Shown: positions 1 to 64,000 of the stretch, one piece after another
How the letters are laid out: every line of letters begins with the position of its first letter
How positions within the stretch are numbered: the stretch's first letter is position 1
Assembly (NCBI GenBank): GCA_015664885.1
Contig: DQPL01000124.1
Location: 1-64,000 of the forward strand
Direction of reading: 5' to 3'
Source of the DNA: Gemmatimonadota bacterium
Lineage (GTDB): Bacteria > Gemmatimonadota > Gemmatimonadetes > Longimicrobiales > Gaopeijiaceae
Length of the DNA stretch: 64,000 nt
The notes under the pieces: model-generated
What the model was told of the DNA's origin: nothing
Databases searched by the model: none
What the model saw: only the letters and a program-made list of their open reading frames with translations
Made by a program: the position numbers and the translations under genes

Positions 1-346
1 CGAGGCCGACGCCGAACCAGAGCACCACACTGACGACGAGCGAGGCGATCATCGCGCTGATCTCCGACCACGCATTGATGCGCCACCAATACCATCGGAG
101 GATAAGCACGAGGCCGGTACCTGCGCCGATGGCTAGCAAGAAGCGCCAGGTGCCCTCGATGCTGGTGAGGAAGTACGTCACCACGAGCGATGCGACCATC
201 GAAGTCCCCGCCAGCCACCAGGGCAGCGAGCGCCCACCGATGAAGAATTCGGTGATGGAAGATCCGGCGCGACGCGACATCGCGACGCCGATCCCGGTTG
301 CGAACACGAAGTAGAGTGCGATGATCGCCCAGTCGAGGAGCGTCAC
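1..346 (-). CDS. Sodium:solute symporter (SSS family), partial and internally deleted
   Basis: Reading from a GTG at 346 toward the left edge gives a membrane protein starting VTLLDWAIIALYFVFATGIG, followed by the SSS-family segment EFFIGGRSLPWWLAGTSMVA. In full-length relatives this is followed by several hundred residues of transmembrane core. Here the frame continues directly into a segment that belongs near the C-terminal part of the family (GAGTGLV, then RWYWWRINAWSEISAM). The gene therefore appears to have lost its central helices by an in-frame deletion near 185, and it also runs off the window. The GTG overlaps the TGA stop of the upstream GH3-AmiE gene as GTGA, so it is probably translationally coupled. 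Its position suggests that an intact version would import amino sugars or muropeptide products. Transport function of this copy is doubtful. Confidence 0.8.
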   Translation of the reverse strand, partial: MTLLDWAIIALYFVFATGIGVAMSRRAGSSITEFFIGGRSLPWWLAGTSMVASLVVTYFLTSIEGTWRFLLAIGAGTGLVLILRWYWWRINAWSEISAMIASLVVSVVLWFGVGL

Positions 347-3300
347 GGAGCTCGCTTTCTGATGGGCTGGTCGGTGATGGCGAGCACCGCGGCGTCGTGC
401 ACGGCTCGTCTCATGGGGATGTGCTTTTGATTCTCACGCGTCGGGTGGACGCGGTTCGTGAGTAAGACCACCCAAAGGTCCAGCTGGGGGTCGAGCCAGA
501 TCGATGTGCCGGTGTAGCCGGTGTGACCGTACGCATCAGACGTCACGTAATCGCCACCGGATGAGCGCGCCGACGGCGTGTCCCAGCCGAGCGCCCGCGA
601 GGAGGACTCGTCGAAGCGCGTCGTGAACATCTCGAGCACGTCCTGCTCCACCAAGCGCTGCGCGCTGGCCCTGGCGACCGGGCAGGGCTCACCTGCAACC
701 TCCTCCGGTCGGCACGCCGGAGAGACGCCACCATTGAGCATCATACGCGCGAAGACGGAGAGGTCGACCGCGGTACTGAAGAGCCCGGCGTGCCCCGCGA
801 CCCCGCCCATGGCGTCGGCGTTCTCGTCGTGCACACGTCCCCAAACCAGCTCGTGCCGCCACGTCGTATCCATCTCGGTCGCCGCGATGCGGGGTCGCAG
901 CGTCGCGCTGGGCCGATATCGCGACTCGAGCATTCCCAGCGGCTGCCATAGCCGATCATTCAGGAAGCTGTCCAGTGATTGCTGCGCGGCCTCTTCGATG
1001 ACCCAGGCCAGCGTCATGATGCCGATGTCGGAGTACACCGTTTCGACGCCGGGCTCGAGATCGAGCGGTTCATCGGCGGCAGCGGCCTTATATGCCTCGA
1101 GACCCGCGATATCGAAAAACCAGCGCCGGAACGGCGGCAGGCCGGTGCGATGAAGCAGGAGCTGACGCACGGTGACTCGGCTCTTGCGATCGTCTCCTCT
1201 CGACCAATGCGGCAGGTAGGACACCACAGGTGCGTCCAGGTCGAGCAGGCCATCTCCGACAAGCATCATAGCCGCGGTAGTCGTGCCCACGACCTTGGAG
1301 ACCGACGCCATGTCCCAGATCGACGTGGGGGTGACCGGCCGGCCGCTTCCGTACGCGAGCTCGCCGAACGCTTTGAGCGATACGAGCTGGCCGCGCCGTC
1401 CGATCGCCAACGCGGCCCCTGAAGCCGCCGAGTCGGTGAGTGCAGCCTCGATGATCGAGTCGACCCGCGCTAGGCCTTCGGCGGACATGCCCACAGACGC
1501 GGGGTCGGCCACGGATTGATCCTGCCCGAACACACGGCGACCTGCTCGGTCGACGATCCCGGCCGCGACCAGCGGGTCATCGACCGTGCGCGTATCGATT
1601 CGTGTCGTAACCTGGGCCCGGTCGAGTCCGTCTCCGATCGCAGCCAGCGGCGGAATCGGGATCGGAAGCCGGCCCGTGATCGCTTGCTCGCCGAACAGCG
1701 CACCGAGCGCGGCACGCTGGGAGACCTCACGGTCGCCCCACGCCACCACGTAGCTGCTCACGTCGGGCAACGCTCTCACCAAGTACGGGCTCGCGAACGA
1801 GAGCAGTACGGTCGGCTTTTCGGTCGCGGCTTCGTTCACCAGCGCTCGCAAGGGCTCAGGCAGCGCCTCCTCGCCAGAGCCGACGGAAGGCGGCACGTAC
1901 ACACTCACGATGACCCGGCCAGCGCTCGCCACCGCCTCGGCCGCCGATGCGTATGCCGCAGCGTCGCTGCGCTCGTCCAGGCGCACCTCGCGCGCTCCGG
2001 GCACGCGCGCCAGGAGGCCCTGCGAGAAGGCCCGGCTCGCCCACAACCAGCTCGAGCGCGCATAGAGCAAGTGAACAGTCTCAACCGGAGCTTCCGCGCG
2101 CATCGGGACCAGACCGCCAGCATCGCCTACGAGTGTGATGGAGCGCACCGCGGCCGAGTCGGCGAGCGCGAGATGGGCTCCAGACCCAACCACCGCATCG
2201 ACTGCGTCGAGCGATACGAAGCGATTCCGATGGAGACCGAGCTCGGCTTTCATCTCCAGCAGCCGACGTACCGAGTTCTCGAGACGCGTACGCGTGAGTC
2301 GGCCGTCGCGCGTGGCCTGCACGACCGCGCTGATCGCCGCGCTTACGTCCTTGGGCGACAGGATCACGTCGGCGCCAGCCTCGACGGCGCGCACAGAGGC
2401 CTCGCCGATCCCGTAGGCGTCGGTGATCGCACGCATGGTGAGCGCGTCGGTGAAGAGCACGCCGTCGAACGCCAGGTCCGCCCTCAGCAATCCCGTGAGG
2501 ATCTCTGACGAGAGTGTCGCGGGTGGTCCGGCGGCACCGAGCAGGTTGGGAAGCGCGACATGCGCCGTCATGATCGCATCGACGCCTTCCTGGATCGCCC
2601 GGTCGAAGGGAATCAACTCGAGGGAGTCCAGGCGCGCGCGGTCCGCGAGGATCACAGGAAGGCCGATGTGAGAATCGACCGACGTGTCCCCGTGGCCGGG
2701 GAAGTGCTTGCCAGTGGTATATGCCCCGCCCTCCTTGGCGCCACGAATGAAAGCGGCGCCCAAGCGAGCGACCAGCTCGGGATCTGCGCCGAAGGACCGG
2801 CTCGCGATGACCGGGTTGTCGGCGTTGTTGTTCACGTCGAGCACGGGCGCGAAGAGCAGGTGCACGCCGCTCGCTCGCGCCTCGACCGCTGTGATACGCC
2901 CGTATTCGTACGCGAAGCGCTCATCACCGATCGCACCGAACGCCATCGTAGGCGGAAAAGAGGTGCCACCGCCCTGCGGCAGCATGGACGGCAACGCGTA
3001 GGAGCCGTTGATGCGCATGCCCGGGCCGCCGTTCTCGAAGTCGGCGGTCACCAGCAGCGGAATCTCGGCCCTAGCCTGTAGCGCGTTTAGCTTGGCCACA
3101 TAGGCATGAGGAGTGCCGATCGAGGGAGATACGCCACCAATCTTGTCCTCCACGACCCAACGCTCGAGCGGCTCGAAGTCGGGGCTGCTGGGCGATACGT
3201 ACCCGCCCGGGATCCACTCGATGACGAGCTGACCTACGAGTTCCTCCAGCGTGAGACTCTCGAGCGTCTGCTCGACCCACAGGCGGGCTTCGGCTTCCAG

Positions 3301-3426
3301 TCCGAGCACGCGACCGAACGGCGCCGGCACGGCAGCCGGCGGCGGAGCGCCGCACGCGGTGATGAGCGCGAGGGCCGCGATCGTCGCTACACGCCGCAAA
3401 ACGACAGCAGTCCGCCGCGGGCCCAT
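343..3426 (-). CDS. NagZ-AmiE-like fusion: GH3 beta-N-acetylglucosaminidase plus serine hydrolase, lipoprotein
   Basis: A 1027-residue lipoprotein by the chosen start (lipobox LITAC). The GH3 half carries the NagZ-type signature KHFPGHGDTSVDSH, with the Asp-His acid/base dyad, and the nucleophile context FTDALTM. The last ~390 residues are a penicillin-binding/AmiE-type serine hydrolase: Ser-X-X-Lys as SVSK, Tyr-Ser-Asp as the second motif (commonly Tyr-X-Asn), and His-Thr-Gly in GHTGYTG. In Bacillus subtilis, NagZ and AmiE are separate neighbours that strip GlcNAc and peptide from muropeptides; here both activities seem to sit on one polypeptide. I chose ATG 3426 because GGGGAGAGGAAC lies just upstream; an upstream ATG at 3471 overlaps the preceding gene. 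It is followed by the symporter with a GTGA overlap. Domain assignment is secure; the exact substrate of the serine hydrolase half is inferred. Confidence 0.88.
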   Translation of the reverse strand: MGPRRTAVVLRRVATIAALALITACGAPPPAAVPAPFGRVLGLEAEARLWVEQTLESLTLEELVGQLVIEWIPGGYVSPSSPDFEPLERWVVEDKIGGVSPSIGTPHAYVAKLNALQARAEIPLLVTADFENGGPGMRINGSYALPSMLPQGGGTSFPPTMAFGAIGDERFAYEYGRITAVEARASGVHLLFAPVLDVNNNADNPVIASRSFGADPELVARLGAAFIRGAKEGGAYTTGKHFPGHGDTSVDSHIGLPVILADRARLDSLELIPFDRAIQEGVDAIMTAHVALPNLLGAAGPPATLSSEILTGLLRADLAFDGVLFTDALTMRAITDAYGIGEASVRAVEAGADVILSPKDVSAAISAVVQATRDGRLTRTRLENSVRRLLEMKAELGLHRNRFVSLDAVDAVVGSGAHLALADSAAVRSITLVGDAGGLVPMRAEAPVETVHLLYARSSWLWASRAFSQGLLARVPGAREVRLDERSDAAAYASAAEAVASAGRVIVSVYVPPSVGSGEEALPEPLRALVNEAATEKPTVLLSFASPYLVRALPDVSSYVVAWGDREVSQRAALGALFGEQAITGRLPIPIPPLAAIGDGLDRAQVTTRIDTRTVDDPLVAAGIVDRAGRRVFGQDQSVADPASVGMSAEGLARVDSIIEAALTDSAASGAALAIGRRGQLVSLKAFGELAYGSGRPVTPTSIWDMASVSKVVGTTTAAMMLVGDGLLDLDAPVVSYLPHWSRGDDRKSRVTVRQLLLHRTGLPPFRRWFFDIAGLEAYKAAAADEPLDLEPGVETVYSDIGIMTLAWVIEEAAQQSLDSFLNDRLWQPLGMLESRYRPSATLRPRIAATEMDTTWRHELVWGRVHDENADAMGGVAGHAGLFSTAVDLSVFARMMLNGGVSPACRPEEVAGEPCPVARASAQRLVEQDVLEMFTTRFDESSSRALGWDTPSARSSGGDYVTSDAYGHTGYTGTSIWLDPQLDLWVVLLTNRVHPTRENQKHIPMRRAVHDAAVLAITDQPIRKRAP

Positions 3427-3457
3427 CGGGGCGTTCCTCTCCCCGATCGGCTCCCCG

Positions 3458-5440
3458 TCAACGACGGCCACTGGCGCTTCCCCTCCCCGGAATCGTCATG
3501 CCAGCACCGATATCGAAGAGCGGCGGAATGCTCGCCGGAGTGCGCCCTGTGATGTCGAACTCTCCGAAGAGCGCTCGTGCGGCCGCCGATTGGCTCGCCT
3601 CGGAGCCGCTCCAGGCCAGCATGTACGCCTGCACGTCCGGGAAAGACGTGATCAAGTAGGGATTACCGAACGAGACCAGAAGGTGCGGGACACCAATCCG
3701 GTCCAGACCTTCGATGAAGTCAACCACCTCTTCGGGCAACGCAAGTGAGCCCTGGTACGAGACCGCAGTCACATAAGTGCTCACGATGACGAGCGCCTGT
3801 CGGCGGGCGGTGCGCAGCAAGCCCTCGTATACGGAAGGACTCACGTCACGATCGAGCTCCGCGGTCGACAGCCGAGGGTACGTCGCTCGCAGCCGCCGGT
3901 TGAAGTACCGCCCGGCGAGCACGTCCGACGAGCGACGGAACGATACCGATAGGACGCGGGCACTGCGGGTCCCGAGCAGGGGCAGCAGATTGCGGCCATT
4001 CCTCAGCACGGTGATCGAGCGCTCGGCGACTTCGGCAGCAACGTCGGTGTGGCTCGGGATGCCGACCGATCCTTGCAGGTCTTCGAGGCTGACCTTTCGG
4101 TTCTGATGCAGCCCGATCGCCTGCTTGGTCTCGAGCAGGCGGCGCACGGACACATCGATGCGTGCCTCGGAGATGCGCCCGGACTCGACCGCGGCCACAA
4201 TGCCGTCGACCGCTCGCTTGGGGGAAGGCGGCATGAGGATCACGTCGGCCCCAGCTTCCACCGCGAGAACCGCAGCTTCTTCGGCGCTGTGTAGCCGCGC
4301 GATCGCGCTCATATCCATCGCGTCGGTGAAGAGCAGACCGTCGAACCCCATGGCCTCACGAAGCAGCTCGGTCAAAATCGCGGCATTCAGCGTGGAGGGG
4401 GCGCGGTCGCCGTTCGAGATGCCGGGCACCGAGATGTGCGCGGTCATCACCGCGCCCATGCCCGCTTCGATCGCCGCCTGGAACGGCCTCAACTCGACGG
4501 AGTCCATGCGGGCCCGATCGTAGGGGATCAAAGGCAACGCCAGGTGTGAGTCCGTCCCGGTATCGCCGTGACCTGGAAAATGCTTTCCTGTGGCGATGCC
4601 GCCGTTTTCCTGAATGCCTCGAACGAAAGCGGCGCCAAGCCGAGCGACCTGCTCCGGATCCGCCCCGAAGGAACGCACGTTGATGATCGGGTTGTCGGGA
4701 TTGTTGTTCACGTCCAGCACCGGCGCGAACGGCACATGGATGCCGACCGCGCGCGCCTCCACCGCCGTGACCCGACCCATCTCGTAGGCCAGCCGGGTAT
4801 CTCCGGAAGCGCCGAGCGCCATCAAGGAGGGGAAGTCCGTGGCACCGCCCAGCTCGATCGTGCCTGGCATCTGGACCGCTCCACGCATTCGAAAACCGGC
4901 GCCGGTCTCGAGGTCGGCAGCGACCAGTAGCGGCCACTGCGAGTGCTCCTGGAAGTCGTTCAGTTTCGCCGCTACTTCGGTCGGGGAGCCCACCGACATG
5001 ATCACGCCACCGATCTGCTGGTCGCGGATGTAGCCGAGCATGCGCTCGTGGCTGGCGGTCCCGTCCGGCGCGAAGTCGCCGAGCACCCACGGCATGATGA
5101 GTTGCCCGACCTTCTGACGTAGCGTCATGCCTTCGAGCGTGCTCTCCGACCACGGTAGCGTCAGCGGCGATTCCTCCCTGGGCGCCTCCGGATGAATCTC
5201 CGGCTCAGCCGGTGGGGTTCGCGGTCGGCCTCCCTCGAGGTTGTCCCTCACCTGGGCCGTGGAGTCGCGAACCGGCGGGGGAGGCGTCACGGCGGCGGGA
5301 GAGCCACAGGCGACCAGCGCCGCCATGACGACGAGCGCAGGCAGGGACCTAGTCACCCCTCGCGGCTCGAGCTTGGCGAGTAGCGGCGTCGCCAGGGCCC
5401 GAGCCACGGTGCGGGGTCTGGCGGCGGCTGGCGGCATCAA
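3458..5440 (-). CDS. GH3 beta-N-acetylglucosaminidase (NagZ-like) lipoprotein
   Basis: A second GH3 protein, paralogous to the N-terminal two thirds of its downstream neighbour but ending after the GH3 C-terminal region, with no serine hydrolase domain. It has KHFPGHGDTGTDSH and the nucleophile context LFTDAMDM, both typical of NagZ rather than of plant-type GH3 glucosidases. A lipobox (LVACG) follows a hydrophobic stretch, so it should be anchored on the periplasmic face. Between lipobox and enzyme lies a Pro/Glu-rich linker. The start is uncertain: ATG 5440 gives a long basic n-region, while a GTG at 5356 gives a compact signal peptide. Tandem duplication followed by domain gain or loss explains the pair. 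It probably removes terminal GlcNAc from muropeptide fragments. Confidence 0.88.
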   Translation of the reverse strand: MMPPAAARPRTVARALATPLLAKLEPRGVTRSLPALVVMAALVACGSPAAVTPPPPVRDSTAQVRDNLEGGRPRTPPAEPEIHPEAPREESPLTLPWSESTLEGMTLRQKVGQLIMPWVLGDFAPDGTASHERMLGYIRDQQIGGVIMSVGSPTEVAAKLNDFQEHSQWPLLVAADLETGAGFRMRGAVQMPGTIELGGATDFPSLMALGASGDTRLAYEMGRVTAVEARAVGIHVPFAPVLDVNNNPDNPIINVRSFGADPEQVARLGAAFVRGIQENGGIATGKHFPGHGDTGTDSHLALPLIPYDRARMDSVELRPFQAAIEAGMGAVMTAHISVPGISNGDRAPSTLNAAILTELLREAMGFDGLLFTDAMDMSAIARLHSAEEAAVLAVEAGADVILMPPSPKRAVDGIVAAVESGRISEARIDVSVRRLLETKQAIGLHQNRKVSLEDLQGSVGIPSHTDVAAEVAERSITVLRNGRNLLPLLGTRSARVLSVSFRRSSDVLAGRYFNRRLRATYPRLSTAELDRDVSPSVYEGLLRTARRQALVIVSTYVTAVSYQGSLALPEEVVDFIEGLDRIGVPHLLVSFGNPYLITSFPDVQAYMLAWSGSEASQSAAARALFGEFDITGRTPASIPPLFDIGAGMTIPGRGSASGRR

Positions 5441-5500
5441 GTAGGGCGGACTTGGTCAGGGGTCGTTGACGGCGTCAGGCGCGACCCCGAAGCTTGCCAC

Positions 5501-6853
5501 ATGATACGGACAAGACGAGGGCACCCCCTCCACCGAAGCTCTGATGGACGGGAAGGTACCGGCTCCTGGAAAACGTCACAATCCTGTATTCCCACCCTGT
5601 TCCTGGGTGTTACCCTCTACGCCTGCGGCGTTCCTGACGGCGACGCCTCCGTCGGTGCCGGCGCGCAGACGCCGGCGACGGTGCGCGCGGGAGTCGAGGT
5701 GCTTCTTTCCGACTCTATGCACCTCGTGCGGGGGAAGCGTGTTGGCCTCGTAACAAACCACACGGGCATCTACTGGCGGGCGGTGGGCCAGGAGGCGGGA
5801 GCCTCCCGGGAGGTCGGCAGCACGATCGACGCGCTGCACGAAGCACGCGAGGTCGAGCTGGTCGCGCTCTTCAGCCCCGAGCACGGGATTCGCGGAGAGG
5901 CGGAAGCGGGTGCACGGGTCGAGGGAGGAGTCGACGAGCAGACCGGAATACCGATTCACTCGCTCTATGGCCGGACCCTGCGACCGACGCCGGAGATGCT
6001 CGAGGGCGTGGAGGTTCTCCTCTTCGACATGCAGGACATTGGAGCACGCTACTACACCTATGTTTCCACGATGGCGTACGCGATGGAAGCCGCCGAAGAG
6101 CACGGAATTCCGTTCGTCGTGCTCGACCGTCCGAACCCGATCCGTGGCGATGCCGTGCACGGAAACGTACTCGACCCGGAGTACTCCACCTTCGTCGGGC
6201 TCTATCCCGTGCCCATGCGTCATGGTATGACCGTGGGCGAGCTGGCTCGTTTGTACGTGGGCGAGTTCGGCATCGATGTCGAGCTGCACGTCGTGCCCAT
6301 GGACGGGTGGCGGCGCGACATGACCTTCCCCGATACCGGGCTACCGTGGGTGGCTCCGTCCCCGAACATGCCGACGCTCGAGAGCGCGCTCGCATATCCC
6401 GGCACGTGCTTGTTCGAGGGCACGCCGCTTTCCGTGGGCCGAGGCACCGACCGTGCTTTTCAGTGGGTTGGCGCGCCATGGCTGGACGGGCCTGGGCTGG
6501 CCGAGTCTCTGAACGCTCACGGCCTACAGGGCGTGCGCTTCGAGGCTGTGACCTTCACACCATTCAACCCCGGCGACGGCAAGTTCGACGGCCAGGAGAT
6601 CCAGGGCGTTCGGCTGATCCACGAAGCCACCAACTACGACGCGCCGAAAACTGCGGTCGCGATGCTGCTCGAGGCCCATAGCATGTCGGGCGACAACTGG
6701 TCATGGCGCGAAGCCCACTTCGATCGTCTGGCGGGGACAGACGCCCTGCGCCTGGGTATCGAAGCGGGCCAAGACTTCGCCGCGCTGACGGCAGCGTGGG
6801 ACGAAAGCGTGAGAGCGTTCGAGCAGCTGCGGCGCCCCTACCTCATCTACTGA
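5501..6853 (+). CDS. namZ: Exo-beta-N-acetylmuramidase NamZ family (DUF1343) lipoprotein
   Basis: 450 residues, transcribed away from the two GH3 genes. The N-terminus has a hydrophobic segment and a lipobox (LYACG). Conserved DUF1343/NamZ blocks are visible: LVTNHTG, FSPEHGIRGEAEAG, LLFDMQDIGARYYTY, VLDRPNPI, then PSPNMPTLESALAYPGTCLF and EGTPLSVGRGTD. NamZ of B. subtilis cleaves MurNAc from the non-reducing end of peptidoglycan chains and works with NagZ and AmiE; finding all three activities together here strongly supports that role. A shared divergent promoter region of only about 60 bp separates it from the GH3 genes. Family assignment is firm; the enzymatic activity is inferred from the family. 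Confidence 0.9.
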   Translation: MIRTRRGHPLHRSSDGREGTGSWKTSQSCIPTLFLGVTLYACGVPDGDASVGAGAQTPATVRAGVEVLLSDSMHLVRGKRVGLVTNHTGIYWRAVGQEAGASREVGSTIDALHEAREVELVALFSPEHGIRGEAEAGARVEGGVDEQTGIPIHSLYGRTLRPTPEMLEGVEVLLFDMQDIGARYYTYVSTMAYAMEAAEEHGIPFVVLDRPNPIRGDAVHGNVLDPEYSTFVGLYPVPMRHGMTVGELARLYVGEFGIDVELHVVPMDGWRRDMTFPDTGLPWVAPSPNMPTLESALAYPGTCLFEGTPLSVGRGTDRAFQWVGAPWLDGPGLAESLNAHGLQGVRFEAVTFTPFNPGDGKFDGQEIQGVRLIHEATNYDAPKTAVAMLLEAHSMSGDNWSWREAHFDRLAGTDALRLGIEAGQDFAALTAAWDESVRAFEQLRRPYLIY

Positions 6854-6873
6854 CTAAGGCGCTCGGATCCGCA

Positions 6874-7365
6874 ATGCAACGTCAGCCCATTCTTGTGTTC
6901 GCGCCGCTGCTCGCTCTGGTGGTGTGCGGCGGGTCACCGCTAGCGGGCCCAGCCGGCCCGGGGTCGGCGCCTGAGGAATCCGCCTCATCGGTCTCCTCCG
7001 ATGCGGCCGCCATCAGCGCCGACCTGATCGATGTCTACGACGACGTGCGCGTAGCGGGGCTGGAAGACCGCCGCTTCAACCACCAGACGTACTGGAGAGC
7101 GGTCGCGCCGTACTTGGGCGGAAACGTCATCTCCAACCGCGCGGGTGAGAGCGTCGAGGGCCGTGAGATCAGGGATCTCACGTTCGGGTCGGGTCCCACG
7201 ACCGTCCTGCTCTGGTCGCAGATGCACGGCAACGAGAGTACTGCGTCGATGGCGCTCGCCGACATCACCCGGTTTTTCCACGAACGCGGCGATCGGCGAG
7301 GTCGATCACGGATATGTCGTGGCTGGCGGTGTTGTTCACGAACGCCAGACGCCCGTTCGGCGTGA
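6874..7365 (+). pseudogene. Truncated M14-type zinc carboxypeptidase (N-terminal part only)
   Basis: From ATG 6874 the product begins with a hydrophobic leader and contains QTYWRAVAPYLGG followed by LLWSQMHGNESTASMAL. The latter is the His-X-X-Glu zinc-binding motif of M14 carboxypeptidases. Family members continue for several hundred residues with a second His and a catalytic Glu. Here homology stops at about ITRFFHER (near 7285). The rest of the frame is nonsense antisense to the beta-propeller gene. Most of the catalytic domain is missing, so this is a 5' remnant. An M14 enzyme next to NagZ/AmiE/NamZ could have trimmed muropeptide stems, but that is inference. Confidence 0.8.
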
Positions 7366-8132
7366 CCACGATGGAGAACGGCGAGTCGCCGATTCCGTCA
7401 CTCAGTTGGCCAACTTCGGAGCGCGACGCGGTGTTGATGAACTCGACACGGTTCTCGCCGCGAACTACGACGGCGTACTCCATGTCGCCCGGCAGCACGG
7501 CACCCCCGCTGGGGCGCTCGCCAACCGACACGGTCTCGAGCACGCGACGGTTGAAGAGGTCGATGACGGTCACGGTGCCATCGGCGTATCCGGGTACGAA
7601 GGCCAGCCGACCATCCGAGGTGGCCGCGCCGGGGAATGGCCGGTCGCCGGTCGGGTAGCTGGCCACGAAGGTGAAGGCCCGTGCGTCGAAGACGTGAACC
7701 GAGTCCGCTGCTTCGACCGAGACGAGGTAGCGATCGCCGGGATAAGGACCAGTGATCAGCGACGCGCCAGAGCTTGTGCCGCGATCACCGCCGAGCGGGC
7801 TGCCGCTACGCGCGTAGCGGGCAACACCGCCCGCCTCAAAACGTGCAACGGCCAGGTCCTTGCCATTGGGCAGCGCTATTACGCCGAGTGGCGTTCCGGG
7901 CACTGAGATCATGCCGGCGATCTCGTGGCGAGCGGCGTCGATGACGGTGATGCGGTCTTCGCCCGCGGTCGCGACGTAGGCCGTCCGTCCGTCCTCAGAG
8001 AAGGAGATCTGGTGAGGGTTCTGTCCCACGTCGAGCTGAGCGATCAGCTCGAAGTCGTCGGGTGATGCGCTCGACGCCCCGCCGCACGCGGCTAGCGCCA
8101 GACACAGCGGTGCAACACCGGGGGCCCGTCAC
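7265..8132 (-). pseudogene. YVTN beta-propeller lipoprotein, 3'-truncated and frameshifted at the signal peptide
   Basis: The readable frame from the GTG at 8029 has repeated YVTN-type blades: GRTAYVATAGEDRITVID, DSVHVFDARAFTFVA, DGTVTVIDLFNRRVLETV and HDISVIDLADRR. The protein stops in mid-blade at about 7287, where it meets the broken M14 gene. At the other end, sense-strand codons upstream of 8029 encode CLALAACGGAS, a lipobox, but no start codon is in frame: a TGA blocks it. Removing one C from the run of five at 8120-8124 would join a GTG at 8132 to give VTGPGVAPLCLALAACGG. The gene is therefore damaged at both ends. Propellers of this family often serve as exported scaffolds; no enzymatic role is claimed. 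Confidence 0.75.
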
Positions 8133-8136
8133 AGCA

Positions 8137-9156
8137 CTACCATACCGGAAACCGGAATTCGGTCCACAAGTCCGGGCGCCACCACCCTCCGTCGTGCACG
8201 CGGGCGAGTCGCGCTTCGAAATGGCCGAGGTCGGTGAGCAATACCGACTTGGTCGGCGCCTCGATTGGGACGAAAAAATTCTCCCAGTGACCGAGCAGCA
8301 CATGTTTGGGACGCAGGTTCTCGACGAAGGCCTCCGGATGCCAGTCGACTTGATCGAACGTGGCCGGCACGAAGATGGCCATGTCTACCGGGTGTTGCTC
8401 TATGAGCTCCTCCGGTGCAAATCCCGCAGGTGCCGGCGAGACCGCGTCCTGGTAGTACACCCGGAAGGCGACGGAGCCGTCGGCATTCATGAAGTCGACC
8501 AAGTAGGCGTGGCTGCGCCCTTCCAGCCACTCGGTCGCCCACCGGGGCTCGGCCGTCAGGGGGCGGTCACGCGTCCCACGGTACAGCGTGTAGCCGTTGA
8601 AGTGCGCTGCATGCTTGGAGCGGAGCCCCATGACTCGCACGCCCTCACCGTAGTGAAGCCACTCGCCTACGGTGTGCTGATCGCCGGCGATGTCGTTGAC
8701 CACGTCCACGCGATCCCCGACTCCGGACCAGGTCCCGAGCGTATTCTTCACGGTCGTCGTGCCGACGATGCGTGCCGTGGGCGCATGCACGAGGATGACG
8801 CGCGGCACGTCCATCAGATGGTCGTAGTGCGCGTGCCCGACCAGGATCGCCTTGGCCGCGCTAACGTCGTAGCGGGACATGTAGCGGTCTACGAGCACGG
8901 TGTCCGACCGAATTGGAAGCAGTCCGGTCGTCAACAGGCCCGGGTTCGAGAAGAGCGGCGCGGCCAACACCTGATCTTCCCCGCGTTCGATGATCCAACC
9001 ACCACTGCCCAAATAGACGAAACGAACGACGTCGACATCCCCCGGGGCCGTCAGATCGACGTTGGTCGTCGTGCCGGGTCCTACCGCGCCAGCGAGGCAC
9101 CCCGCGAGCGAGATCGCGGTGGCCCCAGCGCATATCAGCCGCCGAGCCCTGAGCAC
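8137..9156 (-). CDS. Metallo-beta-lactamase-fold hydrolase, lipoprotein
   Basis: 339 residues from GTG 9156, which lies just after the TGA of the aminotransferase gene. The signal region ends in the lipobox ISLAGC. The core has the metal-binding motif GHAHYDHLMD (His-X-His-X-Asp-His), a later GLRSKHAAHF and a C-terminal LLGHWENFF that can supply further ligands. The arrangement resembles UlaG-like or NAPE-PLD-like MBL proteins rather than true beta-lactamases. A longer reading frame extends upstream but would overlap the aminotransferase. The substrate is unknown. It is the last intact gene of the pspA-side run before the scar at about 7290. Confidence 0.8.
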   Translation of the reverse strand: MLRARRLICAGATAISLAGCLAGAVGPGTTTNVDLTAPGDVDVVRFVYLGSGGWIIERGEDQVLAAPLFSNPGLLTTGLLPIRSDTVLVDRYMSRYDVSAAKAILVGHAHYDHLMDVPRVILVHAPTARIVGTTTVKNTLGTWSGVGDRVDVVNDIAGDQHTVGEWLHYGEGVRVMGLRSKHAAHFNGYTLYRGTRDRPLTAEPRWATEWLEGRSHAYLVDFMNADGSVAFRVYYQDAVSPAPAGFAPEELIEQHPVDMAIFVPATFDQVDWHPEAFVENLRPKHVLLGHWENFFVPIEAPTKSVLLTDLGHFEARLARVHDGGWWRPDLWTEFRFPVW

Positions 9157-9157
9157 G

Positions 9158-10036
9158 TCAGGCGACTGGCGTGCCGGCCGCTGCCTCCTTCGCAGCCTCG
9201 ACCTCGGCCCGGAAGAGCTGCGAGAGCCGTTTGGTGATGGTCCCGACACGCCCGTCGCCCACGGGAGTGCCGTCCACCCCCACGCAAGGCCTCACCTCGC
9301 CGGTCGTACCCGTGAAGAAGAGCTCTTCGGCCGCACCGAGCTCCTCGACCTGGATGGGTCGTTGCTCCACGGGGATGCCGTCCGCAGCGGCTAAGTCCAG
9401 GACGACACCGCGCGTGATACCGGGAAGTATTTGGTTGGTCGTCGGATGCGTGACGAGCACGCCGTCGAAGACGCCCCAGAAGTTCATGTGCGCACCTTCG
9501 ATCGCGACGCCGTCGCGAACCAGCAGGGCGTCGTCGGCGCCGGCTTCGATGGCGTCCTGAAACGCAAGTACGTTGGGAAGCAGGCAGATGGTCTTCACGT
9601 CGACGCGGCTCCACCGCTGGTCGGGCACGGTCGCCACGGTGAAGCCCTTCGACCAGCGCTCGGGGGAGGGACGGTCCCACGCCTTCGCATACGCGTACAC
9701 CGTCGCCTCTACGGGGTCCACCGGGAAATAGTGCGTGCGTGGCGCGGCGCCGCGCGTGATCTGAATGTAGGTGAGCGACGTTGCCGCGCTCTCTAGACCG
9801 TTTTCCAGGATGAGCCGGCGTTGCACGTCTTCCAGCCCGTCGACCGGCTGCTGAATCCGCATCCAACTGAGACCCTGCTCGAGACGGGTGAGGTGGCGGT
9901 CGAGGCAGAACGGAGCGCCCTCGTAGAAAGGCGTCACTTCGTAGACTCCGTCCGCGAGCAGGAAGCCGCGGTCGTCTGGAGAGATCTTCGCTTCGTCCTT
10001 GGGGAGGAACTGGCCGTTCAAATAGACGATGCTCAT
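9158..10036 (-). CDS. dat: D-amino-acid aminotransferase (class IV, PLP-dependent)
   Basis: 292 residues starting MSIVYLNGQFLPKDEAKISP, which is typical of D-alanine/branched-chain (fold type IV) aminotransferases. The PLP lysine lies in VDVKTICLLPNVLA, and the glutamate/phosphate-binding region in EGAHMNFWGV and FTGTTGEVRP. DGVYEVTPFYEG near the N-terminus and the length match D-amino-acid transaminase better than IlvE, but the two are close, so branched-chain specificity is the alternative. D-Glu and D-Ala for peptidoglycan would fit the neighbourhood. The upstream gene is pspA, separated by a clear terminator hairpin, so this gene may have its own promoter between 10037 and 10100. Confidence 0.82.
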   Translation of the reverse strand: MSIVYLNGQFLPKDEAKISPDDRGFLLADGVYEVTPFYEGAPFCLDRHLTRLEQGLSWMRIQQPVDGLEDVQRRLILENGLESAATSLTYIQITRGAAPRTHYFPVDPVEATVYAYAKAWDRPSPERWSKGFTVATVPDQRWSRVDVKTICLLPNVLAFQDAIEAGADDALLVRDGVAIEGAHMNFWGVFDGVLVTHPTTNQILPGITRGVVLDLAAADGIPVEQRPIQVEELGAAEELFFTGTTGEVRPCVGVDGTPVGDGRVGTITKRLSQLFRAEVEAAKEAAAGTPVA

Positions 10037-10100
10037 GTGGGCTCCAACGGCTTGGTCTCGAAGATCTGCCCAAAGATGAGCCGGCGACACCAAAACAACA

Positions 10101-10127
10101 GGGGGAGCGCCCTGAGAGCGCTCCCCC
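10101..10127 (-). terminator. Rho-independent terminator downstream of pspA
   Basis: Perfect 10-bp stem GGGGGAGCGC / GCGCTCCCCC around a 7-nt loop, followed on the minus strand by the T-rich tract TGTTGTTTTGG. It sits between the end of pspA (10162) and the start of the aminotransferase gene (10036). Confidence 0.82.
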
Positions 10128-10161
10128 TGCCGGCCTACCGGACCCTAGGAATCAGGCAGTC

Positions 10162-11079
10162 TCAGGAACCACCTTCGTCCAACGGCACTTCTTGTGCCTC
10201 TGCCTGCTTCTCCTCGAGCTCTTCGAACTCGGAGAGCAACTGCGCTTCTGGAATCGAGTCAGCTTCGGCTTCGGAAACCTCCTCGACCACGGCATCCTTA
10301 ACCACAGGAGCGGGAGCCGCGGGCGCTGCCGCAGCCGGAGCTGCCGGTTCGTCGCCCGCTTCGAGCTGCTTCGGTTCCTCGCTGCCATCGCCCAGTAGGC
10401 CCATCTGGCTCTTGAGCGCGAGAAGCTTGTCCTCCACGTCAGCACCGCCCGGGCCGCCGGCCTCCTCGAGACGAACGAAGTCCTGCTCGAGCGAGTCGCC
10501 CCCGAGCGCCTCGCTGACCTCAGCTTGCGCGATACTCTGGCGCTCCTGCTCCTCGATCTTCTCGGCCATCCGGTTGAACGCCTCGAACGCCGAGCTGTCG
10601 CTGAGACCGGACATCGTCTCGTGGATGCGTCGCTGCGCCTGTGCCCGCTTCTGCTTGGCGATGAGCAGATTCCGCTTGCGCTTCGCCTCTTCGATCTTGT
10701 CGTTGAGCTGACGTAGGGAGCCCTTGAGGTTCTCCGTCTCAGCGGACTGCTCGTGCCAGGTCTGCTGGATCACCCGGGCTCGCTCCGCGTGCTCCTGTTG
10801 GCGGATCAGCGCCTGCTTCGCAAGGTCGTCGCGACCTTCCTTGACCGCTAGCATCGCCCGATGCTCCCAGTCGTGTGCCTGCTTGACCTCGTCATCGAGC
10901 TGTGACTTCAGCTTGCGCTCGTCCGCGATCGCCGCCGCCACCTCGCGCTTGGCTTTCGCAAACTGGTCGCGCATGTCGATGATGATCTGGTTCAACATCT
11001 TTTCGGGGTCTTCAGCCCTCGAGATGAGATCGTTGATGTTGGATTTGATGAGTGTCGACAACTTCGTAAACATGCCCAT
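10162..11079 (-). CDS. pspA: PspA/IM30 (ESCRT-III-like) membrane-stress protein
   Basis: 305 residues. The first ~220 are the PspA/IM30 coiled-coil core: the N-terminal amphipathic helix MGMFTKLSTLIKSNINDLIS, then EDPEKMLNQIIIDM and long charged heptads. PspA proteins polymerise on damaged inner membrane and help preserve the proton gradient. The C-terminal ~85 residues are an acidic, Ala/Pro-rich tail (AAPAAAAPAAPAP, then many Glu), longer than the usual ending. It is preceded by the YbjN-like gene with a 5-bp gap and followed by a terminator, so the two form a short transcript. No PspBC or PspF partner is in the window. Confidence 0.92.
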   Translation of the reverse strand: MGMFTKLSTLIKSNINDLISRAEDPEKMLNQIIIDMRDQFAKAKREVAAAIADERKLKSQLDDEVKQAHDWEHRAMLAVKEGRDDLAKQALIRQQEHAERARVIQQTWHEQSAETENLKGSLRQLNDKIEEAKRKRNLLIAKQKRAQAQRRIHETMSGLSDSSAFEAFNRMAEKIEEQERQSIAQAEVSEALGGDSLEQDFVRLEEAGGPGGADVEDKLLALKSQMGLLGDGSEEPKQLEAGDEPAAPAAAAPAAPAPVVKDAVVEEVSEAEADSIPEAQLLSEFEELEEKQAEAQEVPLDEGGS

Positions 11080-11084
11080 TCTCG

Positions 11085-11522
11085 TCAGCCCTCCGCCTCT
11101 TCCGCACCCGTATCGTCGGCGACACCCTCTTGGGCGACGCCGGCCAGGGCGCGGATCCGCTCCATATGACTGGTAGCGGCTAGTTCAATCGATTCCGTCG
11201 AGGCCCGAAGCTCGTGGAAGTCGAGCGTCTCCAGCTCGAGAGTGTCGCTGATGATCAGCTCACCGTTCTCGAGACCGTAGGCCCCATGGACCACATCAGT
11301 GGCGTTCAACTCCAGGAGGGCGCGATAGAACGCGAGTTCGTCGTCCATCGACTCGGGAAGGTCCATGACCTTCATGCGAATCAGGAGAAGAGCGTCTGCG
11401 TGATGCACCACGACCGGAAGACCGCTGTTGCGGCCCTGGACGAGGTACATGCCCTCATCGACCTCATCGTACTCGAGATCCATTCGAATCAAGAAGCTCT
11501 CGAGATCCTCTCGGGTTACCAT
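11085..11522 (-). CDS. YbjN / CesT-like chaperone-fold protein
   Basis: A 145-residue cytoplasmic protein. The pattern LESFLIRMDLEYDEVDEGMY, then a hydrophobic strand (ALLLIRMKVMDLPE) and LELNATDVVHGAYGLENGEL, is typical of the YbjN/type III secretion chaperone-like fold. The last 25 residues are low-complexity acidic. It lies immediately upstream of pspA and is probably co-transcribed with it, suggesting a role in membrane-stress handling. This functional link is inference from proximity. Confidence 0.7.
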   Translation of the reverse strand: MVTREDLESFLIRMDLEYDEVDEGMYLVQGRNSGLPVVVHHADALLLIRMKVMDLPESMDDELAFYRALLELNATDVVHGAYGLENGELIISDTLELETLDFHELRASTESIELAATSHMERIRALAGVAQEGVADDTGAEEAEG

Positions 11523-11600
11523 GACCGTCTCCGTTATCTGAGTCTCCGCTGGGCGGAGGTTGGGCTTTCTAACCTGAAGTCGACCCTACGACCCTGCGCG

Positions 11601-11640
11601 AGCCCGGTTTCTCCCCGGGCTCCCCCCGGCTGTAACCGGG
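11601..11640 (-). other. Two short inverted repeats downstream of uvrA
   Basis: AGCCCGG...CCGGGCT and CCCGG...CCGGG lie in the 160-bp gap between the end of uvrA and the start of the YbjN-like gene. They could end the uvrA transcript, but no T-tract follows on the minus strand, so a factor-dependent or incidental structure is equally likely. Confidence 0.3.
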
Positions 11641-11683
11641 CCCCAAAGGTAAAGCGTATGCGCCACGGGTGCAGGGGCTTACC

Positions 11684-14599
11684 TCAACTCCCGAGCATTG
11701 GCGCCAGGTACTGCCCCGTGTAGGAGGCCTTCGTCGCCGCCACCTCTTCGGGTGTGCCCTCTACGATGATACGACCGCCGCCCGATCCACCTTCCGGACC
11801 AAGGTCGATGATCCAGTCGGCGGTCTTCACGACGTGAAGGTTGTGTTCGATCACGATCACCGTGTTACCAAGCTCTACCAGCCGGTGTAGGACCCCCAGG
11901 AGAACGCGTACGTCCTCGAAGTGCAGGCCAGTCGTCGGCTCATCGAGGATGTAGAGCGTCTGGCCGGTCGCGCGCTTGGAAAGCTCCGTCGCGAGCTTCA
12001 CGCGCTGCGCTTCGCCGCCCGACAGGGTCGTGGCCGACTGTCCAAGATGCACGTAGCCCAAACCCACCTCGAACAACGTCTCCAGCTTCACCTTGATGCG
12101 AGGCACGGCGCCGAAGAAGTCGAGCGCGTCTTCGACGGTCATCTCCAGGACGTCGGCGATGTTGTTGCCCTTGTAAAAGACGTCCAGCGTCTCCCGGTTG
12201 TAGCGCCGGCCACGGCAGACGTCGCACGGGACGTAAACGTCTGGCAGAAAATGCATCTCGATTTTCACGAGTCCGTCGCCCTGGCAAGACTCGCAACGTC
12301 CCCCCTTCACGTTGAACGAGAATCGCCCAGGCCCGTACCCCCGCATTTGCGACTCGGGCAGGTTGGCGAAGAGCTCCCGAATAGGGGTAAACAGACCTGC
12401 GTACGTCGCGGGGTTCGAGCGCGGCGTTCGCCCGATCGGCGATTGGTCGACGTCGATGACCTTGTCGATCAACTCGAGACCCTCAATGGAATCGTGGCTC
12501 GCCGGCACCAGCTTGCTCCGGTATAGATGGCGAGCCAGCACGTGGTAGAGCGTCTCGTTGACGAGCGTGGATTTTCCGGAGCCGCTCACGCCGGTCACGC
12601 AGGTGAACACACCCAGCGGGAAGCTCACGTCGAGCTTCTGCAAGTTATGGCCGCGGGCGCCCTTCACCGTGAGGGTGCGTGCAGTGTCGATCGGTCGGCG
12701 CTCTTCTGGAATCTCGATGCGACGCTCCCCGCGCAGATAAGCGCCCGTGAGCGACCGCTCTTCGGCCAGTAGAGCCTCGATCGGACCGCTGGCGACGACC
12801 TCCCCGCCGTGGCGCCCTGCTCCCGGCCCCAGGTCGACGACGTAGTCAGCGTGGCGAATCGTCTCCTCGTCGTGCTCGACAACGAGAACTGTATTGCCCA
12901 AGTCGCGTAGGTGTTCGAGCGTGCCCAGCAGACGCGCGTTGTCCCGCTGGTGAAGGCCGATCGATGGCTCGTCGAGGATGTATAGGACACCCACGAGCTG
13001 ACTCCCGATCTGGGTGGCGAGTCGGATCCTTTGGGCCTCGCCGCTGGAGAGCGAGCCGGACGCTCGGCCTAGCGTGAGGTAGTCGAGCCCTACGTCGCTG
13101 AGGAAACGTAGGCGTTCGCCCACTTCCTTCAGGATCGGTCCCGCGATCTCCGCAGAAAGCGGCGGGCCGGGAGCTACTTTGTCCTTCCCGTTGCTGCTGC
13201 TCTGTCGGCCCTGCACGGGCAAGGAATCGATGAAGGCCACAGCTTCCGCAATGGGAAGATCCACGATGTCGCCCAGCGAGCGTCCACCGACCGTGACCGA
13301 CCGCGATGCGGGCTTCAAGCGACTCCCGCCACATGCCCCGCACGGTAGCGTCGACATATAGTCGTCGAGCTGGTTGCGAATCGTCTCTGAGGTGGTTTCC
13401 CCGTATCTGCGCTCGATATTGGTGAGGATGCCTTCCCAGCGATCCTCGTAGTGGCCTTTGAATTTCCCGCTGCCGGACTTGTACGGAAAGCGGATCTTCA
13501 TCGTGCCCGAACCATGGATTACAGCGTGGCGGACCGACTCGTCGAGCTCTCCCCACGGCGTGTTGGCATCGAATTCGTACGCTTCGGCCAACCCCGGGAT
13601 CACGGAGCGCCGCAAGTGCCCCGATGGATCACCCCACGGCAGGATGACCCCTTCGAGGATCGAGACGCTCGGATCCGCGAGCAGTAGGTCTGCGTTCACC
13701 TCCTTCCGGGTACCGAGGCCGCCGCACTCCTCGCAGGCGCCATACGGGGAGTTGAAGGAGAACTGCCTGGGCTCGAGCTCTGCGAGGTTGGTGCCGCAGT
13801 TTCCGCACGCGTAGTGCTCGCTGAACACATGTTCGACTGCTTCGCTCTTTTTCCGGTGCTGAATGACCTCGAGGATGCCGTCGCCCGTGCCCAGCGCGGT
13901 TTCCACCGAGTCGGCCAACCGATCGCGGTCCTGCTCGCGGATCACCAGGCGATCGACCACCACCGCGATGTCATGGTTTTCGTACCGATTGAGCGAGGGG
14001 GGCTCGCGTAGGTCGTGCGTTTCTCCGTTCACCCGGACGCGAACGAACCCCTCCCTGCGGGCGCGCTCGAAAAGAGCGGCGAACTCCCCCTTCCTGCCGC
14101 GCACCAGCGGGGCCAACACTTCGACACGCGTGCCCGCCTTCATCCTGAGCAGAGCGTCGACGATTTGACTGGCCGACTGTCGCACCACCGGTTCGCCGCA
14201 ACTCGGACAGTGCGGCGTGCCCACTCGGGCCCAGAGCAGGCGCAAGTAGTCGTAAATCTCAGTGACTGTGCCGACGGTGGAGCGCGGATTCCGGCTCACC
14301 GTCTTCTGCTCGATGGAAATCGCCGGCGAAAGCCCCTCGATGGAATCGACGTCGGGCTTTTCCATCAATCCCAAGAACTGACGCGCATAAGCGGACAGCG
14401 ACTCGACGTACCGACGTTGCCCCTCGGCGTAGATCGTATCGAACGCGAGCGAGGACTTCCCCGAACCCGAGAGCCCGGTGATCACGATGAGCCGCTCCCT
14501 CGGCAGCTCAACGTTGATGTTCCTCAAGTTGTGCTCGCGCGCGCCGCGGACAATGAGCTTCTCGTGGCTGCGCGACTCGGCGGACTTAGATCGTACCAT
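11684..14599 (-). CDS. uvrA: Excinuclease ABC subunit A
   Basis: 971 residues from ATG 14599 ([20 protein letters not shown]), close to the usual ~940. Two ABC ATPase modules are visible: Walker [11 protein letters not shown] near the N-terminus and [10 protein letters not shown] in the second half, each followed by its signature ([30 protein letters not shown]). Zinc-finger cysteines are in [31 protein letters not shown] and CESCQGDG. UvrA recognises bulky DNA lesions with UvrB in nucleotide excision repair. The frame extends 61 codons upstream without recognisable sequence, so the inner ATG was chosen. Confidence 0.97.
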
Positions 14600-14699
14600 A
14601 GCCCGAAAACCTAACCACGCGCACAAGTCGCGCTCAATCCTGGGGGTGCGGCGCAAAGACGCGCGCCGCGAGACGAAAACGGGGCGGCTGAACTCGCCG

Positions 14700-17600
14700 T
14701 CAGCGGCCCCACTCTCGGAAGATAAACACGCCCACGACCTTCGGTGGTGGCACCCCGAAACGCGCAAAACCTCCGCCGCCACCGCGCAAGAACCGGTCCT
14801 CGAAGAATCCCTCGACGGTGTAGTCGTCGGAGAGCGCCCACTCGATCCGAGCTCCTCCCAGGAAACTGCCTCCCGCCGCCTGCCCGAACAGGGGCCGGAA
14901 GACGATCACGATAAACGTGTTCGGTCCCACGTACTGGCCGATCTCCACTTGCGTATTGGCGAGCGAACTCGTGAGGCCCGTGGCGAAGGCGAAGTCGCCG
15001 GCCTGTGTGATCGACAGGTAGTCGACACCGATACCTTGAGCGAGTGCAGCCCCGATCTGGGACGCGACCGCTCCAGAAAAGAGTGTCACGACGGAGCCCG
15101 CGGCCCCCTCGAGGAAGGCGGTCTGGCCCGTGGCCAGCTCCGCGCTGGAGCGCCCGAAGACCAGGTAGCTCACCAGGTCGGACTGTACGAGCCCCGCCTC
15201 CTCCGTCGAAAGCGTCACCCGGGGGACCGTGAGCGTTCCTCCGACGTTGGCATTGATCTCCAGAGGGTCACCGTCGATGCGGCGAATCCGGCTCACCGCC
15301 TGAATGTCGAGCGTCGGGTTCATGCCCGGGGTCCCGGAGAAGCCAACGGTGCCGCCGGCCACCTGAAAGCGACGCCCCATCACCGAATACGAGCCGCGTA
15401 AGGCTTGCAGCTCTCCGATCATGACGAGGTCCCTGTCGCGCCGCGAGTATCGCACCTGGAGCTCCCCGCCGATCTCCACGTCCATATCGCTGGAGCGAAG
15501 CCAGGTGGCCCTCGGAACCGCGAGCGTCACTTCGGCTCGCAAATAGTCGAGAAAGGGGAGGTCGCGAACCAAAGGCTGGGTCAAAAAGACCAAAGTGTCC
15601 GCATCGAACAGGCCCAGGTTGGAGAGATCTACGATCCCCGCATTCCTCACGAATTCGTCTACGAAGATCGCGGCCTCATCCACGGTGAGCTCACCTTGTA
15701 CGAACGGGCGGGCGTAGCGGCCGGTCAGCGTCAGCGCTCCACTGACCCGGCTCTCTATGTCCGTCCGTTGCACGGTTTGGAAGCCGTCCAGCTCGAACTG
15801 TAGGTCCAGGCCCGGGTCTGAGATGGAATCCAGCGTCACCGTGCCCGTGACCACCACACGGCCTGTCGCACTCAACGACAGGTCGAGCTCGGCGGTTCGG
15901 TCGGGCTTGAGGGTCACGGTACCCTCGACGTCCTCGTGGCGGACTCCGAGCACGTCGATCGACCAGCCCGCGGCGGAAAGCTCGACAATCCCATCCGGCT
16001 CCGGCGATTCGGAGGTGCCACCAACGCGTACTTGCCCGGACACAGTACCGACCACATCCTCGAGCGTCCCGAAGTATGCGAGTGCTACCGCGGCATCGAG
16101 GGAATCCGCCACCAGACGCAGGTCCATCGGCCGCGCGACCTGCCGACGTTGGACCTCGGCCAGAGACAGATCGATGGGTACTGAACCGATGGCGCTCAGC
16201 ACCTGTCGATCACCCTGCCAAGCCTGGAGGCTCGCATCCGCTTCCTTGGCCCGATACGCCAGCTCGCCCTCGACGCGCGTGAGCAGTACGTCCGCGAGGC
16301 TAGGATCCTCGAGTTCGAAGTGTCCTTCGATGACGGGGTTCGCGGCCGGCCCTTCCACAGACAGCGTGAGGTCGAGGTGCCCGCTCACGGCTACGTCATC
16401 GAACTCGACAACGCGTGCCACGCGCTCCAAGTGCAGGCCTTCGATGTCCAGGTCGAAGTCCGAGACGTCCGAGCGCGAAAGCGTGCCGTCGGCGGTGATC
16501 CGCATGTGGTCGTGGTCGTCACGGCGAATCTCGAGACCCTCGATGGAGACCGATCGCTGGTCCCAAGAAACTCGGCTCGGGTGCGCGAGCGAATATACGA
16601 GGGAGTCCAGTGTGGCCGTCGCTTCTTCCAGCCGGACCGAGCCCCCCAACGAGTCGAAGGCGAACTGGCCCCTGGTGTCGATCCGCTCGCCGAGGCCCCG
16701 TTCGATTTCGAGCACAGCGCGTCCCTGCCGCCGAGTCATGTCGGCGTCCAGGTGAGCTCTCTCGAACGAGCGGCCTTGATACTGCACGCCGAACGCGTCC
16801 AGCAACACGTCCCAGTCTCCCGAGAAATCGGGAAGCTCGTCCGCGGTCAATTGCACGCTGGCGCTGTCGACCCGGTTGTGACCATACACCGCCCCGCGCA
16901 CGTCCATGTCGAGCTGGATATTGAGCGCGTCGACGGACCCTACCAGGCGTATGGTGCCGTCCACCGACCCGTGCATACGTACGTCGGCGGTATCGGGCAA
17001 AGACGCGACATCGACGCCCTCGAACGTCAGGCGCCCAGACTCCATAGCGCTGAGGGTGTCCTTGGCGATGACCGTGTCGCCGAGCAAGAGCGGACGCAGG
17101 CCCCCGAGCGAGTCCGTGGAGAACGTGAGCCGAGCTTCCCCGTCGAGCGGTGCGGCCATGCCGAGGCGCCCGTTGCCCGCAACCACAACGCCTCCGAGCA
17201 CGGCATCGATGCTGTCGACCGTCAAGATTCCCGCCGAGGCCCTCAGATGAGCCGTCACAGTGTCGACGTGCAGGCCCCCGATGCGGGACCTGGATACGAA
17301 CAGCGTCGCGGCCGCATCCATGGAATCGAGGCGGACACCGCGACCCTCCACCGAGAGCGAGCCGTTCCAGACGGAACTAGGCGGCAAGCGGGCGCTGAAC
17401 TGATCGAGCGGGACGGATTCGAAGGAAACGTCGAATCGATAGAACGATCCGAGGCGTCGCATGTCCGCCACGCCGTCCAGGGTGACGGTTCCGCCACCGG
17501 CATCGAACTCAGCCGACAGCTGAAGGTCGCGCAAGCGACCGACACCGCGCACACTGCCCGTGACCTCCCCGACCAACTGGAGATCCGGCTGTAACCGGCC

Positions 17601-19193
17601 CAAGATTCGCAGCGACAGCGGCGCCAGGTCCGCATCCACGTCCGCGGTCCACGGGCCCGCCTCCGTTCGCGTCAAAGAGCCGCTCAATCGCAACGAGTCT
17701 CCTTCGTGGGACACGTCGGCCAGGAATCGCAGTCCGTCGTCCGCCCGGCCAGAAACCTCGAACGCGAGCCAACCCGTTCCATCCAGGGGGGAATTCGGGG
17801 CAATGATGCCTAGCAGCTGATAGTTCAGCGGCTCCAAGCGCGCTACGAAGGTCGTCGCACCAGGGTTCGGCCCTCCGTGCAAGGTTCCGCTGAAGTCCGC
17901 GGTGGTCTGAACTCCGCCATACCCAGTCGGCACGAACGTCATGCGACCGCTCGACACCACATCGGTCAGCGTCCCGGACAGGCGCACTTGCCCGCTGAGC
18001 CAACCGTCGAGCGGAAGATCCCGACCTAGCCAGGGCTCGAGACGATAGAGCGCAAGCGGGTTGGTGGTCACATCGATGGCATCAAACGAGATCTGTTCGC
18101 CGAACACGACCCGCCCTGCCACCGCGATGCTGCTCGCCTCCAAGTCGATGTCCACGTCCTGCAGAACGACCTCGGTCGACTCCGCCACCGAGATCCGAAC
18201 ACTGCCTCGGAACGAGCCGGACGGGATGCGGTCGTCCAGCCACCTCAGGTCCTCGAGCTCGCCGTCCCCTTCGGTACTCAGCGTAGCAGTGAGCGACCAG
18301 GGACCATCCGGCTCGCTTGGACCCGCTGACATCTCGCCTCGCAGCGCTGAGCCCGGCAGACGCAAGCGAAGCTCGGAAACGGCGATGCCCGCTGAACCGA
18401 CCACGATCTCTCCCGACGCCTCTGCGACTCTGACCGGCTCCACTAGGACGAAGGCGTCCGTGGATAGCGACGACAGCCGGCCTACGAATATCTGAGCAGG
18501 GTCGGACGAATCGAGGACGCCGTCTTCGAGCTCGAGGTCGATCTGCTCGAAAGCGAACCGCCTCAGACGCCCTTGTCCGTCGGGAGACGGCACGCTGGCG
18601 TAGGTATTGTCGTTTCCGGCCGGTATAAGCAATTGGACGGTCCCGCCGCGCACCTCGAGGTGGTCCACCCTGAGCAGAGCGAGCGGTTCCTTGGCGTCCG
18701 ATCCCTCCGCCATGACCGGATCGAGGCGCGTCTGGATCACACCCTGCAAGTTCGTGAACTGCTGCGAAGGATATTGGGAGATTTCCAGATCGAGGCCCCA
18801 AACGGTGACCGAAACGATGCGTCGCAACTCACGGTCGAAAACGTCGAGCAGCGAGAATCGAAGCTGGACCGAGTCAGCGCGCAGGAAGGGTCGACCGCCT
18901 TCGGCGTCGAGCCGAAGGCCCGTCAGTGTGGCGTGGGTCAACAAGTTCCCACTTCGGATTCCGTCTACTACAAGGTCGCCGGCGAGCGACTCGCTGATGC
19001 GGCCCAGTATCTGGTTCAGCACGACGCGGTGGCCACGACCCGTTTTCACGAGCGCCGCCGAGACGCCGGCCAAAGCGAGAACCAACGCCAGCGCAAATCC
19101 GAAGAGGAGCCGGCCCCACTTCCTCCGCGGAGCTGGGTCCGCGGGCGATTCGCCGGACGCGGGTTGGGTCGATAGCCGGATCCAATCGCTCAT
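14700..19193 (-). CDS. tamB: Translocation and assembly module TamB (AsmA/DUF490 superfamily)
   Basis: 1497 residues: a short cytoplasmic N-terminus, one transmembrane helix ([20 protein letters not shown]), then over 1300 residues of repetitive beta-strand-rich sequence, ending in the conserved DUF490 domain with [10 protein letters not shown] near the C-terminus. TamB forms a long groove across the periplasm and works with an Omp85 partner in outer-membrane biogenesis or lipid transport. The ATG at 19193 overlaps the stop of the omp85 gene as TGATG, so translation is coupled. Gene order (omp85 then tamB) and size match the TamA/TamB pair. Confidence 0.92.
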
Positions 19194-21448
19194 CAGAACG
19201 CCTGGCCGATCGAGATGTGGAGTTGGAAACGACGCCATGACAGCGCGGACGACTCCCCAAACAAGACGGTCGGGGCAAGCACGGCAAGTTCGTTGGACTC
19301 AACAAATGGAATGCGCTCAACACCAACTAGGATTCGATCATTAGGGTCGTCCTCCCCGTCCACAAACGGCCGCAACTGCGAGGTAACGACCGATAGCGCC
19401 TGCCCGCCTCTGAAGCGATAGGCGACATCCACCCGAAGCGGTCCGATCGGGCTCAGGAAACGAATTCCAGTGCCGGGGGTGACCTCGAGCTCGCCGAGGT
19501 CGACCGATTGGGTCGCCCCCCAAAGCTGTCCTGCGTCGACGAACGCGACACCTTGCAGGCTAGAGCCAAGCCTGAACCGGAGCTCGAGGTTGGCCTCGAG
19601 CACCCTTGTACCGCCGGTCGGGCGGGACAAGAAGCGTCCCTCTGGCAGCCCACGCGCGTCGCAGCTGAGGTCGATCACCTGTTCAGGCCTGCACGCGCTC
19701 CAGCTGCTTCTCCGCTCCAGCAGTTCCTCCGGACCGACCTGCAGGACCCTCGGCCCTAGGCGGCTTTGAGCGAATCCGCGTACCGAGTTTGCACCACCCG
19801 CGTAAAACCGCTTTTGGGGATGCACCACGTCGACGCCCGCGCCCGCGCCGACGAGCTCGCTGAACGGGCCAGCTCCGACCCACCCGCCTCGCAGTCGAGT
19901 CGCTAGCACGCTCGACCCTTGGCTCGAATACCAAGTGCCTTCGGCGACGACGCGATCGTAGCGGAAGTTGGAGCCCGTCCAAAAAGCCGCATGCTCGATG
20001 TCCACGACGAGGTTATAGCCGCGCGTCGGATTAAGCGGATTATTCGCGAGAAGACGGGAGAAGTTGATGCCCAAAGGAGCGAGCCGATTGGAACTCTCCA
20101 GAATCTCGATGTCGTCTGGCGTACATACCAGGAATCCCGTACAGAACAGCACGTCCGCGGCGTCGAGACGCGATAACTCAGGTCGGTAGGAGACCGTCAG
20201 CGGCGTCTGCGGCCCGATGTGGCGGGTCAGAGCGAGGTCGAGACCAACGGCGCGCCGTACAAAGACATCGGGCAGACTCTGCCGCTCACTGAACACCGAA
20301 GCCACGAGCGCGTTGCGCGTCGAGAAGATCCAGGGCTGAGCAAAGTCGAGCGCGACCAGCCAGTTCAACTTGGCAAATGATCCGCTTCCGCTGGAAGGAC
20401 AGAGGATGTCGTGGAAGTCCGCGGCGAGCAGGTTCGCGACCCGACCCCGCAGCTGCAGAATACGACCGCCGCCCATGAAGTTACGGGCCGTGCCGCGTGC
20501 CTCCAAGTCGAAACACTCCGCCGTGCTCCACCCGGCTCCGGGGCGGAGCCGGTACTTGTCCCCCTCCTGAACGCGCAGCGTCATTGGGATAACCGAATCG
20601 GGGGCGGAGAGCTCCTGACGCCTGAGCTCCCATTCGGCGATCGGAATCTCGAACGCTTCGACGCGCGCACTGCTCACGATGTCGAGACCGAACAAGCGGG
20701 TCTGCGACTCCACGAGTTGGTCCCTGCGGAAGAGGCGACCGGTCTGGATCTGCGCGGTCCGCAGTATCGTCGACTCGCTGAGGTCCTGTCGGCCCGCGAC
20801 CTCGATCACGCCGTACTCGGAGAGCGGCCCGGCCTCGACGTCGAACGTCACCGCTGAGCGGTACGGGGTGTCCGCAGGCAGCATGGATCGTATCAACACC
20901 TCCGCGTACGCGTATCCGCGATTCTGAAGTCGTCGCGCGATAGCGTTGCGGGTTGCATTGAGCGCGTAGGAGCTCATTCGGTCACCAACCGCGAGCGGCA
21001 GGTCCTCCAGAAGACCTGCCTCCTCCAGACCCTCGACGCCCAATATTTCGATACTACCCACCACGATCGGTTGACCCTCGACGATCGTGAACGACACATG
21101 CCCTCGTCCGTCCAGCGTGTCCACGACTGGAGGCTCGACATTCACCGCACGAAATCCGCGAACGCGATACCATGCGATTAGACGAATCCTGTCAATCGGA
21201 ATCTGGGTGTCGTTCAGGTAGAAACGCTGTAGGGAGAAGCCTGCGCCGAAGAGACAAAAGGGGCTGAGTACCGACGATCGGCACTCGCTCTCCCTGGTCA
21301 CGATGGCACGGGCCAAAGAGTCGTCTGGGAACAACTCGTTTCCATGGAAGCTGACGGAGGCGATCTCGGTGCGCCCCACCTGCGCTGAGGCGAGAGAAGG
21401 TACGAGAGACGCCGCGATGAGTGCCCAGGCTAGGGCGCACCGGCGCAC
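19193..21448 (-). CDS. Omp85-family outer-membrane protein (TamA/BamA type)
   Basis: 751 residues with a cleavable signal peptide (ALIAASLVPSLASAQ). The N-terminal part contains POTRA-like segments (for example EIASVSFHGNELFPDDSLA and EGQPIVVGSIEILGVEGL); the C-terminal half is a beta-barrel containing RFYAGGANSVRGF and FRLGSSLQGVAFVDAGQLWG, and it ends in aromatic Phe as outer-membrane barrels do. It inserts or exports outer-membrane components, probably with the adjoining TamB. The start is GTG, 2 nt after the stop of a 46-residue ORF. BamA cannot be excluded, because no separate bamA is in the window, but the tamB partnership favours TamA. Confidence 0.9.
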   Translation of the reverse strand: MRRCALAWALIAASLVPSLASAQVGRTEIASVSFHGNELFPDDSLARAIVTRESECRSSVLSPFCLFGAGFSLQRFYLNDTQIPIDRIRLIAWYRVRGFRAVNVEPPVVDTLDGRGHVSFTIVEGQPIVVGSIEILGVEGLEEAGLLEDLPLAVGDRMSSYALNATRNAIARRLQNRGYAYAEVLIRSMLPADTPYRSAVTFDVEAGPLSEYGVIEVAGRQDLSESTILRTAQIQTGRLFRRDQLVESQTRLFGLDIVSSARVEAFEIPIAEWELRRQELSAPDSVIPMTLRVQEGDKYRLRPGAGWSTAECFDLEARGTARNFMGGGRILQLRGRVANLLAADFHDILCPSSGSGSFAKLNWLVALDFAQPWIFSTRNALVASVFSERQSLPDVFVRRAVGLDLALTRHIGPQTPLTVSYRPELSRLDAADVLFCTGFLVCTPDDIEILESSNRLAPLGINFSRLLANNPLNPTRGYNLVVDIEHAAFWTGSNFRYDRVVAEGTWYSSQGSSVLATRLRGGWVGAGPFSELVGAGAGVDVVHPQKRFYAGGANSVRGFAQSRLGPRVLQVGPEELLERRSSWSACRPEQVIDLSCDARGLPEGRFLSRPTGGTRVLEANLELRFRLGSSLQGVAFVDAGQLWGATQSVDLGELEVTPGTGIRFLSPIGPLRVDVAYRFRGGQALSVVTSQLRPFVDGEDDPNDRILVGVERIPFVESNELAVLAPTVLFGESSALSWRRFQLHISIGQAF

Positions 21449-21450
21449 GT

Positions 21451-21591
21451 CTACGTGTCTCCTTGCTGCTCGCCCGATCGCCCGTCGACCTCCGTGGCTA
21501 GTGCCTCTCGCGCGAGCAGAAGCCGAGTGAAGTAGAACGTGACGATACCGATGCTCGCCGCCACCGCGGAAGAAATAACAAGCGCACGCAT
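21451..21591 (-). CDS. Small single-pass membrane protein (46 residues), unknown
   Basis: A short ORF, MRALVISSAVAASIGIVTFY followed by FTRLLLAREALATEVDG and a hydrophilic tail, ending with TAG 2 nt before the GTG of the omp85 gene. Residues 3-25 form one hydrophobic helix with Arg after it, giving a predicted membrane anchor with a charged tail. It fills almost all of the gap between the phosphoesterase gene and omp85, in the same direction. I do not recognise the family. Its tight placement suggests it is translated and coupled to omp85. Confidence 0.55.
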   Translation of the reverse strand: MRALVISSAVAASIGIVTFYFTRLLLAREALATEVDGRSGEQQGDT

Positions 21592-21632
21592 GTCTTCTCC
21601 ACGATCGGGGCGATTCCGTAGGTAACGCACGC

Positions 21633-22493
21633 CTAGGTCCCGCCCAGTCCCATGGGTGACTCCAGGGCGGGCATGCCGGGCCGAGCGAGCGAAATCGTCT
21701 CGCTTGGTTCGAACGCGGTGCCCCGCGACTCGAAGTAATAGGGGGTTACGTTGACGTAGTCGTCGAGCACTTCAATGACGTTCGTGCTATTCCGCCGTGT
21801 CTCGTGCCCTCTGCCCCGGCGCGAGGTCGTGGTACCCGCGGTGATCAATGGGACGCCGGCTCCCTCTCCCTCGATCAAGTCCCGCGACGTCGCGAGGTGC
21901 GTCACGTGCATATGTCCGCCCAAGACCACGTCCACCTCCATGTCCTCGATCTGCTGCAATATACGCCTGGCACCCGGCAACGGAGCTCCGAATTCCCCGC
22001 CCGGAGGGACGATCAGAGGGTGGTGGATGACCAGCACGCGCACCCCGCCGGGCGCAGCCTCCTCGAAGTTCTTCCTAGCAAACGCGAGTTGCCTCGTCGT
22101 GATGCGGCCGTTCACAACAGCGCGAAGCGGAGACGCAGAGTTCAGTCCGATAATCATCGCACCCGCGACACGCGCCACCGAGTCTCGATCGCGCGGGATC
22201 TCACGGCTCCAATGCCAATAGGGCAGGAGTACGCGCTCCCAGACGCGGTACAGGGGCACGTCGTGGTTGCCGAGCGTCACCACGAGGGGCACGGTGGGCA
22301 AGCGCTGTAGGAACTCCCAGGCAGCGCGAAACTCGCGTTGCTTGGCGCGTTGCGTCAGGTCTCCGGATACGACGATGAGGTGCGGCTCCACCTCGAAGGC
22401 AAGTCGCCGAAACGCCTCGGCCGCCCTGGGCCGGAACGGTTTCCCTACCTGCAGGTCCGAACCGTGCAGGATCTTCAGCGTGCTGGTTCTCAT
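21633..22493 (-). CDS. Calcineurin-like metallophosphoesterase
   Basis: 286 residues with the ordered motifs of the family: GSDLQVG, VVSGDLTQRA, TLGNHD, VLVIHHPL and GGHMHVTH. The first motif normally reads Asp-X-His; here the His is Gln (DLQ), removing one usual metal ligand. The rest of the dinuclear site looks complete. Overall it resembles 3',5'-cyclic-nucleotide phosphodiesterase (CpdA)-like or UDP-diacylglucosamine hydrolase-like enzymes, but no substrate can be assigned. It starts inside the lgt stop (ATGA overlap), so it is co-translated with lgt. Confidence 0.85.
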   Translation of the reverse strand: MRTSTLKILHGSDLQVGKPFRPRAAEAFRRLAFEVEPHLIVVSGDLTQRAKQREFRAAWEFLQRLPTVPLVVTLGNHDVPLYRVWERVLLPYWHWSREIPRDRDSVARVAGAMIIGLNSASPLRAVVNGRITTRQLAFARKNFEEAAPGGVRVLVIHHPLIVPPGGEFGAPLPGARRILQQIEDMEVDVVLGGHMHVTHLATSRDLIEGEGAGVPLITAGTTTSRRGRGHETRRNSTNVIEVLDDYVNVTPYYFESRGTAFEPSETISLARPGMPALESPMGLGGT

Positions 22494-23338
22494 GCAGCAG
22501 AAGCCGCCACTGGCTCACGGCTCACGCGAGTCATACCGATGACCCCGGCCGCTACAATGGCGAGGCTGATGACCTGCGCAAGTGTGAGGACTCCGAAGAA
22601 GCGATCGTCCTTCGCCCTCAAGAACTCGACTGCGAAGCGCTCGGCGCCCGCGAGCGCCAACCAGAGCATGAAAATCCATCCGCTGGCGCGCGCGTCGCCG
22701 CGCATCTTCCAGAGGAAGAAAAAGATCAGCGTGCTCAGACCAACCTCGTACAGCTGCGTCGGGTGCACGGGCACGATCTGACCGTACTTTTCGATAAGCT
22801 CGGGATCCACCGCGATGCCGAGACGCTCGATGTTGATCACGCTGGTCGCCGGAGTCCCCCGCGGGAACGCGATGCCGAGCCAAGAGTCGGTGGGACGACC
22901 CCAGTCGTCGCCGACGAGGAAGCATCCCATGCGCCCGACGGCATACGCGAGCGCGAGTGCGGGCGCAATAATGTCCGCCATCTTGGGCAAGGACATCTTC
23001 TGGCGCCTGATTTCCCACACGACCAACGCAGTCGCGAGCAAGAAGCCGCCGTACCAAACGAGGCCGCCGCGCGACAGGATCAAGGCGCCCGGATCGGTAG
23101 TGAGCCGCTCGTAGTTGAGCAATATGTAGTAGAGCTTGGCGCCCGCGATGCCCCCAATGACGCCCATGAACACCAGGTCCCATGCCTTGTCCGGATCCTC
23201 ACCTATGCGGCGCATGCCCGCACGGATGACGTAGCCACCGGTGAGGAAGGCGAAAAGCATGAAGACCCCGAACGAGGTGATCGCTTCGCCCCCAAGCAGC
23301 GGGAACCAGTCCGGAAGATTGAAAATGACGGGATACAT
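22490..23338 (-). CDS. lgt: Prolipoprotein diacylglyceryl transferase
   Basis: Polytopic membrane enzyme of 282 residues from ATG 23338 (MYPVIFNLPDWFPLLGGEAI). It contains the Lgt signature region AVGRMGCFLVGDDWG, with the essential Arg of the GRxG block, and the conserved VWYGGFL and VHPTQLYE. It attaches diacylglycerol to the lipobox cysteine of lipoproteins, of which this window encodes many. Twelve codons upstream of the chosen ATG are in frame but poorly supported. Confidence 0.95.
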   Translation of the reverse strand: MYPVIFNLPDWFPLLGGEAITSFGVFMLFAFLTGGYVIRAGMRRIGEDPDKAWDLVFMGVIGGIAGAKLYYILLNYERLTTDPGALILSRGGLVWYGGFLLATALVVWEIRRQKMSLPKMADIIAPALALAYAVGRMGCFLVGDDWGRPTDSWLGIAFPRGTPATSVINIERLGIAVDPELIEKYGQIVPVHPTQLYEVGLSTLIFFFLWKMRGDARASGWIFMLWLALAGAERFAVEFLRAKDDRFFGVLTLAQVISLAIVAAGVIGMTRVSREPVAASAA

Positions 23339-23395
23339 GTGCCTAACTGGGCGAAAAGGGGTGCCGGCCGGCAAAGGCTAGCCACGCAGAGCCGC

Positions 23396-24457
23396 TCACG
23401 CGACACCCCGCACGAGGCCGGGGAAGACGAAGCCAGCCGAAGCCGACAGATCTGGGGGTGTCGCACCGCCCTCGTCGAAACGGAAGCGAGCGGCGCGGGC
23501 TACCATGGCGCCATTGTCCGCCGCGAGTCTTGGAGACGAGAAGAAGAGCGTTCCCTCTCCCTTGAGCCTAAGTTCGAGTTCGTCGCGAAGGCGCTGATTG
23601 GCGCTCACCCCGCCGCCGATCAGCACACGACGGCAACCGGTGTCCGCGACCGCGCGCAATGTCTTCGTGGCGAGCACATCGATTGCCGCCTCCTGAAAAG
23701 CCGCCGCGACGTTCGGTCTTTGGGGCGCGAGCACCCCGTCGGCCTTCAATCCACGGACGAGCTCGACGGTAGCAGTCTTCAGACCACTGAACGAGAAATC
23801 GTAATAACCGGGGTCGCCAGGTCGCTGGTTCCGGCGCAGCATCGGCCTCGGCAGTCTGTGCCGAGTGCGCTCGCCTGCTTCAGCCAGGCGCTGGATCTCC
23901 GGGCCACCGGGATAGGGGAGATCGAGCAGTTTCGCGACTTTGTCGAACGCCTCGCCGGCTGCGTCGTCGCGGGTCTCGCCCAGCAGGACGTACTCCCCCC
24001 AGGCCAGGACATGGAGCAGCATCGTATGTCCACCCGAGACCAGAAGCGCGATGAACGGGGGTTCCGCGTCCGGGTTCTCGAGGGAGGGAGCAAAGAGGTG
24101 CGCCTCCATGTGGTGAACCGCGACGAAGGGGCGATCCAACGCGAACGCAACGGCCTTCGCCCAGCAAACCCCGACCAACAGCGCGCCGATCAATCCCGGG
24201 CCAGCCGTCACCCCAACAACGTCGATTCGGTCCAGCGTCAGCCCCGCCCGCGAGAGCGTCTCGTCCACCACGGAGTCGATCTTCTGCAGGTGGGCTCGGG
24301 CCGCGAGCTCCGGAATCACGCCGCCATAGATTTCGTGATCGTCTTGCGACAGAATGACGTGGCCGAGAATGCGGTTGTCGCCGTCGAGCACCGCGGCGGC
24401 GGTCTCGTCACACGAGGTCTCCAACCCGAGTACATACGGCCCTCGTGGCTCGCTCAC
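23396..24457 (-). CDS. tsaD: tRNA N6-threonylcarbamoyladenosine transferase TsaD
   Basis: 353 residues beginning MSEPRGPYVLGLETSCDETA, the hallmark N-terminus. The iron-binding motif is VHHMEAH; other conserved blocks are ELAARAHL, TAGPGLIGALLVG, FIALLVSGGHTML and VLIGGGVSANQRLR. TsaD forms t6A37 in ANN-decoding tRNAs with TsaB, TsaC and TsaE. Its start overlaps the ybbR stop as ATGA. Universally conserved and intact. Confidence 0.97.
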   Translation of the reverse strand: MSEPRGPYVLGLETSCDETAAAVLDGDNRILGHVILSQDDHEIYGGVIPELAARAHLQKIDSVVDETLSRAGLTLDRIDVVGVTAGPGLIGALLVGVCWAKAVAFALDRPFVAVHHMEAHLFAPSLENPDAEPPFIALLVSGGHTMLLHVLAWGEYVLLGETRDDAAGEAFDKVAKLLDLPYPGGPEIQRLAEAGERTRHRLPRPMLRRNQRPGDPGYYDFSFSGLKTATVELVRGLKADGVLAPQRPNVAAAFQEAAIDVLATKTLRAVADTGCRRVLIGGGVSANQRLRDELELRLKGEGTLFFSSPRLAADNGAMVARAARFRFDEGGATPPDLSASAGFVFPGLVRGVA

Positions 24458-25422
24458 GTGCCGCCCAAATCTTGGCCTGCCGCTCTACGTACGGTGACGA
24501 CGTCGGGCTCCGGCACAGCAGTAACGAGTTCCGGCACGCCCTCGAGGCGCACCTGCACCTGCCTTTCTTCGCCTTCGACCATGCCCTGCAACTGGTCTGG
24601 CTGTACCCAAATGCGCACGAGATCGGGGTCGAGAGCGGTGACCAGGGTTCGCGCTCCCGTGAGCTGGACGCTGACGGCTACCGGATCGACGACCACCTCG
24701 GTCCCGACCCCTTCCGAGTTTACCCGCACTCGCAGCCCCGGGAGCGTCCGTACCACCTGGTCTTCCACGCGAACCTCGAGCACGGGCGTCACCGGGAACA
24801 CGATCGCACCCACCAAGCCGGTGGTATCGACCTGTAGGTTGAAGGTTCCGGACAACGCCACGGAGCGCAGGTCGAACGGAAGCAGCGGTATCGAGCCCAG
24901 CCCCGCCAAGCGGCTAGCCGGTCCCCAGACACGCACAGAGTCCGGGCTCAATACGGGTGCAGACGCTAGAGCGAGGTGGCTTGGCACTTCGCCCTGCACT
25001 CGAAGCGCCAGGGGAAGCGTCACCGTGATGGCCCGCTCGAAGGATACCCTGATGCTGGCCGGCGAGACCGACACCACCGTGAGTCCGGTTCCCTCCGGGA
25101 GCTCGACCCACTCGCGGCTCAGCGAAATCAACGTATCGGCGGACCCCACCGACTCGAGAGGCACGCGAATGGTGGTACCAGCCCGAGCGAGTCGTACGAT
25201 CTCGCGAGCAGGTCCCCCTAGTCGCAGCTCCGCCACCGCAGGGGTCGGCGCGCCGGACAGGGTCCACGCGGTATCAGCGACCTCGACCAGAATCGGGATC
25301 GACGAAATCGTCTCACTGTTGCGAGGCTCGGTCTGCACCAGCCCCCACAAGAAAATCGCGAGTCCAAGAGCGGACAGCTTCAGGCGCCAGTTGTGCAGCA
25401 GGGCACCGGCTGCGCTAGCCAT
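24454..25422 (-). CDS. ybbR: YbbR-like domain protein (CdaR-like)
   Basis: 322 residues: an N-terminal transmembrane helix (LKLSALGLAIFLWGLVQTEP) followed by several YbbR repeats of about 80 residues, seen as recurring strands ending LRVQG, LQVDTTG and VQLTG. In Firmicutes, CdaR of this family sits next to the c-di-AMP cyclase CdaA and regulates it. Here no cyclase or glmM is adjacent, so the role is unknown. Coupled to tsaD by an ATGA overlap. Confidence 0.85.
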   Translation of the reverse strand: MASAAGALLHNWRLKLSALGLAIFLWGLVQTEPRNSETISSIPILVEVADTAWTLSGAPTPAVAELRLGGPAREIVRLARAGTTIRVPLESVGSADTLISLSREWVELPEGTGLTVVSVSPASIRVSFERAITVTLPLALRVQGEVPSHLALASAPVLSPDSVRVWGPASRLAGLGSIPLLPFDLRSVALSGTFNLQVDTTGLVGAIVFPVTPVLEVRVEDQVVRTLPGLRVRVNSEGVGTEVVVDPVAVSVQLTGARTLVTALDPDLVRIWVQPDQLQGMVEGEERQVQVRLEGVPELVTAVPEPDVVTVRRAAGQDLGGT

Positions 25423-25431
25423 CCCCGGCGG

Positions 25432-25989
25432 CTAGCTGCCGAGGAGCCGACGAATGAGCTCCTCGTTCTCAGGTGCATCCCACTCGGTCGGCCCCGCGAT
25501 CTTCTTGACGATGATGCCCTCCCTGTCGATCACGAAGCTCTCGGGCACACCCGTGGTCTGATAGACGCGCTGGATGTCACCCGTAGCGTTTCGGAAGATG
25601 GGGAAGGTGAGCGCAAAGTCTGCGGCGAAGACCTCCAGATCTCCTCCGGGCATCCCCCCAAGATCCGTCTGGCCAACCGGAACATCGATACTCACCGCCA
25701 GAATCTCGAAGTCCGTGCCCTCCAGGGCCTCGTAGAGACGCTGCATCGACGGCATCTCCTGCAGGCAGGGAGCGCACCAAGTTGCCCACACATTCAACAG
25801 CACGACCTTGCCCCGGTACTGCTCAACCGTCGCAAGCGAGCCATCCATTGCCGTCACCACAAAGTCCGGCGCCAGCGAGCCGGGCAGCACGGGCTGGTAA
25901 TTCTCTCGACCCACCCAAGCCGCGGTCACAACGGCGGCGACGCCGAGCATGGCCCAGAGATAGGGCGAGCGGGCAAAACTTCGCTTCAT
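25432..25989 (-). CDS. TlpA/ResA-like thiol-disulfide oxidoreductase
   Basis: 185 residues: an N-terminal membrane anchor (YLWAMLGVAAVVTAAWVG), then a thioredoxin fold with the active site WATWCAPCLQEMP (C72, C75) and the TlpA-type PESFVIDREGIIVKK near the end. It faces the periplasm and reduces or exchanges disulfides, typically for cytochrome c maturation or protein folding; haem proteins encoded elsewhere in the window could be clients. It lies between the PASTA gene and ybbR in a run of same-strand genes. Confidence 0.9.
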   Translation of the reverse strand: MKRSFARSPYLWAMLGVAAVVTAAWVGRENYQPVLPGSLAPDFVVTAMDGSLATVEQYRGKVVLLNVWATWCAPCLQEMPSMQRLYEALEGTDFEILAVSIDVPVGQTDLGGMPGGDLEVFAADFALTFPIFRNATGDIQRVYQTTGVPESFVIDREGIIVKKIAGPTEWDAPENEELIRRLLGS

Positions 25990-26065
25990 CGGATGCCTCG
26001 GAAAGCCTTGTGGGACAACGGTTCAGGGCCCCTCACGGAACCTGGAATGCTACGGTCCAAGGAGG

Positions 26066-26899
26066 TCAATGTTCCTTCGGCCTCCCCCGCCGTCCAACGG
26101 ACAGTTGAACTTCCGATCCACGCTCTAATTCACTGTACGCCGCAGGTTCCTGCTCGACCACAATGCCTTGGTCACGGCCGAACCGGAAGACCTCCTGCAC
26201 ATCGGACACCACGAGCCCGAGGGAATCGAGCAATTGCACGGCTTCTTCCTCCGCCAGCCCGAGCACCGAAGGCATCGGAACCATGGGGGGACCCAAGCTG
26301 ATGACCATGCGGATTCCGGCCGGAAGCGCCACGATGGTATCGGGGGGTGGAAAAATTTCCACGACGCGTCCGCGCGGCACTTGCGCATGCGCAGTATCGA
26401 TCGAAACCACGAAACCACTGCTCTCTAAGAGGATGCGGGCGCGGTCTTCGTCGAGCGTCGTGACATCCGGCACCGAGCGCATCTGGGGGCCCAGGCTGAG
26501 TGTGACACGCACCGGGCTGTTGGGTGTCGCGACCTGCCCTGGCAGAGGTGACTGGCCGACGATCAGTGACTGTGGGACGGATGGGTGCAACAGAGAGTCG
26601 ATCAGGCCCAACTGCAGCCCTGCGCCCGCAAGCCGCTCGCGGGCGCTTGCCAGCCCGAGGCCACGAACACTGGGGACCTCGAACAGGTCGCCGGTCGGGG
26701 GGGGCGCCGGAAAGAGCAACTGAGTAGAGATGACATATCCGCCCAGCCAAGCAACAATCGCCACACCCACAAGCGCCGCGAACAGACGTGTACCTGCCCC
26801 GGCGACGCGCGCGCCGCTCTTCTTCGACTTCGCGACAGTCCGCGAAGGTCGTTTGCCTCGCCCACCGCGCCGCCGCGCGAGGGAGCCGCCGAGCCTCAT
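26066..26899 (-). CDS. PASTA-domain membrane protein
   Basis: 277 residues: a very basic N-terminus (RRRGGRGKRPSRTVAKSKK), one transmembrane helix (LFAALVGVAIVAWLGGYVI), then three PASTA repeats beginning VPSVRGLGLASARERL, VPDVTTLDEDRARILL and MPSVLGLAEEEAVQLL. PASTA domains bind peptidoglycan or muropeptides and usually hang from PknB-type kinases or PBPs; here no kinase or transpeptidase domain is attached. Its ATG overlaps the rsmB stop (ATGA). Probable cell-wall sensing or anchoring protein. Confidence 0.88.
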   Translation of the reverse strand: MRLGGSLARRRGGRGKRPSRTVAKSKKSGARVAGAGTRLFAALVGVAIVAWLGGYVISTQLLFPAPPPTGDLFEVPSVRGLGLASARERLAGAGLQLGLIDSLLHPSVPQSLIVGQSPLPGQVATPNSPVRVTLSLGPQMRSVPDVTTLDEDRARILLESSGFVVSIDTAHAQVPRGRVVEIFPPPDTIVALPAGIRMVISLGPPMVPMPSVLGLAEEEAVQLLDSLGLVVSDVQEVFRFGRDQGIVVEQEPAAYSELERGSEVQLSVGRRGRPKEH

Positions 26900-28203
26900 G
26901 CGTTCCTCCGCAGGCGGGCAGCGAAGGCCCCGTCGAAACCGGTCTCCTGCGGGTTCACGACCAGCATCCCTCGATCATCGACGAAGCGGGCTTGCACGGC
27001 TCCTGTAGCCTCGACATGGAACTCATCGTTTTGTGCCAGAAAGGCATCGATCCGTTCTTCGTTCTCTTCCGGTTCGAGTGCACACGTCGAGTATACCAGG
27101 AGTCCGCCCGGAGGGACGATCCGGCCAGCCGCCGTGAGCAGCTCCTCCTGCAAACCGGCAAGCTCCGGCAGTGCGGATGGCCTCAAACGCCAACGGGCGT
27201 CGGGGTGCCTCGCGAAGGTCCCCGTACCGGTGCACGGCACGTCGAGAAGCACTACGTCGGCCCCTGTGATGGGCGGCCGTCGGGCATCCGCGACCACGCA
27301 TGCCAGGCGGCGTCCTGTCCGGTCCATGTTCTCCTGAATCATACGCATACGCGATTCCGAGCGGTCGGCAGCTATTGTGAAAGAGGCCCGCCCAGCAACC
27401 GCGAGCGCCTTGCCGCCGGGGGCAGCACAAAGATCTGCAACCTTCGTGCCCGCGGGTACATCGGCGTACTTGCTCACCAGATGCGCCGCAGGGTCCTGTA
27501 TGATCGACTGGGGCAGCGCCCGCAGCGCCGCCACTGGGCTCGAACCGGGTTCGAGCTCCACACAGTCGGTGCCAAGACCCACTTCCCTGCCCCCGATCCC
27601 GACTTCGGCGAGGTGCGCCAACGCTTCCGACACGGAATTCTCCAGCGGCACCAAGTAGAGCCCGGGCCTGGCATTGTTGGCCGCGACGAGGGCCTCGACC
27701 TCGTCAGCCGGCCATCGGGCGAGCCAGCGATCGATGAGCCAGCGGGGATGGGAGCCCCAGGCCGCGAGGTAGTCGGCGAGCGCAGATCCTCGATCCGGAA
27801 AAAGGTCGGTCCCCTCGCCGGCGTCAGCCACGCAGCGCAATACGGCGTTAACCAGGCCGCTCGCCCCTTTTCCCGCGAGCTCGCCGGCGTGATCCACCGA
27901 CTCCGACACCGCCGCGTACGTCGGTACCGATCCCATGTAGAGGATTTGATAGGCCCCGAGACGCAGCACCTCGAGCACCTTTGCGTCGAGCGACTCGAGG
28001 CTGCGATGCACACATGACGCCAACAGCCGATCGATCCTGCCACGCAGTCGCGTAACCCCGTAGGAGAGTTCATGCGCGAAAGCGCGGTCCCTGGACTCGA
28101 GATCGGCAACCTCCTCGGCAAGCGCAACGTCGAGGCGGCGCCCGCGCTCGACCAGTTCTCTGATTCGGAACGCCGCGAGGCGTCCGGGACCGAGAGAGGT
28201 CAG
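26896..28203 (-). CDS. rsmB: 16S rRNA m5C967 methyltransferase RsmB, apparent CTG start
   Basis: 435 residues from the chosen start: an N-terminal NusB-like helical domain (GRLAAFRIRELVERG, ending before SHPRWLIDRWLARWP) and a C-terminal Rossmann methyltransferase with SAM motif DLCAAPGGKAL and the two RNA m5C cysteines in LDVPCTGTGTF and YSTCALEPEENEE. Homology begins right after the thiG stop, but no ATG, GTG or TTG is in frame there. The only near-cognate codon is CTG 28203, overlapping the thiG TGA as CTGA. The frame continues upstream only as a shadow of thiG. The stop overlaps the PASTA gene start. Confidence 0.9.
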   Translation of the reverse strand: MTSLGPGRLAAFRIRELVERGRRLDVALAEEVADLESRDRAFAHELSYGVTRLRGRIDRLLASCVHRSLESLDAKVLEVLRLGAYQILYMGSVPTYAAVSESVDHAGELAGKGASGLVNAVLRCVADAGEGTDLFPDRGSALADYLAAWGSHPRWLIDRWLARWPADEVEALVAANNARPGLYLVPLENSVSEALAHLAEVGIGGREVGLGTDCVELEPGSSPVAALRALPQSIIQDPAAHLVSKYADVPAGTKVADLCAAPGGKALAVAGRASFTIAADRSESRMRMIQENMDRTGRRLACVVADARRPPITGADVVLLDVPCTGTGTFARHPDARWRLRPSALPELAGLQEELLTAAGRIVPPGGLLVYSTCALEPEENEERIDAFLAQNDEFHVEATGAVQARFVDDRGMLVVNPQETGFDGAFAARLRRNA

Positions 28204-29003
28204 TCGAGCATCCCCCTCGTGGGCGACGACGGAACGGCGATCTCCCGGGAGGGCATGCGGCCGGCCAAAAACGCCAAACGACCAGCGACAACCGCGTGCC
28301 TCATCGCGTGAGACATGCGCACGGGATCGTCCGCAGCGGCCAGCGCGGTGTTCATGAGCACACCGTCGACGCCCTGCTCCATAGTGACGCAAGCGTCCGA
28401 CGCGGTGCCGACGCCCGCATCGACGATTACGGGTGCCTCGAGCCGGCGCTTGATTTCGCGGATGAAGTAGGGGTTCACAACACCCAGGCCGCTTCCGATC
28501 GGGCTGGCGAGTGGCATGACCGCGACACAGCCGGCGTCCTCGAGGCGAAGCGCCGTGATGAGGTCATCGTTCGTATAGGCCATCACCTTGAACCCCTCGT
28601 CCGCGAGGATCTTTGCGGCCTCGATCGTTGCCTGCACATCGGGGAGCAACGTCGCCTCGTCCCCAATCACTTCGAGCTTTACGAACTCGTTGAAGCCCGC
28701 TGCACGGGCGAGTCGAGCGTATCGAATGGCATCTTCCGCGGTGTAACATCCGGCGGTGTTGGCGAGCAGGAAGAACTCGTCGGGGTCGAGGTGGTGTAGG
28801 ATGGCCTCTTCCTTGGTGCGATCGAGATCGACCCGGCGTACCGCGACCGTCACCATCTCGGCGCCGCTCGCTCTGATGGCGTCCACCATGACTTCGTTGT
28901 TGGCGTACTTGCCGGTGCCTACGATGAGCCGGGACGTGAACTCTACGCCGCCGATGCTTAGGGGGACGTCGTCGGCTCTTGTGGCTACTGCTTGTTCTGT
29001 CAT
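28200..29003 (-). CDS. thiG: Thiazole synthase ThiG
   Basis: 267 residues, TIM-barrel. Conserved blocks include SRLIVGTGKYANNEVM, the Schiff-base lysine in VKLEVIGDEATLLPD, FKVMAYTNDDLITA, AVMPLASPIGSGLG and VDAGVGTASDA. It joins 1-deoxyxylulose-5-phosphate, dehydroglycine and sulfur from ThiS-thiocarboxylate to make the thiazole of thiamin. It follows thiS by about 30 bp, and its stop is shared with the CTG start of rsmB. Confidence 0.96.
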   Translation of the reverse strand: MTEQAVATRADDVPLSIGGVEFTSRLIVGTGKYANNEVMVDAIRASGAEMVTVAVRRVDLDRTKEEAILHHLDPDEFFLLANTAGCYTAEDAIRYARLARAAGFNEFVKLEVIGDEATLLPDVQATIEAAKILADEGFKVMAYTNDDLITALRLEDAGCVAVMPLASPIGSGLGVVNPYFIREIKRRLEAPVIVDAGVGTASDACVTMEQGVDGVLMNTALAAADDPVRMSHAMRHAVVAGRLAFLAGRMPSREIAVPSSPTRGMLD

Positions 29004-29036
29004 GTGGGCTTTGTGGAGGAGCGATCGGGGGGCTTT

Positions 29037-29249
29037 CTAACCGCCACCGACGAAATGGACTAGTTCGATGGTGTCACCTGAGTGGACCTGGTGTTCTTGG
29101 TAGGTGTCGCGCGGGAGGATCTGCTTGTTGAGCTCCACTACTACCATGCCGGGGTGTAGCTCGAGTGATTCCAGCAGGGCGTGGACGGTTTGGCCTGGCT
29201 CGATATCGCGGTCCTTGCCGTTCAATCGCACTTGAATCGTGTCGGTCAC
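29037..29249 (-). CDS. thiS: Sulfur carrier protein ThiS
   Basis: A 70-residue ubiquitin-like protein (ending SGDTIELVHFVGGG) with the C-terminal Gly-Gly needed for adenylation and thiocarboxylation. GTG 29249 was chosen because it begins VTDTIQVRLNGKDRD, the normal ThiS N-terminus, and lies 2 nt after the thiE stop. It delivers sulfur to ThiG encoded next. No ThiF is nearby, so the activating enzyme must be elsewhere. Confidence 0.93.
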   Translation of the reverse strand: MTDTIQVRLNGKDRDIEPGQTVHALLESLELHPGMVVVELNKQILPRDTYQEHQVHSGDTIELVHFVGGG

Positions 29250-29251
29250 GC

Positions 29252-29905
29252 TCAATTGGAATCTCCTGTACTGCTTGGGCGGCCTTCCAGAACGGAAAGA
29301 TACTCGCCAACCGCCCGGACAGGATCTGATGCGCCCCAAACGCCTCGGATCACCGCTACACCGTGCCCCCCCGCCCGCAGAACTGGCGGTACGCGCTCCG
29401 GAGTCACGCCCCCAATGCCCAAGAGCAGTAACCCATTGGCGAGCTCCGCCACTTCGGTCAGCAATTCGGGGCCGCGCCCGCCGTGCCCCTCATGACTCGG
29501 TGTCGCATGCAGTGTACCCACGAAGGCGTAATCCGCGCCGTCTTGGCTGGCGGCCCTCGCTTCCCTTGCGTCGTGCACCGAGATCCCGACGCAGGCAGTT
29601 GAGCCGACCAGCGCCCGAGTCCCCGCCACGGAAAGTGAACGCTGGCCGAGATGTATGCCAGCCGCTCCGGCGGTGAGCGCCACGTCGACACGGTCGTTGA
29701 CGAAGACGTGCCCGCCGGACTGTTCGCGCGTGACCAGCTCATGAACCAATTCGTAGATCGTTCGACCATCCGTCCTAGGGCCGCGCACGTGGAGAGCCAA
29801 CGCGTCGCCACCTGCTTCCAGTAGCGCCCGCGCGACAGGCAGGAAGTCGGTCCGGCCCAGCACCAGGTCGTCCGTGACGACGTGGAGACGTGGCACGGCG
29901 ATCAC
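29252..29905 (-). CDS. thiE: ThiE/TenI-family protein (thiamin-phosphate synthase or thiazole tautomerase)
   Basis: 217 residues from GTG 29905, which overlaps the fmt stop as GTGA. A TIM-barrel with the family motifs VFVNDRVDVALTAGAAGIHL and GIGGVTPERV. The diphosphate-binding segment reads FVGTLHATPSHEGHGG rather than the ThiE consensus Pro-Thr-X-Thr-Lys, and the usual basic residue after strand 1 is not obvious (ALHVRGPRTDG). That leans toward TenI, though divergent ThiE enzymes exist. It sits with thiS and thiG between fmt and rsmB. Confidence 0.82.
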   Translation of the reverse strand: MIAVPRLHVVTDDLVLGRTDFLPVARALLEAGGDALALHVRGPRTDGRTIYELVHELVTREQSGGHVFVNDRVDVALTAGAAGIHLGQRSLSVAGTRALVGSTACVGISVHDAREARAASQDGADYAFVGTLHATPSHEGHGGRGPELLTEVAELANGLLLLGIGGVTPERVPPVLRAGGHGVAVIRGVWGASDPVRAVGEYLSVLEGRPSSTGDSN

Positions 29906-30849
29906 TCGAAGCACTGTCCTCGTTCGACCCCGCGCCCGTTGATCCAATCACGCGCCTGCATCCGCTTTCTTCCCGCCGGCTGAACTTCGACGACAAGCAC
30001 ACCACCGTCCCTCGTCGCGACCAGCACGCCCTCGGCCGGATCAACGGCGAGCACCGTGCCCGGCTCCGGCGCCGACACGTCACCAAGATCCGGCTGCAAG
30101 CGCGGCCGGAAGAGCTTCACGTTTTGGCCCTCCAGCACCGACCACGCTCCCGGCACGGCGTCCATCGCCCGCATGTGTTGCACAACGTCCGTAGCCGGCC
30201 GAGTCCAATCGACCCGCGCGACGCCCCGGTCGATCTTAGGCGCGAAGGTGGCCGCTTCGTGGTTCTGCTCGACCTCCGTTGCGCCGCCCCCGCTCAGTAG
30301 CGTGAGCGCCTCGAGCAGAGCCTTCGCCCCTGACTCGGAGAGCCGCAGCGAAAGCTCCGAAGCGGCCTCATGCTCGAGGATGGGTTCTTCAACTTGATGG
30401 ATGATGGCGCCGGCATCCATTGCGGCGACCATGCGCATGATCGTCACACCGGTGATTGTGTGTCCTCTCGCGATCGCCCAATTGATGGGTGCCGCCCCGC
30501 GCAGTTTCGGAAGCAAAGACGCGTGCACGTTGATGGAACCCAACGGAGGGAGATCGAGCACCTCGGGCTTGAGGATGTGGCCGTACGCGACAACCGCTGA
30601 CATGTCGGGAGCAAGCTCGCCGATGGACGTGAGAAACTCCTCGCCTCGCGGGCGTTCGGGCGTGAGGACCGGAAGGCCGAGCTCGAGCGCAACCTGCTTC
30701 AGCGCCGACGGCTGCAGTCTCCGCCCGCGGCCGGCAGGGCGATCCGGCTGGGTCACGACCCCCACGACTTCAATCCCTTCGTCGTGCAAGGCGCGAAGAG
30801 ACGGCACCGCGAACGCCGGAGTGCCCCAAAAGAGAATGCGCATAGCCAC
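29902..30849 (-). CDS. fmt: Methionyl-tRNA formyltransferase
   Basis: 315 residues beginning MAMRILFWGTPAFAVPSLRA. The formyl-folate hydrolase-type catalytic block is present (SINVHASLLPKLRGAAPINW with GHTITGVTIMRMVAAMDAGA), followed by the OB-fold C-terminal domain. It formylates initiator Met-tRNA, the substrate later processed by the deformylase encoded 26 bp upstream. Start could be M1 or M3. Confidence 0.97.
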   Translation of the reverse strand: MAMRILFWGTPAFAVPSLRALHDEGIEVVGVVTQPDRPAGRGRRLQPSALKQVALELGLPVLTPERPRGEEFLTSIGELAPDMSAVVAYGHILKPEVLDLPPLGSINVHASLLPKLRGAAPINWAIARGHTITGVTIMRMVAAMDAGAIIHQVEEPILEHEAASELSLRLSESGAKALLEALTLLSGGGATEVEQNHEAATFAPKIDRGVARVDWTRPATDVVQHMRAMDAVPGAWSVLEGQNVKLFRPRLQPDLGDVSAPEPGTVLAVDPAEGVLVATRDGGVLVVEVQPAGRKRMQARDWINGRGVERGQCFE

Positions 30850-30875
30850 GCCCTAGGCGGGGCTCGGTCGGCACC

Positions 30876-31391
30876 TCACGACTCGGCCTCAGCCCGAAGC
30901 TTCTTCCACTTTTTCATGAGCATGCGGCGCTTGAGCCCGCTGACGCGGTCCACGAAAAGGATGCCGTCGAGGTGGTCGATCTCGTGCTGCAGCGCTCGAG
31001 CGAATAGGTCCTGGGCCTCGACCCTGACCGGTTGACCATCCGGATCCATGCCCTCGACATGAACATCGGAAGGACGTTGCACGACCTCTTCGAGCCCCGG
31101 GATACTCAGACACCCCTCAGCTGACTTGTCCTTCTCGTCGCTGTGCCAGACGACGCGCGGGTTGATGAGAGCAAGACGCACGTCGGGCTCGTCGTCCTTT
31201 CGCAGATCGATCACGACGACTCGCTTGGAGATCCCGATTTGGGGCGCCGCCAGCCCTACGCCCTCCGCGTGGTACATGCTCTGGTACAAGTCCCGCACAA
31301 GAGTCTTGAGGGCGCGATCGAAGTCCGTGACTTCCACGGCCTCCTCGCGGAGCACCGGGTCGCCCATCAGCACGATCTCACGTACCGCCAT
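30876..31391 (-). CDS. def: Peptide deformylase
   Basis: 171 residues with all three motifs: GVGLAAPQIG, EGCLSIPG (Cys metal ligand) and HEIDHLDG (two His ligands plus catalytic Glu). A basic C-terminal tail (LKRRMLMKKWKKLRAE) could contact the ribosome. It removes the formyl group from nascent proteins and pairs functionally with fmt downstream. Confidence 0.97.
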   Translation of the reverse strand: MAVREIVLMGDPVLREEAVEVTDFDRALKTLVRDLYQSMYHAEGVGLAAPQIGISKRVVVIDLRKDDEPDVRLALINPRVVWHSDEKDKSAEGCLSIPGLEEVVQRPSDVHVEGMDPDGQPVRVEAQDLFARALQHEIDHLDGILFVDRVSGLKRRMLMKKWKKLRAEAES

Positions 31392-31408
31392 CGTTCAGCT
31401 CCGCCCTC

Positions 31409-33000
<1,592 letters not shown>

Positions 33001-33018
33001 TCACCCCCTTGCACGCGC

Positions 33019-33232
33019 ATGGACGAAGCAAACAATGCACGACGCAAGGCGCCGACGCTCCGGCGCCGCATCCTTCTGCTCACCGCTGCGTTCGCGATCC
33101 CCGCGGCCGCCTTCCAGGCGTATGTCGCGTGGCGGGCTTACAGGGATGTCCCGGCGGAGGCGGTCGCGACGGCGCACGAGCGCACGAGAGCACGCAACGC
33201 GTCGCCGACGCGCTGGCGGCCTTTATCGAGCT
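33019..33232 (+). pseudogene. Remnant of a membrane sensor protein (N-terminus only, frameshifted)
   Basis: From ATG 33019: a basic N-terminus, then the transmembrane segment ILLLTAAFAIPAAAFQAYVA and the start of an extracytoplasmic helix (AEAVATAHE). An 8-bp tandem duplication then shifts the frame; skipping one copy restores STQRVADALAAFIEL, a plausible continuation of a sensor kinase or diguanylate cyclase periplasmic domain. The coding signal then ends exactly at the queA stop codon. It is therefore a stub of about 70 residues wedged convergently between queA and tgt. Confidence 0.65.
33173..33188 (+). repeat. 8-bp tandem duplication (CGCACGAG x2)
   Basis: CGCACGAG occurs twice in direct contact. 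The extra copy adds 8 nt and shifts the frame of the sensor remnant; deletion of either copy restores an uninterrupted sensor-like reading. Confidence 0.85.
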
Positions 33233-34298
33233 ACCGGTCACCGACCACAGCCATCGCATCGCCGTAGGAGTAGAAGCGGTACGAGCCTTGGATCGCCTCC
33301 GCATAAGCGGCCATGGTACGCTCGTATCCGCCGAGCGCGGCGACCAGCATCAGCAACGTGGACCGCGGCAAATGAAAGTTCGTAAGCAGGCAGTCCACGA
33401 CTTTGAACGCGTAGGGCCTACGGATGAACAGATTCGTCGACCCGCTGCCCGGCACCACGGTGCCATCCGCCGCGACGACCGACTCGAGCGTGCGCACCGC
33501 GGTAGTGCCCACGGCCCACACCCTCCCGCCGGCGGCACGCGCCGAATTGATGCTCGCTGCGGCGGCGTCCGAAACCCGGTAGGTCTCGTGGTGCATATCG
33601 TGCAGCGCCGGATCGTCCGCGTCGATGGGTCGAAACGTGCCAAAGCCCACGTGCAATGTAAGCGCAGCCCGGCGGACGCCCTTGGCCTCAAGCTCATCAA
33701 GTAGCTCATCGGTGAAGTGCAGACCCGCAGTGGGTGCGGCGACCGAGCCCGGCTCGCGCGCATAAACGGTCTGGTAGCGTTCGAGATCCAGCGGCTCATC
33801 GTCTCGCCCGATGTAGGGCGGCAGCGGCACATGTCCGTGTCTCTGAAGCGCCTCTGCGACAGAGCTCGAGGTGATGAGTCGCACCAGGCGTCCACCACCG
33901 GGGGCCGAATCCACAATCACCACGGCCAGGTCGTCCGCGATCTCGACCGTACGCCCCGGCTTGAGCTTGCGGCCAGGCCGCACCAGCGCCTCCCACAGGT
34001 AGGGATCGCTGGCATCCGGCCCCGGGCGCAGCAACAGGACCTCCGCCGGTGCGCCGGTCGGCTTCCTCCCAAGGAGGCGAGCCGGTAGCACCTTGCTCTC
34101 GTTCACGACCAGCACGTCGCCGGGCTCGAGGAGGTCGACGACCTTACGGAAGAGGCCGTGCTCCATGGGGGCCGGTTCCGGTGGGAGGACCAGGAGCCGA
34201 CTCTCGTCCCTGCGCTCGGCGGGGTAACTCGCAATCCGGTCGGCGGGAAGCTCGTACTCGTAGTCGGAGACGAGTGAGCCGTCGCGGCGGCGGCTCAA
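33231..34298 (-). CDS. queA: S-adenosylmethionine:tRNA ribosyltransferase-isomerase QueA
   Basis: 355 residues. Conserved blocks: DYEYELPADRIASYPAERRD, VLVVNESKVLPARL, GSVAAPTAGLHFT, LHVGFGTFRP and the C-terminal YRFYSYGDAM. It makes epoxyqueuosine in tRNA. The best start is TTG 34298, 2 nt after the ruvB stop; the codon before SDYEYEL is GTC, which is not a start codon. The C-terminus is complete even though a scar lies at its stop codon. Confidence 0.94.
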   Translation of the reverse strand: MSRRRDGSLVSDYEYELPADRIASYPAERRDESRLLVLPPEPAPMEHGLFRKVVDLLEPGDVLVVNESKVLPARLLGRKPTGAPAEVLLLRPGPDASDPYLWEALVRPGRKLKPGRTVEIADDLAVVIVDSAPGGGRLVRLITSSSVAEALQRHGHVPLPPYIGRDDEPLDLERYQTVYAREPGSVAAPTAGLHFTDELLDELEAKGVRRAALTLHVGFGTFRPIDADDPALHDMHHETYRVSDAAAASINSARAAGGRVWAVGTTAVRTLESVVAADGTVVPGSGSTNLFIRRPYAFKVVDCLLTNFHLPRSTLLMLVAALGGYERTMAAYAEAIQGSYRFYSYGDAMAVVGDR

Positions 34299-34299
34299 A

Positions 34300-35343
34300 C
34301 TATTCTTCGAGGCGGAGCGTGCCCTGCGGACCCCGGTGCCCGTCGGGAACCGCGTACCCAAAGCGGCGGAACGCACGCGGCGTCGCGACCCTACCCTGAG
34401 ACGTGCGCATCAAGAAGCCCTCCATGATCAGGAACGGCTCGTAAACTTCCTCGAGCGTCGTGGCGTCTTCCCCCATCGCTACGGCGAGCGAGTTGAGCCC
34501 GACCGGCCCTCCGTCGAATTTCTCGATGAGCGTCTTCAGCACTCGGGCATCCATCTCATCGAGCCCGTACTCGTCGACGTCCAGCATGCGCAGCGCCTCC
34601 TGCGCAACGTCCAGGTCTATGCGGCTGTCGGCCCGGACCTGCGCGAAATCCCTGACGCGTCGCAGCAGCCGATTTGCAACGCGAGGAGTACCGCGCGCGC
34701 GTTTCGCCAGCTCGGCGGCTCCTTCGGCGGACACGTCGATACCAAGGATATAGGCGCTACGCTGCACGATGGTAGTGAGCTCGTCTGGCGGGTAGTAGTT
34801 GAGCCGCTGCACGATGCCGAAACGTGCCCTCATCGGTGCTGTGAGCCGGCCAAACCGGGTCGTCGCACCTACCAACGTGAACTTCTCGATCTTCATCGTC
34901 ATCGTCTGGGCCTTGGGCCCGTCGGACAATCGGATGTCGACGTACCAATCCTCCATCGCCGGGTAGAGGAACTCCTCGATGACGGGACGCAGGCGGTGGA
35001 TCTCGTCGATGAAGAGGACGTCCCCCTCCCGCTGATTGGTGAGGATGCCGACGAGGTCGGCCGGCTTCTCGAGCACTGGCCCAGAAGTCGTTTTGATGTT
35101 CACGCCCATCTCGCGGGCGATGAGCGCGGCGAGCGTGGTCTTGCCCAGTCCCGGTGGGCCGTGGAAGAGCAGATGGTCGAGCTGCTCCCGTCGCTGCTTG
35201 GCGGCCTCAATCGCGATCGAAAGCGCCTCCCGCACTTTGGCCTGCCCGATGAACTCGTCGAGTCGGCGGGGACGAAGCGTCGACTCCGCCTGCGTGTCAT
35301 CCGCAAGAGTGTCGGGGGTGGTGATGTGGGTGCGCTCGGTCAT
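34300..35343 (-). CDS. ruvB: Holliday junction branch migration helicase RuvB
   Basis: 347 residues: Walker [12 protein letters not shown], Walker [10 protein letters not shown], sensor [10 protein letters not shown] and the winged-helix C-terminus ([18 protein letters not shown]-like region). Motor of the RuvABC resolvasome, whose three genes are consecutive here in the order C, A, B. Confidence 0.98.
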
Positions 35344-35414
35344 GGTAGGGAATGTAAGTCACGGCTGGCAGCCCGTGGTAGGAACCCGGCGGCGCCAGGT
35401 TTGAGCGGCACGCC

Positions 35415-35999
35415 TCAGCCGCCGGCGAGCGCTTGTCGGATCAAGTCCTCGGTCGAGTCGGGGGTGCCGCTCTCGAGCACGCTGCGCACCGCTTGATCCG
35501 CATCAGCGAAGGAGTATCCGAGCGCAACGAGCGCCTGCACCGCCCCCTGCGCGCCACTTGCCTCACCGGACTTACTCGGAGTCACGACCGCGAGGTCGGT
35601 GACTTTATCGGAGAGCTCCAATGCGATCTTCTCGGCCTTCTTCTTGCCGATGCCACTGATCTGCTGCAGCGCAGCGGTATCCTTCTCCACGAGTGCTCGA
35701 GCCAGCCGCTCCGCGGAGTACGTCGACATCATCGCAAGCGCGAGCTTGGCTCCGACGCCATTGGCCGTTAGCAGGCGCTGGAACAGCGTGCGCTCGTGCG
35801 CCTCGATGAAGCCGTACAGCGTGACCGACGTGTCGGTGACCACCTGAAGCGTCCTCAGCTGCAGCTCGGCACCGGGCGCGGGCAGCCGCTGGAGCACGAT
35901 GAGCGGCACGTCGACTTCGTAGACCACTCCACCGCTGGTCTCGAGCTCGATGCGGTCAGTGTCGCGGAAGAGCAGAGTCCCGTTCAGGCGAGAGATCAT
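35415..35999 (-). CDS. ruvA: Holliday junction DNA helicase subunit RuvA
   Basis: 194 residues from ATG 35999 (MISRLNGTLLFRDTDRIELE). OB-fold N-domain, helix-hairpin-helix regions (TANGVGAKLALAMMS; ISGIGKKKAEKIALEL) and C-terminal domain III (AVQALVALGYSFADADQAV). The start overlaps the ruvC stop as ATGA. Confidence 0.97.
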   Translation of the reverse strand: MISRLNGTLLFRDTDRIELETSGGVVYEVDVPLIVLQRLPAPGAELQLRTLQVVTDTSVTLYGFIEAHERTLFQRLLTANGVGAKLALAMMSTYSAERLARALVEKDTAALQQISGIGKKKAEKIALELSDKVTDLAVVTPSKSGEASGAQGAVQALVALGYSFADADQAVRSVLESGTPDSTEDLIRQALAGG

Positions 36000-36508
36000 G
36001 CGGGAAAGCTCCCCATCAGCGCGTGGCAAAGCGCGGCTGCGACGCCGTCCGCCGCGTCGGCAGGAGTCGGCGCGTCTTTGAGTCGGAGCTGCTGCTTGAC
36101 CATGAATCCGACCTGGTCCTTGGAGGCGTTGCCGGTCCCGACCACCGCCTTCTTGATCTGCCGAGGCGCGTACTCGGCGATCGGGACTTCACGTAGCGCC
36201 GCGGCAAGTAGGATCACTCCGCGCGAGTGCCCGAGCTTGAGCGCGCTCTGCGCGTTCTTGCCGTGAAAGACGTCCTCAACCGACATGGCGAACGGCTGGT
36301 GTCGCTCGATGAGGCCGGCAACACCCTCGTAGATCTCCCGAATTCTCTTCGGCAGGGGTGCCTTGGTAGACGTCCTGATGACGCCGCACTCCACCAAAGA
36401 GACCGCGCCGCCACTTCGGCGAGCGACGACGCCGAAGCCGGTGGCAGCAGTGCCCGGGTCGATGCCGAGGATGATGACATGTTGGCGCGGGAGCTCGGCC
36501 CGCGTCAC
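35996..36508 (-). CDS. ruvC: Holliday junction resolvase RuvC
   Basis: 170 residues with the catalytic acidic residues in ILGIDPGTAATGFGVV, SVEDVFHGKNAQSAL and PTPADAADGVAAALCH. It cuts Holliday junctions held by RuvAB. Its ATG overlaps the yebC stop (ATGA). Confidence 0.96.
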   Translation of the reverse strand: MTRAELPRQHVIILGIDPGTAATGFGVVARRSGGAVSLVECGVIRTSTKAPLPKRIREIYEGVAGLIERHQPFAMSVEDVFHGKNAQSALKLGHSRGVILLAAALREVPIAEYAPRQIKKAVVGTGNASKDQVGFMVKQQLRLKDAPTPADAADGVAAALCHALMGSFPA

Positions 36509-37251
36509 ATCGCCTCAGCGAGAACCGCCTCGTCGATATTCGCGTTGGAATGCACCTTTTGCACGTCGTCGAGATCGTCGAGCCAGTGCAGCAGCTTCAG
36601 CAACTTCACTGCATCCTTGCCGGTTATCGCCATTTCGTTCTTCGCGATGCGTGTGAGTTCGGCCGAAGCAATCTCGATCCCGGCCTCTTTGAGGCCTTTC
36701 CGCACGCTCATGAAGTCGGCGGGCTCAGCGGTGACGACGAACTCATCGCCATCGTCCGCGACGTCCTCCGCACCAGCGTCGATCGCTGCCTCGAATACCG
36801 AATCTTCGCTGTAGCGAGAGGCGTCGATGGTGAACACACCCTTGCGGTCGAACTGCCAAGCAACCGAACCGTCGGTCCCGAGGCTGCCGTCGAACTTCGT
36901 CAGCCCGTGGCGTACGTCTGCGACCGTCCGGTTGGTGTTGTCCGTGAGACACTCGATGAAGAGCGCCACGCCCCCCGGGCCATATCCCTCGTAGGACGTC
37001 TCCTCGTAGTTCACGCCCTCTAGCTCGCCCGTACCCTTCTTGATCGCACGCTCGATGTTCTCAGCAGGCATCGAGTTGGCTTTCGAGGTGTCGACGGCCA
37101 GTCGAAGACGCGCGTTGTACTCGGGGTCACCGCCACCGTCGCGGGCAGCGACCGTGATCTCTCGGATGAGCTTGGTGAAAAGGGCCCCGCGCTTTGCGTC
37201 GTTGACGCCCTTCTTGCGCTTGATCTTGGACCATTTGTTATGGCCAGCCAC
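36505..37251 (-). CDS. yebC: YebC/PmpR-family protein
   Basis: 248 residues beginning MAGHNKWSKIKRKKGVNDAK, with the conserved LVKRAPRF-equivalent region reading GALFTKLIREITVAARDGGG and YEGYGPGGVALFIE. YebC proteins act as transcription regulators or ribosome-stalling relief factors; gene order yebC-ruvCAB is common in bacteria. Intact. Confidence 0.96.
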   Translation of the reverse strand: MAGHNKWSKIKRKKGVNDAKRGALFTKLIREITVAARDGGGDPEYNARLRLAVDTSKANSMPAENIERAIKKGTGELEGVNYEETSYEGYGPGGVALFIECLTDNTNRTVADVRHGLTKFDGSLGTDGSVAWQFDRKGVFTIDASRYSEDSVFEAAIDAGAEDVADDGDEFVVTAEPADFMSVRKGLKEAGIEIASAELTRIAKNEMAITGKDAVKLLKLLHWLDDLDDVQKVHSNANIDEAVLAEAM

Positions 37252-37316
37252 GAGTCCTCCCCATGTCCTGCATTCGGTGCATCGGTTCCGTAGTGAAGAG
37301 TACGCGATGCGCTGCG

Positions 37317-38606
37317 CTAGCGCCCCCTCCCTCGGCGGAAGCGATTGTTCACGACGTTGTTGAATATGGAGCCGAACTGAATCGAAAAGCCGAGCTGGAA
37401 GCCGTAGTCGAAATCCGTCGCGCGCTGGCGAAGTCTGAGCAGAGCCTCTTCATCGGTCGTGCCTTTCGCCGACAGGTAGATCTGGTCGTCGACCCAGGCG
37501 ATGTTCGCCGAAGCGTTCACGCTGAAGCCGCGCACGATCCTGAAGTCGATGTCGCCGCTCATCGAGATGTTGTTTCGATCGAAGTCGTGCAGGTAGTGTG
37601 AGCCCAAGATGCGGACCGAGGCATCGCCCCAGGTCTGACGCTGCGAGAATTGAATCTGAAGCGACTGCTCGAATCGTGTCTCAGAATCTTCGCCGAGCAA
37701 GGTAGTTTCGAAGTAGCGGCTGTGCTGGGGCCCGATCTTGTAGTAGAAGATGAACGAGCGCCGCGTCGCTTCGTCGTACGGAAACACGCTGAACTCCACG
37801 GCCGGCGTCATTTCGGCCCTCAGGACCTGATTGGACCGCGTCGAGCGACCCATGCGTCCCTCGAAGCCGACGGACCAGTGAGGGGCGATCGAGTAGACGA
37901 CGAGCGGATTCACGCTGAAGTCGGTTCGCGTATCGAGCACGTCGTCCTCCTCGAGCTCGATGTCGAGACGGTTGTGATTGATGGTTCCGTAGAGGCTGAT
38001 CTTCCAGGTCGGCGTGACGCGGCTGGCGGAGGCACTCCCGTTGATACGTGTGTTGCTACGCGTCGACTCGCCGTCGAGGTTGGCGCTCCCGTTGATCCGG
38101 AAGGACCATAGGTTCCACGGATCGTCCACCTCGTCCCGGGACACGAGTCGCTGTCCCTGCCCCGCACTTTCGGGATTGGGTCCGGTAAGCGTTACGAGCC
38201 CCCGGTACCCCGCCGTGTTCGCGAACAGAGCCAACCCGATGCCCAGCATGTGCGCAATCTGGTCGAGCTGCTCTCGGTCCGTGTCCGTAGAGAGCGTCTG
38301 GAAGAGGTGGGTGTCGTCATACCCATCCTGCAAACCGTGGCCCAGGAAATCGAGACGATATTCATATCCACCGGCGCCTGTGCGCAGGCTCGTCATGATG
38401 AGGTGCACGTCCGCGACCTCCCGGTCTCGGACCCAGTTCACCCAGTCGATCTCGGTGCGGTAGTACTGGTCGTTGCAGTTCCGTCCGTTGCAGTCGAAAA
38501 AGACATTCGGGCGCGACTGGCCGTTGGTCTGCAGGGCCGATATCCCGACCAGCGGTGCGAACACAAGCACAGACGTGAGCAACAGGAGTTTCCGAGAGAA
38601 CTGCAT
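37317..38606 (-). CDS. Predicted outer-membrane beta-barrel protein, unknown family
   Basis: 429 residues with a signal peptide (LLLLTSVLVFAPLVGISALQ). The mature N-terminus (NVFFDCNGRNCNDQYYRTEI, then WVRDREVADVHLIMTSLRTG) has a two-cysteine motif and a strand-rich globular look. The remainder has alternating polar/hydrophobic strands (SFRINGSANLDG, TWKISLYGTINHNRLDI, WSVGFEGRMGR, RSFIFYYKIGP) typical of barrels, ending in a basic RRGRGR rather than the usual aromatic. I have an impression of similar proteins in FCB-group genomes but cannot name a function. It lies upstream of yebC. Confidence 0.65.
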   Translation of the reverse strand: MQFSRKLLLLTSVLVFAPLVGISALQTNGQSRPNVFFDCNGRNCNDQYYRTEIDWVNWVRDREVADVHLIMTSLRTGAGGYEYRLDFLGHGLQDGYDDTHLFQTLSTDTDREQLDQIAHMLGIGLALFANTAGYRGLVTLTGPNPESAGQGQRLVSRDEVDDPWNLWSFRINGSANLDGESTRSNTRINGSASASRVTPTWKISLYGTINHNRLDIELEEDDVLDTRTDFSVNPLVVYSIAPHWSVGFEGRMGRSTRSNQVLRAEMTPAVEFSVFPYDEATRRSFIFYYKIGPQHSRYFETTLLGEDSETRFEQSLQIQFSQRQTWGDASVRILGSHYLHDFDRNNISMSGDIDFRIVRGFSVNASANIAWVDDQIYLSAKGTTDEEALLRLRQRATDFDYGFQLGFSIQFGSIFNNVVNNRFRRGRGR

Positions 38607-38682
38607 CTATATGTTCACGGAGGTTGGGGGACATCCGACGCAATCGAGACACGGCGACGGGGTGCTTATGTTGAAGCGGAAC

Positions 38683-38718
38683 TTAGCAGCCCGCCGGACG
38701 TCTGCCACAGGCTGCTAA
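38683..38718 (-). terminator. Possible terminator after amidase 1
   Basis: Perfect 9-bp inverted repeat TTAGCAGCC / GGCTGCTAA with an 18-nt GC-rich loop; its right arm overlaps the amidase stop codon. No T-run follows, so termination is only suggested by symmetry and position. Confidence 0.4.
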
Positions 38719-40325
38719 CTCCGAGGCGCCGCCGACAACCGAGGGGCCACTCGCGCCTTCGTTGCTTGCTCCAGCAAGTAGGCGTAGCCCAGCAACTCCG
38801 CCTCGGTCCATAGGTCCCCGACGAAGGCGAGCACGAAGGGAGTACCGTCCTCGTAGTAGCTGTATGGGACAGTCACGACCGGCACACCGAAGTCGTTGAT
38901 GATGTTGCTGGGCAGTTCCGGCCAGTTGTTCGGCTTGTAGTCCGGACGCTCCGGATCTTCCACCATGTCGCGGTTCGGGGCGCCCGCCTGTGGGAAGAAG
39001 AGTCCGTCCAGGTCGTGCTCTTCGAACACGCCGCGATACAGTTGGCGTATGCGCATGCGCCACGCCTGGAAGGCATCCCCGGCCTCGGTGGCGCTAGGCC
39101 GCGCCGGCGAGGTGGGGCCGCGCCCCCCCCGCCCGCCTCGCCCGCGTCCGCGCCGGAACTCTCGGCCACTCAGGGCCTCCCATTCCTGAACGCTGTGGAA
39201 CGAGGCATTCGGCCCGAGCCCCTGCATGTATCGCAGCATGTCGTACGCGCCCTGTGAGGGGACCCGGGGACGCTCGCCATACAACTCGATGAAGCCGCTC
39301 CCCTCGAATGGGTCCTCCACGACCTCGGCTCCGAGGCCTACGAGCGTGGCGATCGCGTCCCGGTACTCCACTTCCGTCAACGGATCGAGCGGGAGCCACT
39401 GGTTGCGCCAACCCGGACCCACGAGCCCGAAGCGCTTGCCCTCCAGGGTCGCCCCTTCGAGCGAAGCGAGGTAACCACCCTCGGGCATGTGACCCACCGC
39501 AGCAAACGTCGCGGGATCCTCGGGCGTCGGTCCTGAAATGACATCAAGCGTGCGGGCCGCATCGCGCACCGTGCGAGCCAGCGGGCCTACGACGTCGACG
39601 TAGGTGCCGCTCAGAGGCACGATGCCCTCGATGGGTGCTAGGCCGTATGTGACCTTTACGGCGACCAGTCCTTGAGCAGAAGCCGGGTTTTGCAGAGACC
39701 CACCGGTCTCGGTCCCGAGCCCGAGCACCGCGAAGCTGGCGTTGACCGCCGTTGCGGTGCCACCGCTCGACCCACCCGGCACCTTGTCCACGTTGTACGG
39801 GTTGAGCGTCACCCCAGCGACCGTGCTCTCGGTGCGCGTGCCGTGGCCTGCGAAGTCGGGCAGGTTGGTCTTGCCCAGGATGATCGCGCCCGCGGCGCGG
39901 AGGCGGTCGACCACCGCGGCGTTGTCATCCGGGATCATGTCGATACCACCGGTCGCGCCACTGAAACCGTCGAAGCCCGCAGTGGTGACTCGTCCCGCCT
40001 GGTCGATGTTGTCCTTGATGACGACGGGCACGCCGTGCAGTGGGCCAACCGGCCCCGCGGCGACGTATTGCTCGTCGAGCTCAGCGGCGACGAGCAACGC
40101 GTCCGCGTTCATCGAGATGAACGCATTGTAGTGCTCCTCGTAGAGCTCAATGCGATCGAGGTACGCCCGCGTGAGCTCCACCGCTGTGTATTCCCCGGCG
40201 GCGTATGCTGCTTGAATCTGGTCGACGGTTAGTTCAACGACGTCGATCGCTTGGGCACTAGCGACCCCGGGGCACCAACATATCGCCCCAGCCAAGAGCC
40301 ACGTACGCGTGGCGTGCGAATTCAG
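38715..40325 (-). CDS. Exported amidase (amidase signature family) 1, apparent CTG start
   Basis: 536 residues. The amidase-signature catalytic triad is visible: Lys in VPVVIKDNIDQAG, cis-Ser in VPGGSSGGTATA and nucleophile Ser in GLGTETGGSLQNPAS. Homologous sequence plus a Sec signal peptide (TWLLAGAICWCPGVASAQA) needs a start upstream of the first TTG at 40295; CTG 40325 overlaps the M20 stop as CTGA and supplies a proper n-region (MNSHATRTW). A Gly/Arg-rich insert (RRGRGRGGRGGRGP) lies in the C-terminal third. It hydrolyses an amide in the periplasm; substrate unknown. Coupled to M20-A. Confidence 0.85.
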   Translation of the reverse strand: MNSHATRTWLLAGAICWCPGVASAQAIDVVELTVDQIQAAYAAGEYTAVELTRAYLDRIELYEEHYNAFISMNADALLVAAELDEQYVAAGPVGPLHGVPVVIKDNIDQAGRVTTAGFDGFSGATGGIDMIPDDNAAVVDRLRAAGAIILGKTNLPDFAGHGTRTESTVAGVTLNPYNVDKVPGGSSGGTATAVNASFAVLGLGTETGGSLQNPASAQGLVAVKVTYGLAPIEGIVPLSGTYVDVVGPLARTVRDAARTLDVISGPTPEDPATFAAVGHMPEGGYLASLEGATLEGKRFGLVGPGWRNQWLPLDPLTEVEYRDAIATLVGLGAEVVEDPFEGSGFIELYGERPRVPSQGAYDMLRYMQGLGPNASFHSVQEWEALSGREFRRGRGRGGRGGRGPTSPARPSATEAGDAFQAWRMRIRQLYRGVFEEHDLDGLFFPQAGAPNRDMVEDPERPDYKPNNWPELPSNIINDFGVPVVTVPYSYYEDGTPFVLAFVGDLWTEAELLGYAYLLEQATKARVAPRLSAAPRS

Positions 40326-41956
40326 CGGGCGTCCGGCGCCGAGCCATCCTCAGAGATCGGCCGGGTTCGGATCGTTGGATACTCGATCCCTAGCTGCTCG
40401 AGATAGGTGTCGAAGCGCGTGGCGTCGAAGTAAAAGGGGCGCATCTGGGGGCGCCAGCGCGCCATGAGCTCCTCGTTCAGCCAGATCGCGGGCTGGTCCG
40501 TCGGCGCGATGAAGGGGATGTATTCGGCCTCCTCGCTCTGCACATCGTTGAAGTAGTCCCATGCGGCATCGACCGTCTCGCCATCGAGGAAGAGATCGAG
40601 CAGCGTCAAAGCCTGGACCTTCGCCCCCGCGACTCCGCCCTTATGAGCAATGGGCGTCGCCATCGCAATTCCGTTTGCCCAGTTGTGCCCGGGACCACCA
40701 CTCATGTTTGACGGGTAACGGAGCGTCACGGTCGGCATGTTCCACGATACATCGCCGATGTCGTCCGAGCCGCCGCCGAGGGACCGCGACAAGTCGACGG
40801 GACCACGAAGAGAGCCGATCGTGTCCGCAAGGCCGACGATATCGACGCCCAACTCCCCTTGGAACGCCTCGGCGAAGCGGCGGTCGTCGTCACTCCACTC
40901 CGGCATGCCGACGCGCTCGATGTTGGCGTAGGTGACCTCCGCCACCGGCTTGCTGAAGTGCCGGCCCCAGGCCGATCCGACGGTCATGATGGTGTCGATC
41001 TGCGTGCCCGTCATGAGCGCGGCACCCTGGGCCATCAGGACCGCGGCGTCGTATTGCTCCTTGGTGAGCTCGTAGTCCCGCTCCCGGAAGTAGAACCAGA
41101 TCGTCGCGGTCTGAGGCACGACGTTGGGCTGGTCGCCACCCTCGACGATGATGTAGTGCGACCGCGCCGCGGGCCGCAGGTGCTCGCGCTTGAACTCCCA
41201 CGCTTGCGCCATGAGCATGATGGCGTCGAGCGCGGAACGACCCCGCCAGGGCGACCCCGCCGAGTGGGCGGTTTCACCGGTGAAACGGAACTGGACCGAC
41301 CAGAGGGCGTTCCCTCCCGCCTGCCCCCAGCTCATGCCGAAGCCGTTCGATACGTGCGTGAAGAGGTTCACGTCGACGCCGTCGAAGGTGCCTTCGCGTA
41401 CGAAGAACGCCTTGGAGGCGACCAACTCTTCCGCGACGCCCGGCCAAAGCAACAGTGTGCCGTCGATGTTCTCCCGCTCCATCAGCTCCTTCACGACGAT
41501 GGCGCCCACGATGTTGACCGCCTGACCCGAGTTGTGCCCCTCACCGTGTCCCGGCGCCATGGGAAGGATCGCTTCGCGGTACGCAACTCCGGGCTTCTGG
41601 TTCGATTGTGGGATTCCGTCTACGTCTGAACCCATCGCAATGACGGGCGAGCCCGTCCCGTTCGACCACCGAGCGGTCCACGCGCTCGGCATGCCGGCAA
41701 CCCCTAGCTCGATGTCGAAGCCCTCCGACTCGAGCAACTCAGTCAGATATCGCTGGGTCTCGAACTCCTGCATGCCGAGCTCACCGAACGAGAAGAGTTG
41801 ATCGATGATCTTCTGCACCAGCCCGGATCGGTCCTGAACCATCTGCTCTGCTTCGTCCTTGAGCGCGGCCAGTCGGGAATCGGCCTGCGCCGTGACGTCA
41901 GCGGGGTTGGCAGTCGTCACGAGTAGGAAGAGCGCGAGAGGGATCATTCGGCGCAT
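40322..41956 (-). CDS. Exported M20 amidohydrolase A (AbgB-like)
   Basis: 544 residues from ATG 41956, with a signal peptide (IPLALFLLVTTANPADVTAQ). M20 features: AMGSDVDGIPQSNQ, APGHGEGHNSGQAVNI (metal-ligand region), GETAHSAGSPWRGRSALDA (dimerisation domain edge) and GGGSDDIGDVSWNMPTVTL near the C-terminus, as in the p-aminobenzoyl-glutamate hydrolase AbgB. It hydrolyses an N-acyl amino acid or small amide outside the cytoplasm. It is nearly collinear with M20-B (47087-48721, same length), and each is followed by an amidase, so the pair arose by operon duplication. Confidence 0.87.
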   Translation of the reverse strand: MRRMIPLALFLLVTTANPADVTAQADSRLAALKDEAEQMVQDRSGLVQKIIDQLFSFGELGMQEFETQRYLTELLESEGFDIELGVAGMPSAWTARWSNGTGSPVIAMGSDVDGIPQSNQKPGVAYREAILPMAPGHGEGHNSGQAVNIVGAIVVKELMERENIDGTLLLWPGVAEELVASKAFFVREGTFDGVDVNLFTHVSNGFGMSWGQAGGNALWSVQFRFTGETAHSAGSPWRGRSALDAIMLMAQAWEFKREHLRPAARSHYIIVEGGDQPNVVPQTATIWFYFRERDYELTKEQYDAAVLMAQGAALMTGTQIDTIMTVGSAWGRHFSKPVAEVTYANIERVGMPEWSDDDRRFAEAFQGELGVDIVGLADTIGSLRGPVDLSRSLGGGSDDIGDVSWNMPTVTLRYPSNMSGGPGHNWANGIAMATPIAHKGGVAGAKVQALTLLDLFLDGETVDAAWDYFNDVQSEEAEYIPFIAPTDQPAIWLNEELMARWRPQMRPFYFDATRFDTYLEQLGIEYPTIRTRPISEDGSAPDAR

Positions 41957-41987
41957 GGAAGGCTCCGTGGGTGAGTCCGGTATCGGT

Positions 41988-42014
41988 GTCAGGGGCTGCA
42001 GGATGACCCCTGAC
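41988..42014. other. Perfect 8-bp inverted repeat in the M20-A / apbE intergenic region
   Basis: GTCAGGGG and CCCCTGAC around an 11-nt loop, 32 bp upstream of the M20-A start codon on the minus strand. It could be an RNA hairpin in the M20-A leader or an operator. No known motif was recognised. Confidence 0.4.
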
Positions 42015-42070
42015 CGGCCCGCGGGCAATCCCCCAGCTCCGGGGGACTCCCCCACCCTCGCTTTCCTCCC

Positions 42071-42099
42071 TTGAACCGCTCTGAGAAATCGCGTAGTAT
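42071..42099 (+). promoter_or_regulatory. Sigma70-like promoter for the apbE-porin cassette
   Basis: TTGAAC (-35, 42071-42076) and TAGTAT (-10, 42094-42099) are separated by exactly 17 bp, in a region otherwise GC-rich. The expected start site near 42106 lies just ahead of the Fur-like palindrome. Confidence 0.6.
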
Positions 42100-42111
42100 C
42101 CGTCGACATCA

Positions 42112-42130
42112 ATTGAGAACGACTCTCAAT
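42112..42130 (+). promoter_or_regulatory. Fur-like operator
   Basis: ATTGAGAACGACTCTCAAT: 7-bp perfect arms around a 5-bp centre. The inner 15 bases match the 7-1-7 Fur pattern TGAtAAT-n-ATTaTCA at 10 of 14 defined positions. It is placed just downstream of the predicted -10, where a bound repressor would block transcription. A different Fur-family regulator (Zur, Mur) is possible. Confidence 0.6.
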
Positions 42131-42153
42131 CGCATCTTTCGTGGAGATTCGCA

Positions 42154-44379
42154 GTGGCTCCAGCCATTTTTTCGGCCCTGGCCTTCGTCGCCTCCATCCA
42201 GGCCGGTCCGACCGACTCATCGCAGCTCGTCACGCGCGAGGCGTGGGTCATGGGGACGAGGCTTTCAGTGATCGTGGAGGCCACGTCACTGGCCGACGCG
42301 AGCCAGGCCAGCGAGAACGTCATCCGTGAAGTCGAACGGCTCGAGCGCATGTTGAGCACCTGGGATCCACAGAGCGAGATGCACGCCATCAACACCGCGG
42401 AAGTCGGGCAGCCGGTCACTCCCTCGCCGGAGCTCGCGGCGCTTCTCACCGAGGCCGAGCGCTACTCCCGCACTTCGCACGCAGCCTTCGACGCTCGTGT
42501 GGGCGCGCTCGTGGACGCGTGGGACCTGCGCGGCGCCGGCGACGTACCGGCAGCTCGCGAGCTCTTGGCGGCGCGGAATGCCACGGGTGCGGGCGCGATG
42601 TCGATCGACGAGCGCACCGGTGTCGTAGTCCGACACATGCCGGCTGCCTGGATCGATACTGGAGGCTTCGGCAAGGGCGCCGCGCTTCGGGCAGCGGCAC
42701 GTAGGCTTGAGGCGGATGGCGTAGACCGGGCTCTCATCGACCTCGGCGGCCAACTGTGGGCGCAGGGCAGCGCGCAGAAGCCCTGGTCGGTGTACATCGC
42801 GCACCCGGAGCAACGACAACGTCGGGTCGCGCGGCTCGAGGTCCACGGCGTCTCGGTCGCAACCAGTGGCACGTCTGAGCGCTTCATCGAGGCCGAAGGC
42901 ATGCGATGGGGACACATCCTCGACCCCCGCACTGGGCAGCCAGCCCCGGCATGGGGAAGCGTGACCGTAGTCAGCGCCGACCCGGTGGAAGCCGATGCCC
43001 TGGCGACAGCCTTGTATGTCATGGGCCCGCAGGAAGGCCGAGCCTGGGCCGCGCGGCACCCCGAAGTGGACGCACTCTTCCTCGAGGCGGAGAGCGGGGC
43101 GTTGGCCGCTAGTTGGACTGGAGGCATGGAGCAGTGGTTAGTCGACGCTCCCGTCCCATCGACCGCTCCCGCACAAGCGCCGACACAGCAGGTCGACACA
43201 GCGCGCATCGCGGCGCTGGAGCGCCGGATCGAGGCAGTGACCCGCGAGCTCGAGCGCTTGCAGCTCGGCCGCGATGTGGTCGAGGCGGACTCGTCGATCC
43301 AGGGCCTCGGGCCGGCTGCCTCGAAGGTGTACCGAGTAAACCAGGGCGTCTCGCTCGGCGGCTACGGCGAGTTCCTGTATCAGAATTTCGCCGCCCAGCG
43401 ACAAGACGGCTCCAGGTCGGGTGCACTCAACAAAGTCGACGCTCTGCGAGCGATCCTCTACGTCGGCTACAAGTTCAACGATCGCTTGATCTTCAACTCG
43501 GAGCTCGAGATCGAGCACGCGAAAGAAAGCTTCCTCGAGTTCGCGTACCTCGACTATCTGCTGAGTGACCACGTCGGAGTGCGCGGTGGAATGCTGCTCG
43601 CGCCGCTGGGTCTCGTCAACGAGCTGCACGAGCCGCCGGTCTTCCTGGGCACCGAACGCCCGGTCACCGAGAACCGAATCATCCCGACGACGTGGAGGGA
43701 GAACGGCATCGGCCTCTTCGGTAGCGGAGACGCTTTCTCCTGGCGCCTCTACCTGATGAACTCTTTCAACGGTGCCAAGTTCAGCGCTGCGGGCCTAAGG
43801 GGCGGCCGACAAAAGGGCTCCAAGGCGCTCGCCGAGGACATGGGGGTCGCGGGCCGCTTCGACTACACGGGCACACCCGGGTTGCTGCTCGGTCTCTCGG
43901 CCTACAGCGGGGAGACGGCTCAGGGTCAGGAGCTCGGCGGCCAAAGCGTGGGCGGTCGAGTGCGCATCTGGGACGCTCACTTCGACTACAAGACGCGCGG
44001 TTGGGACCTGCGCGCGCTAGTCGCCGGCGCGCAGGTGAGCGACGTAGCGGACATGAACGCGCTCATCGGCCTGGAGGGGGCGGAAGGCATCGGAACCGAC
44101 ATGTTGGGCTGGTACGTTCAGGCGGGTTACGACGTGTTGCGCACTTCGCGGTCCCCCCATCAGCTGATCCCCTACGTGCGTTACGAGAGGGTGAACACCC
44201 AGCGAGGGGTCGCGTCGGGCTTCTCTGCGAACCCGGCCACAGACCTGACGGTGACCTCGATTGGCGCGGCATGGAGACCGATCTCCCAAGCGATCCTGAA
44301 GCTCGACTATCAGATACACTCCACGGCTGCGGATACCGGTGTAAACCAGCTCAATGCCTCGCTGGGTTGGCTCTTTTGA
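42154..44379 (+). CDS. ApbE (FAD:protein FMN transferase)-porin fusion
   Basis: 741 residues from GTG 42154 with GGAG 8 nt upstream. Residues 1-17 look like a signal peptide. Residues ~25-330 are a complete ApbE domain: VMGTRLSVIVE, STWDPQSEMHAIN, AAFDARVGALVDAWDL, IDTGGFGKGAA, ALIDLGGQLWAQG, VATSGTSERF, GHILDPRTGQPA and VEADALATALYVMG. After a Pro/Gln linker comes a short coiled coil (349-371), then a ~350-residue beta-barrel resembling porins (GVSLGGYGEFLYQNF ... INQLNASLGWLF-like aromatic end). ApbE transfers FMN from FAD onto Thr/Ser of exported target proteins. The next gene encodes such a target, with a TGATG overlap. Fusion of the enzyme to an outer-membrane barrel is unusual; both domains look complete. 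Confidence 0.85.
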   Translation: MAPAIFSALAFVASIQAGPTDSSQLVTREAWVMGTRLSVIVEATSLADASQASENVIREVERLERMLSTWDPQSEMHAINTAEVGQPVTPSPELAALLTEAERYSRTSHAAFDARVGALVDAWDLRGAGDVPAARELLAARNATGAGAMSIDERTGVVVRHMPAAWIDTGGFGKGAALRAAARRLEADGVDRALIDLGGQLWAQGSAQKPWSVYIAHPEQRQRRVARLEVHGVSVATSGTSERFIEAEGMRWGHILDPRTGQPAPAWGSVTVVSADPVEADALATALYVMGPQEGRAWAARHPEVDALFLEAESGALAASWTGGMEQWLVDAPVPSTAPAQAPTQQVDTARIAALERRIEAVTRELERLQLGRDVVEADSSIQGLGPAASKVYRVNQGVSLGGYGEFLYQNFAAQRQDGSRSGALNKVDALRAILYVGYKFNDRLIFNSELEIEHAKESFLEFAYLDYLLSDHVGVRGGMLLAPLGLVNELHEPPVFLGTERPVTENRIIPTTWRENGIGLFGSGDAFSWRLYLMNSFNGAKFSAAGLRGGRQKGSKALAEDMGVAGRFDYTGTPGLLLGLSAYSGETAQGQELGGQSVGGRVRIWDAHFDYKTRGWDLRALVAGAQVSDVADMNALIGLEGAEGIGTDMLGWYVQAGYDVLRTSRSPHQLIPYVRYERVNTQRGVASGFSANPATDLTVTSIGAAWRPISQAILKLDYQIHSTAADTGVNQLNASLGWLF

Positions 44380-44927
44380 TGCGAGCAGCCATGACGACGG
44401 GCGCGCTCGTCGTGCTCGCGTGTGCGGGTCCGGTCGGCGCGCAGACGCTGACCCAGGACGAAGCGTTGGCTCTCGCATTTCCAGGCGCGGAAGTGGAGCG
44501 GCGCACTGCCTTCCTCGACGACACACAGCTCGCGAGAGCCTCCAGCCTCGCAGGCCCAGATGTCGACGTGGAATCGACGGTGGTGACCTACTACGTCGCG
44601 ATGCGGCGGGGAGAACCGGCCGGCGTAGCCTACTTCGATGTGGACCGGGTGCGCACTCTCCCGCAAGTGCTGATGATCGTGGTCGGCACCGACGGCCGCG
44701 TGGTCCGTGTCGAGACGGTCAGCTTCAGAGAGCCGCCCGAGTACCGCGCCCCAGAGGGATGGCTCGCGCAGTTCCACGGTCGTGTGCTCGATGACCAGCT
44801 CTCTCTCAAGGGCGCAATCGCCAACATCACCGGAGCAACGTTGACCTCGGGAGCCGTGACGCGCGCTACGCGCCGCGTGATGGCGCTGCACTCGATCATT
44901 GACCCATTCGGTGTAGGCGCACGATGA
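44379..44927 (+). CDS. Exported FMN-binding domain protein (flavinylation target)
   Basis: 182 residues with a signal peptide (GALVVLACAGPVGAQ). The C-terminal part is an FMN_bind domain as in NqrC/RnfG, ending with the flavinylation motif TGATLTSGA at 151-159; by analogy with NqrC, Thr154 would carry covalent FMN. The middle (VLMIVVGTDGRVVRVETVSF) matches the domain core. It is the expected substrate of the ApbE domain encoded immediately upstream. It has no lipobox or obvious membrane anchor, so it is periplasmic or held by a partner. Confidence 0.82.
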   Translation: MRAAMTTGALVVLACAGPVGAQTLTQDEALALAFPGAEVERRTAFLDDTQLARASSLAGPDVDVESTVVTYYVAMRRGEPAGVAYFDVDRVRTLPQVLMIVVGTDGRVVRVETVSFREPPEYRAPEGWLAQFHGRVLDDQLSLKGAIANITGATLTSGAVTRATRRVMALHSIIDPFGVGAR

Positions 44928-45520
44928 CGCGGTTCCACGGGTGGTTCCTGTACGGCTCGACCATCGCGACCGCCGCGAGCGGCATCACGTACTTCGTGAT
45001 GAAGCGCTTCTTCGAGTCCTCGGACCCTTGGGCGGTGATCAACCATCCTTTGGAGCCCTGGGCGCTCAAGCTGCACATCCTGAGCGCCCCTCTCATGCTC
45101 TTCGCCGTGGGTCTGATCACGACCCAACACATCTGGCGAAGTCTCAGGTCCAGCCTCCCGACCGGGCGGCACAGCGGTCGCATCGCATCGTATGTCTTTG
45201 TGCCACTCGTGCTGAGCGGGTACTCGATCCAGGCCATCACGTCTCCTCTTACGCTGGAAGTGCTCGCTTGGGCGCACTTGGCGCTCGGCCTCGTCGCCGC
45301 GGGGGCAATCGGCGTTCACCGCATGGTGCTTCACACGCGGCGGAGGCAGCGGAAGGGGGCGTTGCCAGTGCTACAGCTGCCTGCGCAGCTCGAATCGGCT
45401 GATACGGACCCCGTGCCCGATTCCTGCCAAGAACTCGAAGCCCCGCGCCGCGCTAGAAGTCCATCGCAGGCCGACGCACATGCCAGTCGGTCGTCGACTG
45501 AAACGCCTGCGCCACGTTGA
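44924..45520 (+). CDS. Four-TM membrane protein with conserved histidines (possible b-type cytochrome)
   Basis: 198 residues, ATGA-coupled to the FMN-binding gene. Predicted helices lie at about 8-25, 51-68, 88-106 and 112-132. His51 and His69 flank the second helix (LHILSAPLMLFAVGLITTQH) and His118 and His132 the fourth (WAHLALGLVAAGAIGVH), a layout compatible with haem b ligation, as in small membrane cytochromes found with FMN-binding proteins. A hydrophilic C-terminal tail of ~60 residues overlaps the convergent amidase 2 gene by 68 bp. Likely role: passing quinol electrons to the flavoprotein; this is inference. Confidence 0.6.
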   Translation: MTRFHGWFLYGSTIATAASGITYFVMKRFFESSDPWAVINHPLEPWALKLHILSAPLMLFAVGLITTQHIWRSLRSSLPTGRHSGRIASYVFVPLVLSGYSIQAITSPLTLEVLAWAHLALGLVAAGAIGVHRMVLHTRRRQRKGALPVLQLPAQLESADTDPVPDSCQELEAPRRARSPSQADAHASRSSTETPAPR

Positions 45521-47090
45521 GAATTTTGTCGTCGGCGAAGAGGTCTCCCACAATCGTCGTGGTCAGCGGCATCGTCGTCGGGCTGTCCGCGTCAGGATTC
45601 CGAACACCGAAGCCATAAGGCACGATTACGGCTGGGTGGCCCGTATCGTTCGTGAGACCGACCGCACCGGATCCGCTCACGAACATGTCGAAGCCGTCCA
45701 TCGCCTCGGCCATCTCCTGCATGAGGATAAGCCGGCGGCGCTGGCCGTTGATGTAGTCGAGCGCGCGCATGTCTCGGCCGCGCCGGAATCGACCGCGACG
45801 GCGGCGATCGGCGGGTTCGAGATCTTCGGGCAGGGGCTCGGGCTCCACGCCACCCGGGGCGATGTGATAGTCGAACGCCGCGGCCGACTCGGCGCCCAGC
45901 TGGTCCATTCTGGCGTTCGGCAGCTCGTTCATCTCCCTGAGATTGGCGCCGAGCTCGGAAAGCTTCTCGAGGAACGACTCCGGCGCGTCCTCGTCGAACC
46001 CTATGCGCAGCGTGCTCAGGTCTACCCTGCGGTCATACACAAAAGGCGCCGTAATCGTCGCCGGGTCTTTTTCGCTCGCGCCGTGGATCGCGTTGAAGAC
46101 CAAGGCGCAGTCCTCGATGGAACGACACATGGGCCCCGGCTTGTCCATGCTCCACGAGAGTACCATGGCGCCGTACCGCGTAATCCTACCAAACGTCGGC
46201 CGCAGTGCGCTCAGCCCGTTGCGTCGTGAGGGCGAAACGATCGAGCCACGCGTCTCGGTGCCGATCCCGAACGCAACGCACGCGGCGGCGGTCGCCGAAC
46301 CCGGGCCCGCCGAGGAGCCGCTCGAGCCCTCTTCGATATTCCACGGGTTCTTGGTACGACCGCGGTACCAACGATCGCCTTGCGCGAACTCACCCGTGGC
46401 GAGCTTGGCGATAAGCACCGCGCCGGCGTCGCGCAGCCGCACGACGAGGTCGGCATCCTCCTCGATGACCTGGTCCTGGAACTGCGCGGAGCCCCATGTG
46501 GTGCGTGCGCCCGTGACGGAGAACAGATCCTTCACGCCGTACGGAATGCCGTGCAGAGGCCCGCGCCAGTTGCCCTGACGCAGGTCCGCATCGGCCTGCT
46601 GCGCTTCCTCGCGTGCACGATCCTCGAGGATCGAGACCGCGCACAGCAGAACCGGGTCGTAGCGCTTGATGCGGTCGAGATAGATCTCCGTGAGGTCGAC
46701 CGAGGTGATGTGACCATCCCTAACCAGCGCAGACAGCCTATGCACGGGCAGGAACGCTACGTCCTCTTCGTTGCTCGGGACCGGCCCGGGCCAAGCCGGA
46801 ATGTCGATCGGCGTACGCTCGAACATCGCGGGTCCGTGCTCACGCCACAGCTTCTCCATGAGCGAGCCCGTTCCGCCGGGATACGCCTGGAAGACGACAG
46901 CGGGGTGTTCGCCCTGGCCCAGCGGCACGGGAGGAGGACCCTGCTGTTGCTGCTCCAGGATCGTGGCGACGAGCGCCGGCTCGGATGCCGCGAGAGATGC
47001 CGGGTCGATCGCGCCCGCGGCCGCAGCTGCTGCAGCCACCCTTAGGAAGTCGCGACGCTCAATGCCACCGCCCGTGTCTTTCGTGCTCAT
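45453..47090 (-). CDS. Tat-exported amidase (amidase signature family) 2
   Basis: 545 residues from ATG 47090 (ATGA overlap with M20-B). A twin-arginine signal (GGGIERRDFLRVAAAAAAAG) directs folded export. Catalytic residues: Lys in YGVKDLFSVTGA, cis-Ser in EGSSGSSAGPGSA and nucleophile Ser in GIGTETRGSIVSPS. An Arg-rich insert (PADRRRRGRFRRGRDM) occurs in the C-terminal third. It is second in an M20-amidase operon like amidase 1, but the two amidases differ more than their M20 partners do, including Tat versus Sec export. Confidence 0.87.
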   Translation of the reverse strand: MSTKDTGGGIERRDFLRVAAAAAAAGAIDPASLAASEPALVATILEQQQQGPPPVPLGQGEHPAVVFQAYPGGTGSLMEKLWREHGPAMFERTPIDIPAWPGPVPSNEEDVAFLPVHRLSALVRDGHITSVDLTEIYLDRIKRYDPVLLCAVSILEDRAREEAQQADADLRQGNWRGPLHGIPYGVKDLFSVTGARTTWGSAQFQDQVIEEDADLVVRLRDAGAVLIAKLATGEFAQGDRWYRGRTKNPWNIEEGSSGSSAGPGSATAAACVAFGIGTETRGSIVSPSRRNGLSALRPTFGRITRYGAMVLSWSMDKPGPMCRSIEDCALVFNAIHGASEKDPATITAPFVYDRRVDLSTLRIGFDEDAPESFLEKLSELGANLREMNELPNARMDQLGAESAAAFDYHIAPGGVEPEPLPEDLEPADRRRRGRFRRGRDMRALDYINGQRRRLILMQEMAEAMDGFDMFVSGSGAVGLTNDTGHPAVIVPYGFGVRNPDADSPTTMPLTTTIVGDLFADDKILNVAQAFQSTTDWHVRRPAMDF

Positions 47091-48721
47091 GAGCCTGCTC
47101 CTCCGTCCTGTGAGATCGGCCGCGTTCGTACCGTCGGGTATTCGATCCCCAATTGCTCCAAGTAAGAATCGAAGCGGGACGGATCGTAGTAGTACGGCCG
47201 CATCCGCTCCCGCCAGCGAGCCATGATGTCTTCGTTCAACCAGATCGCCGGATGGTCGTCGGGCGTGATGAACGGCGTGTAGGTCGTCTCCGTGGTCTGC
47301 ACATCGTTGAAGTAGGTCCACGCCGCGTCCACCGTCTCTCCGTCCAGGAACAGGTCGAGAAGCGTAAGCGCCTGCACTTTGGCGCCGGCCAACGCACCTT
47401 TGTGCGCCACAGGTGTCGCCATCGCGATAGCATTTGCCCAGTTGTGGCCGGGGCCACCAGGCATGTTGGCCGGATAACGCATCGTCACCGTCGGCATATT
47501 CCACGAGACGTCACCGATATCGTCGGAACCGCCGCCCGCGTACTGCTCGAGGTTGATCGGGCCGCGCAGTGGAGGGACACTCGTCGCGAGCCCTCGGGGC
47601 TCCTGTCCCATCTCGCGTTGCAGCGCATTCGCCATCGCGATGTCGTCGTCGCTCCACTCGGGCAGACCCACCAGCTCGATATTCGCCTGCGCAACCTCCG
47701 CGACCGGCTTGCTGAAGTGGCGGCTCCAGGCGGAGCCAATGGTCATGATGGTATCGATCTGCGTGCCGGTCATCATCGCAGCACCCTGCGCCATCAGCTT
47801 GGCGGCGTCGTACATCTCGACCACGTGCTCGTAGTCGACTTCCCGCAGGAAGAACCAGATCGTGGCCGTCTGCGGCACCACATTCGGCTGATCACCGCCC
47901 TCGACGATGATGTAGTGCGAGCGCTGTGGCGGACGCAGGTGCTCGCGCTTGAACTCCCACGCCTGAGCCATGAGCATGACCGCGTCGAGCGCGGAGCGGC
48001 CTCGCCAGGGCGACCCGGCCGAGTGTGCGGTCTCGCCACGAAAGCGGAACTGCGTCGAGACCAGCGCGTTGCCGCTGGTATGTCCCCACGTCATGGAAAA
48101 GTTCGAGGAAACGTGCGTGAAGAGGTTGACGTCCACACCGTCGAAGACGCCTTCGCGCACGAAGAACGCCTTCGAGCCCAGCTGCTCTTCGGCGATGCCC
48201 GGCCAGATCAGGAGCGTGCCGTCGATCCTCTCTCGCTCCATGAGCTCCTTCACGTTCAGCGCGGCTACGATATTCACCGCCTGCCCTGAGTTGTGCCCTT
48301 CGCCATGGCCGGGCGCCATCGAAAGAATCGGGTCCCGGTACGCGACTCCTGGCTTCTGATTCGATTGCGGGATCCCGTCGACGTCCGATCCGAGTGCGAT
48401 GACTGGCTCGCCGGTACCGTTCGACCAGCGCGCCGTCCAGGCACTGGGCATGCCCGCCACGCCGAGCTCGATCGCGAAGCCGTGCTCTTCGAGGATGCCG
48501 GTCAAGTAACGCTGGGTCTCGAACTCCTGCATGCCCAGCTCACCGAAGCTGAAGAGCATGTCCACGATCTCCTGGACCATCTTCGCGTCGTCCTCGACCA
48601 TGCCGAGCGCCTCCGCCTTGAGCGACTCGAGGCGCGCGTCCGCTTGCGCTGAGAGCAAGGAAGGCGCGGAAGCCCCAAGAATGAGCACCGCGAGCAACGG
48701 GCGGAACGTAGAACGGCGCAT
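47087..48721 (-). CDS. Exported M20 amidohydrolase B (AbgB-like)
   Basis: 544 residues from ATG 48721, signal peptide LLAVLILGASAPSLLSAQ. Same landmarks as M20-A (GSDVDGIPQSNQ, APGHGEGHNSGQAVNI, GETAHSAGSPWRGRSALDA, GGGSDDIGDVSWNMPTVT), with long identical stretches, and exactly the same length. Probably a periplasmic N-acyl-amino-acid or aminobenzoyl-glutamate-type hydrolase. It lies upstream of amidase 2 and is coupled to it. Confidence 0.87.
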   Translation of the reverse strand: MRRSTFRPLLAVLILGASAPSLLSAQADARLESLKAEALGMVEDDAKMVQEIVDMLFSFGELGMQEFETQRYLTGILEEHGFAIELGVAGMPSAWTARWSNGTGEPVIALGSDVDGIPQSNQKPGVAYRDPILSMAPGHGEGHNSGQAVNIVAALNVKELMERERIDGTLLIWPGIAEEQLGSKAFFVREGVFDGVDVNLFTHVSSNFSMTWGHTSGNALVSTQFRFRGETAHSAGSPWRGRSALDAVMLMAQAWEFKREHLRPPQRSHYIIVEGGDQPNVVPQTATIWFFLREVDYEHVVEMYDAAKLMAQGAAMMTGTQIDTIMTIGSAWSRHFSKPVAEVAQANIELVGLPEWSDDDIAMANALQREMGQEPRGLATSVPPLRGPINLEQYAGGGSDDIGDVSWNMPTVTMRYPANMPGGPGHNWANAIAMATPVAHKGALAGAKVQALTLLDLFLDGETVDAAWTYFNDVQTTETTYTPFITPDDHPAIWLNEDIMARWRERMRPYYYDPSRFDSYLEQLGIEYPTVRTRPISQDGGAGS

Positions 48722-48752
48722 GCACGAATCCTCAAGGCAGAACACATCGCAA

Positions 48753-48776
48753 CCCCGGAGTTATCGAGTCCCGGGG
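48753..48776 (-). other. Inverted repeat between the MCP remnant and M20-B
   Basis: CCCCGG and CCGGGG around a 12-nt loop. It is downstream of the chemoreceptor remnant and upstream of M20-B on the same strand, so it could be a weak terminator of the former or a leader hairpin of the latter. No T-run follows. Confidence 0.35.
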
Positions 48777-48816
48777 AGGGCAGCATGCGTCCGATGATCG
48801 ATGCTGGCAAGCCGAG

Positions 48817-49473
48817 CTATTCGAGCTTGAATTCGGTGACCAGAATGTCCAGCGAGCCAGCGACCTCGGCGAGCTCGACCGCGGAGCCGCAAAGCTGCTC
48901 GGCCCCCTCCGCGGTGCAAATCGCAGCCTGCGCCACCGACACTATGCTGCCCACAACTTTGTCCGTGCCGTGACTCGCCTCTGACGCGCTACGAGCAATC
49001 TCAGCGACGGCCACGCTCTGTTGCTCCACCGCGCTCGCGACCGTGAGAGAGATCTCGTTCATCTGCTGGATCACCTGCGAGATCGACCGGATCCCAGCGA
49101 CGGCATCCGACGTCCTACGTTGCACTTCGTGGATCCTGTCGGCGATCTCTTCGGTGGCCTTAGCAGTCTCGTTGGCAAGCTGCTTCACTTCGGTGGCTAC
49201 GACAGCGAAGCCCTTTCCAGCTTCCCCGGCACGAGCCGCTTCAATCGTCGCATTGAGCGCTAACAGGTTGGTTTGCTCGGCGATGGTGGTGATCACCCTC
49301 ACGACTTGGTCGAGCTCGAGATCGTCGATGACGGCTGCGAGAGGGCTGCCACCGACACGCCGGTGCGCACCCTGAACCACGAACTGCGTGCCTGTCGAGA
49401 AGAACGCGAGGCGTCCCTGGAGCGCGGCAGCCCGCATGTCCGCCGCACCGTTGCCGGCTAGACCGGCCTGCAC
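48817..49473 (-). pseudogene. Methyl-accepting chemotaxis protein signalling domain, N-terminally truncated chimera
   Basis: Residues ~57 onward are the cytoplasmic hairpin of a chemoreceptor: [20 protein letters not shown], then [20 protein letters not shown] and the descending coiled coil ending [11 protein letters not shown]. No ligand domain, transmembrane helix or HAMP domain precedes it. Instead the frame begins with unrelated sequence ([20 protein letters not shown] and [16 protein letters not shown]), which seems to continue the reading frame of a separate exported protein upstream. The junction is near 49310. It is most likely a deletion product. If translated, it would give a soluble half-receptor. 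Confidence 0.6.
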
Positions 49474-49613
49474 CTAATCAGTGGTCTGCCCATACGCCTG
49501 GGTGGCAAACCGTGAATCAAAACCTGCTGGGCCTCGGTCTGGCTCGCCAGCGAAGCCCCGCTCACGACCACCGCGGCGAGGACGGTGTTCAAGTCCTTGA
49601 TTGTCGCTCGCAC
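49458..49613 (-). pseudogene. Signal-peptide end of a decayed exported protein
   Basis: GTG 49613 follows an excellent ribosome-binding site (GGAGGAAGGAACG). It starts VRATIKDLNTVLAAVVVSGA and SLASQTEAQQ, a clear signal peptide. The frame then degenerates: shifting by one base gives GFDSRFATQAYGQTTD, then TAG, then [20 protein letters not shown], which runs into the chemoreceptor chimera. So a frameshift and a nonsense codon interrupt what was one gene, whose 3' part has been replaced by the MCP fragment. Family not recognised. Confidence 0.5.
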
Positions 49614-49717
49614 CGTTCCTTCCTCCTGCCGGTGTGAATGCTGTCCCTGCGGGGTGGGCCCCCGCTACACAGGCAAGACTCGGTCGACGAGCTGGTGGCC
49701 TTACTAAGGCCTCTTCA

Positions 49718-51235
49718 CTAGATCGGCGGGGCCTCGAACCCCCCGAGTTCGCTCTCCAGGTGCGCTGCGACCGCGAGCGCCACATGCTCCTGAGCCGGCG
49801 CCGTCACGACCTGGATCCCGATCGGCAACCCCTCGGGAGAGGTACCCGCCCGCACCACCACACCCGGCCATCCAGTCACGTTGTAGGAGAGCGTATAGCT
49901 GTAGTCCGGAAAGCTCGTCGTCCCGTGCGGAATGGCCGGCTTCGCGTTGACCGGGCACAGGATCACGTCGTGCTGCTCGAAGTACGCGTGCATGCGGCTG
50001 CGCACGGAGTACAGGTCCGCCAGCAGCTCGTCCAGCTCTACCGCGCCAAGTGCGGCTCCAGTCGTCACGATCGACGCCTGCTCCGTCCCGGCGTCACGCA
50101 ACAACCTCCGCTCCGCGGCGTTTCCATCCGCGCCGAAGACCCTGAACCCGATGCTGAAGGTCTGCTCTAGGCCATCTGGACGGTCCTCACTGACGGGCGC
50201 GCCCAACGACGCCATCGCTTCCGCCGCGGCTCGCACCACCGCCTGCGTCTCCGTCGTCGGCGTGCTGATCCCGTTGTCCGTGTGGAAGCCCACACGAAGT
50301 GACGTAAGATCGACCGCGCTCGGATCGCCGAGCGGCATGGGGACGATCGCGGGGTCGATGTTGTCCGGCCCCACGAGGATGGGCAGCAACAGCACGAGGT
50401 CTTCCACGTAGCGCGCCAGCGGTCCGAGCTGCTGGAACGAGTCGTGCGTACCGCCAAACGGGAAGATGTGCCCGGTGCGCGGGACGCGGCCGTGTGTCGG
50501 CTTGATGCCGGCGATGCCGTTGAAGTGGGCGGGCAGGCGAATGCTGCCCCCGTAGTCGCTTCCGATGTCGAATGCCGCACCGCCGCACGCGACGATGGCG
50601 CCGGCGCCTCCGCTGCTGCCCCCGGGGGTGCGCTCCAGGTCCCAGGGACTGTTGGTTCGCCCGTAAACCAGGTTGTTCGTCTCGTACGAGAGCGTCAGCT
50701 CGGGCGTGTTGGTCTTGCCCAGCAGGATCGCGCCCGCTTCGAGCGCGCGGCGCACAACGGTTGCATCCCGTTCCGGCACGAAGTTCGCCCGACCCAGCGT
50801 GCCCCCGGTCGAGATCAAGTTGGCCGTGTCGAGCGAGTCCTTGATGGTCATCGGGACACCGTGCAGCGGCCCCCACGACTCGCCACTGGCTTGGGCCTCG
50901 TCCGCGCGTATGGCGTCGGCGCGCGCCTCTTCCGCACGCAGCTGCACGACAGCGTTGAGCGCGGGGTTGACCTGCTCGATGCGGGCCAAGCACGCCTCGA
51001 CGACTTCGGACGAAGAGATCCTTCCTTCCCGAATGCCGGCCGCGAGGGCGCTCGCCGAGGAGTAGTGAAGGGGATCGATCAGTTGACGCGACCCCGTCAG
51101 AGCCGCCGATGCACTGGACACTGTAGCACCCTCCTCACAGCCAGAGGCGGCCGCCAGGACGGCGACGCCACCGGCAAGCTTGAGCATATCCCGGCGGCTG
51201 AGGTCGTCGCGGTCTCGGTCAGGCTGAGTAGTCAT
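49718..51235 (-). CDS. Tat-exported amidase (amidase signature family) 3
   Basis: 505 residues from ATG 51235 (ATGA overlap with the cyclase gene). The Tat signal is DLSRRDMLKLAGGVAVLAAA, followed by ASGCEEG, so a lipoprotein is also possible. Triad: Lys in VPMTIKDSLDTA, cis-Ser in TPGGSSGGAGAI and nucleophile Ser in GSDYGGSIRLPAHF. It belongs to the same family as amidases 1 and 2 but is closer to bacterial aryl/acyl amidases than to GatA. Third gene of an M20-cyclase-amidase operon. Confidence 0.88.
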   Translation of the reverse strand: MTTQPDRDRDDLSRRDMLKLAGGVAVLAAASGCEEGATVSSASAALTGSRQLIDPLHYSSASALAAGIREGRISSSEVVEACLARIEQVNPALNAVVQLRAEEARADAIRADEAQASGESWGPLHGVPMTIKDSLDTANLISTGGTLGRANFVPERDATVVRRALEAGAILLGKTNTPELTLSYETNNLVYGRTNSPWDLERTPGGSSGGAGAIVACGGAAFDIGSDYGGSIRLPAHFNGIAGIKPTHGRVPRTGHIFPFGGTHDSFQQLGPLARYVEDLVLLLPILVGPDNIDPAIVPMPLGDPSAVDLTSLRVGFHTDNGISTPTTETQAVVRAAAEAMASLGAPVSEDRPDGLEQTFSIGFRVFGADGNAAERRLLRDAGTEQASIVTTGAALGAVELDELLADLYSVRSRMHAYFEQHDVILCPVNAKPAIPHGTTSFPDYSYTLSYNVTGWPGVVVRAGTSPEGLPIGIQVVTAPAQEHVALAVAAHLESELGGFEAPPI

Positions 51236-52047
51236 GATCCCTCCCGAGGCACGAATGCGACGATGCGCAGTGGACCCCCGCTGCCTCCCTCGATCTTCAT
51301 GGGCAGCGCGACAACGTAGCTCCCCGTCTCCGGCAGCGCCTCCAGGTTCGCAACGTTCTCGAAGCCCGAGATATTCTCGGTGTACAGGATCACATGCGTC
51401 TCGAAGTCGGCCGATTGGCCATAGTCGATACTCGGCGTATCGATTCCGACCGCGACGATGCCGCGGTTGGCGACCAACCAGCTTGCCGCCTCCCCGCCGA
51501 TGCCTGGAAAGTGCAGCTCGGGAACCGCTTCGGGGCCGACCATGTCGGTGCCCAGGTACTCGGTCCGGTCGCCCCAGCGGGCTCCCCAACCCGTGTGCAC
51601 GAGCAGTATGCCGCCGTCTGGCAGCATTCCGTTCTCGGCCTCCCACATGGTCAGGTCCTCAACCGTGAGCAGGTAGTCGCGCGTCGCGTGCCTCGACACG
51701 TCCACCACCGCGGCCGGCCCGATCAACCCGGTCAGTGGGATCTCATCCGCCGTGAGCCGCCCCTCCGCAAAGTGGATGGGTGCGTCGAGATGCGTGCCTC
51801 CATGCTCCACCGACGAGAACGCGTTCGAGGCGTAGAACCAGCCGCCCTCTACGACACCATATGACAGCTCGTCGAGCTGAAACCCGGCGGTGTCGGTCGG
51901 CCAATAGATCGTAGACTCGGAAAACGAGTGCGTGAGGTCGACCCAGTGGCCGCCGGTTCCATCGAAGACCGCGGAAAAATCGGAAGGGCCCGGCGCGGCC
52001 TCACACGCCGTGAACCCCAGCACAGCGACCAGCAGGAACTCCCTCAT
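51232..52047 (-). CDS. Cyclase-family (kynurenine-formamidase-like) metal hydrolase, lipoprotein
   Basis: 271 residues with lipobox GFTAC (Cys15). The metal-binding motif of Pfam Cyclase/KynB-like enzymes is at 82-92 (EHGGTHLDAPIHF), with a later VGIDTPSIDYG and ILYTENISGFENV matching the family. Enzymes of this group hydrolyse N-formyl or cyclic amides with Mn/Zn. It lies between an M20 peptidase and an amidase, all linked by ATGA overlaps, suggesting stepwise hydrolysis of one class of amide compound at the cell surface. Confidence 0.85.
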   Translation of the reverse strand: MREFLLVAVLGFTACEAAPGPSDFSAVFDGTGGHWVDLTHSFSESTIYWPTDTAGFQLDELSYGVVEGGWFYASNAFSSVEHGGTHLDAPIHFAEGRLTADEIPLTGLIGPAAVVDVSRHATRDYLLTVEDLTMWEAENGMLPDGGILLVHTGWGARWGDRTEYLGTDMVGPEAVPELHFPGIGGEAASWLVANRGIVAVGIDTPSIDYGQSADFETHVILYTENISGFENVANLEALPETGSYVVALPMKIEGGSGGPLRIVAFVPREGS

Positions 52048-53432
52048 CCGCCCGCGACCTCGATCACCGTCTTGTACAAGAATTCCACGAAAATACCTAC
52101 GCCAGCGACGGGAGTGCGCTCGTCGTTCCCGTGCGCCCGCGATCCCGTCGCAGCATCCGAGGGCAGCCCCATCCCGTACGCCAGGACACCGGCAGCCCTG
52201 AGTTGAGCCGAGTCCGTGCCTCCGGTGAGCATGGTCGGGACCGTGATCGCACCGGGAAACATCTCTGCCTGCACGGATTCGATCGCGCGGAAGAGATCGG
52301 AATCGATCGGCATCGGCTCCGAAACCGGCCGCCGCGGCCCAAAGCGTACCACTTCGATCGACTCATCGTCGACGACACGTTCGACCTCGGCCTTGAGCCA
52401 GAGTGTGTCCTCCGCGGGAAGCGCACGGATATCCAGGGTCGCGATGGCTTCGGCCGGGATCACGTTCCTACGGAAGCCGCCTTCGATGATCGTCGGCGAA
52501 ATCGAAGTCCGGAGCATCGAGTTGGCCGAAATGTCTGTCAGCCGGAGCTGTTCCTGGACCACGTCGCTGATCGCCGGGTTCTCCAGATTCCGGTACAGGA
52601 AAGCGGTCTCGGGACTCGAGACTTCCGCGACACGCCGGAAGTACTCGCGCGTTGTCGAGTTGAGACGCATGGGCATCTGCCAGGAACCGAACTTGGCGAC
52701 AGCCCGCGACAGGGCGACGATCGGATTGTCGGGTCGTGGACGCGAGCCATGCCCGGACGTACCGCGCGCGATCAGCCTCATGCGCGTGGCAACCTTCTCG
52801 GTCGTGGCTATGGTGACGCGCGTGATCTCATCACCGACCATCGTCATGCCGCCGCCCTCGTTGAGCGCGAATTCGGCATCGATCACGTCGAAGTGCTCGG
52901 CGATCATGAACTCGATGCCGAGGTGCGGCATCGCTTCCTCGCCCGCGTTCGCCATATAGATGACGTCGCGGTCCAGCTCCACGCCCGAGCGCGCGATCAT
53001 GAGGAAGACTTGAAGCGCGGACGCGCTCATGCCCTTGTCGTCCTGAGAACCACGGCCCCAGATGTAGCCGTCGCGGATTAGCCCCGCGAAGGGGTCGACC
53101 GACCATTGATCGCGCTCTACTCCTACGACATCGATGTGACCCATGAGCAAGATCGGCCGCTTCGAGCCATTGCCTCGGATGCGGGCCACCAGGTTCCCCC
53201 GGCCGGGCTCCAACTCATAGATCTTGGAGTCGATGCCCTCAGCCGCCAGCACGTCGCGAATGAACTGACACACTTCGGTCTCATTGCCCGGTGGCGAGCT
53301 CGAGTTGATGCGGATCATGCTTTGCAGCAACACCACGGCCTCGTCAGCCGCCGCGCCGAAGTCCGGGTCTTGAGCGGCGAGCGGTATCGACGTAAGTGTG
53401 GCGAGCAGCGCGATAGCGAAGGTTTTGCGCAT
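52044..53432 (-). CDS. Exported M20 carboxypeptidase-like hydrolase C
   Basis: 462 residues from ATG 53432; signal peptide FAIALLATLTSIPLAAQ. M20 metal site: MGHIDVVGVE (His, Asp), GRGSQDDKGM (bridging Asp), ANAGEEAMPHLG (catalytic Glu pair) and a C-terminal GGTDSAQLRAAGVLAYG. It resembles the ArgE/DapE/CPG2/carboxypeptidase-S branch rather than the AbgB-like M20-A and B. First gene of the operon with the cyclase and amidase 3. Confidence 0.88.
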   Translation of the reverse strand: MRKTFAIALLATLTSIPLAAQDPDFGAAADEAVVLLQSMIRINSSSPPGNETEVCQFIRDVLAAEGIDSKIYELEPGRGNLVARIRGNGSKRPILLMGHIDVVGVERDQWSVDPFAGLIRDGYIWGRGSQDDKGMSASALQVFLMIARSGVELDRDVIYMANAGEEAMPHLGIEFMIAEHFDVIDAEFALNEGGGMTMVGDEITRVTIATTEKVATRMRLIARGTSGHGSRPRPDNPIVALSRAVAKFGSWQMPMRLNSTTREYFRRVAEVSSPETAFLYRNLENPAISDVVQEQLRLTDISANSMLRTSISPTIIEGGFRRNVIPAEAIATLDIRALPAEDTLWLKAEVERVVDDESIEVVRFGPRRPVSEPMPIDSDLFRAIESVQAEMFPGAITVPTMLTGGTDSAQLRAAGVLAYGMGLPSDAATGSRAHGNDERTPVAGVGIFVEFLYKTVIEVAGG

Positions 53433-53548
53433 GAGGAACTCCAAGCGTTCGGGATCTCAGCATTGTGGGTCGGCTGGAGCGCCAAGCCAAGCCCCCGGTC
53501 GGGGCTGAAGCTCTCAGCCGAGTGTGCGTTCTACGGTTCTAAACGCGC

Positions 53549-53740
53549 CTACAGCGACAACGAAAACGAGAACGTGGCGCCGTCACCGGGGCTGCCTTCT
53601 GCCCAGACATCTCCCCCATGAGGTGGGGCGACGTGTAGGGCTGTCGCGAGCCCGAGCCCGGTTCCCGCGAACTCCACTTCGGTATGCAGCCGCTCGAAGG
53701 CGTCGAAGATTCGCTCGCGCTGCTCGGGGTCGCGGGCGGT
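53549..53740 (-). pseudogene. C-terminal fragment of a histidine kinase ATPase domain
   Basis: The readable product contains DPEQRERIFDAFERLHTEVE, FAGTGLGLATALHVAPPHGG and DVWAEGSPGDGATFSFSLSL: the F box, G2 box and final strands of a HATPase_c domain. The N box, dimerisation domain and sensor are absent; upstream codons are antisense to the FMN-reductase remnant. Only the last ~60 residues of the kinase survive. The G2 region is also degenerate (APPHGG where HGG is usually preceded by a basic helix). Confidence 0.7.
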
Positions 53741-54022
53741 CGCATTGGAGCCATCAAGTCCCTGGAACAGCTTCGGGCCGTCTGCGCGCATACCGGCGCA
53801 ATGGTGGTTCCTGGATCGGTCTCCGTGGCGGGCGTGCGCGCGGCGTTCAACGAAGAGGGTCTATGCCTCGACGAGGACGTGGAGGCGTCATTGCGCGGCC
53901 TGGCTACCGGGCTCCTGGACTTCGTCAAAGACTTCGTGTGCCCGAAGTACGCTCTAGAAGGCCATGGTGCGCGGCGAGGCCACGCCCTGGGTCACCAGCG
54001 TGTAGTGTGCCTAGAAGCGTGA
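53735..54022 (+). pseudogene. C-terminal fragment of an NADPH-dependent FMN reductase
   Basis: Product segments GGRIGAIKSLEQLRAVCAHT, GAMVVPGSVSVAGVRAAFNE and EGLCLDEDVEASLRGLATGL match the last half of flavodoxin-like NADPH-dependent FMN reductases. The N-terminal FMN-binding half is missing; upstream the frame is antisense to the histidine-kinase remnant. The fragment keeps its natural 3' end, 1 nt from the convergent kbl stop. Confidence 0.65.
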
Positions 54023-54023
54023 T

Positions 54024-55256
54024 CTAGGCCTTCCCGGGGAACGCCTCCAAGATTGCGAGCACGTGGTCGATGTCGGCCTCCGTGTGGTCCGCATTGATCT
54101 GCGTGCGGATCTCCTCGTCTCCACGCGGCACCACCGGGTACGCCAGACCGGTCGCCAGTACGCCGTTGTCATACAGGTACTGGACGAGATCTCGCGTGCG
54201 CTGAGTGTCGCGGATCATGAGCGGCACGACCGGGTGGTCACCAGGAATGGTCTCGATCCCGATCCGGCCCAGCCCGTCCTCGAAGCGCTTGGTCAAGGTC
54301 CGTAGGCGCGCGAGCAGGGCGGCACCCTCGTCACTGTCGACGATCTCGATGGAACGGAGCGCTGCGGCAGCTTCGCCCACTGTGATAGGGTTGGAGTAGA
54401 TGTACATCTGCGACGATTCCCGCAGAAACTGGATCGTCGCCGCGTTCGCGACCACGTAGCCGCCGTTCACTCCGAACGCCTTACCAAGCGTGCCCACCAG
54501 GATGTCGACGGGAGCGCTCGATGTGTACTCCTCCGCCCCCCGGCCGGTGCGCCCAAAGGAGCCCACGCCGTGAGAGTCGTCGACGATGCACACGACGTTC
54601 TCCTCATAATCGGCGTCATGCCGAACACACATCGCCATGATTTCGTCCACAGGCGCGTGATCGCCACGCATCGAGAAGATGCCGTCGGTCACCACCAGCG
54701 CCCGCTTCGCTTTCCCCTTCCAATCCTCTAGCGCCGCGTCAAGCGCAGCGACGTCATTGTGCAGATAGATGGCCTTGCCCGCGGGCCGGCTCAAGCGCAT
54801 CGCGTTGATGATGCAGTTGTGGTTGAGCTCATCCGAAATCAGAACCGTCTCGGAGGTGACCAGGGGCGTAATCGTGGAGACCACAGTCGCGTACGCGGAC
54901 GAGAAAATCATCGCCGCCTCGCGTGAGTGGAAGTCGGCGAGCTTCGCCTCGAGCGCAACGTGGGCTCCATACGTGCCAGAGATGAAGCGCACTGCCCCAG
55001 GACCGGCCCCAAAGCTTCGTGTGGCCTCTTCCTCGGCCGCGATCACTTCAGGCCGGAGACCCATGCCGAGGTAGGAGTTGGAGTTGAGGCGAATGAACTC
55101 CTTGTCTCCCTCGCCCTGCAGGTAGACACGTGGGCCACGATCCCCCAGTGCCGGTTTCACCGCCACCACGACGTTTTCCGCTCCTTTGGCGGTGCCCGCC
55201 TCCTCTAGGCTGGTGACGTGCGCATTCAGGACAGCGCTCAGTCGATCGGCAGGCAT
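54024..55256 (-). CDS. kbl: Glycine C-acetyltransferase (2-amino-3-ketobutyrate CoA ligase)
   Basis: 410 residues from ATG 55256 (MPADRLSAVLNAH). Alpha-oxoamine synthase family: LNSNSYLGMGLRPEV, FGAGPGAVRFISGTYGAHVA, the Asp/His pair in VVCIVDDSHGVGSFG and the PLP lysine in VGTLGKAFGVNGGYVV. It converts 2-amino-3-oxobutyrate plus CoA to glycine and acetyl-CoA. It follows the threonine-dehydrogenase-like gene by 4 bp, completing threonine catabolism. Confidence 0.94.
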   Translation of the reverse strand: MPADRLSAVLNAHVTSLEEAGTAKGAENVVVAVKPALGDRGPRVYLQGEGDKEFIRLNSNSYLGMGLRPEVIAAEEEATRSFGAGPGAVRFISGTYGAHVALEAKLADFHSREAAMIFSSAYATVVSTITPLVTSETVLISDELNHNCIINAMRLSRPAGKAIYLHNDVAALDAALEDWKGKAKRALVVTDGIFSMRGDHAPVDEIMAMCVRHDADYEENVVCIVDDSHGVGSFGRTGRGAEEYTSSAPVDILVGTLGKAFGVNGGYVVANAATIQFLRESSQMYIYSNPITVGEAAAALRSIEIVDSDEGAALLARLRTLTKRFEDGLGRIGIETIPGDHPVVPLMIRDTQRTRDLVQYLYDNGVLATGLAYPVVPRGDEEIRTQINADHTEADIDHVLAILEAFPGKA

Positions 55257-55260
55257 GGCT

Positions 55261-56202
55261 CTATTCTTCTCGCAGTTGCTCGAGCATGGCTCGGGTGGTC
55301 GTCGCGACGTCGAAGGCGGGCTCCCAGCCCCACTGCTCTCGCGCAGCCGAGTCGTCGACACGGTCGGGCCACGATTCCGCGATCGACTGCCGCACCGGGT
55401 CGATGTCGTAGTCTATTGTGAACTCCGGTAGGTGCTTCCGGATCTCGGCAGCCAGCGCTTCAGGCGCCAATTGCATGGCCGTCACGTTGAAGGCATTGCG
55501 GTGCACGAAGTTCGTCGAGTCTGCTTCCATGATCCCCATGGCCGCGCTCACCGCGTCTGGCATGTACATCATGTCGAGCTGGCTGTCAGGCGCGAGGAAG
55601 CATGTGTAGTGCCCGCGCGCGACCGCCTGGTGGAAGATGTCGACGGCCCAGTCAGTCGTACCCCCACCCGGCGGCGCGCCATACGAAATCAACCCAGGAT
55701 AGCGCACTCCGCGAGTGTCCACACCGAAGCGCTGGTGGTAGTAGTCGCACAGAAGTTCGCCGGCCACCTTGGTCACCCCGTAGATCGTGGACGGCCGCAT
55801 CAAGGTGTCCTGAGGAGTTCGGTCTTTGGGTGTGTCGGGCCCGAACACTCCGATCGAACTCGGCGTGAACACGGCACACCTCTGTTCTCGCGCCACGTCG
55901 AGCACCGATTCCAGGCTTGCCATGTTCACGTGCCATGCGAGGCGTGGGTCGCTCTCTCCCACCGCCGAGAGGATCGCGGCGAGGTGGTATACCGTGTCCG
56001 CGTCGTGGCGCATCACGGCCCGTCCGACCGCCTTGGCATCCGTGGCATCGAGCAGTTGGAACGGGCCGGGCTCCGTGATTTCTGAACCCAGGTGGCGTAT
56101 GTCCGTGGCGAGGACGTTGGAGTCTCCATAGTGCTGGCGGAGCGCGGGCAAGAGCCACGAGCCGATCTGACCGCCGGCCCCGGTTACGAGAATTCTCTTC
56201 AT
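55261..56202 (-). CDS. tdh: SDR-type L-threonine 3-dehydrogenase / NAD-dependent epimerase
   Basis: 313 residues from ATG 56202 (an ATG at 56211 is also possible). NAD-binding VTGAGGQIGSWLLPAL; SDR catalytic Ser/Tyr/Lys in FTPSSIGVFG and STIYGVTKVAGELL. The sequence YPGLISYGAPPGGGTTDWAV is typical of the short-chain L-threonine dehydrogenase branch rather than GalE. The adjoining kbl supports oxidation of threonine to 2-amino-3-oxobutyrate. Confidence 0.88.
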   Translation of the reverse strand: MKRILVTGAGGQIGSWLLPALRQHYGDSNVLATDIRHLGSEITEPGPFQLLDATDAKAVGRAVMRHDADTVYHLAAILSAVGESDPRLAWHVNMASLESVLDVAREQRCAVFTPSSIGVFGPDTPKDRTPQDTLMRPSTIYGVTKVAGELLCDYYHQRFGVDTRGVRYPGLISYGAPPGGGTTDWAVDIFHQAVARGHYTCFLAPDSQLDMMYMPDAVSAAMGIMEADSTNFVHRNAFNVTAMQLAPEALAAEIRKHLPEFTIDYDIDPVRQSIAESWPDRVDDSAAREQWGWEPAFDVATTTRAMLEQLREE

Positions 56203-56349
56203 GGGCGCCATTCTCGCGGCGCCTTGGAGAGGAATCAAGCCGCTCGCGGGCGAGACCTGAAAATCTCCGCGTTACCTTTTCGCGACTCTGACCGTCTTGT
56301 CTCTGACGCCCAACCACTGAGAAGGCGTCCATCCCTACGGAGACAGGAA

Positions 56350-56625
56350 ATGAAGACCCTGAAAACCAACCGTGTGCTGACGTTCCTTGGAGCCCTGGCT
56401 GTCGCGGCCTGCGACGATGGCGCGCCCACGGCACCGGTTATCGAAGAACTGTTCACCTTGGCCGAGTCGATGGAACTAGAGGTGCTCGAGATCGGCAATG
56501 GAACCCATGACTTCGGGTTCCTCGTCGATGATGAATGGTTTGTACCGGACGATGCTCCCGATGTCGTTCCGGACGAGTGGGGCCACCAGAGCGCGACCCT
56601 GGTAATCGAAGGAGTCGGATCATGA
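56350..56625 (+). CDS. Small acidic lipoprotein, unknown
   Basis: 91 residues from ATG 56350 with GGAG/AGGA just upstream. The lipobox lies in LGALAVAACDDGAP. The mature part is very acidic (DDEWFVPDDAPDVVPDEWGH) and has no family I recognise. It overlaps the next gene (ATGA), so the two are co-expressed. Possibly a short partner of the following secreted protein. Confidence 0.6.
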   Translation: MKTLKTNRVLTFLGALAVAACDDGAPTAPVIEELFTLAESMELEVLEIGNGTHDFGFLVDDEWFVPDDAPDVVPDEWGHQSATLVIEGVGS

Positions 56626-57289
56626 CGCGCATCCCACTGACACTGCTCACGCCCGCGATACTCGTAGCTCCTGCCGCACACGCACAGGAGTCCGCACGCG
56701 CGAGGGCCCAACGCACGCTCCCGGCGGACGTCTTCGCCAACGTGTCGGCTCTGGCCGTCGATGGCAGCTCATCCGGGATTCCGGACGGGCCGCTCTTCAA
56801 CAAAGCCCTCGAGGGCGTGGCCAAGCGCGTGCCGATGGATCGGCTCATGCCGGCCATCGAGACGCTCGCTGGGCGGCTGGGGCGGGCACGGACCGCTCTC
56901 GGTCCCACAGCTGGTGTGCCGCTCTGCTCGTCGCCGGAGCCGACGCGCTCCAGCGGGGCATTCCCGCGCGTGCACTGCGTGCACTCGACTCCGAGGCGAC
57001 TCGCTCGCCGACCGCGGTGCTGGTGTTGACTGAGTTGCATGAGACCGGCGTCCCCACCGACCGGGCGTTGGAGGTGCTTCGTGAAGCGACGGCGCAACGG
57101 ACTCGGGAGGACCGGATGCTCGACATCCCCGCGGATGTGCGACGCCTGGTCCGCGAGGGTCGCCCACCCTCAGACGCCGCCGACCAAGTGCGCCGCGGGC
57201 TTCAGAGAGGCCGCGGCAACGGCGGCGTCGGCCCGCCCGTGCCTCCCGGATCCGATCCGACCACAGACCGCCGGCCCCGCGGGGGCTAG
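56622..57289 (+). pseudogene. Secreted helical protein of unknown family, frameshifted by a GT duplication
   Basis: The first frame gives a signal peptide (LTLLTPAILVAPAAHAQE) and helices (LPADVFANVSALAVDGSSSG, then GPLFNKALEGVAKRVPMDRL), breaking down after ARTALGPTAG. The coding pattern resumes in another frame as AALLVAGADALQRGIPARAL, then VLVLTELHETGVPTDRALEV up to 57289. Removing one GT from GTGT at 56914-56917 fuses the two into a single ~220-residue protein made of short repeats with a 'G-[IV]-P-x-x-x-[AL]' theme. Function unknown. Sequencing error is as likely as a real mutation. Confidence 0.6.
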
Positions 57290-58956
57290 TCCCTCAGGCC
57301 GAACACGAACACCCCATATCCGCCTGACATCACGACGTACTGTTTGCCAAGGTGCGCGTACGACATGGGGTTCGTACGCGTAGCGGCGCCGACATAGAAC
57401 GACCACAAAGGCTCTCCGGTGTCCGCATCGAGCGCGAAGATGTTGCCCTCCTGAGAACCTCCGAAGACCAATCCTCCACCGGTCGCCATCACCCCCGACC
57501 ACGGTGGCGACAGCAGGTTGAACTGCCAGCGACGCTCACCGGTCAGTGCGTCGAGCGCGTAGACCCACCCTTGCGCCTGGTCACCATCGAGTCGTTGCTC
57601 CCCCCCGCCCAGGAAGGGCTGGCCTGGCTCGAAGTCGACATCCTGCTTGTAATAGACCGCTCCCATTTCGCGGACCGCCACGTAGAACCCGCCGGTGAGC
57701 GGCGAATACGAAGGGCTGAACCAGTTGGTAGAGCCCTGCAGGCTCGGCCAAACCAGAGTGCCCTTATAGGAAGGCTCGGTGCCCGGGATCACGATCGCCC
57801 GACCGTTCTCGTCGAGCCCCTCGGACCAGGTCTGCTTCGCGTACTCCACTCCGTGCAGGAACTCTCCCGTCTCCCGGTCGAGCACGTAATAAAACGCGTT
57901 CCGATTGGCGGTGACCAGCAGTTTTCTCGGTTCACCCTCCCAGTCGTCGTCCAAGAGCACTTGGATCTGATTGGCGTCCCAGTCGTGCGTGTCGTGCGGA
58001 GTGTACTGAAAGTGCCAGCGTAGCTCCCCCGTGTCGGCATCGAGCGCCATGACCGACGCGGTGTAGAGGTTGTCCCCAGGTCGAACGTCGCCGTTCCAGT
58101 CCGGGCCCGGATTCCCGATGCCCCAATAGAGCAGGTTGAGATCGGGGTCGTAGGAACCGGTGAGCCAAGTCGCGCCCGCGCCGGATCTCCAGGAATCGCC
58201 CCCCCAGGTATCGTTTCCTGGTTCTCCCGGTCCGGGGATCGTCCATGTGCGCCAAAGCCGCTCGCCTGTCGCGGCGTCGTAAGCGTCGACGAAGCCGCGG
58301 ATACCGGTCTCGCCACCACTAATCCCCACGATCAGCTTCCCGTCGATCGCGAGCGGCGCCATGGTGATCGAGTGCCCCGTCTGATTGTCGGCGACCTCGA
58401 CCTCCCACCGAACCGAGCCCGACCCAGCGTCGAGCGCCATCAGATACCCGTCGAGCGTACCCACGAATACCTGGTCGTCGAGCACGGCGACGCCACGGTT
58501 CACGCGTGGGAAGCCGATGTTCTTCACGCCGGCTGGCATGGGGCGGGTCCAACGCCACAGGGTCCGGCCTGTACCCGCGTCGAGTGCCGCCACGTTACTG
58601 GGCGGTTCGGTCAGGTACATGACGCCGTCCACGACCAGCGGAGTCGTCTCGATGAGCCCGGGGTTCTTCACCTGATAGACCCAAACAGGGGCCAGGTCCG
58701 CAACGTTCTCCTTGTTGATCTGATCCAGCGCGGAGAACCGGTGCGACATGTACGACCCCGAATAGGTGAGCCAGTTGGCGGGCTCCGAGTCGGAGTGCAC
58801 GAGCCGCTCGTAGGGCACCATGGGCACTGCGGTCGTCGAGACCGCAGGCGACGCGGGCAAAGCCCTTCGCGACCCGGCGGAAGAGGCTCCGCAGCCGCTG
58901 ATCAGCAGCGCCACCGATGCCAGGACCACCCACCGAATTCCGCCGGGCGCGATCAT
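57286..58956 (-). CDS. Quinoprotein (PQQ-dependent) dehydrogenase, lipoprotein
   Basis: 556 residues with a lipobox (ALLISGCGAS). Beta-propeller of tryptophan-docking blades: NVAALDAGTGRTLWRWT, GYLMALDAGSGSVRWEVEV, SVMALDADTGELRWHFQYTP, GWVYALDALTGERRWQF and NIFALDADTGEPLWSFYVG. PQQ/Asp region: HDTHDWDANQIQ, where the residue two after the putative catalytic Asp is Asn rather than the Asp typical of lanthanide XoxF enzymes. There is no fused cytochrome domain; the next gene upstream encodes a dihaem cytochrome c (ATGA overlap) that likely accepts electrons. Probably oxidises an alcohol or sugar in the periplasm. Its stop TAG and that of the convergent gene share one CTAG. Confidence 0.88.
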   Translation of the reverse strand: MIAPGGIRWVVLASVALLISGCGASSAGSRRALPASPAVSTTAVPMVPYERLVHSDSEPANWLTYSGSYMSHRFSALDQINKENVADLAPVWVYQVKNPGLIETTPLVVDGVMYLTEPPSNVAALDAGTGRTLWRWTRPMPAGVKNIGFPRVNRGVAVLDDQVFVGTLDGYLMALDAGSGSVRWEVEVADNQTGHSITMAPLAIDGKLIVGISGGETGIRGFVDAYDAATGERLWRTWTIPGPGEPGNDTWGGDSWRSGAGATWLTGSYDPDLNLLYWGIGNPGPDWNGDVRPGDNLYTASVMALDADTGELRWHFQYTPHDTHDWDANQIQVLLDDDWEGEPRKLLVTANRNAFYYVLDRETGEFLHGVEYAKQTWSEGLDENGRAIVIPGTEPSYKGTLVWPSLQGSTNWFSPSYSPLTGGFYVAVREMGAVYYKQDVDFEPGQPFLGGGEQRLDGDQAQGWVYALDALTGERRWQFNLLSPPWSGVMATGGGLVFGGSQEGNIFALDADTGEPLWSFYVGAATRTNPMSYAHLGKQYVVMSGGYGVFVFGLRD

Positions 58957-59756
58957 CGCCGCCCCCGTAGGCTCGCCATGTATGCCACGATGTTGGTCAC
59001 CTGATCCTCAGTCAGACGCTCGCGATAGTCGGGCATCAGGCTCACGCCTGTCTCCCGTTCCAGTGATGCCATCTGACTCTTGTTGATGGAGTGATAGCGC
59101 CCGCGCCGGTCGCGAAGGTTCAATGCGAACGCATCTTCCGTGACGCGCATGCCACGCAGCTCGGTTCCGTCTTTCATGACCACGCTCACGACCAGAAAGC
59201 TCGAGTGCAGGCTGATCGGACCCTGGGGGATCGACGACCCGGGCAGCAGAATCGATTCGCGTAGGAACGGCAGCCCCCGACGCGCACCGATGTCGGACAT
59301 GTCCGGGCCCAATCCGACACCTTTCCCGTTGACGATGTGGCACTCGGAGCATCCCGCACTGCCCTCGAACAGCCGCCGGCCCGACTCCGCATCGCCGGGA
59401 ATCGGCCCCTCAGCGACACGCGCCAACGTCCACACATACGCGGCGATGTCAGTGGCTTCGCTCTCGTCGACCCACGCGCGAGACATCGCGGTGCCTGGAA
59501 TTCCGTCGAGCACGATCCGGACCAAGTCGCTTTGCTCGGCGGCACGCTCGAACCGACGACCGAGCAGTGACGGACCTTCTCCACCATTGGCTGCAAGCCC
59601 ATGGCAGCGGGCGCAGTGCGCGGCGAAAAGCTGCTGACCGCGGTCCTGCGAGCGTTCTACCTGGGTATCTCGATCCTGCGCCACCAGTTCCGTGGGCCCC
59701 ACGGCGAATAGGCCTACGAGCGCCCAAACGCAGGCGATGCCTCGGTACAGGTACAT
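58953..59756 (-). CDS. Dihaem cytochrome c
   Basis: 267 residues from ATG 59756, just downstream of thiC. Signal peptide (VWALVGLFAVGPTELVAQ). Haem motifs CARCH (48-52) and CSECH (136-140). The first domain resembles class I cytochromes, with Met91 in GTAMSRAW a possible axial ligand. The second contains VVMKDGTELRGMRVTEDAFA and ends in EDQVTNIVAYMASLRGRR, as in cytochromes accompanying membrane-bound quinoproteins. It probably carries electrons from the PQQ dehydrogenase encoded downstream. Confidence 0.88.
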   Translation of the reverse strand: MYLYRGIACVWALVGLFAVGPTELVAQDRDTQVERSQDRGQQLFAAHCARCHGLAANGGEGPSLLGRRFERAAEQSDLVRIVLDGIPGTAMSRAWVDESEATDIAAYVWTLARVAEGPIPGDAESGRRLFEGSAGCSECHIVNGKGVGLGPDMSDIGARRGLPFLRESILLPGSSIPQGPISLHSSFLVVSVVMKDGTELRGMRVTEDAFALNLRDRRGRYHSINKSQMASLERETGVSLMPDYRERLTEDQVTNIVAYMASLRGRR

Positions 59757-59758
59757 AT

Positions 59759-61634
<1,876 letters not shown>

Positions 61635-61653
61635 GGCTTCTGAAAGGTACCCG

Positions 61654-62970
61654 CTAGAGCGGCGGCAGCAACTCCCGCACGCGGTCATACAAAGGGGTCA
61701 CAGCCGCCAGTTCCTCGCTTCCGAGGTTCTGTATGAGTCTTATCCTGGCACGCTGAAGGCCGATCCACGCCTTGTCGAGCTGACTCTCCGGCATCCCTTC
61801 CTGGATGTTCCGGAACGGCCTGTCACTGGGCACGTCCCCTGCCTCCAATCGCTCGATGAGATTACGGAACGAGAAGGCCGCAACATCAGCCATCCAGCTT
61901 CTGGGGGCCACGCGAACAGCCGTAAACAAGTCCTCATACGGGTTGCCACTGGCCTCGACGCGGGCAACCTGCGAACGCAACGCATGCAAGGTCGCATGGC
62001 GCGGTAGATGTTTGCGAGCCAGGGCTGTGGCGAGGTAGGTACTGGCATGCCGCTCGGGCGCGAACGCCCAGCCCAAATACATCCACACCGCCCAGTTCTC
62101 TTCTGCGTTATCGATGGGCACGTTGTGCTGAATGGACTTCCTGGCCGCGTTACCGACGTCCCACCACGCGTCGTGTAGTGAGAAGTGCAGAGGTGCGTCG
62201 CTTCCCGATCGGAGCATATGCTGCGCGACCAGGCTCGCGGTCCAGCGACGGGCTTGGAAGCAATCGTCGGCCTCGAAGCGGACCGGCTCCTCCAACTGAC
62301 AGGGTGCCATGGTGCTCTGCGGATCCCGCTCGGCGATGCGCAGAGCCATCGTGGCGGCGTAGAGGTCCTCGTAGCTACCCGAGGTCTGATACCTGCTCAA
62401 CGCTCCCCCAGCGAGCTCGTTCGAGTGGCGCAGCAGACTCTCCGGGAACGGGTCGTCGGGCATCCAATCCAGATTGCTTTCTTCGAACGACCAGCGCGGG
62501 AAGCCGAGAGCAATCGGCACATCCGTGGGGTCGATCGCCAATAGTGCCGAGCTTGTGAGCTCGCTGGGCCACGCATCGGATCCGAAGAGCGCGGTGGCGA
62601 ATTCGAGGTCGCCGGTGAGCTGCACGCCACCGGGTTGGAAGCTCGTGGCAAACCGTCCCACAGGGGCAACCGCCAAGGTGCGGATGTACGCGACGATGTC
62701 GGACGAGGTGTTCATGTCCACGTGTCCGAGTGCGCGACGCACCACCGTCGAGTCGGGGTAGGAGAAGTAGGCCAGGTCGAAGCTGTCGCCGGAAGCGTGA
62801 CAGGAGGCGCACTCTCCCCGGAATACCAAGCGACCTTGGATGGCACTAGCGCTCGGAAGGGTCCCCGCCGAGTCGTGAGTCGGCCTTTCCGGACCGCTTG
62901 GCGTACTGCAGGCGAACGCGAACAGCACGGACACAGACATGACGGCCCGCAAGAAATTTCCCCGGTCCAC
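61654..62970 (-). CDS. Cytochrome-c-motif lipoprotein, unknown
   Basis: 438 residues from GTG 62970. Lipobox in VLFAFACSTPSG. One haem-c motif CASCHASGD near residue 54-58, in a cytochrome-like context (GRLVFRGECASCH ... TSSDIVAYIRTLA). The remaining ~330 residues are mostly helical, with short TPR-like stretches (YLATALARKHLPRHATLHAL), and carry no domain I recognise. It lies downstream of the frd genes and directly before the thiC riboswitch. Possible periplasmic redox or structural partner of the fumarate reductase; not established. Confidence 0.65.
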   Translation of the reverse strand: MDRGNFLRAVMSVSVLFAFACSTPSGPERPTHDSAGTLPSASAIQGRLVFRGECASCHASGDSFDLAYFSYPDSTVVRRALGHVDMNTSSDIVAYIRTLAVAPVGRFATSFQPGGVQLTGDLEFATALFGSDAWPSELTSSALLAIDPTDVPIALGFPRWSFEESNLDWMPDDPFPESLLRHSNELAGGALSRYQTSGSYEDLYAATMALRIAERDPQSTMAPCQLEEPVRFEADDCFQARRWTASLVAQHMLRSGSDAPLHFSLHDAWWDVGNAARKSIQHNVPIDNAEENWAVWMYLGWAFAPERHASTYLATALARKHLPRHATLHALRSQVARVEASGNPYEDLFTAVRVAPRSWMADVAAFSFRNLIERLEAGDVPSDRPFRNIQEGMPESQLDKAWIGLQRARIRLIQNLGSEELAAVTPLYDRVRELLPPL

Positions 62971-63083
62971 TTCCCCTCCCCACGCCGTCTTCCACCATGG
63001 CCCGCAGGCCCTCAACGACTAGCACACCTCTACGTCGGCCGGTCTCAAAAGGTGCCAAAGGCCCCGAAAGCACGATCCCGTGC

Positions 63084-63434
63084 TTAGCCAACCCCCCAAA
63101 TGAGGTACGCGCCCACGACCGTACCGACCATCGCCATCCCATACGTCAGCACCGCTATGACCTCGTTGAGGTGGGAGAGCTGCAGGCCGTCGTACAGCGT
63201 GTAGCGGAAGCGGTGCGCCCAGTGGAACAGGCAGAGCATGACGAAGACGATCAAGCCGAGGCGCGTCAGCGGATGGCGAACGAGCCATTGCAGATCGTCG
63301 ATCGGCGCACTCTGCACCCAACCTAGAGGCAGCGCGATGAACAGCACGAGGATCAGCACCGGAAGGAAGAGCGCCGACGCCATGCCGCCGCCGCCGAACA
63401 GTACCCAAATGATGGGCTCCCTGGATCGCTTCAT
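63084..63434 (-). CDS. frdD: Fumarate reductase membrane subunit D
   Basis: 116 residues from ATG 63434 (MKRSREPIIWVLFGGGGMAS), matching FrdD starts in E. coli-type enzymes. Three transmembrane helices; HWAHRFRYTLYDGLQL lies between helices 2 and 3 and is typical of the family. With FrdC it anchors FrdAB and binds menaquinone. It follows frdC by 2 nt. Confidence 0.93.
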   Translation of the reverse strand: MKRSREPIIWVLFGGGGMASALFLPVLILVLFIALPLGWVQSAPIDDLQWLVRHPLTRLGLIVFVMLCLFHWAHRFRYTLYDGLQLSHLNEVIAVLTYGMAMVGTVVGAYLIWGVG

Positions 63435-63436
63435 CG

Positions 63437-63847
63437 CTACCTCCAGAGTAGGAGCCAGGCCACGACAACCGAGCATGCGAACCATGCCCCGTAGTGACCG
63501 ATGAGCACCGCGGTGGGGGGCACCTTGCGATCACCGAGCTTCACGACGATGGCCATGGGGGCCAGGTTGAGCCAGGTGATGGTGTGGAAGAGGATGACGA
63601 AGAGCACGAGCACATGGGCCGTGATCACGAGTGGATGTGAGAGCCGACTCATCGCCGCCTCCCAGGCGGGCTCGCCCTTGTTCAAGGTGAGCACGAGCGC
63701 CACGACGACAGCCGCAGCATAGACGACGAACACGCTCGTCAACTCACGCGCGATGAACACCGCGTACGACCGCTTGTGCAGCCACCAGAAAATGGGGACG
63801 CGCTTGCGATACCACCGCGGATAGTACAGCCGGTACCCGGGGTTCAT
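63437..63847 (-). CDS. frdC: Fumarate reductase membrane subunit C
   Basis: 136 residues from ATG 63847, overlapping the frdB stop (ATGA). Contains [20 protein letters not shown] and a helix with [19 protein letters not shown], both FrdC signatures. E. coli-like FrdABCD architecture indicates menaquinol:fumarate reductase, though succinate oxidation is possible in vivo. Confidence 0.94.
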
Positions 63848-64000
63848 GACGAGCTCCGCGGCATGAGGAGAGACTTGAAGTAGTCCATGGTCGCGGAAAC
63901 CTTGTAGCGCTGGATGGCGCCAGCCGGGTCGACGCCCTTCGGACACACCTCCGTGCACTCGCCCACGAGCGTGCAGCCCCAGATGCCGTCGTGCTGGGAA
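63844..64000 (-). CDS. frdB: Fumarate reductase iron-sulfur subunit, 3' end
   Basis: Only the last ~50 residues lie in the window. [20 protein letters not shown] carries the C-terminal ferredoxin-type cysteines (Cys-X5-Cys-X3-Cys-Pro), followed by [20 protein letters not shown]. The gene continues past the right edge; frdA is expected beyond it. Confidence 0.92.

Follow-up and report, generated by a model that had tools for sequence, protein, structure and literature searches.

The window, a stretch of 64,000 nucleotides from a Gemmatimonadota draft genome, carries on its plus strand an operon headed by a gene in which the sequences for an ApbE protein and a porin are joined (Table 1). The fused open reading frame (42154-44379) begins with GTG and is uninterrupted across 741 codons. 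The gene for an FMN_bind protein starts inside the fusion stop codon (TGATG, at 44379), and that for a four-helix membrane protein starts inside the FMN_bind stop codon (ATGA, at 44924).

Table 1. Features of the operon and their positions in the window
Feature	Position	Strand	Basis
Fur-like palindromic operator, TTGAGAACGACTCTCAA	42113..42129	.	Only genome match at ≤1 mismatch; alike palindromes upstream in relatives
Shine-Dalgarno-like GGAG	42143..42146	+	Sequence; 7 nt 5' of GTG
ApbE-porin fusion gene, 741 aa	42154..44379	+	Open frame and translation; fusion-length homologue in G053/L059
Predicted Sec signal peptide, MAPAIFSALAFVASIQA	42154..42204	+	Hydrophobic core IFSALAFVASI; early residues lack Lys/Arg
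ApbE (FAD:protein FMN transferase) domain, residues 33-309	42250..43080	+	Pfam PF02424, 237 bits, profile 1-266 of 266
Coiled-coil helix linking ApbE to barrel	43183..43263	+	AF2 helix 8-34; kept in unfused relatives
Fusion point	43191..43192	+	Alignment with G001; ~110 nt absent
16-stranded OprP-like outer-membrane barrel, terminal Phe	43345..44376	+	AF2 pLDDT 91.2, pTM 0.86; Foldseek OprP 2o4v, E 4.4e-14
Lumen-facing N-E-E-E ladder, strand 3 (NSELEIE)	43495..43515	+	99-100% conserved in 71 porins
NELHEP motif, in the long loop following strand 5, presumably the constriction loop	43618..43635	+	N, E, H, E, P all invariant (100%) in 71 porins
Exported FMN_bind protein, 182 aa	44379..44927	+	Pfam PF04205, 28.3 bits, cut-off 22
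TGAT flavinylation site (predicted)	44829..44840	+	GAT 93-98% conserved in 89 relatives
Four-helix membrane protein	44924..45520	+	Conserved core to ~45358; H41, H51, H69, H118, H132

Members of the ApbE family take FMN from FAD and attach it covalently to a Thr or Ser of the substrate, as in FMN_bind domains. The ApbE domain of the fusion is complete end to end in Pfam (E = 2.6e-70), and the conserved family residues HxxDP, D281, T285, and G199-Q200 are retained. As judged from its sequence, this half is a complete FMN transferase domain, for which transferase function is predicted. For residues ∼340-741, a 16-strand barrel behind a coiled-coil helix was predicted with confidence by AF2. This region matched no Pfam family, and the barrel received no name from Pfam or NCBIfam; the nearest solved folds were OprP and OprO, the best Foldseek match being OprP 2o4v (TM 0.58). 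The claim of the preliminary description that the fusion is real, with both domains intact, is borne out.

Porin_O_P (PF07396) matched 17 of 71 relatives at E values up to 1 (best 3.9e-8) and did not match the window protein; DUF3570, the domain of a flavinylated substrate with two [S/T]GA[S/T] sites, matched none of the porins, and a sequence search of solved structures with the porin profile returned nothing of use. The lumen face of the Glu ladder was assigned by polarity alternation rather than from coordinates. Several conserved Arg/Lys residues of the 71 porins, their faces likewise assigned without coordinates, also occupy lumen positions. The porin itself was considered as an ApbE substrate, and this was dropped: [ST]GA[ST] is absent from 65 of the 71 porins and present in 6.

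Partner proteins and the conserved module

The FMN_bind domain scored over the Pfam cut-off (E = 2.8e-6), and a signal sequence for export was read by eye. Its TGAT fits the published [S/T]GA[S/T] motif (PMC10979944). The FMN_bind profile was built from 11 seed rows, one of which (L039) was out of frame; this should not matter, because the matches to the profile are strong enough. In the four-helix protein, the five His residues are 98-100% conserved in 84 relatives. Four helices were predicted for the window protein by AF2, with H51 and H69 on helix 2 and H118 and H132 on helix 4. Relatives gave sub-threshold matches to DUF4405 and cytochrome b561, those to DUF4405 (PF14358) being weak and found in 22 of 62 relatives (best E = 3.2e-4). 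The window protein itself did not match PF14358 and passed no curated family cut-off in Pfam or NCBIfam. Foldseek comparison with solved structures gave weak matches (best, hydrogenase cytochrome b, E = 0.6), and a sequence search of solved structures with the four-helix profile gave nothing of use. The four-helix protein is likely a b-type cytochrome. The earlier proposal that the partners are a flavinylation substrate and a b-type cytochrome is thus in keeping with the PF04205 domain bearing TGAT and with the conserved His pairs.

Of the 62 loci with full flanks, the porin gene is followed by an FMN_bind gene in 61 and by that of the four-helix protein in 58; ApbE is adjacent to the unit in 44. 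The conserved unit comprises the porin, the FMN_bind protein, the b-type-cytochrome-like protein, and usually ApbE, and occurs across Gemmatimonadota, Acidobacteriota, and others. Another Gemmatimonadota metagenome-assembled genome (G053) encodes a homologue that spans the length of the fusion (51% identity across residues 4-741). Given this homologue, and a gene order kept in dozens of genomes, the fusion and operon are not due to chance. A literature search, confined to articles without their supplements, found no description of a porin with ApbE and FMN_bind. The four-gene module is widespread and previously unremarked, and the joining of ApbE to porin is rare within it.

Origin and distribution of the fusion

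In a same-genus relative (G001), ApbE and the porin are encoded by separate neighboring genes, the latter with a signal peptide of its own; the same arrangement is found in nearly all other carriers. Alignment of the fusion with the G001 locus revealed that ∼110 nt are missing in frame, corresponding to the ApbE stop codon, the porin start codon, and the porin signal peptide. The coiled coil of the fusion corresponds to the mature N-terminus of the unfused porin in relatives. The window sequence is sister to that of unfused G001 (support 100/100), and the fused G053 sequence lies elsewhere in the tree and has a different linker. Because the G053 fusion is phylogenetically separate from the window-G001 pair, the fusion arose at least twice. 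On this sequence comparison, the fusion is a derived state and not an ancestral design. The preliminary description had named the lack of a fusion in every relative as grounds for refutation, and it was not refuted on this count, as one relative, G053, possesses an independent fusion; its view of the fusion as the essence of the system was not supported. Given that ApbE and the porin are separate in G001 and in nearly all other carriers, tethering of ApbE is rare and derived, and the chemistry cannot depend on it.

Fusions were found in 2 of the 26 carriers of the order, the 29 carriers of the phylum sample added no others, and a genome search for both domains in one stop-free frame gave no match besides the window and G053. 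Long open frames hinting at more fusions (e.g. L012, L129, L134, and L140) were rejected, as ApbE is not in the porin frame; this rejection covers loci re-read on the porin strand. A porin-FMN_bind "fusion" in L071 is two genes that, at the end of a contig, appear to occupy a common stop-free frame.

It is about an even chance that the fusion is a neutral accident, that is, a deletion in a tight operon without gain of function that left the chemistry of the unfused module as it was. The two proteins would already have been made together, both facing the periplasm, and such an origin is compatible with a role in iron reduction. The small number of fused carriers in the order favors it, as do the retention of every part by unfused G001 and the arrangement in G138/L126, where a single TAG is all that separates the two in-frame genes, so that little is needed to fuse them. 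Against it, the event happened at least twice, with both domains whole and in frame each time, and the ApbE half shows no accelerated evolution in the window.

The dN/dS values of all four parts (0.14-0.21), together with a window branch without excess changes, indicate purifying selection on each part. These values and the open frames make it very unlikely that the operon is decaying into pseudogenes, as might be supposed from the loss of the porin signal peptide and from an ApbE signal sequence that lacks a basic residue; the GTG start and hydrophobic signal sequence of ApbE are, moreover, common to the window and G001. An assembly or sequencing artefact is scarcely credible. The draft assembly comprises 136 contigs, but it is 99% complete and the contig in question measures 68 kb; the ∼110 nt are cleanly absent with the frame kept, and G053 bears a separate fusion with another linker.

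Iron linkage and proposed function

Most Gemmatimonadota carriers have, ahead of the operon, palindromes of the same type as the Fur-like operator. A Fur-like box score of at least 13/15 was obtained for 30 of 78 upstream regions, as compared with 2.1% of control segments. In 80 neighborhoods (784 kb), fur was found in 13 and feoB in 10, other phyla included; fur, feoA, or feoB lies beside the module in several phyla, in only some relatives, among which are fur-feoA-feoB-apbE-porin runs with Pfam-confirmed examples. The link to iron, first suggested from the operator, gains support from the conserved box and these neighbors. The operon is probably, in our moderately confident reading, an iron-regulated envelope module for ferric reduction that feeds ferrous uptake and in which the ApbE and porin genes are fused, its iron function being inferred.

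The window genome also has two FeoB and two Fur-family genes, in favor of this reading. Several observations count against it. In this genome feoB lies elsewhere, unlinked to the operon, and no Fur-like box was found in the stretches searched around its feoB genes. Many Acidobacteriota carriers lack a recognizable Fur box. Judging by ∼24 TonB-receptor plug matches, the genome also has other routes for iron, and the nearest solved porins are phosphate or general porins, so an anionic substrate is possible. The operator at 42113-42129 has no second match in the genome at up to 1 mismatch; such uniqueness would not be expected of a global Fur site and also counts against the iron reading.

That the module handles or reduces a non-iron substrate (an oxyanion or organic acceptor), with the OprP-like porin admitting that anion, is unlikely. 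The phosphate porin OprP as nearest solved fold, the Porin_O_P matches of some relatives, and the conserved Arg/Lys in the lumen would fit such a role; the Fur-like box, the fur/feoA/feoB linkage in several phyla, and the conserved Glu ladder and NELHEP loop do not. A role in respiration or extracellular electron export, in which the porin would give the flavoprotein or free flavin access to external acceptors in the manner of porin-cytochrome conduits, is quite doubtful. The porin does adjoin a redox carrier and a membrane cytochrome-like protein, and Cyc2 is a 16-strand OprP-like porin able to carry an N-terminal redox domain (PMC8406198). Nonetheless, Fur-like control and Feo linkage better match assimilation, and no multihaem protein was recognized among the recurrent neighbors listed.

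For ferric reduction, the following scheme can be proposed. When iron is short, a Fur-type repressor would open the operon. The four-helix protein, as a two-haem b-type cytochrome with His pairs on helices 2 and 4, would draw electrons from the membrane pool and deliver them to the periplasm. ApbE, from what is known of its family, would load the periplasmic FMN_bind protein with FMN, bound to the Thr of its TGAT. A ferric species would enter through the porin and be reduced by the FMN protein, and the ferrous iron would be imported by FeoB, whose gene is linked in relatives. A deletion would have taken out the ApbE stop and the porin start and signal peptide, so that the ApbE signal peptide may now export both halves. 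ApbE would then sit on the coiled coil at the periplasmic N-terminus of the porin, at the periplasmic mouth of the pore. Outer-membrane tethering of ApbE and direct reduction of a substrate entering the barrel, as first suggested, are in this sense inferences.

A more elaborate and rather improbable version is a flavin-based outer-membrane conduit, in which the FMN protein would dock at the periplasmic mouth of the Glu/His-lined 16-strand pore and reduce ferric iron inside, with the fused ApbE maturing and holding the carrier there; such a conduit would, with the same small probability, be a flavin counterpart of porin-cytochrome complexes.

The ferric-reduction reading suggests that a conserved envelope reductase linked to iron is widespread in phyla in which the reduction of iron for uptake has received little study, and would tie an outer-membrane porin to flavinylation. 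The fur-feoA-feoB-apbE-porin-FMN_bind-cytochrome runs of some carriers make a pore-to-flavin-to-FeoB iron path directly testable, and the two independent fusions are natural experiments on ApbE working at the outer membrane.

Comparison with known systems

Like the flavinylation-associated electron-transfer clusters (eLife 2021, PMC8238504; Huang et al. 2024, PMC10979944), the module has ApbE, an FMN-binding substrate bearing [S/T]GA[S/T], and a membrane-spanning electron carrier rich in His. The available portions of these articles link several such clusters to iron assimilation and describe no porin-containing system with Feo linkage; the word "porin" is absent from both main texts. The DUF4405, FezC, and MsrQ flavinylation- and ferrosome-associated cytochromes likewise have His pairs in a small helical membrane protein beside apbE. 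According to PMC10979944, DUF4405 has six helices with four central His residues, whereas the window protein has four helices and five conserved His residues.

Two Fur-controlled porins of metal-reducing delta-proteobacteria, one of them psp (Genome Biol 2004, PMC545781), resemble the present porin, by description, in being weakly like Porin_O_P under predicted Fur boxes, and the one other than psp precedes feoAB; by contrast, the accessible part of that article mentions no ApbE, FMN_bind, or b-type cytochrome partner. The fused cytochrome-porin Cyc2 (PMC8406198) also places an N-terminal domain on a 16-strand OprP/OprO-like porin in an iron context, but here the fused domain is the FMN transferase ApbE rather than a CXXCH haem carrier, and the proposed direction is reduction rather than oxidation. 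Finally, an FMN transferase is similarly joined to a pathway protein in bacterial ApbE-DUF2271, as it appears in the available portion of PMC8238504, and in ApbE-fumarate reductase of trypanosomatids (PMC12052999); in those proteins the partner is the substrate that receives FMN, whereas here it is a porin.

Structure and origin of the fused gene

The preliminary description of an intact ApbE-porin fusion with coupled FMN_bind and four-helix genes was confirmed by the reading frame, Pfam analysis and gene overlaps. All 741 codons are open, and residues 33-309 of the product correspond to full-length ApbE (Pfam, E 2.6e-70) in which HxxDP, D281 and T285, among the residues conserved across ApbE relatives, are retained. 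No Pfam family was matched by the C-terminal half of the fusion protein. Modelling of this half from an alignment of 71 sequences gave a 16-strand barrel (pLDDT 91.2, pTM 0.86) with a helix ahead of it (residues 8-34 of the modelled piece); among solved structures it was closest to OprP, a phosphate porin (E 4.4e-14, TM 0.58), with general porins next. The second gene encodes an exported FMN_bind protein (above the Pfam cut-off) with a TGAT site that agrees with the published motif.

Coordinates of features in and around the flavin operon and at related loci
Feature	Position	Strand	Details
Two similar amidase + M20-type peptidase gene pairs	38715-42010; 45453-48745	-	Bracket the operon
Palindrome	42113-42129		TTGAGAACGACTCTCAA
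ApbE-porin fusion	42154-44379	+	GTG start; GGAG seven bases 5'
FMN_bind gene			Start overlaps fusion stop codon (TGATG)
Four-helix gene start	44924		ATGA, within FMN_bind stop codon
Four-helix gene, final ~53 codons	45359-45520		Beyond conserved core; low model confidence; overlap 3' end of convergent amidase gene
Listed amidase ORF	45453-47504	-	5' end probably over-long; likely start at MSTKDTGGGIERRDFLRVAAA, Tat-like signal
ApbE/porin junction, L126 (G138)	2400-2470		Same frame, one TAG and a few bases between
Second ApbE, window's genome	G000:C11:157392-160245		~1.8 kb from an FMN_bind domain in a long open frame (740 codons)
TTGACAAATAGGACCAAT, L091-L114	~270-278 bases 5' of porin		~Ten Acidobacteriota (Holophagales-type) carriers

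Reading frames over-extended like that of the listed amidase may account for some of the window's "fused" genes. A related amidase lies directly downstream of the module at three further loci (L044, L046 and L048).

The fusion is genuine, but it is a derived state. In a same-genus relative (G001), the ApbE frame terminates ahead of a distinct porin gene, which lies in a different frame and encodes a signal peptide of its own (MKRMKTLSWRVEIALAALVISVAPA...); by alignment, the window is without the ∼110 nt that comprise the ApbE stop, porin start and porin signal peptide. Because no strongly hydrophobic stretch able to export the barrel alone is left in the linker, export of both halves must depend on the ApbE signal peptide. 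Fused carriers in the order comprised the window and one other MAG (G053, the same record as L059), 2 of 26, and no further fusions were found in the phylum sample. Given that the window and unfused G001 are sisters in the porin tree (100/100 support) and that G053 lies elsewhere, among unfused relatives, two separate fusion events are the most economical account; the two linkers also differ. The single TAG parting ApbE from porin in G138 marks a near-fusion state and illustrates how easily the two genes can become joined.

Sequence comparison gave no sign of decay of the fused gene. Pairwise dN/dS values against G001 were 0.21 (ApbE), 0.14 (barrel), 0.18 (FMN_bind) and 0.18 (four-helix protein), with no excess of amino acid changes on the window branch (6 against 5 in ApbE, 12 against 17 in the barrel). 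For a very recent fusion, these values would mostly reflect pre-fusion time.

Conservation of the module

The conserved unit is a four-gene module, not the fusion. A GTDB genome scan yielded at least 560 confirmed porin relatives, and 80 of these loci, from Gemmatimonadota, Acidobacteriota, Myxococcota, Planctomycetota, Verrucomicrobiota and other phyla, were read. Among the 62 with full flanks, FMN_bind was observed 3' of the porin in 61, the four-helix gene after the porin in 58 and ApbE adjoining the unit, mostly upstream, in 44. ApbE tethering is a rare, derived condition within this wider module. Elsewhere, the window's genome encodes another ApbE and, close to it, another FMN_bind domain, probably a separate flavinylation system, which suggests that the fused ApbE may be dedicated to this operon. 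No earlier description of this porin-containing module was found in searchable papers, which is not proof of absence.

Association with iron

Iron is the best-supported theme for the module. The palindrome upstream of the fusion is the sole occurrence in the genome at ≤1 mismatch, and most Gemmatimonadota carriers have a similar palindrome upstream of the operon, often TTGAGAATGATTCTCAA or near it. A Fur-box consensus score of ≥13/15 was obtained for 30 of all 78 testable upstream regions, compared with 2.1% of random same-locus segments. Across 784 kb of neighbourhood, 13 loci carried fur-family genes and 10 carried feoB. In five Acidobacteriota loci, fur, feoA and feoB precede apbE, porin, FMN_bind and the four-helix gene; feoB is also nearby in one Verrucomicrobiota locus and two Gemmatimonadota loci of another lineage. 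Examples of these neighbours were Pfam-confirmed, and not every locus counts as independent. Away from the operon, the window's genome encodes two FeoB and two Fur-family proteins; no Fur-like box was found in the stretches examined around its feoB genes. The interpretation offered initially is supported in part: its redox-iron component gains support, but its tethering component is not general. For metal-reducing delta-proteobacteria, Fur control of a porin with weak similarity to Porin_O_P was predicted in 2004 (PMC545781).

In the TTGACAAATAGGACCAAT carriers, which have no ApbE beside the porin, this element stands in place of a Fur-like box and is possibly another regulated promoter.

Proposed mechanism and related systems

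The four-helix membrane protein would bind two bis-His haems, as judged from the His pairs H51/H69 (helix 2) and H118/H132 (helix 4), which are 98-100% conserved; H41 precedes helix 2. Its relatives weakly match DUF4405, a family of haem-binding proteins encoded next to apbE. In the porin, an N-E-E-E row occupies the polar face of strand 3 (faces were set by polarity alternation, not coordinates), and the loop NELHEP and several Arg residues are invariant, features from which metal or cation handling is suggested. In the fused form, ApbE would occupy the porin's periplasmic N-terminus. This placement resembles that in Cyc2, where a cytochrome is proposed at the equivalent porin N-terminal position and the porin half was likewise modelled on OprO/OprP (PMC8406198).
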